Positions 1 through 23,936 of a stretch of 23,936 nt of DNA are shown here, one piece after another. The notes below the pieces were generated by a model. The model worked only from the letters and a program-made list of their open reading frames with translations. It made no database searches and had not been told where the DNA came from. This DNA is from a virus. Both the position numbers and the translations under genes were made by a program. Where the stretch lies: the IMG/VR virus record IMGVR_UViG_3300030012_001523, positions 23,996-47,931 of that record; one strand, written 5' to 3'. Numbering within the stretch: position 1 is the first letter of the stretch; each line of letters opens with the position of its first letter.

Positions 1-1328
1 GACTTCATTCTTCTATCGTCAGCTTGAGAAGCTCTATATCTAACGTGTAAGAAAGGTCTTCTGATGTTAGTTCCTAAAACTTGATCATAAACTGTAGAAG
101 TTCCAGCTGGTACTAATACACCTTCGATTGAATTGATACCTGTAATAGCACCTCTTGTAGAAGCGTCATTTAAGTATTTCCAATCAGTTTTGTAAAAGTC
201 ATAAGAACCTCTTCTAAATCCTGAAAATCCTAAGTTAAGCGCCATTTCTTCTGAATTTTCAAATAATCCATAAGCAACACCACCTTGTCCACCAGCAGAA
301 ATGCTAGCTAACATGTCATCAAAATCTAGAGCAGTTTGTCTTTGTAAGAAAAGCATGTTTTCTTCTATAGCTCCTTGAGTATCTAGGTTTTTAAGAATCT
401 CATCAAAATCAGAAATACCAGTTGCAGCAGTAAATCCTACTTCAACATTACCTCTTCCTTCAATAGCAGCAAATAAACCTTCAGTACCTGGTAACTTGTC
501 AATTTGATAAGCACCAGCACCTGCAGCTGTATTTAATTCGCCTTCAACACATACCATTTCTAGGTAGTCTTCAAATCTTAGTCTAGTTTCAGACTCAGCT
601 TTTAAATACCATAAGTATCCAGAAGCACCGTCTTCAGTAGCAACTTCAACCCAACCGATTTGCGCCATATCAGAACCATTTACTACGTATTGGTTTCTAA
701 TAATAACTGGTGAGTTAGAAAATTGAGTGAAAGCAGGATCAACAGATATTCTTTCAGCATCAGCACCTGTAGCAGTTCCAAGTAATGTAGAACGACCTTT
801 GCTATATGCAGAACCGTAAACAAATACTTTAAGACTTCCAGAATTAAAGTTGTTTCCAGCAGTATACTGAACACCGTCCCATGCTTGTACCGTAATATTA
901 CCAACACCAGGTCCACCAAGAGTTACACCAGTAACAATTGCTTTTCCTGAAGCACCAGTACCTGTATCTAATACAACTACAGTGTCATTTACAGACATAA
1001 CCATATCTTGACCAGCAGTACCACTTAATGTTAAAACAGTACCAGCACCGTTAGCAGTCATGTTGTCATATGAAATGTGTAATCTATTTTGCTCAGACCA
1101 GATTACTTGGTCAGAGGTCATTGGCATTTCTGCACCGACCATTCTTAAAAATCCAGATAACGTTCTGTTTCCATAACGCTCTACTTCAGCTTCGTAGACC
1201 TCTGGTAAATACTGTTGGAGAAAAGTTCCATCTGTTCCAGCTTCATTAAATTTTAAATAATTACTATTTAAAAGCTCTTGAGACTGAGATGGTACGATTT
1301 TTCCAAACTGTGGAGTTAATGTACCCAT
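1..1328 (-). CDS. Major capsid protein, crAss-like, C-terminus cut off by window start
   Basis: The frame opens with ATG at 1328 and stays open for 442 codons to the first base, so the C-terminus is missing. It would form the HK97-fold icosahedral shell. The start MGTLTPQFGK, the early helix-rich stretch (LPEVYEAEVERYGNRTLSGF, residues 41-60) and the core around VNGSDMAQIGWVEVA match what I know of crAss-like capsid proteins, which run near 490 residues, so perhaps 50 residues are lost. Residues about 92-172 are a Gly/Thr/Val-rich beta segment that looks like an insertion domain exposed on the capsid surface. It follows the scaffold-like gene by 17 bases, the expected place after terminase and portal. 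The leader is A/T only with no Shine-Dalgarno. The identification rests on family pattern plus gene order; no search was possible. Confidence 0.85.
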   Translation of the reverse strand, partial: MGTLTPQFGKIVPSQSQELLNSNYLKFNEAGTDGTFLQQYLPEVYEAEVERYGNRTLSGFLRMVGAEMPMTSDQVIWSEQNRLHISYDNMTANGAGTVLTLSGTAGQDMVMSVNDTVVVLDTGTGASGKAIVTGVTLGGPGVGNITVQAWDGVQYTAGNNFNSGSLKVFVYGSAYSKGRSTLLGTATGADAERISVDPAFTQFSNSPVIIRNQYVVNGSDMAQIGWVEVATEDGASGYLWYLKAESETRLRFEDYLEMVCVEGELNTAAGAGAYQIDKLPGTEGLFAAIEGRGNVEVGFTAATGISDFDEILKNLDTQGAIEENMLFLQRQTALDFDDMLASISAGGQGGVAYGLFENSEEMALNLGFSGFRRGSYDFYKTDWKYLNDASTRGAITGINSIEGVLVPAGTSTVYDQVLGTNIRRPFLHVRYRASQADDRRMK

Positions 1329-1345
1329 AATTAATAAATTTTAAA

Positions 1346-2578
1346 TTAGTTAAACTTTTTTGTTTTAATTTTAAGTTTTGTAGAGTCTGCACCACTAATC
1401 GATTTTACTTTAAAGCCACCAACGAAAACTTCACCTGTGTTACCTTGTCTAGCTTTTACATCAGAAAGGTTTTTAGATTTGTTAACTACATCCTTAACGG
1501 CATCGGCTTTGCCTTGTTCATAAAAATGAGTAGCGATCTTATCTACGTTTTCAGCAGCATACATTGCTTTATGATAACCAGCCGGGTCTACTACACTACC
1601 ATCTGCATCTAGGAACTTCCCTATCAGATTGTTAATGTTTGATTGGTTTTCTGCAACTGCATCACGATTTTGTATGTTATACTTGTACTTTTTGCCTCCA
1701 ACTTCAAAATCAAAACCTTTGAATTGATCGCTGAAAAGCTGTTTAGTACTTTGTTTAAACTGCGTGTGTAGTTGCTCAGCTTGTTCTTGCTGTTTATTGT
1801 AACGATTAAAAAAGTCCATTGCTTTTTGTTGCTCTTGAGTTACACCAGGACGTAATTTAATTTCGTCATAGTATTTATTTTTCAAGTTATCTAGATATGT
1901 TCTAGCTTTAGCAACTTCTTCTTTAAATGCTAGCTTTTTCTTTCGTATATCTTTTTCCTCATCAACATCTGCATCCCATGTAAAATCTTCTAAAATAAGA
2001 TTTACATCATCAGCATCTAAATGAGGTTTATTTTTTTTATAATATTCTTTTAACAATGCTTTTTCATCAATGTTACTGTAATCTGCATTTAATCTAACAT
2101 AATCTTCTACAGTACCACCTGTTTCTTTCATAAAGCTAACAAGTTTTTCTACATTTTCAGGTAAATCTACAACTGATTGTTCAACTGGTTTTACCTCTGG
2201 CTGCTTTATTTCTTGCTTAACTTCTTTTTTTGTTTCTTCTTCTTCAGTTATTTCTTGGATCGGAGAAAACCCTTCAGTAGTCTCGTTGGACTCTTGTACA
2301 GGTTCTCCCATCTCTGCGCTATCTCCGGATGGTTTTTCCACAGATACCTCCTCTGTTTCTCCGATTTGAACGGCATCGTCTTCTTTTTTAATTTCTTCGT
2401 TTTTAATTTCTACCTTTTTAACATCAGGCTCAACTTCTACTAAAGGTTCTTTAATACTTACCTTTAGTATTTCTTGTTTTTTATTACCTAATTGTTTTGG
2501 TTTTCTAGGTTTTGATTTACCTTTTAAAGTAAATTCACCTTCTTGCTTTACCTCTACGGCTGCTTGTTTTTCTGACAT
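1346..2578 (-). CDS. Putative scaffolding / head-assembly protein
   Basis: A 410-residue protein between portal and major capsid genes, the usual place of a scaffold. Residues 1-145 are very rich in Glu, Lys, Val and Pro with low complexity, probably disordered. Residues 145-300 are charged and helical (LKEYYKKNKPHLDADDVNLI, then DIRKKKLAFKEEVAKARTYL), compatible with coiled coil. The C-terminal 110 residues are more ordered, with DFEVGGKKYKYNIQ and a basic Lys-rich end (STKLKIKTKKFN). An acidic disordered front, helical middle and basic tail that docks on capsid protein is the classic scaffold plan, but no family-specific motif proves it. It could instead be a minor head protein that remains in the virion. 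No protease-like residues are seen. Confidence 0.6.
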   Translation of the reverse strand: MSEKQAAVEVKQEGEFTLKGKSKPRKPKQLGNKKQEILKVSIKEPLVEVEPDVKKVEIKNEEIKKEDDAVQIGETEEVSVEKPSGDSAEMGEPVQESNETTEGFSPIQEITEEEETKKEVKQEIKQPEVKPVEQSVVDLPENVEKLVSFMKETGGTVEDYVRLNADYSNIDEKALLKEYYKKNKPHLDADDVNLILEDFTWDADVDEEKDIRKKKLAFKEEVAKARTYLDNLKNKYYDEIKLRPGVTQEQQKAMDFFNRYNKQQEQAEQLHTQFKQSTKQLFSDQFKGFDFEVGGKKYKYNIQNRDAVAENQSNINNLIGKFLDADGSVVDPAGYHKAMYAAENVDKIATHFYEQGKADAVKDVVNKSKNLSDVKARQGNTGEVFVGGFKVKSISGADSTKLKIKTKKFN

Positions 2579-2606
2579 AATATAATATAATTAAATAGTT
2601 AATAAT
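2579..2606 (-). promoter_or_regulatory. A/T-only leader before the scaffold gene
   Basis: A 28-base spacer with no G or C except one pair in the middle. It contains ATTAAATAGTTA (plus-strand reading, 2590-2601), identical to 12 bases in the leader at 8521-8532, and a related string sits just before the capsid gene (1341-1352). It may be a promoter-proximal or ribosome-loading element; no Bacteroidota TAnnTTTG box is visible. Confidence 0.25.
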
Positions 2607-4982
2607 TTACACCATTGGAGGTGTTGATTGTTCAAAGTTTATAGGAAGTCCATCATTTTTTCTTTGTGAAATCATTTCACTTTGCTGAGTGCCTTCCATT
2701 TTTATTCTTTTATCTTTTCTATCTTCTCTTTGTTGCTCTCTTGTATTCGTAGCATTTTGCTGTAATTGAGCTAGTTCCATATCATTTTTATGCTGTTGCA
2801 TTAATTTTTGTTGATCTAATCTTGCTTGCAATTGCATACGATCTTTTTCAAACTCACTTTTAGCTTTTTCATATTCTACGTTAGCTCCAGATATAGCCTG
2901 TTGTTTTTGTACTTCTGCCATAGCTGTTTTTTCTGCAGCAGCTGATTGAGCTTCGCTTTGAGCTTTAATGTTAGCTTGCTGCGCTAATTGATCTTGTTTA
3001 GCTTTTTCTTTGCGTTTTACTTTTAACATTTGATTAGCTAATTTAAGATTTTTAATTTGTCTTAAATCAATAGCATCTTCAACATCAATATTTTTAGCTT
3101 GTAAAGCTATTTGTATATTAGCTTCTAATTGTTGTTTTTCTTCTTCATCTGGTTCTAGTTCTAAGAAAATACCAAAGTCGTGCAAGTTAAGATTAACAAC
3201 CTCATCTAATGTTTTGACATTATATGTTGATATAGAGTTTTGTAAAGCAGATCTTGTTAGTGGAAACTCTAGTGCATCAGCTACTTTTAAGCTAATATTT
3301 TCTGCTAATTTAAGAGTTAAAAATAAACTAGACTGTACAATATGTCTTGTTGCTACATTTGATGCGTTAGCGGCTAGTTTCTGTAATCCTACAAGCGTGT
3401 TGCGGTCTGGTAGACTACCATCTCTAGCTTCATTTAGTCCTGTCACGTCTCTTATCATCTGTAAATAGTATTGATACGTGCTTATAAGACTTTGTATTTT
3501 ACCTGCGCCAGTTCCAGAATTAAGTTCTTGTATTGGAACTTTACCTGGATTCATATCACCTTCTTGCGTTAAACTTCTACCAACAATACTACCAGTTTGA
3601 AAATACATGTTTAATGCTTCTGCTGGATTATAATTAGTACCGTTACCTAAATCAACTTCAGCAAGCCCGTCCATGTCTAAATAAACACCGTCTGGAACCA
3701 TACGAGATATAACTTGTTGTAGTTTTAAATGTGTAATTTGAATCATATCAGCAAAACCAGTGCATTTGCTAACTAATGATTCTATTTTACCTTTATAAAT
3801 TCTAGGCGCGCATATAGCATAATTCATTTTAACTTTAGTAGTATCAGCATAAGGCCTAGACATGTTTTCAGCAAGTTCCCACTTAAGCATTGTATTAGTA
3901 CCTAAAACTTTAGCACCGCTATATAATACTTCAATTGATCTTGATACTCTTTCAAACATATCATTTTCTGGCGGATTAAATGTGTCTGGCTTTTCAATAG
4001 CTTTCATTAAGCCTTGATCTGTTTGTTTTATTTTAAATACTTGATTGTGATATGTTTTATAATCAAAATATAAAACTTGTACTGTGTTTTCATCATAATC
4101 ACCCCAACCAGTAATATAAGATTTATTACCTGGCATAGACTGTATTCTTTTTAATTCATCTTCTGGTATATTAGGAAACTCTTTTTTAAGCTCTGATATT
4201 GTAATAGCTTTTAATTCACCTACATAATATATATCTTCAAAATTTGGATCTTCTGTGTAAGAATAAACCATGTAAGCAGGATCAACATAATCAACTGTTA
4301 TACCTTCAGCAGTGTTAAAATTAGTTTTAGCAGCTGCAATACCACAAACTGTTAAATCCATGTTTAATCTACGTCTAATTAAATCATATTTGTTTTGAGC
4401 AAAAACACTTGATATAGATTCTTCTTCTGCTATTTCAACACTTTGCTTATAAGACAACTGCATGTGAAGCTCTAGTTCTTCTTTTGTTTCAGGCATTACA
4501 CCAGTGCTAGGCGTTTGATATAAATCAATACCTAATGTATTTTTTAAATTATCTAAATATTCTTTAGACAACATGTCTTCATATATTTTAGAAGCGTAAC
4601 TAGTTCTTTTCTTTATAGACTCAGGATCTTGAGCATATGCTTTTATATCATAAGTTTTTGATGATATACCATTTACAACTATATCTACAAATTTTGATAA
4701 AATTGGTACTGGCTTCCAGTCTAAGTTTAAATAAGATAAATCACCATTAATAGCTAATTCATCTTTATATTTTTGTATAGACTGCTCACCTCTTGCATAA
4801 GATCTTAACATATGGAAATTATTCCAATTAGTTAAGTATCTATTACCACTAGTCCTTCCTCTTTGAAACCACTCTTGCTCTATAGCTTGAGCAACTTGTT
4901 TTCCATACTCAATACTAGCTTTTTCTGCGTCACTTACTACTTGACTTGGAAAAGGACTATTAGTGTTAGTGTATATATTCAT
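2607..4982 (-). CDS. Portal protein, crAss-like
   Basis: A 791-residue protein directly downstream of large terminase (its ATG is the base after the terminase stop). Portals form the dodecameric ring at the capsid vertex through which DNA is pumped. The length (crAss-like portals are close to 750-800 residues), the position and the text support the call: an early fold with NWNNFHMLRSYARGEQSIQK, then WKPVPILSKFVDIVVNGISS, a wing/stem region with PAYMVYSYTEDPNFEDIYYV, a clip/stem stretch with DVTGLNEARDGSLPDRNTLV, and a long C-terminal tail from about residue 655. That tail is Gln/Lys/Ala-rich and strongly helical (KRKEKAKQDQLAQQANIKAQ), as in barrel helices of long portals, and ends in FEQSTPPMV. 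No frameshift or odd composition was noticed. Confidence 0.85.
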   Translation of the reverse strand: MNIYTNTNSPFPSQVVSDAEKASIEYGKQVAQAIEQEWFQRGRTSGNRYLTNWNNFHMLRSYARGEQSIQKYKDELAINGDLSYLNLDWKPVPILSKFVDIVVNGISSKTYDIKAYAQDPESIKKRTSYASKIYEDMLSKEYLDNLKNTLGIDLYQTPSTGVMPETKEELELHMQLSYKQSVEIAEEESISSVFAQNKYDLIRRRLNMDLTVCGIAAAKTNFNTAEGITVDYVDPAYMVYSYTEDPNFEDIYYVGELKAITISELKKEFPNIPEDELKRIQSMPGNKSYITGWGDYDENTVQVLYFDYKTYHNQVFKIKQTDQGLMKAIEKPDTFNPPENDMFERVSRSIEVLYSGAKVLGTNTMLKWELAENMSRPYADTTKVKMNYAICAPRIYKGKIESLVSKCTGFADMIQITHLKLQQVISRMVPDGVYLDMDGLAEVDLGNGTNYNPAEALNMYFQTGSIVGRSLTQEGDMNPGKVPIQELNSGTGAGKIQSLISTYQYYLQMIRDVTGLNEARDGSLPDRNTLVGLQKLAANASNVATRHIVQSSLFLTLKLAENISLKVADALEFPLTRSALQNSISTYNVKTLDEVVNLNLHDFGIFLELEPDEEEKQQLEANIQIALQAKNIDVEDAIDLRQIKNLKLANQMLKVKRKEKAKQDQLAQQANIKAQSEAQSAAAEKTAMAEVQKQQAISGANVEYEKAKSEFEKDRMQLQARLDQQKLMQQHKNDMELAQLQQNATNTREQQREDRKDKRIKMEGTQQSEMISQRKNDGLPINFEQSTPPMV

Positions 4983-7202
4983 TTAACTTATAATTTTTGA
5001 TGTCGATCCTTTATTGTTATATTTTTTAATACCTAAATCAACAGGTTTTAATTCTCTTGCAGCTATTGGGGTGTATCTATGTTTGTTACACGCCATTAAA
5101 GCTAAACCTGAACTAATCGAAGCATCATGAGTTGTTCTATTGTTTATATTAAATTTTGCCCAATCTTCTAACGTTCTTTGAAAATACATATCTCCATACC
5201 CTGTTTCCTTTAAACCTACAAAATGTTCTATATATGTTTCAATAGCAGCTGCATGAGCTTGTTTTATATCCTCACTAGAATTAGGTATACCACCTATTTC
5301 TCTCTCTGTAACTGATAATTTATTTCTTGCTTTATCAGGTCTATTCATTGCAAAACCTCTATAACCTCTACGTTTAAAATAGTATAAAAGTCTTGGTTTA
5401 TTATTTTCTACAAGTATTGGCATACCATAAAAAACACAAGCCATTAACACATCTTCAAAAAATATTTCAGCTGTTTGAGGTCTAGCTATATATTCTAAGA
5501 AAAAATGATTTGGCGGAGCATTTTCCATGCTAAATTTTGTTAATCCATGCAAAGAACCGTTTGAACCTCTCTTATCTACAGTTCCCGATATATCGTAGGG
5601 ATCACAACCAAAAGCGCCCATGTGTTCATTACTAGGATAATTTATACCGTTTTTAATATACCTTCTATTTTGCACATTAATATCTGGTATCCAAGTAATA
5701 AAAAATCTTCCTTGTTTGTTTGGTATAAATATAACTTTAGTATCTTGTTTACTATCTTCCCATTGAAAATTACCTTGAGTTACACTTATACTATTTTTTA
5801 AATCTTCATTAAAATCTATTTGTTCATATATTTTAGTTAGATTAAATAAAGACTGCTTTGACTCATCTCTAAAAGCATGTTTAGTTGTACGTGGAAACTG
5901 TCTATAAAATTCATTTAAAGCATCTTGATCTTGCTTTAAACCTTCTACTTCATTATCCCAATATTCTATAACGCCTTGCTTTATTGCTACACCATGAGGG
6001 TCTTTAATTTGTTTTTTCGGTGTATCGAATACAGGTAATCCATAAGAATCAATGTATCCTTCGTAGTTCCATTCCATAGGTATGAACAAACTATATAATC
6101 CTGAGCGAGTCTGTCCATTGCTGTTTCTTTTTGTAACATCTGAGTCGTCATATAGTTTTTTAAATTCTTTACCACCTTTATCTAAAGAGTTTGATGTTGA
6201 ACCCATCATGCACTTACCAATAATTCTACTACCTAATCGTAAGGTGGTTTTCGTAACACGCCAGTTGTTGAGGATGTTGTTTGGTTTCTCCCACTTGCCC
6301 GATTCATCATGGACGAGGAGCTTGAGTTTCTCCCCATCATAGGAGTTATCACCTGTGTTCTTCCAGTCGATAGTGGTGTCAAGTCCCTGTAATTCGTCCT
6401 GTAAGGTTTCGTCGGCGGAGGCGGTGAGCTTACGACGGGTGTACTTGGTTGCGGGGACACGGTAGGCAAGTTCGGTCTTGGGACGGTCCATTCCGTCCTG
6501 GGTCGGCTTGAAAAAGAAAGGGTAGTTGACAGATATGGGTACCACCTTATCGGTAAACATCTTTTTGGCATCAGGACCAGACTTTGATAATATACCATAC
6601 CTGGAGTCACTTGATATGGTTGCCAAGTTAACCACCTCTCCGCTTGCCATGAAAGAAAAACCAGATCGCCTGTTCTTAAGGTAACACATCCCATAGGATC
6701 GTAAATCTGCCTTACAAGCTTCCCAGAAAATAAAGAATAATCTATTTGATTCTCTAAAGTCTGGTGCTCCGACGTCAATTTTAGACCACTGCAAGTACAT
6801 GTAATGAGTACCACTAATATAAGTAGGAACGTCTTTGTTATAAAACCAAAAACCCTCCTCTCTACGGGTAAACTCGTTATCAATGTAGTCATACCATCTT
6901 TCTTTAAAATCTTCTGGATACTTTTTAAAATCAAATACTGTTTTTATTTTACTTAAAACTTTAGGATATTCAAATTGCTTCCATGTGTTTTCTTTAAACT
7001 TATGAATATTCTTTGCTTTTGGTAAAGCTATTTTAAGATTTTGTATTTCATATATATCACCTATTGTACCGTCTTTACTTATAACAACCATATCATGCTG
7101 ATCATTATAACCATACTCCCATTTTTTATGCTTATTATATTTTTTAAGAGTACTAGGAGTTATATAATCTTTTAATATTGTATATAAATCTTGCTTATAC
7201 AT
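4983..7202 (-). CDS. terL: Terminase large subunit
   Basis: A 739-residue packaging motor and headful nuclease. The ATPase domain carries a Walker A-like loop KNRRSGFS (residues 176-183), a Walker B with catalytic acidic pair in LKLLVHDES (293-301), and a coupling motif around GSTSN (334-338). The nuclease domain has the RNase H-like aspartate in FGCDPYD (531-537) and further conserved stretches SLHGLTKF and MPILVENNKPRLLYYFKRRG. The length fits crAss-like terminases, and the KNRRSGFS variant is the form I associate with that group. The start overlaps the stop of the preceding small gene by one base (TAATG) and the stop abuts the portal ATG. The codons for residues about 219-324 are strikingly different from the rest of the gene (separate entry); the frame is intact across both borders and all ATPase motifs are present, so the gene should be functional. 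Confidence 0.93.
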   Translation of the reverse strand: MYKQDLYTILKDYITPSTLKKYNKHKKWEYGYNDQHDMVVISKDGTIGDIYEIQNLKIALPKAKNIHKFKENTWKQFEYPKVLSKIKTVFDFKKYPEDFKERWYDYIDNEFTRREEGFWFYNKDVPTYISGTHYMYLQWSKIDVGAPDFRESNRLFFIFWEACKADLRSYGMCYLKNRRSGFSFMASGEVVNLATISSDSRYGILSKSGPDAKKMFTDKVVPISVNYPFFFKPTQDGMDRPKTELAYRVPATKYTRRKLTASADETLQDELQGLDTTIDWKNTGDNSYDGEKLKLLVHDESGKWEKPNNILNNWRVTKTTLRLGSRIIGKCMMGSTSNSLDKGGKEFKKLYDDSDVTKRNSNGQTRSGLYSLFIPMEWNYEGYIDSYGLPVFDTPKKQIKDPHGVAIKQGVIEYWDNEVEGLKQDQDALNEFYRQFPRTTKHAFRDESKQSLFNLTKIYEQIDFNEDLKNSISVTQGNFQWEDSKQDTKVIFIPNKQGRFFITWIPDINVQNRRYIKNGINYPSNEHMGAFGCDPYDISGTVDKRGSNGSLHGLTKFSMENAPPNHFFLEYIARPQTAEIFFEDVLMACVFYGMPILVENNKPRLLYYFKRRGYRGFAMNRPDKARNKLSVTEREIGGIPNSSEDIKQAHAAAIETYIEHFVGLKETGYGDMYFQRTLEDWAKFNINNRTTHDASISSGLALMACNKHRYTPIAARELKPVDLGIKKYNNKGSTSKIIS
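6231..6548 (-). other. GC-rich, codon-shifted patch within terL
   Basis: Hand count of 6241-6540 gives 155 G+C in 300 bases (52%), against 58 in 180 (32%) at 5101-5280 and 15 in 60 (25%) at 6961-7020. About two thirds of the roughly 107 codons here end in C or G, with runs such as AAC, TAC, AAG, ACC and CTC, and Arg is mostly CGT rather than the AGA used around it. The left border (about 6231-6240) is abrupt; the right side tapers, with intermediate composition up to about 6815. The patch spans Walker B and encodes a normal-looking terminase segment, which suggests replacement by homologous recombination from a higher-GC relative. An assembly chimera is an alternative. Confidence 0.8.
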
Positions 7203-7480
7203 TATTTAGACCTCCCTTCTGCAAAACCTTTAAAATTTGATTTTTTCTTTTCTTCAACCTTAGGCTTGTCTTCTAACATATTTTTTTCTTCTTCAATACG
7301 ATTAAGTATTTCAAAAGCATCGAATATAGCTAGTTTTTTTGTAGCTGCAGCATTTTTAAGTCTGTCTGCGGAAATATCAGGACCATAATCTATAATAGGT
7401 TCTTTAGCAACTTTAATTAACTCTTTAACTGCTACTTGCCCAGCTTGGATTATATTCTTCTTCGTTTCCTTGGTGCTCAT
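7202..7480 (-). CDS. Small charged protein upstream of terminase; terminase small subunit candidate
   Basis: A 92-residue, Lys/Glu-rich, mostly helical protein just before terL, where the DNA-recognising small terminase subunit often lies. The core DISADRLKNAAATKKLAIFD followed by AFEILNRIEEEKNMLED predicts two helices; the C-terminus is basic (KKKSNFKGFAEGRSK). No clear helix-turn-helix can be read, so the small-subunit role rests on position and size only. The chosen ATG lies 56 bases inside the end of the preceding gene; the next ATG in frame would leave only a fragment of about 28 residues, and the bases before the chosen start (TTGTAATTAAAT) resemble other leaders here, so the long overlap looks real. 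Its stop shares one base with the terL start. Confidence 0.55.
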   Translation of the reverse strand: MSTKETKKNIIQAGQVAVKELIKVAKEPIIDYGPDISADRLKNAAATKKLAIFDAFEILNRIEEEKNMLEDKPKVEEKKKSNFKGFAEGRSK

Positions 7481-8030
7481 ATTTAATTACAATATCATTT
7501 GATTCCATACAATATAAACGTTTACCTTCTACTAAAAACTGCCACTCTCTGTTTGGTTTAAAACCAACTAAATCTCCTTCGTTTATATTAAGGTTTTTTA
7601 AATTCGTATTACCGTATTTTAATATACCTTTTAATTTTTGTTCTTTATTTGTGGTAAAACTATCGTTATCTTTTATTGGATGCACAAAGCATCTATTTGC
7701 AAATGAATGCCAACCTTTAGAGTTTTTATATAAATATATTTGATCTAAACCTACAAAATAAAGATTATCTTTAAACCATGATCTACTAACTTTTTTATTT
7801 CCACGCATATCATAAAAAGTCCTAAATACATTTTGATGTATTACAATAGTATCACCTTTTTTAATTTTTGTTTTAAAAGCAATTGGCGTTTCAATTACTT
7901 TAGCTAGTCTATTTACAAAAGTCCATGATTCAATTTTAGTATTAACAACTAGTTTTTTATTACCAACTTGTATTTCATTATTGTATTTATCACCTAAAGG
8001 TTCTACAATAAAATCGTATAAACTTTTCAT
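7425..8030 (-). CDS. Tandem GroES-like beta-barrel protein (two halves)
   Basis: A 201-residue protein that reads as two successive copies of a GroES-type barrel. Half 1 has DFIVEPL (residues 6-12), IKKGDTIVIHQNVF (56-69) and ends DQIYLY (96-101). Half 2 has RCFVHPI (113-119), INEGDLVGF (149-157) and ends NDIVIKY (178-184). GroES proteins show the same order: an opening strand with a Pro, a middle 'kxGDxVxf' turn and a closing 'xxDIlxxx' strand, as in this phage's own GroES. The mobile loops are different and no IVL-type tripeptide is obvious, so binding to chaperonin is not assured. It ends with EEYNPSWASSS, read in a region overlapping the next gene. It could be a packaging or head accessory protein with a GroES-like fold. 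The fold call is inference from pattern. Confidence 0.5.
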   Translation of the reverse strand: MKSLYDFIVEPLGDKYNNEIQVGNKKLVVNTKIESWTFVNRLAKVIETPIAFKTKIKKGDTIVIHQNVFRTFYDMRGNKKVSRSWFKDNLYFVGLDQIYLYKNSKGWHSFANRCFVHPIKDNDSFTTNKEQKLKGILKYGNTNLKNLNINEGDLVGFKPNREWQFLVEGKRLYCMESNDIVIKYEHQGNEEEYNPSWASSS

Positions 8031-8254
8031 TAATACTCTAAATCGTATTCGATTGATATAGCCATATTAGAATTAAACTTTTTCCATGGCAATACTTCAT
8101 CGTTTTTCTTTATATAAATGTTATAAGAACTATCAGAATCTTCAAATAAAATGTGCGATATTTCATGGCCACCATAAACTTGTTGGCCTACTGCATAATG
8201 CATCGCATCATTTTTATAATCAGTTCCAATACTGATTTTTCTAATGTTATGCAT
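8030..8254 (-). CDS. Small protein of unknown function (74 residues)
   Basis: Begins MHNIRKISIGTDYKNDAMHY and ends NSNMAISIEYDLEY; beta-rich with several aromatic residues. It resembles small proteins I have seen near terminase genes in marine and Bacteroidota phages, but I know no function. A longer reading from 8287 would overlap the previous gene by 41 bases with no leader. The ATG at 8254 gives an 8-base overlap (ATGCATAA) and an A-rich upstream, so it is preferred. The stop shares one base with the start of the next gene (TAATG), suggesting translational coupling. Confidence 0.7.
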   Translation of the reverse strand: MHNIRKISIGTDYKNDAMHYAVGQQVYGGHEISHILFEDSDSSYNIYIKKNDEVLPWKKFNSNMAISIEYDLEY

Positions 8255-8486
8255 TTTCTTTATCTTCGATCTTTTCGTATGTACCATCAGCTAGATTAAT
8301 ACTAACTCTACCGTACTCTTCTTCTAGTTCTTTTTTAGTTTGTTCAACTTCACCCTCTAGTTTTTTAATTTCACCAGAAAGATTAAGTTTTTCAATTTCT
8401 AGAACACCAATTCTAGCTAATAAATTGTTTAAAGCTTGTTGTTGTTCTGTTACTTTTTTTAATTGTTCTTCTTTAATTTTTGCCAT
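8247..8486 (-). CDS. Small coiled-coil protein
   Basis: A 79-residue protein whose residues about 5-60 form one long charged helix with heptad-like hydrophobics (LARIGVLEIEKLNLSGEIKK, then LEGEVEQTKKELEEEYG), ending in a short beta-like tail (RVSINLADGTYEKIEDKENA). The type is familiar from phage head or packaging neighbourhoods but has no function I can name; a chaperone-like or assembly-helper role is possible. It is the first gene of the packaging and head block and is preceded by the longest spacer in the window (66 bases), so transcription or translation of that block may be set here. Confidence 0.7.
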   Translation of the reverse strand: MAKIKEEQLKKVTEQQQALNNLLARIGVLEIEKLNLSGEIKKLEGEVEQTKKELEEEYGRVSINLADGTYEKIEDKENA

Positions 8487-8552
8487 TTTGATTTAATTTA
8501 ATTAATTAATATGTTTCTTTATTAAATAGTTACACTTATTATTGTATTTTTA
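8487..8552 (-). promoter_or_regulatory. 66-base A/T-rich leader ahead of the packaging/head block
   Basis: The longest spacer in the window. On the coding strand it ends with TTAAATTAAATCAAA directly before the ATG, nearly the same as the GroEL leader (TTAAATTAAATCAA). It also contains the 12-base string found before the scaffold gene. There is no clear promoter box or hairpin, so its role as promoter or ribosome-loading leader is inferred. Confidence 0.3.
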
Positions 8553-10766
8553 CTATACTGCAGATACTGATAATGTACCTCCATTTGCTACTCTTATTCT
8601 ATACCTTGTTCCGTCAGGTGATTTTAATATTAAACCATTAGACGAAGTTTCTACTTCAACATCTCCTTGTTTAACGTCTAATCCGTCTGAGCTTAAGGTC
8701 GCGTAATTATTACTAGATGTATCTCTCCAATAATGAATAGCGGCGTTAGCATATATACCTTCATCTGTACCATTGCCTAGCCACATTTGAGGTTTACTTG
8801 TATCGTTATCTGCTGCTCTAATATTTAAATAATTACCACTACCATCAAATGAAGCTCTAGTATTATTAGTACTAAGCTTTAGTATTATTTTTGGAATATT
8901 TAAAAAGGATGCACTTACAGAGCTTAATTCTAAAAGCGTTCCGCTTGTACCTGTAGAAAATGTATATTTTTTACCAGATGTAATATTAAATCCTAAACCA
9001 CCTGTTTCAGTTTGACCAATACCTACATCATTAGCCACACCTCCTTGATCTTGAAATTTTACTCTATAAAAAGCATCTGTATCTACATCACCGTATATTG
9101 ATTTACCAAAACCTAAAGGAGCACTAGGACTAGTAGTTCCAATACCTACGTTACCTTCGTGAGTAAATCTAACTTTTTCTATTAAATCACCAGCAGCAAT
9201 GCCGTTACCAAAATCAAAAGTAATATCACCTGAGGTACTACCAGCTGTACTATCTAATACACCAAATATACCTCCAATTGAATATTCATTATAACCTCCA
9301 AACTGCATACCATATTTTTCATTTACAGCATTAGCAGTTCCATTTATAAACAATCCAGTTTTTGCATCTGTAGTAACATTTGTAATTCTTACTGGTTGGT
9401 TTGTGTTTCCTGGATCTCCTTTTATTGTGAGCTTTGATTCAGGACTAGCGGTTCCAATACCTACATTTTCAGACGAATCTAATGTAATGCCTCTATCAGC
9501 TAAAGTTCCTCCCCCTCCATTTTGTATTTGTAATTTATTATTTGAGTTATCTAAAAGAATTTGAGCATAGTTATCGTCAGCATTATCACCTAGCGCTAAT
9601 TGCGATAATCCAGAGCCTGGCCCCACAATTGCTATTACTGAATCACTAGAACCGTCACCAACCTGTAAATCTCTACCAGGGCTAGTAGTCCCAATACCTA
9701 CATTACCGCTAGAAGTAATACGCATAGCTTCATTAATAGCATTGTTATAAGTATGAAAAGTTAAATTACTTGCATTTGCTACTGCTCCTTCTCTGTTAGA
9801 TGCAATCATTGATTCTGCATTAAACATTGGATTAAATTTAATAGAAACTCCTTCACCTCCTCCTGAACCTATGTTTTCTAGATATACAAGATTAGCTGTT
9901 GCCGCATTGTCAGAAGACTGTATATGTAACTTATTAGTAGGATTACTTGTTCCAATACCTACATTACCGTTATCACGATTTAAAATTAAATTATTAGTTC
10001 CAGTTGGTACAACTATTTTAAGCATACCTGTAGGAGTAAACATTGCAAAGTCATTTTCAGTTCCCGTAACTCCGTGTATTGCTAAACCGTGATTACTAGC
10101 TTTATAAATTCTACCAGCTTTTCCGCTATCAAAAGTTATATTAGAAGTAAATCTTGCAGCACCAGCTATATCTAATTTATCTGTAGGACTACTTGTTCCA
10201 ATACCCACATTACCCGCGCTAGAAGATGTTAATAATACATTGGCTCCAGTAGTACCTAACTGTGATATACCACTAGAAATAAAACTACCTTCTACATGTA
10301 GTTTAGCTACAGGAGTAGTAGTGCCAATACCTACGTCACCGCCAGCAGTAACACGCATTCTTTCAGTATTACCAGTACCAAGTCTTAAAGCGTAAGCTTG
10401 TTGCACGAACATGAAGGCACCCGCATTATTATTAAGACCTAATTGTAGTCTCATAGTGCCGTTAAATATACCTACTACATTTGCTGCTCCTAATGTAGTT
10501 TTAACTTCTAAAATATTACTTGGAGTAGAAGTTCCAATACCTAATTTTTTATTAGTATTATCCCAATATAAATTATTATCTCCAGTTACTGTAGAAGCAG
10601 CGCTAAAAAAAGTTACTTGACCTGCGGCCCCAGTTCCTTGAGAGTAACCAGATAATAAGTCAACAGGATCTATTTGTATGTTTTGCGCGCCAGTATATCC
10701 TACTAAAAAATCTACTGTTCCTAGCGTTGTTTTTTGTGTAAATTGTGAAAACTTTATATTTGCCAT
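8553..10766 (-). CDS. Tail fibre-like protein built from VGIGT repeats (type A)
   Basis: A 737-residue Ser/Thr/Asn/Gly-rich protein. The N-terminus MANIKFSQFT, then DFLVGYTGAQNIQI, is shared with the next fibre gene and probably anchors both to the same virion part. Residues about 75-545 contain seven [VL]GIGT-x-x-P motifs (near residues 75, 145, 187, 269, 355, 437 and 540), each followed by a strand such as KLHIQS. Such repeats are common in phage fibres and Bacteroidota surface proteins and usually build trimeric beta-rich shafts. The C-terminus (NGLILKSPDGTRYRIRV, then LSVSAV) matches the end of the fibre gene at 21902. There is no visible chaperone (peptidase S74) domain. It ends with tandem TAG-TAA, the only TAG stop noted here, and starts by one-base overlap with the preceding gene. 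Confidence 0.75.
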   Translation of the reverse strand: MANIKFSQFTQKTTLGTVDFLVGYTGAQNIQIDPVDLLSGYSQGTGAAGQVTFFSAASTVTGDNNLYWDNTNKKLGIGTSTPSNILEVKTTLGAANVVGIFNGTMRLQLGLNNNAGAFMFVQQAYALRLGTGNTERMRVTAGGDVGIGTTTPVAKLHVEGSFISSGISQLGTTGANVLLTSSSAGNVGIGTSSPTDKLDIAGAARFTSNITFDSGKAGRIYKASNHGLAIHGVTGTENDFAMFTPTGMLKIVVPTGTNNLILNRDNGNVGIGTSNPTNKLHIQSSDNAATANLVYLENIGSGGGEGVSIKFNPMFNAESMIASNREGAVANASNLTFHTYNNAINEAMRITSSGNVGIGTTSPGRDLQVGDGSSDSVIAIVGPGSGLSQLALGDNADDNYAQILLDNSNNKLQIQNGGGGTLADRGITLDSSENVGIGTASPESKLTIKGDPGNTNQPVRITNVTTDAKTGLFINGTANAVNEKYGMQFGGYNEYSIGGIFGVLDSTAGSTSGDITFDFGNGIAAGDLIEKVRFTHEGNVGIGTTSPSAPLGFGKSIYGDVDTDAFYRVKFQDQGGVANDVGIGQTETGGLGFNITSGKKYTFSTGTSGTLLELSSVSASFLNIPKIILKLSTNNTRASFDGSGNYLNIRAADNDTSKPQMWLGNGTDEGIYANAAIHYWRDTSSNNYATLSSDGLDVKQGDVEVETSSNGLILKSPDGTRYRIRVANGGTLSVSAV
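9139..10544. repeat. Dispersed direct repeat encoding VGIGT motifs (7 copies)
   Basis: Plus-strand CCAATACCTAC or a near match occurs at 9139, 9454, 9691, 9952, 10199, 10324 and 10534, spaced about 125-315 bases. Three more copies lie in the fibre gene at the far end (23337, 23556 and 23805). The repeat is coding, but the near-identity of 11-16 bases gives many sites for slippage or recombination between fibre genes. Confidence 0.8.
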
Positions 10767-12883
10767 TAGTGTACTATTTTTAATAAATCTCCTGTTCTAT
10801 AAACATCTCCTGTTGTTAATCCTGCTGCAATAGCTGCTGTATTATCTGCGTATTCTGATACATTTGTGATGTTAAGATCACCATGTACTTTTGCGCCAGA
10901 AGAAGTTGCTTCTATTCTCAATACGTTGTTCGCGTAGATATAACTATTACCACCACTAAAGAATTTAGCTAGATTATTAGTACCTCCTGAACTTTTTAAT
11001 TGAACGAGGCTTGACAATATGCTTAAACTTCCTGTGCCACCATCTTTTATGATAGAATCACTACCATCGTGATATATTTCTAAATCATTATTAGAACCAA
11101 ACTCAGCTTTTACATTATCAGGTATATGTAAATTTTTAGAAAATTTATTTCTTACAATACTACCGTCTAAAGAAAAGTATGTAGTTACTCCACCACTACC
11201 ATCATCACAATTAAATACTATATCTTTATCGTCTGTTGTGTTTTGTATTACTAAATCACCTGTTCCATTATGCGATATTTCACTACCAGAACCGGAATGA
11301 ACTATTGATAAGTCTTGCGAGCTACCAAATTTTAAGTAAGAACTATCTGGAAATATTGTTATAGGATTAGTACCGCCGGCACTACCATCTAAAAAGAAAT
11401 AAGTTTCATTACCTCCACTTCCATCATCTGCTTGAAATATTATATCTTTATCATCAGCTTGATTTCTAATATAAAAATCGCCTGTGCCATTTGATAAGTA
11501 AGTATTAGTACCGTCGTGAAATTGTGCATAATCTCCACTATTACCCATACCTATATTCACATTATCAATTAAAGCTAAATCTTTAGTAAAAACAATTTTT
11601 TCACTACTACCATCTAATTGAAAATATGTAATTAAACCACCTGATCCATCATCACTTTTAAATATTATATCTTTATTGGCTGACTGGTTTTGAATTATTA
11701 AATGACCAGTAATATTATCTATATAATTATCACTACCATCGTGATATATTTGTAAATCACCAAGATCAGCTCCAAAACTTAAAGTACTATTATCAGGAAA
11801 TTTAGTAAATACTCTACCCCCACCTTGACCTGCTTTACTACCATCTAAAAAGAAATACGCAGTTGTTCCACCTGAACCATCGTCATTGTAAAAAGTAATA
11901 TCTTTGTCATTAGCATTTTGAAATATTTTTAAATTACCCGTATTGTTTTGTATAACAGAGTCTGTGCCATCGTGAAGAATCTTTAAATCACTACTAGTTC
12001 CAAATTTAGCTTGAATATTATCGAAAAACAACATACCATTTGGCGCATTTACTGTTAGTCTTTCATCACTTCCATCTAACCTTAAGTATTCTATAACAGC
12101 ACCACTACCGTTATCACATTTAAATACTATATCTTCATCATTAGCTTGATTTTGTAAAATTAAATCACCTGTTGTATTATCAATAACACTGTTAGTTGCA
12201 TTATGTTTTATAACTAAATCATTACTGTTACCGAATCTAAGTTCTACACTGTCTGATAACTTAACATTTTTAGAAAATAAAGTTATTTCATCGCCACCAT
12301 CAACTCTAAAATACTCAGTAAAACCACCACCTCCATCGTCACTTCTAAATATAATGTCTTTATTATCAGCTTTATTACTAATATATAAATCACCTGTAAG
12401 GTTATCAATAACAGAATCAGTGCCGCTGTGATATATTTGTAAATCAGCACCTGTGCCAAAACTTAATACGCTATTATCTGGAAACACAGTTCTAGGTGTT
12501 ACAGTTGTTAAAGAACCATCTAAGTAAAAATAAGTTGCTATACCACCAGCACCATCATCTGCTTGAAATATTACATCTTTATCAGCATCAGCATTCCTTA
12601 TAATTAAATTTCCTTCAAAGTTTCTTATTGAACTATCTGTACCATTATGGAATATTTCTAAATCTTGAGAATTTCCAGCTTTTAAAGCAAAATTATCAGG
12701 CATATGAATACCGCTGGTTCCAGTCATTGTACCACCAACAAGTGGTAAATAACCCGAAAGTGATGCTGCTAATAAATTAGTTGGAGATATTTGAATATTA
12801 TCACCTCCCTTGTAACCTACTACAAAGTCTATATCTGATTCTGTATTACCGACTGTAAATTGTGAGAATTTTATATTTGCCAT
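10766..12883 (-). CDS. Tail fibre-like protein built from DGSGG repeats (type B)
   Basis: A 705-residue protein with the shared N-terminal anchor MANIKFSQFT and DFVVGYKGGDNIQI. From residue 63 to about 635 it is made of seven full and one partial repeat of 73-77 residues: a DNxxLxFG turn, DLxIxHDGTDSxI, a TGDLxIxN strand, DKDIIFxxDDGSGG and YFxLDGS. The Asp/Gly/Asn-rich turns could bind calcium. Its end (SEYADNTAAIAAGLTTGDVY followed by RTGDLLKIVH) differs from the two other fibres and is of the 'A..aGlptGdlYrtg' type seen at many fibre C-termini. The repeat type is known to me from marine phage structural proteins; receptor binding is the likely role but is not shown. The stop overlaps the next start by one base (TAATG). 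Confidence 0.72.
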   Translation of the reverse strand: MANIKFSQFTVGNTESDIDFVVGYKGGDNIQISPTNLLAASLSGYLPLVGGTMTGTSGIHMPDNFALKAGNSQDLEIFHNGTDSSIRNFEGNLIIRNADADKDVIFQADDGAGGIATYFYLDGSLTTVTPRTVFPDNSVLSFGTGADLQIYHSGTDSVIDNLTGDLYISNKADNKDIIFRSDDGGGGFTEYFRVDGGDEITLFSKNVKLSDSVELRFGNSNDLVIKHNATNSVIDNTTGDLILQNQANDEDIVFKCDNGSGAVIEYLRLDGSDERLTVNAPNGMLFFDNIQAKFGTSSDLKILHDGTDSVIQNNTGNLKIFQNANDKDITFYNDDGSGGTTAYFFLDGSKAGQGGGRVFTKFPDNSTLSFGADLGDLQIYHDGSDNYIDNITGHLIIQNQSANKDIIFKSDDGSGGLITYFQLDGSSEKIVFTKDLALIDNVNIGMGNSGDYAQFHDGTNTYLSNGTGDFYIRNQADDKDIIFQADDGSGGNETYFFLDGSAGGTNPITIFPDSSYLKFGSSQDLSIVHSGSGSEISHNGTGDLVIQNTTDDKDIVFNCDDGSGGVTTYFSLDGSIVRNKFSKNLHIPDNVKAEFGSNNDLEIYHDGSDSIIKDGGTGSLSILSSLVQLKSSGGTNNLAKFFSGGNSYIYANNVLRIEATSSGAKVHGDLNITNVSEYADNTAAIAAGLTTGDVYRTGDLLKIVH
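10978..12697. repeat. Seven-and-a-half copies of a ~225-base coding repeat (type B)
   Basis: Each unit encodes the DLxIxHDG / TGDLxI / DKDIIFxxDDGSGG / YFxLDGS module. DNA similarity between units is still visible, for example CCATCATCTGCTTGAAATAT at 11427-11446 and again near 12552. Unit sequences have diverged, so the array is old but could still recombine with the homologous array at 22090-23125. Confidence 0.75.
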
Positions 12884-12886
12884 GTG

Positions 12887-13051
12887 TTATGGATTTTTTA
12901 CCATGAATTTTAGTGAAGGAGTTGTATTCTCGGCTATTAAGAAGTCTATACCGTTTTCTCCAATTATTTTATCTATACTAGGAGAACTACCTGTACCTGG
13001 ATCTACTGGTAAAGCTAGTACCGCATTTGCATTAGCTAATATTGAAGACAT
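12887..13051 (-). CDS. Small protein of unknown function (54 residues)
   Basis: A complete frame from ATG at 13051 to TAA, fitting exactly between two genes with gaps of 1 and 3 bases. It reads MSSILANANAVLALPVDPGT, then a Ser/Pro turn, IDKIIGENGIDFLIAENTTP and SLKFMVKNP. It is beta-rich and not basic, with no signal or membrane segment. Its place between the virion-protein candidate and the fibres suggests a small structural or attachment role, which is inferred from position only. The tight fit and the AT-rich start context make it a real gene. Confidence 0.65.
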   Translation of the reverse strand: MSSILANANAVLALPVDPGTGSSPSIDKIIGENGIDFLIAENTTPSLKFMVKNP

Positions 13052-13052
13052 G

Positions 13053-13568
13053 TTAATCTAGTGCTATAATGTCCGACGCTGTTGTTCCAGCTGCTTTTAC
13101 TCTAATTACTTGTTGAGGTATAAATGAAGCGTTACCAACGTTTTTCATAACTATTTCATCACCGTCTACTGTTACAACTGCTACATCGCCAGCGCCTCCA
13201 ACAAATAAACTATAACCATCAGTACCTTGAGTTGCATTTACAGCGCCACCATTACTTCTGTATATTTTATAATCGTTTGGCGCAGCCGCAGTTATACCAG
13301 GCGCTGCTAAAGTTAAAACAGTATTACTATCTACTTTTACTACTTGTGCTATTTCTGTTCCAGATATAACAACATCACCAGCAGTCACAAAATTGTTTCT
13401 GCCAATAGTAGAATCACCATCTATAAACTTAGCGCCAGCTGTTGTTAATGCTGTACCATTAGTACTACTAGCACCACTTAAATAAGCACCAGGTTGAGGA
13501 ATATTTATTGTATCACTTGGAATTACCGCTATTGCTCTTTTTGGTTGATTTTGTGACATATTATTCAT
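13053..13568 (-). CDS. Probable virion protein with C-terminal GTTAsdIiAL motif
   Basis: 171 residues from ATG at 13568, one base after the holin stop. A longer reading from 13625 runs 56 bases into the holin gene and adds an unlikely basic tail, so it is not used; ATG 13559 is possible. The middle is beta-rich (GDVVISGTEIAQVVKVDSNT). The C-terminal part, GDVAVVTVDGDEIVMKNV followed by FIPQQVIRVKAAGTTASDII, matches a pattern I know from phage and gene-transfer-agent structural proteins, where 'flPvqVxrVxatGTTAxxIxAL' ends a small virion-surface or spike-base protein. Position beside the fibre genes agrees. The exact role, decoration or adaptor, cannot be told. Confidence 0.6.
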   Translation of the reverse strand: MNNMSQNQPKRAIAVIPSDTINIPQPGAYLSGASSTNGTALTTAGAKFIDGDSTIGRNNFVTAGDVVISGTEIAQVVKVDSNTVLTLAAPGITAAAPNDYKIYRSNGGAVNATQGTDGYSLFVGGAGDVAVVTVDGDEIVMKNVGNASFIPQQVIRVKAAGTTASDIIALD

Positions 13569-13569
13569 T

Positions 13570-14031
13570 TTAATTTTTATTGTTCTTAAATATATTACTT
13601 GCTTTTTCTGTCGTACGTCCGCCAAAATAGGCTAAGACTACCGCCATCATTACTTTTTCAAACGTATCGTTCCATAATTCATTTATATGAAATGGTATAG
13701 TTTCTACGCTGTCTAATATTCCAGCTAATGAAAATATACATATACACCATATTAAAACTAATGGTCGTACGTTTTTTGACATCCATGAATCACTCATAGA
13801 GTCAGCTTGCCATCTTGATGTGATAGCTTCAATTTCTTTTGTTTGTTGATCGTATATTAATTGTTGTAATTTTACTTTATCTTCAGCTGGAGCATCTGAT
13901 TTAGTAATAGCTGCAATAGCTTCTTTTGGTGATGTAACGCCTTGCAATACGCTTCCCAATGTAGGATTTATTGCTGACGCTGCACCAAACAATATTTGAC
14001 CAACAGTTGTGTCTTTAAATTTTTTACTCAT
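13570..14031 (-). CDS. Holin, 3TM-like family
   Basis: 153 residues. Residues 1-75 are soluble and helical (TSPKEAIAAITKSDAPAEDK and LQQLIYDQQTKEIEAITSRW). Then comes the signature SMSDSWMSKNVRPLVLIW (78-95) leading into membrane segment 1 (about 89-107), a short loop, membrane segment 2 (about 126-138, VMMAVVLAYFGG) and a basic tail. The 'D.wlsknvRPlvl' plus glycine-rich second segment ending in 'ggrs.EK' is the recognised holin pattern often filed as HOLIN_3TMs. The protein would sit in the inner membrane and time lysis. It overlaps the HExxH gene by four bases (ATGA), a likely coupled pair. No endolysin with a classical fold is in the window. Confidence 0.8.
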   Translation of the reverse strand: MSKKFKDTTVGQILFGAASAINPTLGSVLQGVTSPKEAIAAITKSDAPAEDKVKLQQLIYDQQTKEIEAITSRWQADSMSDSWMSKNVRPLVLIWCICIFSLAGILDSVETIPFHINELWNDTFEKVMMAVVLAYFGGRTTEKASNIFKNNKN

Positions 14032-14336
14032 GCTTTTCTATATGCTTCTGCTTCCCAAGGTAAATTCTTAGCGCCTTCTTTCATTTTAGCCCTTGAGTAT
14101 TTTTTACCTTTCCAATATACATAATTATCATCATAATCAAGATCACCTCTACGCATTTGATCTATATGAACTTGTTCATGCGCTATAACCTCTGGTATTT
14201 GATGAGGTTTTAAATCTTTATTTAAAATGATAGTTCTATTGTTATTAGCTTTACCCATAACACCTGCTTCCATGTCTACATGATATACTGGAGTATTGTC
14301 AATTTTATATGGAGGATTTGTTAATTTAAAAGCCAT
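14028..14336 (-). CDS. Small HExxH protein, putative zinc metallopeptidase
   Basis: A 102-residue protein with the zinc-binding motif HEQVH at residues 53-57 in VIAHEQVHIDQMRRGD and a downstream acidic stretch LPWEAEAY (92-99) whose Glu95 or Glu97 could be the third ligand, as in gluzincin-like minimal peptidases. N-terminal residues NPPYKIDNTPVYHVD and a middle YVYWKGKKYS are beta-like. There is no signal peptide or membrane segment. It sits immediately before the holin with a 4-base overlap, so a lysis or virion-processing role is possible. It may equally be a structural protein that kept the motif. The motif is seen directly; activity is inferred. Confidence 0.6.
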   Translation of the reverse strand: MAFKLTNPPYKIDNTPVYHVDMEAGVMGKANNNRTIILNKDLKPHQIPEVIAHEQVHIDQMRRGDLDYDDNYVYWKGKKYSRAKMKEGAKNLPWEAEAYRKA

Positions 14337-14338
14337 AA

Positions 14339-14485
14339 TTATTTTTTATAAGGAAATATTTTATTTAACGCATCTCGGCGTTTACCGCATCCGCAGCCAC
14401 CGGGTATGCTATCAGCTAGCTTTTTAATACCGGTAGCTTTGGTGAAGTTTTCAATTGTGTCACCTAATCCTTTAGGTTTAATCAT
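14339..14485 (-). CDS. 48-residue protein with GGCGCG-K-R-R motif
   Basis: A complete small frame, ATG at 14485 overlapping the previous stop by one base (TAATG), ending two bases before the next ATG. It reads MIKPKGLGDTIENFTKATGI, KKLADSIPGGCGCGKRRDAL and NKIFPYKK. The two cysteines in GGCGCG followed by KRRD are reminiscent of tiny proteins next to lysis or structural genes in many marine phages. Two Cys cannot fill a zinc site alone; dimerisation or metal/iron binding is possible. Function is unknown. Too short for routine gene finders, but gene spacing and composition support it. Confidence 0.7.
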   Translation of the reverse strand: MIKPKGLGDTIENFTKATGIKKLADSIPGGCGCGKRRDALNKIFPYKK

Positions 14486-14784
14486 TATCCGTTATAAGAG
14501 ATGCTATCAAATCCTGTTACTGGAATAGATCCAACTCCTGGTTTACTATTAATAGCATTTATTAAAGTTGTTACAGCGTTTACACCTGCGTTTGCAGTTA
14601 ATGTAAATTCTCCAGTTGTTGTTGATGAAGCATCAAATATTACATCAGGATAAACTTTTACTTCTTGATCATTAGCTCCTCTTGAGATATGCGAAATAGC
14701 ATCTAAATATATTGGAAAATCATAAGCAGGCGAACCAACACCAAATTTTCCAGCTGGCAGTTTAATTTTTAATATAGTATTCAT
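14485..14784 (-). CDS. Small beta-domain protein (99 residues), family member 1
   Basis: Starts MNTILKIKLPAGKFGVGSPA; the middle has LDAISHISRGANDQEVKVYP; the C-terminal half has NAVTTLINAINSKPGVGSIP and ends FDSISYNG. The same plan (opening strands, a 'I..i.....' pair, a short 'v..aIn.ai..' helix, closing strands) is seen in the proteins at 14809 and 21562 and in the first 95 residues of the beta-helix protein at 19816. No function is known to me; the set suggests a virion decoration or attachment domain. The start follows a run of A residues on the coding strand, which is the usual leader in this genome. Confidence 0.65.
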   Translation of the reverse strand: MNTILKIKLPAGKFGVGSPAYDFPIYLDAISHISRGANDQEVKVYPDVIFDASSTTTGEFTLTANAGVNAVTTLINAINSKPGVGSIPVTGFDSISYNG

Positions 14785-14808
14785 TTTTTTTATTATTTTT
14801 TTTTTTGT

Positions 14809-15147
14809 TTATGAATTAGCAAATCCTGCTCCAGTAACTGTTACTCCTTCAGGTAATGAAACCGGTATTACACACGGTCCATTAGCTTCAAGCGCAATAT
14901 CAATTGCTTCTGTTATTGAAGCTGCAACATTTACTTTATCAGTTGATGAAGCTGGACTAACTGTGAATTTGTAAAAATTTGGTTTTTGAGCAACTAAATC
15001 GAAACCGATATTCATATGTACTCGCACTGTGCTTGACCCTGATTGAGGTACAACACTGATAATTTCTTCTACGCTAAGTAAGTTTTCGTTAAGCGGTCCT
15101 GCAAAAGGAGCACCGCCACTATTAAATACAGATATAAATTTTGACAT
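14809..15147 (-). CDS. Small beta-domain protein (112 residues), family member 2
   Basis: Opens MSKFISVFNSGGAPFAGPLN with a SVEEIISVVPQSGSSTVRVH stretch, then FYKFTVSPASSTDKVNVAAS, a short helix SITEAIDIALEANGPC and closing strands ISLPEGVTVTGAGF-like (PVSLPEGVTVTGAGFANS). It shares the strand-helix-strand plan of the proteins at 14485 and 21562; the ending PEGVTVTGAGF compares with PSGVSISAVSYN of the 21562 protein. It is weakly conserved, so the relationship is inferred. Probably a virion component. A/T-only 18-base leader, no Shine-Dalgarno. Confidence 0.65.
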   Translation of the reverse strand: MSKFISVFNSGGAPFAGPLNENLLSVEEIISVVPQSGSSTVRVHMNIGFDLVAQKPNFYKFTVSPASSTDKVNVAASITEAIDIALEANGPCVIPVSLPEGVTVTGAGFANS

Positions 15148-15165
15148 TTTTTTATTTATTTATTA

Positions 15166-15582
15166 TTATTTGTGTTTGATATTGTTTTTTCTAGTAAATT
15201 CATCATGTAGATGTATAGCTGAAACTAAACCTTTGTTTAATCTTTTTTCTTGAGCTTTACTATGTTTTTTCATAGGAGTTTCCATTTGCATAGCGCTATG
15301 ATGACCTTTCATAGGTGAATCCATATGCTCACCTTTCATAGGTGAATCTATATGCTCACCTTTCATAGGTGAATCCATATGCTCATTTTTCATAGGTGAA
15401 CCATAGTTCATACCTGATTTATAATGTTTAGCTATCCATGGTCTATCTCCTGCAGCAGTTCTGGCTACTGGATTATCTTTTAGTAGGTCGCGTCTTTCTT
15501 GACTAGCGTATCCTTTATTTTGATTATGATAAGGGCTTTTATTATATAAAGCACCTGATTTTTTATCTGCTTGTCCTGGCAT
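15166..15582 (-). CDS. Small basic His/Met/Lys-rich protein with SPMKGEH repeats
   Basis: 138 residues, basic and low in hydrophobics. Residues 1-60 have KKSGALYNKSPYHNQNKGY and RRDLLKDNPVARTAAGDRPW. A central tandem repeat of nine residues (EHMDSPMKG, with EHIDSPMKG once) runs three times, flanked by degenerate copies (GSPMKN before, METPMKKHSK after). The C-terminus AQEKRLNKGLVSAIHLHDEF then TRKNNIKHK is helical and basic. It is probably disordered; it may bind DNA, RNA or another virion protein. Neighbours at 15604, 15903 and 16152 carry single copies of a similar S/T-P-x-K or SPF motif. Function unknown. Confidence 0.65.
   Translation of the reverse strand: MPGQADKKSGALYNKSPYHNQNKGYASQERRDLLKDNPVARTAAGDRPWIAKHYKSGMNYGSPMKNEHMDSPMKGEHIDSPMKGEHMDSPMKGHHSAMQMETPMKKHSKAQEKRLNKGLVSAIHLHDEFTRKNNIKHK
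15304..15384. repeat. Three copies of a 27-base tandem coding repeat
   Basis: Units at 15304-15330, 15331-15357 and 15358-15384. The first and third are identical and the second differs by one base (C to T), which changes Met to Ile in the protein. A degraded part-copy follows from 15385. The length is a multiple of three, so copy-number change keeps the frame. Confidence 0.9.
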
Positions 15583-15603
15583 AATATTAATTTTTATTAG
15601 TTG

Positions 15604-15891
15604 TTATTTTCTTTTACCTGTGCAGTGAGCTTGTAGCGCTGCGTTTCTTTTTTGTTTTTTATTTTTTCTTTCTTCATCTCTACGAGCATTGTCTTCATAA
15701 CCATCTGGATTATCATAACCCTCTATTTTAGCTGGTGAATCATGATCGTGTCTAAGATTTTCTAAATAGTGCAATCTTGCAGAAGCTTTTAAATTTTTAT
15801 TATATGCTTCTTTAGCATCATAGTCTTCATCTCTTTTTTTTGAAAACTTAGAGTTTCCACTGTATTGTCCGTAATATCCTTTATGTCCCAT
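15604..15891 (-). CDS. Small basic protein with SPAK motif (95 residues)
   Basis: MGHKGYYGQYSGNSKFSKKR at the start is aromatic and basic; then DYDAKEAYNKNLKASARLHY, a helix LENLRHDHDSPAKIEGYDNP, and a strongly basic end with RRDEERKNKKQKRNAALQAH then CTGKRK. It looks disordered and nucleic-acid-binding or charge-neutralising. The DSPAK motif links it to the repeat protein next door. No known function. Compact spacing of 21 and 11 bases to its neighbours and an A-rich leader support it as a real gene. Confidence 0.6.
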   Translation of the reverse strand: MGHKGYYGQYSGNSKFSKKRDEDYDAKEAYNKNLKASARLHYLENLRHDHDSPAKIEGYDNPDGYEDNARRDEERKNKKQKRNAALQAHCTGKRK

Positions 15892-15902
15892 ATTTATTTT
15901 TA

Positions 15903-16148
15903 TTAACTACAACGTGTATCTGTTGGATTTTCTTCACAAAACTTATCGTAGGCTGTTTTATTTTTATTATTTCCGTATTTAACTTCTGGTTTATCTATTA
16001 TATTAGCAGTAGCTTTAGCTATTTTATTAAACATATCTGAATACATTTTACCTGTTGGCACATAATAAGCACCTTTAACATCAGCGCCACCTACATAACC
16101 TCCTTGTTTAAAAGGTGTATTACTTGCAAATTTTTTTGAAAAACTCAT
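15903..16148 (-). CDS. Small protein with NTPFK motif (81 residues)
   Basis: Begins MSFSKKFASNTPFKQGGYVG, continues GADVKGAYYVPTGKMYSDMF and NKIAKATANIIDKPEVKYGN, and ends in a Cys-containing tail KFCEENPTDTRCS. Two cysteines near the C-terminus might pair. Lys-rich, and without membrane segments. It belongs to the group of small proteins with S/T-P-x-K motifs; function is unknown. Confidence 0.6.
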   Translation of the reverse strand: MSFSKKFASNTPFKQGGYVGGADVKGAYYVPTGKMYSDMFNKIAKATANIIDKPEVKYGNNKNKTAYDKFCEENPTDTRCS

Positions 16149-16151
16149 GTT

Positions 16152-16370
16152 TTATTTTTTTGAACAACCAAAGTTTTTAGCATAGTTAGCCATTTTTACT
16201 ACTGATGCACTATAATTATCTTTTTTAGCCATAACAGCGCTAGCTGCTTCGCATGTTGATTTACCTGGCATATTTTTCTTTACCCAAGCTGTAAATTTTC
16301 CTTTGTTTTTTTCTTTTATTTCAGGAAATTTTTCCTGTAAAAAAGGACTATTGTATTGTAAATATCCCAT
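16152..16370 (-). CDS. Small basic helical protein with two Cys (72 residues)
   Basis: Reads MGYLQYNSPFLQEKFPEIKE, then KNKGKFTAWVKKNMPGKSTC and EAASAVMAKKDNYSASVVKM, ending ANYAKNFGCSKK. The second half looks like a compact helical domain with Cys in STCEAA and FGCSKK. The text is of a type I recall from marine phage small proteins, but no function is known. Gaps of 2-3 bases to both neighbours suggest coupled translation. Basic, so a nucleic-acid or virion-interior role is possible. Confidence 0.65.
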   Translation of the reverse strand: MGYLQYNSPFLQEKFPEIKEKNKGKFTAWVKKNMPGKSTCEAASAVMAKKDNYSASVVKMANYAKNFGCSKK

Positions 16371-16372
16371 GA

Positions 16373-16579
16373 TTATTTATATACTTTGGCTCTTTGTGAA
16401 ATAGGCATAGCATCATACTTGCATGGATATTTTGATACTTGCATGGGTGTAATACCTGAGCTAGAACCAACACCCATTGGAAAACCTTCTTTACTAAGTG
16501 GTCCTTCCCATATAGCATTTTCTCCTATTTGGCCTTCAAGTTTAGGATTATTTTTAATTTTTTCTATATCGTGTCTCAT
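16373..16579 (-). CDS. Small protein of unknown function (68 residues)
   Basis: Preferred start is ATG 16579 (MRHDIEKIKNNPKLEGQIGE), two bases after the previous stop. A longer frame from 16597 overlaps the previous gene by 16 bases. The rest is GENAIWEGPLSKEGFPMGVG, a Ser/Gly stretch and ITPMQVSKYPCKYDAMPISQ, ending RAKVYK. Gly/Pro-rich and without membrane segments. It belongs to the small-protein block beside the GroEL operon; function unknown. Confidence 0.65.
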   Translation of the reverse strand: MRHDIEKIKNNPKLEGQIGENAIWEGPLSKEGFPMGVGSSSGITPMQVSKYPCKYDAMPISQRAKVYK

Positions 16580-16581
16580 AA

Positions 16582-16983
16582 TTATTGTTTTTTGCAATTT
16601 GCTTCTCTATATTTTCTAATATCTTCTGCTGAATGACCAGCGTCAGTTGCTATTTCATAATCAAACTCTGCAGAGCAAGGATCAACGTTTGGTTCAGAAC
16701 CTAAAGCTTTTAACATTGGACTCATCATAATACCAGAGCCCATAACAGCCATGTTTCTAGCGTTTTGATCACCAAAAATACCCATACCAACTTGTTGAGT
16801 CATAGGATCAAAACCACCAGTCATTATCTGTTGAGACATATCTGGTTTAGCCATCATTGAGCCAGCCATCATTGGCTGTTGGCTTGCCATAGCGTTTGCG
16901 TTTGTTAAAGCATTTATACTTGGATTTTGTCCCATTCTACCAAATATACTAGATACTCCAAAGTTTAGTGGATCTTTATTCAT
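16582..16983 (-). CDS. Met-rich small protein (133 residues)
   Basis: An unusually Met-, Gln- and Gly-rich protein. The middle holds runs such as MASQQPMMAGSMMAKPDMSQ and MMSPMLKALG; the C-terminal part (FDYEIATDAGHSAEDIRKYR then EANCKKQ) is a short acidic helical segment. Probably a virion or assembly component with a flexible Met-rich centre, based only on the composition and surroundings. The start overlaps the previous stop by ATGA. No recognised family. Confidence 0.6.
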   Translation of the reverse strand: MNKDPLNFGVSSIFGRMGQNPSINALTNANAMASQQPMMAGSMMAKPDMSQQIMTGGFDPMTQQVGMGIFGDQNARNMAVMGSGIMMSPMLKALGSEPNVDPCSAEFDYEIATDAGHSAEDIRKYREANCKKQ

Positions 16984-17420
16984 CTTGTTTTGTCTTTGTT
17001 TAAATTATAAATTGCTTTTGTCATTACTTTATCCATATATGAAGTGCCAGTTATTATTTTATTTCTACTAGCAACATTTATGTCTTCATGACCAAGCATT
17101 ATTCTATATATGCGTTGAATTAATTGTTTACCTTTAAATGATATTTTATATATATTATATTTTTGTGTAGTTCTATTTCTATTACGCCATACAACTATCC
17201 AGTCATCTTGTATTAATTTATTCCATCTACGATTATTCCAGCTATACGCATATGTACCAGCTTTAAAATCTTTTATTGTAAATAAATCAATACAATCAAG
17301 GTATATTAATAATTCTAAATCACTATCGGTTAAATTGTTGTTTTTGCAAGCCCATTTGCGTATTACTCGATAGTGTTTCATTAAGTTTAAATCCTTAATA
17401 TCTTTTGCACTTAATCTCAT
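16980..17420 (-). CDS. Winged-helix-like basic protein following GroES
   Basis: 146 residues, very basic with many Arg/Trp/Tyr. Layout: helices LSAKDIKDLNLMKHYRVIRK and SDLELLIYLDCIDLFTIKDF, a WNNRRWNKLIQDDWIVVW helix-strand turn, then a RNRNRTTQKYNIYKISFKGK hairpin-like wing and a last helix QLIQRIYRIMLGHEDI. A helix-helix-helix-wing order fits winged helix DNA-binding proteins (MarR-like plan). Function could be transcription control or a packaging/DNA-recognition role. It starts with a 4-base overlap (ATGA) to groES, and the next gene overlaps its end the same way, so it is part of the chaperonin operon. Confidence 0.5.
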   Translation of the reverse strand: MRLSAKDIKDLNLMKHYRVIRKWACKNNNLTDSDLELLIYLDCIDLFTIKDFKAGTYAYSWNNRRWNKLIQDDWIVVWRNRNRTTQKYNIYKISFKGKQLIQRIYRIMLGHEDINVASRNKIITGTSYMDKVMTKAIYNLNKDKTR

Positions 17421-17677
17421 AAAACAACTACAATATCTTGAGCTTTAATTACACGATAAGATTTTTTATCAATTTCTATTTTATGACCAGCGTGACGATC
17501 AAAATATATTTTATCATCTTGTTTTAATCCTACAACTTCATTGCCTACTGAAACTATACTAGCTTCTACATATCTAATGTCTTCACGTTGGTTTTCTGCA
17601 AGAAGTAAACCACCTTTTGTTTTAGTAGTTCCTTCTTTTAATATATTTATGATTAAATTTTTACCTACTGCTTTCAT
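17417..17677 (-). CDS. groES: GroES co-chaperonin
   Basis: 86 residues (E. coli 97). It would form the heptameric lid that closes the GroEL folding chamber. The opening strand VGKNLIINIL, mobile loop about residues 14-28 (KEGTTKTKGGLLL, with LLL in place of the usual IVL), a VSVGNEVVGLKQDDKIYF barrel strand and closing RVIKAQDIVVVL follow the GroES order. It starts 17 bases inside the end of groEL, so it is translated downstream of groEL; bacteria normally have groES first. The 3' end overlaps the next gene as ATGA. The acidic mobile loop of cellular GroES is replaced by a Lys/Thr-rich one, suggesting adaptation to the phage GroEL. Confidence 0.93.
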   Translation of the reverse strand: MKAVGKNLIINILKEGTTKTKGGLLLAENQREDIRYVEASIVSVGNEVVGLKQDDKIYFDRHAGHKIEIDKKSYRVIKAQDIVVVL

Positions 17678-19205
17678 TAACTCTAATATTATTAATTACA
17701 CAATCAGTTGATAAAATTGTAGTAGCTACTGAAGCTGCATTTTGAAGAGCGCTTTTTGTAACTAATAGAGGATCAATTATACCACTATTAATCATATGTA
17801 CCATATTTCCTGTAACTACGTCAATACCTTCACCTTCTTTTTCTGGTGTCTGTGGTTTCATACCGGCATTGCTTAATATTGTTCTAAATGGAGATAATAT
17901 TGCTTTAGATAAAATTTTTTCACCAATGTTATCTTCTTCTATATTTAATGCTGCATTTAATAACGCAACACCACCACCTGGAACAATCCCTTCTTTTATA
18001 GCAGCTTTAGTAGCACATATAGCGTCTTCAACTCTGTCTTGTTTTTCTTTTAACTCAATATCAGAGTTAGCGCCTACTTTTACTATTGCTATTTTAGCAG
18101 CTAACATAGCTAGTCTTTTTTCTAACTTAACTACTTCGCTTGCTGTATTTTTTTTAGTTAATTTATTTTTAATTTCATGAATAACTTCTTTTACTTGATT
18201 AGAAGTTTCATTTACTTGTAATATAGTTTCATTTTCTGTAGTAATGCTTTTAACGCATTTACCAAGATATTCAATTTTAATTAAATCTAAATCATCGCCA
18301 AGATCTTCATTTATAATAGTAGCATCTGTTAATAAAGATAAATCATCTAGCAATTGTTTTCTATTAACACCATATGTTGGCGCGTCAATAACATTTACTT
18401 TTATATTACCTTTTATTTTATTCATGGCTAGAGCCGATAAAACACCTTTTTCTAAATCGCCTATAATAAGCAAAGGTTTATTGTTTTTTATAACGTACTC
18501 TAGCACTGTCTGAATTTGTCTTATTGAATCAACCTTAGACTCTATTAACAGCACTAGCGGATTATCTAACTCCGCTGATTGACTTTCAGCATTTGTAATA
18601 AAATGCCTATTTGTCAAACCTTTATCGTATTGAGCTCCTTCTACTATTTTTATTTCTGTCTTACCAACAGCAGATGGCTCCATCATTACTACACCTGTTA
18701 AATCTACTGCTCTAAACGCGTCAGCAATTAATTTACCTAGCTTGTGATCATTGTTTGTAGATATTGTAGCAATGTTATCAATCATATCTCCTTCAACTGA
18801 AACAGATATAGATTCTAAATATTTTATTACTTTGTCAACTGCAGAGTTTATACCTTCTTTTAATTCTCTAGAATTAGTTTTATTTACAACCGCATATGCT
18901 TCTTCTAATATAGCATGTGCTAATATGGTTGCAGTGGTAGTACCATCACCTGCTTGTTGTACTGTTTTACGCGCGGCTTCTTTTAAAAGTGTAGCGCCCA
19001 TGTTTTCTACTGGGTCTAACAAAATTACTGAATTTGCTACAGTTACACCGTCTTTTGTTATTACTGGATTACCAGCAGCATCTTCAAGTAAAACACACTT
19101 GCCGCTAGCTCCGAGTGTGGAGCTAACAGCTTGTGTAAGTTTTGTTATACCTTTAAATACTTCATCTCTAGCGTTATCGCCAAAGTTCAGATTTTTAACT
19201 ATCAT
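17661..19205 (-). CDS. groEL: GroEL chaperonin, phage-encoded
   Basis: A 514-residue chaperonin (E. coli 548) that folds proteins in an ATP-driven ring. All three domains are present: equatorial motifs KDGVTVA (51-57, Asp52) and GDGTTTA (86-92), apical region with VEGAQYDKGLTNRHFIT, and the second equatorial part with RVEDAICATKAAIKEGIVPG (catalytic Asp394) and GGGVALL. Departures: TLGP of cellular GroEL reads TLGASGK (30-36), PGFGDRRK reads APTYGVNRK, and the protein stops after CVINNIRVNESSR with no GGM-rich tail. The nucleotide-site residues I can check are intact. The leader is A/T only. It lies among virion genes, so it probably helps fold phage capsid or fibre proteins rather than replacing host GroEL generally. 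Confidence 0.96.
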   Translation of the reverse strand: MIVKNLNFGDNARDEVFKGITKLTQAVSSTLGASGKCVLLEDAAGNPVITKDGVTVANSVILLDPVENMGATLLKEAARKTVQQAGDGTTTATILAHAILEEAYAVVNKTNSRELKEGINSAVDKVIKYLESISVSVEGDMIDNIATISTNNDHKLGKLIADAFRAVDLTGVVMMEPSAVGKTEIKIVEGAQYDKGLTNRHFITNAESQSAELDNPLVLLIESKVDSIRQIQTVLEYVIKNNKPLLIIGDLEKGVLSALAMNKIKGNIKVNVIDAPTYGVNRKQLLDDLSLLTDATIINEDLGDDLDLIKIEYLGKCVKSITTENETILQVNETSNQVKEVIHEIKNKLTKKNTASEVVKLEKRLAMLAAKIAIVKVGANSDIELKEKQDRVEDAICATKAAIKEGIVPGGGVALLNAALNIEEDNIGEKILSKAILSPFRTILSNAGMKPQTPEKEGEGIDVVTGNMVHMINSGIIDPLLVTKSALQNAASVATTILSTDCVINNIRVNESSR

Positions 19206-19230
19206 TTGATTTAATTTAATTTAATTATTA
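19206..19230 (-). promoter_or_regulatory. A/T-only groEL leader
   Basis: A 25-base spacer with TTAAATTAAATCAA directly before the ATG, almost the same as the end of the leader at 8487-8552. No Shine-Dalgarno is present. Shared leaders before groEL and before the packaging block may mean common translation control. Confidence 0.3.
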
Positions 19231-19518
19231 TTATTCAAAGGTTTTCACGACTTTAGGACCTTTTAAGAAATCTACTTTTTTAGCATAGTGTTCTACTGAG
19301 CCATCAATAGCTTGTTCTGCTCCTTCAATAGTTTCACGTCTTGTAACGTCGTGCCAAGTCTCATCATTTGGATCTTGGTATTCAGTTTGATAAAAACCGT
19401 TAGGTAATTGGGTTATTCTCCAGTTTTTCTTTTCTGCGAGATGTTTCCAAAGGTTAATGGTTTCTTCTGAAATTTGTGGTTGACTATTCCACGATCTAGT
19501 CTGGTAATAAAACGTCAT
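19231..19518 (-). CDS. Small protein of unknown function (95 residues)
   Basis: MTFYYQTRSWNSQPQISEET then INLWKHLAEKKNWRITQLPN, GFYQTEYQDPNDETWHDVTR and RETIEGAEQAIDGSVEHYAK. Mixed alpha/beta with several Trp; the strand-turn-strand around RITQLPNGFYQTEYQ and a helix TIEGAEQAIDGSVEHYAKKV look like a compact folded domain. The type is familiar from marine phage genomes but unnamed. It directly precedes groEL, separated by 25 bases. Confidence 0.65.
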   Translation of the reverse strand: MTFYYQTRSWNSQPQISEETINLWKHLAEKKNWRITQLPNGFYQTEYQDPNDETWHDVTRRETIEGAEQAIDGSVEHYAKKVDFLKGPKVVKTFE

Positions 19519-19550
19519 TGGTTTTGGTTTTAAATTAATATTTGGTTTAT

Positions 19551-19566
19551 TGCTCTTTCCCGAGCA
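19551..19566 (-). other. Small hairpin in the spacer before the 95-residue gene
   Basis: TGCTC pairs with GAGCA around a six-base loop, starting four bases after the stop of the 81-residue gene. No U-run follows in the transcript direction, so it is not a typical intrinsic terminator. It is the only G/C-containing structure in the A/T-rich 52-base spacer 19519-19570 and could mark an RNA processing or pausing site. Confidence 0.3.
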
Positions 19567-19570
19567 GGGT

Positions 19571-19816
19571 TTAAATTCTTATTTGTAAAAATTCAGCATC
19601 TTTTAAACAGTTTATAATACCTCTTACTTGCTTATCATTATGAGTAAAACGAACTTCGCTTATAGAAACTTCACTAAAAGTAAGATTTTCTCCCGTAAGA
19701 GTTGATTCTAAAATAAATTGATTTTCGTCAGCTTCTTGTTGAGTAGCGTCTTCTAAACCATTTTGGCCTAAAATTTTCCAAACATTGCTTTGTGTTAATA
19801 CGTATTCTTTTGTCAT
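19571..19816 (-). CDS. Small protein of unknown function (81 residues)
   Basis: MTKEYVLTQSNVWKILGQNG, an acidic middle LEDATQQEADENQFILESTL, then strands NLTFSEVSISEVRFTHNDKQ and a final helix/strand RGIINCLKDAEFLQIRI. Predicted alpha/beta; no motif that I recognise. It starts by one-base overlap (TAATG) with the beta-helix protein stop, so it is probably translated together with it and may be its partner or chaperone, an inference from coupling only. Confidence 0.6.
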   Translation of the reverse strand: MTKEYVLTQSNVWKILGQNGLEDATQQEADENQFILESTLTGENLTFSEVSISEVRFTHNDKQVRGIINCLKDAEFLQIRI

Positions 19817-21549
19817 TATCCTAAGTTTATTAATGAAAATGTTGTGTTATCTAATGAGTTTCTAATTTTTCCAGCACCTGATACCGCTGCAAATCCATCA
19901 TTTGAATAGCAGTTATATAACAATCCTGTTGTTGCAGAAGTACCTGAGGTTCTTTTCCCAAAATTATTATTTCCTAAAGCAGTACAATTTATAAATCTTC
20001 CTGTAAAACTTCCACCACCACTAGATTTTGGAGTTCCAAACGATAATTGTGATTGAGATGTACAATTCATATAAACAGCTCCACTGTGATCACCTCCACT
20101 AGGTATTTCCCAACTATAAGCAGCTGAACCATATGAAACACAATTATGAAATTTACCTGAATTATTTAATGTTCTAGCAGCAAATCCTTGGTAGCCAACT
20201 AAAGTACAATGACTAAATTTAGCGTTACTTGTTATTGTTCCAGTTTCCATTCTACTAGCAAATGAGTAATAATCTCCTATACAATATAAACATTGTCCTG
20301 AAAATTCAGCTCCTTGGTATCCAAATTGATATTCTCCGTTTCTATAAGGCATATCATTACTTGTACCAGATATTGAATTATCGTATCCACATCTATAAAA
20401 AACTCCACTAGTGTTTCCACCGTCACCGCCGAAAGATTTATATCCCCAACATTCTATAAATGTTCCTGAGCATGAAGCGCCTGTTCCTCTACCAAAAGCT
20501 TCTGATGCGTAGCAGTTTTTATAAACTGAAGACGCAGTTCCAACACCTGTTCTTGGTTGAAAACTACCAGCTTGAAATCCATTACGAACATATATGTCTT
20601 CAAATGTTGTAACAGATAAATTAGAATCAACGTATATATTAGTTAAAATTTCAAAACCTTGAAATATAGAAGGAGTATTTGTATTATTAGCTAAAGATTT
20701 AACTTCTACATTACTTCCTTTTATAATAGTTGCGCATGTTCCTGCTAGAGAAATCATACTAACTATATCATTAATAATTAAATCAGAAGGAAGATCATAT
20801 ACTCCAGGTCCTACTATTAATGTAGAAGCTGTTTTTGATGATTGTAGCACAGCAATATTATTACCTAGCGCACTATAACCTTCAACTCTTCTACCATTTA
20901 ATGTAATTACAAAAGTCATTCTATTAGAAGAAGGAGATCCTACAGCTGTTATTTCAAAAGTATAATTTTGAACACCAGAAATACTATCAACTCCATCTAA
21001 AAAAACACTTCCTAAATCCATGCTAAAATTATATGGAGTATTAGTTACCGCTACGCCTCCTCCAATTCCCGAGCCAGATAAATATAATTCATATGTATTT
21101 TGAAAGTCTGTAATTGAAAATGATACACCAAAACTTTGAGCACTAGTTACTGTTTCTATTTTTTCAACTGCTTCTTCATAACCATCTAAAAGCGCTTGTC
21201 CGTTTTCAGCGTCTGTTCCATCTGCAGAAACATATACAGTATGATCATTTTCTATAAATTTACCTCCTTCAAGATATTTTATACTTGAAAAACTAAAAGC
21301 TCCTATACTTTTTGGATTAATATGTATTATTCTCGATGCTGGATTTGAAGTTATCGCACTATTGATAGCTTTTATTACATCTCCTGAATTACCAGCATTT
21401 ACAGTAAATTTTATTTGAGAATTATTATTTAATTCTAAAAAAAATACAGATGAAGAAAGTGGCCTAATGTATTTTACACTAGTCCAATTAATTACTAAGT
21501 CACTGGTTAATCCTAAACCACTTGCGTTTTTAAATACTAAAAATTTCAT
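19816..21549 (-). CDS. Tailspike-like beta-helix protein with small N-terminal domain
   Basis: 577 residues. Residues 1-95 (MKFLVFKNASGLGLTSDLVI to SIGAFSFSSIKYLEGG) resemble the free-standing small beta-domain proteins at 14485, 14809 and 21562. Residues about 95-240 form a beta-rich linker (YVSADGTDAENG onward). From about 250 the text is a right-handed parallel beta-helix: at least nine rungs carry a Cys or aromatic stack of the form F-x-N-C (YKNCYASEAFG, FIECWGYKSFG, FSHCTLVGYQG, FHNCVSYGS, YMNCTSQSQ, FINCTALGNNNFG, LYNCYSNDG). This fold is used by phage spikes that bind or cut surface polysaccharide; no catalytic residues can be assigned. The Cys ladder may stabilise the helix in a reducing assembly cytoplasm. 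Confidence 0.75.
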   Translation of the reverse strand: MKFLVFKNASGLGLTSDLVINWTSVKYIRPLSSSVFFLELNNNSQIKFTVNAGNSGDVIKAINSAITSNPASRIIHINPKSIGAFSFSSIKYLEGGKFIENDHTVYVSADGTDAENGQALLDGYEEAVEKIETVTSAQSFGVSFSITDFQNTYELYLSGSGIGGGVAVTNTPYNFSMDLGSVFLDGVDSISGVQNYTFEITAVGSPSSNRMTFVITLNGRRVEGYSALGNNIAVLQSSKTASTLIVGPGVYDLPSDLIINDIVSMISLAGTCATIIKGSNVEVKSLANNTNTPSIFQGFEILTNIYVDSNLSVTTFEDIYVRNGFQAGSFQPRTGVGTASSVYKNCYASEAFGRGTGASCSGTFIECWGYKSFGGDGGNTSGVFYRCGYDNSISGTSNDMPYRNGEYQFGYQGAEFSGQCLYCIGDYYSFASRMETGTITSNAKFSHCTLVGYQGFAARTLNNSGKFHNCVSYGSAAYSWEIPSGGDHSGAVYMNCTSQSQLSFGTPKSSGGGSFTGRFINCTALGNNNFGKRTSGTSATTGLLYNCYSNDGFAAVSGAGKIRNSLDNTTFSLINLG

Positions 21550-21561
21550 TTTCTAATTTTT

Positions 21562-21846
21562 TTAATTGTATGAAACAGCTGATATAGATACACCTGAAGG
21601 CATTGTTACTACAGAGTTTCCATAATTAGAGTTCAATATTGTTTTATTTATAGCATTACCCATTTGTCCATTAGCAGCAGAGCTATGTGTTAATTCAATT
21701 CTTCCAAAACTTGAATTTGAAACGTAAACTATTGTTTTAGTTGCACTAGCTTGTTCTACTGTAATTATATCTTCAAAATCAACTACTACTTTTTTGTCTT
21801 CAGTTGAAGCTGTTGCTCCTGAAAATGGTATTGTTAATGTATTCAT
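21562..21846 (-). CDS. Small beta-domain protein (94 residues), family member 3
   Basis: MNTLTIPFSGATASTEDKKV, VDFEDIITVEQASATKTIVY and VSNSSFGRIELTHSSAANGQ, then a short helix MGNAINKTILNSNYGNSVVT and closing strands MPSGVSISAVSYN. Opening MNT-L-I-P and end SISAVSYN parallel the 99-residue protein at 14485 (MNTILKIKLP and FDSISYNG). It lies immediately upstream of the beta-helix protein whose first domain has the same plan, so it may be a related virion-surface or spike-accessory domain. The leader of 55 bases (21847-21901) is A/T-rich with no other feature seen. Confidence 0.65.
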   Translation of the reverse strand: MNTLTIPFSGATASTEDKKVVVDFEDIITVEQASATKTIVYVSNSSFGRIELTHSSAANGQMGNAINKTILNSNYGNSVVTMPSGVSISAVSYN

Positions 21847-21901
21847 TTTTTATTTTTTATAATATTTTCTTAAGTTTATTATTACTTGTTTTTTTTGTTT
21901 T

Positions 21902-23936
21902 TTACGCTACAACTAAGTTTCCAGAGTTATCTATGCTTATTTTTCTAGTAGTATTGCCATCTGGAGACACTAAAGTAATACCATCGCCAGGTCCTGGTAA
22001 CTTAACACCACTAGATATAGTTTCTAATTTTGAAACATTCAAGTAATAAAGTTTTACTCCTTGCGCATTAAACCTACTCATTATATTCGCGCCGCTTTGC
22101 ATCCAAATATCATCTACAGCTTTTATATATAAATCTCCAGTTCCAGTTTCATCAATATAAGAATCACTCCCATCGTGATATATTCTTAAATCTGTTCCTG
22201 CGCCAAATTGAGCTTGAACATTATCTTCAAATCTCATATTTTTAGAAACTACATTTTGCTCTGTACTACCATCTAATCTAAAGTATTCCGTTGTACTACC
22301 TGAACCATTATCAGATTCAAAAGTTATATCAGCGTCATCTGCGTTTTGTATAATTCTTAAATTACCTGTGTAGTTTTGTATAAAAGCATTACCTGAACTA
22401 TTTTGATGGAATATTTCCAGATCAATACCATCACCAAATTTTAATTTAACATCATCTGAAAATATTGTTGGTTTACTATATACAACGTGTTCATTACCAC
22501 CATCTAGTCTGAAGTATTGAGCTGTTCCACCAGAACCATCGTCTGACCTAAATATTATATCTCCATCATTTTGGTCTTGCTGAATAGTCAAATCACCTGT
22601 TGAATTTTGTATTACACCACCTGTGCCTGTATGAAATAATCTTAGTTCTCCACTAGAACCAAATTGTGCTGAAACACTGTCTAAGAATCTAGCTTCTTTT
22701 GTAAAAATAGTTTGCACATTACCACCATCTAATCTAAAATATTCTGTTGCAGTTCCACTTCCATTGTCAGCATAGAATGACATATCACCATCTGCTAGAT
22801 TTTGTATAATTCTAAAATCGTGATTAAGACTGCTTATTTTATTTAAACTACCATCGTGTACAATTCTTAAATCAAGACTATTACCAAAATTTAATTGAGA
22901 ATCATCTGGAAATATTGTTTGTGGTGAACTAAAACCACCATCAATTCTAAAGTATTGAGTTAAACCACCAGAACCATCATCACATTGGAAAACAATATCA
23001 CTATCATCAGCTCTTTGTTGTATTGTAAGATTGCCTGTGTAATTTTCTATTTTACTTGTACTGCCAATTTCGTGAAAAATTCTTAAATCATCAGCATCAC
23101 CAAAAGTTATTTTTTTATCATCAGGAATGTTAACTGTATTATCATTACCATCAAGAATCATCATTTCAACACCGTCGTTTGGCATTAACTTTAATTGTGT
23201 GCCTACATTTAATAATCTTGAATATGCTGTATTATCTTTTATTCTTATTTCAGCAATAGAATCAGTTGATTCAAGCTCTGCTACTAAATTATCAGTTCCT
23301 GCATTTACTTGTAGTTTAGCAGCAGGACTACTAGTTCCAATACCTAAGTTACCATTAGTATCTAATCTCATTTTTTCAGAGCCATCAACTTCAAATCTAA
23401 TTCTAGAATTACCAAACTGATTTCCTGTGTCGGCTGATAATATCATATTACCGTCTACATTTTCTATCTTATTTTTATTAGGATTCGTTGTATCCTCCAT
23501 TATAAAGACAGGATTTGCATCTGCTATGTGTAGTCTCGATTCCGGATTGCTAGTTCCTATACCTACATCGCCAGTGGTTCCTTCTATCCTCATCAACTCA
23601 TTAGCAGCTGCATCACCCATAAAAACAAAATTATTTGTCTTCTTTAAACCAATAGTAAAATCTATGTCGTTTCCAGATGTTCCTTTATTTGAAAAATTTA
23701 ATCTAGATGAAAAATTAGCGCCTGCATTTGTATTGCCTTCTATCGTTATTGCTGAGTTAGTACTACTTTTTTTAACATGTAAATTGTAACCAGGACTAGT
23801 GGTACCAATACCTAATCTTTTATTTGGATCGTCCCAATATAAGTCAGTGTCACCTGTAATAGAGTTTATACCGTTCCAGAAACTAACTTGACCAACAGCG
23901 CCTGCGCCTTGTACAAATGTTTGATCTATCTTATCC
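21902..23936 (-). CDS. Tail fibre-like protein, A+B hybrid, N-terminus beyond window end
   Basis: The frame is open to 23936, giving about 677 residues, and the start is cut off. The first ATG inside the window (23620) is internal. The N-terminal visible part carries three [VL]GIGT-x-x-P motifs (type A); AVGQVSFWNG, then GDTDLYWDDPNKRLGIGT, lines up with AAGQVTFFSA, GDNNLYWDNTNKKLGIGT in the 8553 gene, which places the true start about 100 bases past the window. From about 23125 it switches to four full and one partial type B repeats (DLRIxHDG, TGDLxIQ, DDGSGG, YFRLDGG), as in the 10766 gene. The end GDGITLVSPDGNTTRKISID then NSGNLVVA matches that of the 8553 gene. So one fibre joins both repeat types under the type A cap. 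Probable receptor-binding role. Confidence 0.75.
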   Translation of the reverse strand, partial: DKIDQTFVQGAGAVGQVSFWNGINSITGDTDLYWDDPNKRLGIGTTSPGYNLHVKKSSTNSAITIEGNTNAGANFSSRLNFSNKGTSGNDIDFTIGLKKTNNFVFMGDAAANELMRIEGTTGDVGIGTSNPESRLHIADANPVFIMEDTTNPNKNKIENVDGNMILSADTGNQFGNSRIRFEVDGSEKMRLDTNGNLGIGTSSPAAKLQVNAGTDNLVAELESTDSIAEIRIKDNTAYSRLLNVGTQLKLMPNDGVEMMILDGNDNTVNIPDDKKITFGDADDLRIFHEIGSTSKIENYTGNLTIQQRADDSDIVFQCDDGSGGLTQYFRIDGGFSSPQTIFPDDSQLNFGNSLDLRIVHDGSLNKISSLNHDFRIIQNLADGDMSFYADNGSGTATEYFRLDGGNVQTIFTKEARFLDSVSAQFGSSGELRLFHTGTGGVIQNSTGDLTIQQDQNDGDIIFRSDDGSGGTAQYFRLDGGNEHVVYSKPTIFSDDVKLKFGDGIDLEIFHQNSSGNAFIQNYTGNLRIIQNADDADITFESDNGSGSTTEYFRLDGSTEQNVVSKNMRFEDNVQAQFGAGTDLRIYHDGSDSYIDETGTGDLYIKAVDDIWMQSGANIMSRFNAQGVKLYYLNVSKLETISSGVKLPGPGDGITLVSPDGNTTRKISIDNSGNLVVA
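22090..23125. repeat. Four-and-a-half type B coding repeats in the hybrid fibre
   Basis: Units of about 215-230 bases encode the FG / DLRIxHDG / TGxLxI / DDGSGG / YFRLDGG module. They are homologous in protein to the array at 10978-12697 but clearly diverged, with more Gln and Arg (YFRLDGG against YFxLDGS). The switch from type A to type B occurs near 23125. Confidence 0.75.

Follow-up and report, generated by a model that had tools for sequence, protein, structure and literature searches.

Tail fibres of an uncultured phage and its relatives are modular, with a conserved N-terminal anchor followed by a body and a C-terminus that vary among relatives, and the single units of their shafts (here called beads), as well as bodies and caps, seem to have been exchanged between related phages and across two fibre slots. 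The window, i.e., the whole stretch of 23,936 nucleotides analyzed here, corresponds to positions 23,996-47,931 of a 47,931-bp virus record (IMGVR_UViG_3300030012_001523) and thus reaches the end of that record. It contains a fibre gene with only A repeats, another with only B repeats, and a hybrid that carries A and then B repeats.

The terminase encoded in the window shares 62% identity with a phage record from the environment; its identity to those of the elemo-group Flavobacterium phages is about 43%, and further matches were found in Cellulophaga, Tenacibaculum, and Maribacter phages. The phage is related to the Flavobacterium and Cellulophaga podoviruses, and the source is probably an uncultured phage of marine flavobacteria. 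Scans that used GroEL, terminase, and fibre sequences as queries yielded some 240 sibling loci (designated by L numbers); the hybrid alone, used as a query, yielded only one distant relative. The window also carries adjacent, phage-encoded groES and groEL genes (17417-19205, minus strand), whose position is kept in the siblings, and a small gene containing a 27-bp tandem repeat in about four copies (15297-15405; SPMKGEHMD repeats).

All three fibre genes lie on the minus strand as open frames, with portal, terminase, and holin genes as neighbours. Pfam gave no usable domain for any of them, and the C-terminal Peptidase_S74 domain (PF13884), found by Pfam in sibling fibre genes of L020 and L182, was absent from all three. 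The A-only gene and the hybrid match the PHROG tail-fibre families phrog_9942 and phrog_18345, and the B-only gene and the hybrid match phrog_13518. These matches, together with the structural and lysis gene setting, identify the three products as putative tail fibres, although the window fibres match the profiles (phrog_9942, phrog_18345, phrog_13518, and phrog_8745) only in part and these families mix many architectures.

The A-only gene (8553..10766, minus strand) encodes a 737-aa protein in which a MANIKFS anchor (roughly residues 1-40) precedes seven A units and a SPDG-type cap. A motifs, defined as G[IVL]G[TN]xxP, were located at residues 76, 146, 188, 270, 357, 436, and 541, and a scan of this protein for the B motif found none. 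The B-only gene (10766..12883, minus strand) encodes a 705-aa protein that combines the MANIKFS anchor with B units of about 75 aa and a YRTGD-type cap; it has seven B motifs plus seven D[DN]GxG sites, and the A motif was not found in it. Shuffled proteins contained on average at most 0.013 A and at most 0.11 B motifs each, the real counts being far above chance. The motif positions thus bear out the trio (A-only, B-only, and A-then-B) that had been described in an earlier note on this DNA. The anchor that the note attributed to both the 8553 and the 10766 proteins was confirmed as well, since both N-termini read MANIKFSQFT and share 60% identity over residues 1-41/1-45. No hydrophobic run is visible by eye in these N-termini, and a consensus-like MANIKFS anchor found no match in named phages.

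The hybrid gene (21902..23935, minus strand) is cut at its 5' end by the end of the contig, leaving 677 aa visible. A motifs are found at residues 42, 125, and 198 and B motifs at residues 283, 355, 430, 505, and 582. Residues 1-40 (DKIDQTFVQGAGAVGQVSFWNG...; 23816..23935) are common to MAIIY-anchored fibres, the hybrid's own anchor not being visible. They are followed by A unit 1 (residues 41-123; 23567..23815), A unit 2 (residues 124-196; 23348..23566), for which a close relative was not found, and the A-to-B junction unit (residues 197-282; 23090..23347). Then come four full B units (residues 283-581; 22193..23089) and a last B-like unit with the cap (residues 582-677; 21905..22192), the latter common to L011, L013, L015, L019, and L222.

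The junction unit of the hybrid shares 75% protein identity with that of L011 (86% at the nucleotide level over 218 nt), and over its last 168 nt the gene matches the end of the L011 fibre gene at 93% identity. Because the A-to-B junction and the cap are both shared with this sibling, the layout of the hybrid was inherited and not made from its two neighbours; the A-then-B order is also present in the siblings L011 and L019. The cap had been called A-type in the earlier note, and this holds only in the sense of a loose family (33% identity over the last 46 residues with the end of the A gene, E 7e-6), whereas at the nucleotide level the cap is that of the L011 lineage itself. It is very unlikely that the hybrid arose within this genome by recombination of the neighbouring A-only and B-only genes. 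All three genes do lie in one genome and have motif families in common, and the hybrid aligns to the A gene (33%) and to the B gene (44-45%), but any two genes of this kind show a background similarity of this order. Moreover, the best relatives of the hybrid units are found in other phages, the junction and the cap are those of L011, the terminal context of the hybrid is that of the MAIIY genes described below, and a block search found no DNA block shared among the three window genes.

A chimera assembled from reads of different fibre genes would be another way to obtain such a hybrid. The hybrid is indeed cut by the contig end, and such genes also contain the ends of several sibling contigs, but the junction unit and the cap recur in L011, which is a contig of another IMG/VR dataset, the shared units differ from their partners by several percent instead of being identical, and the frame is open throughout, making an artefact hardly credible.

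The ends of the record were tested as a circle, and neither an overlap nor a continuation of the fibre frame was found; the other end opens in a ribonucleotide-reductase-like gene on the plus strand. The codons of the hybrid at the contig end read DKIDQTFVQGAGAVGQVSFWNG, and a degenerate DNA scan detected the terminal peptide DKIDQTFV in four other viral contigs. The peptide is located at residue 376 of the MAIIY gene of L011 and at residue 191 of that of L019, another of the contigs (L171/L255) also holds a MAIIY gene, and in L013, where the start is cut off, at least 190 residues precede it. Apart from that of L013, these genes start with MAIIY[ST]YP. A relationship between the MAIIY and MANIKFS anchors was not supported by profile-profile comparison (probability 0.2%). 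In view of the DKIDQTFV context and of the unmatched anchor profiles, the MANIKFSQFT-like start that the earlier note had expected about 100 bases further on is unlikely. The siblings point to the outcome that the note had named as contrary to its own reading, namely that the gene begins far upstream and that its N-terminus is unrelated, a placement that is deduced from relatives and not read directly. From these siblings, we assign the hybrid to the MAIIY lineage. Its location argues against this assignment: the sibling MAIIY genes adjoin g19231, but the hybrid is found upstream of g21562. In L011, L019, L020, and L171, a MARIIAY gene of about 150 aa comes before the MAIIY gene. The order in L020 is g21562, a g19816-like gene, the MARIIAY gene, the MAIIY gene, and g19231; compared with L020, the window shows a local change of gene order involving 21562-21846 and 21902-23935.

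The siblings define two fibre slots. MAIIY anchors lie upstream of g19231/groEL in all 30 cases in which groEL is present, and MANIKFS anchors lie between groEL and terL in 43 of 48 cases. The five exceptions are divergent phages (groEL about 57-60% identical) whose MANIKFS gene is upstream of groEL, and thus, the anchors are not strictly tied to the slots. The combinations of anchor, body, and cap differ among siblings for both anchors; MANIKFS, for example, was seen with A+SPDG, A+S74, B+YRTG, and A+YRTG ends, the S74 domain being confirmed by Pfam. In the close siblings L011 (15962-21545), L013 (8825-13922), and L019 (11565-16941), the slot of the A and B fibres of the window is occupied by three other large genes, which start with MATPSVL, MKP[GS]LLMLPSAV, and MLKDYFEVPNKP; this is a replacement of the whole set. 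A 577-aa protein encoded in the window (19816-21549, minus strand) has its first 96 residues or so conserved with L009:4655-5977 and L020:3574-4815, the rest being unrelated, and a scan with this protein as query returned no relatives. It shows another anchor with a swapped body, and is possibly a tailspike.

Exchange is seen down to the level of the single unit. Hybrid unit 1 has as its partner the first unit of a MANIKFS-anchored gene in L197, at 89% identity in protein and about 87% in DNA (295 nt), compared with 65-84% for the core genes; the DNA identity is high within the unit and drops near the VGIGT words. A B unit of L022 and one in the L038 gene located upstream of groEL share 98% identity (237 nt), the core genes being 77-90% identical. 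Between L020 and L022, every core gene compared except one shows 96-99% identity, yet one unit is shared between the MAIIY gene of L020 and the MANIKFS gene of L022 at about 93% nucleotide identity (91% for a 323-nt block), and directly beyond the unit the identity is 30-50%. Within the window, one unit of the A gene (residues 268-355) matches a unit in the A gene of L174 at 90% identity and another (residues 434-539) has 78% identity to L173, and 152 nt of one unit of the B gene are 93% identical to L178. These comparisons show single beads moving from phage to phage and from one fibre gene to another. We give very little credence to the alternative that there is no exchange, in which the A and B repeats would have duplicated long ago and diverged where they stand, with transfer being mimicked by chance conservation. 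Such an origin would fit the units that have no match of at least 60% in the set (107 of 159 A units and 47 of 110 B units), but it does not explain single units with 87-98% DNA identity in different genes with unrelated flanks, in phages with core-gene identities of 65-90%.

For none of the 269 units analyzed (159 A and 110 B) did the best match, at a threshold of 60%, lie in the unit's own genome. DNA blocks were shared by 1 of 14 gene pairs within genomes and by 87 of 1,312 pairs (6.6%) between genomes; as the within-genome sample is small (14 pairs), this is an absence of enrichment rather than avoidance. Modular exchange within one genome, as the earlier note had put it, is therefore upheld in that modules do move, at the DNA level and among sibling phages, but not in its location, as no unit had its best match in its own genome and the block search found nothing shared among the three window genes. 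For the internal ends of A blocks (n=32), 66% fell within 36 nt of a VGIGT start versus 19% for random placement, a difference that is partly expected from the conservation of VGIGT and comes from blocks that are not all independent.

The A units resemble solved structures. In phmmer searches they matched the Bdellovibrio MAT fibres Bd2133 (8OND) and Bd1334 (8OML), and also 8OJN, with E 3.7e-10 to 8OND; the B units found no relative among solved structures. MAT proteins consist of trimeric beta-helix segments bounded by capping loops that bear the word V-G-G/N-aromatic-x-x-P-x-x-x-L, and they carry chimeric C-termini on a common shaft (PMC10769870). The phage A units are alike in sequence and have a similar capping-loop word, and the phage fibres likewise vary at the C-terminus. 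However, MATs are proteins that bacteria secrete, and they carry a signal peptide followed by a beta-rich domain of about 130 aa, whereas the phage fibres start with MANIKFS or MAIIY, and no MAT counterpart of the B units was found. The window fibres are not classed as MATs. AlphaFold models were all-beta, at low confidence (mean pLDDT 47 and 55). By homology, each A unit may be a trimeric beta-helix segment, and the shared VGIGT word would keep exchanged beads in register.

We consider it probable, taking the reading as a whole, that these are anchor-bead-cap fibres, that the hybrid is of the MAIIY lineage, and that beads are exchanged between phages, usually with edges near VGIGT. A short N-terminal anchor would dock each fibre on the virion, followed by a shaft in which beads of type A and/or B are stacked, and by the C-terminal cap. 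The VGIGTxxPxxxL word would be the capping loop of a MAT-like A bead and would in most cases mark where an exchanged piece ends, allowing an incoming bead to fit in register. The most likely route would be homologous recombination at conserved words in co-infected cells, and the likely use a changing set of host-surface adhesins, receptor binding being presumed. A wider proposal, with a common bead pool in which VGIGT is both structural joint and crossover site and beads are swapped across lineages and the two loci for standing adhesin diversification, is put forward tentatively, as we find it possible but doubtful.

Mosaic adhesins are a kind of system already known in phages. Among phage receptor-binding proteins, tail fibres that otherwise differ have been described as having shared fragments recently (Smug et al., 2023; PMC10684548), and there, as here, N-terminal anchors are conserved and bodies and C-termini are variable. 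In contrast with that mosaicism, the exchanged piece here can be a single shaft bead, and the pieces cross two fibre loci with different anchors. The interest lies in this unusually fine grain and in the crossing between two loci: adhesin mosaicism in uncultured marine phages can reach single shaft beads, and differently anchored loci use the same beads. The bead finding also makes the structural joint testable as a crossover site; a literature search found no relevant paper naming the VGIGT word. The A+B combination is not unique, since gp39 of Roseobacter phage CRP-227 and gp39 of Pelagibacter phage HTVC168P, both isolated marine phages, have A and B motifs in one protein like the hybrid, but these have only two A motifs and one B motif each, low identity, and alphaproteobacterial hosts.

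Bead shuffling would also account for the frequent contig breaks in fibre genes. Contigs that end inside a fibre gene upstream of groEL include the window (at 23936), L013, L021, L022, and L171, as if assemblies broke at the shuffled fibre gene.
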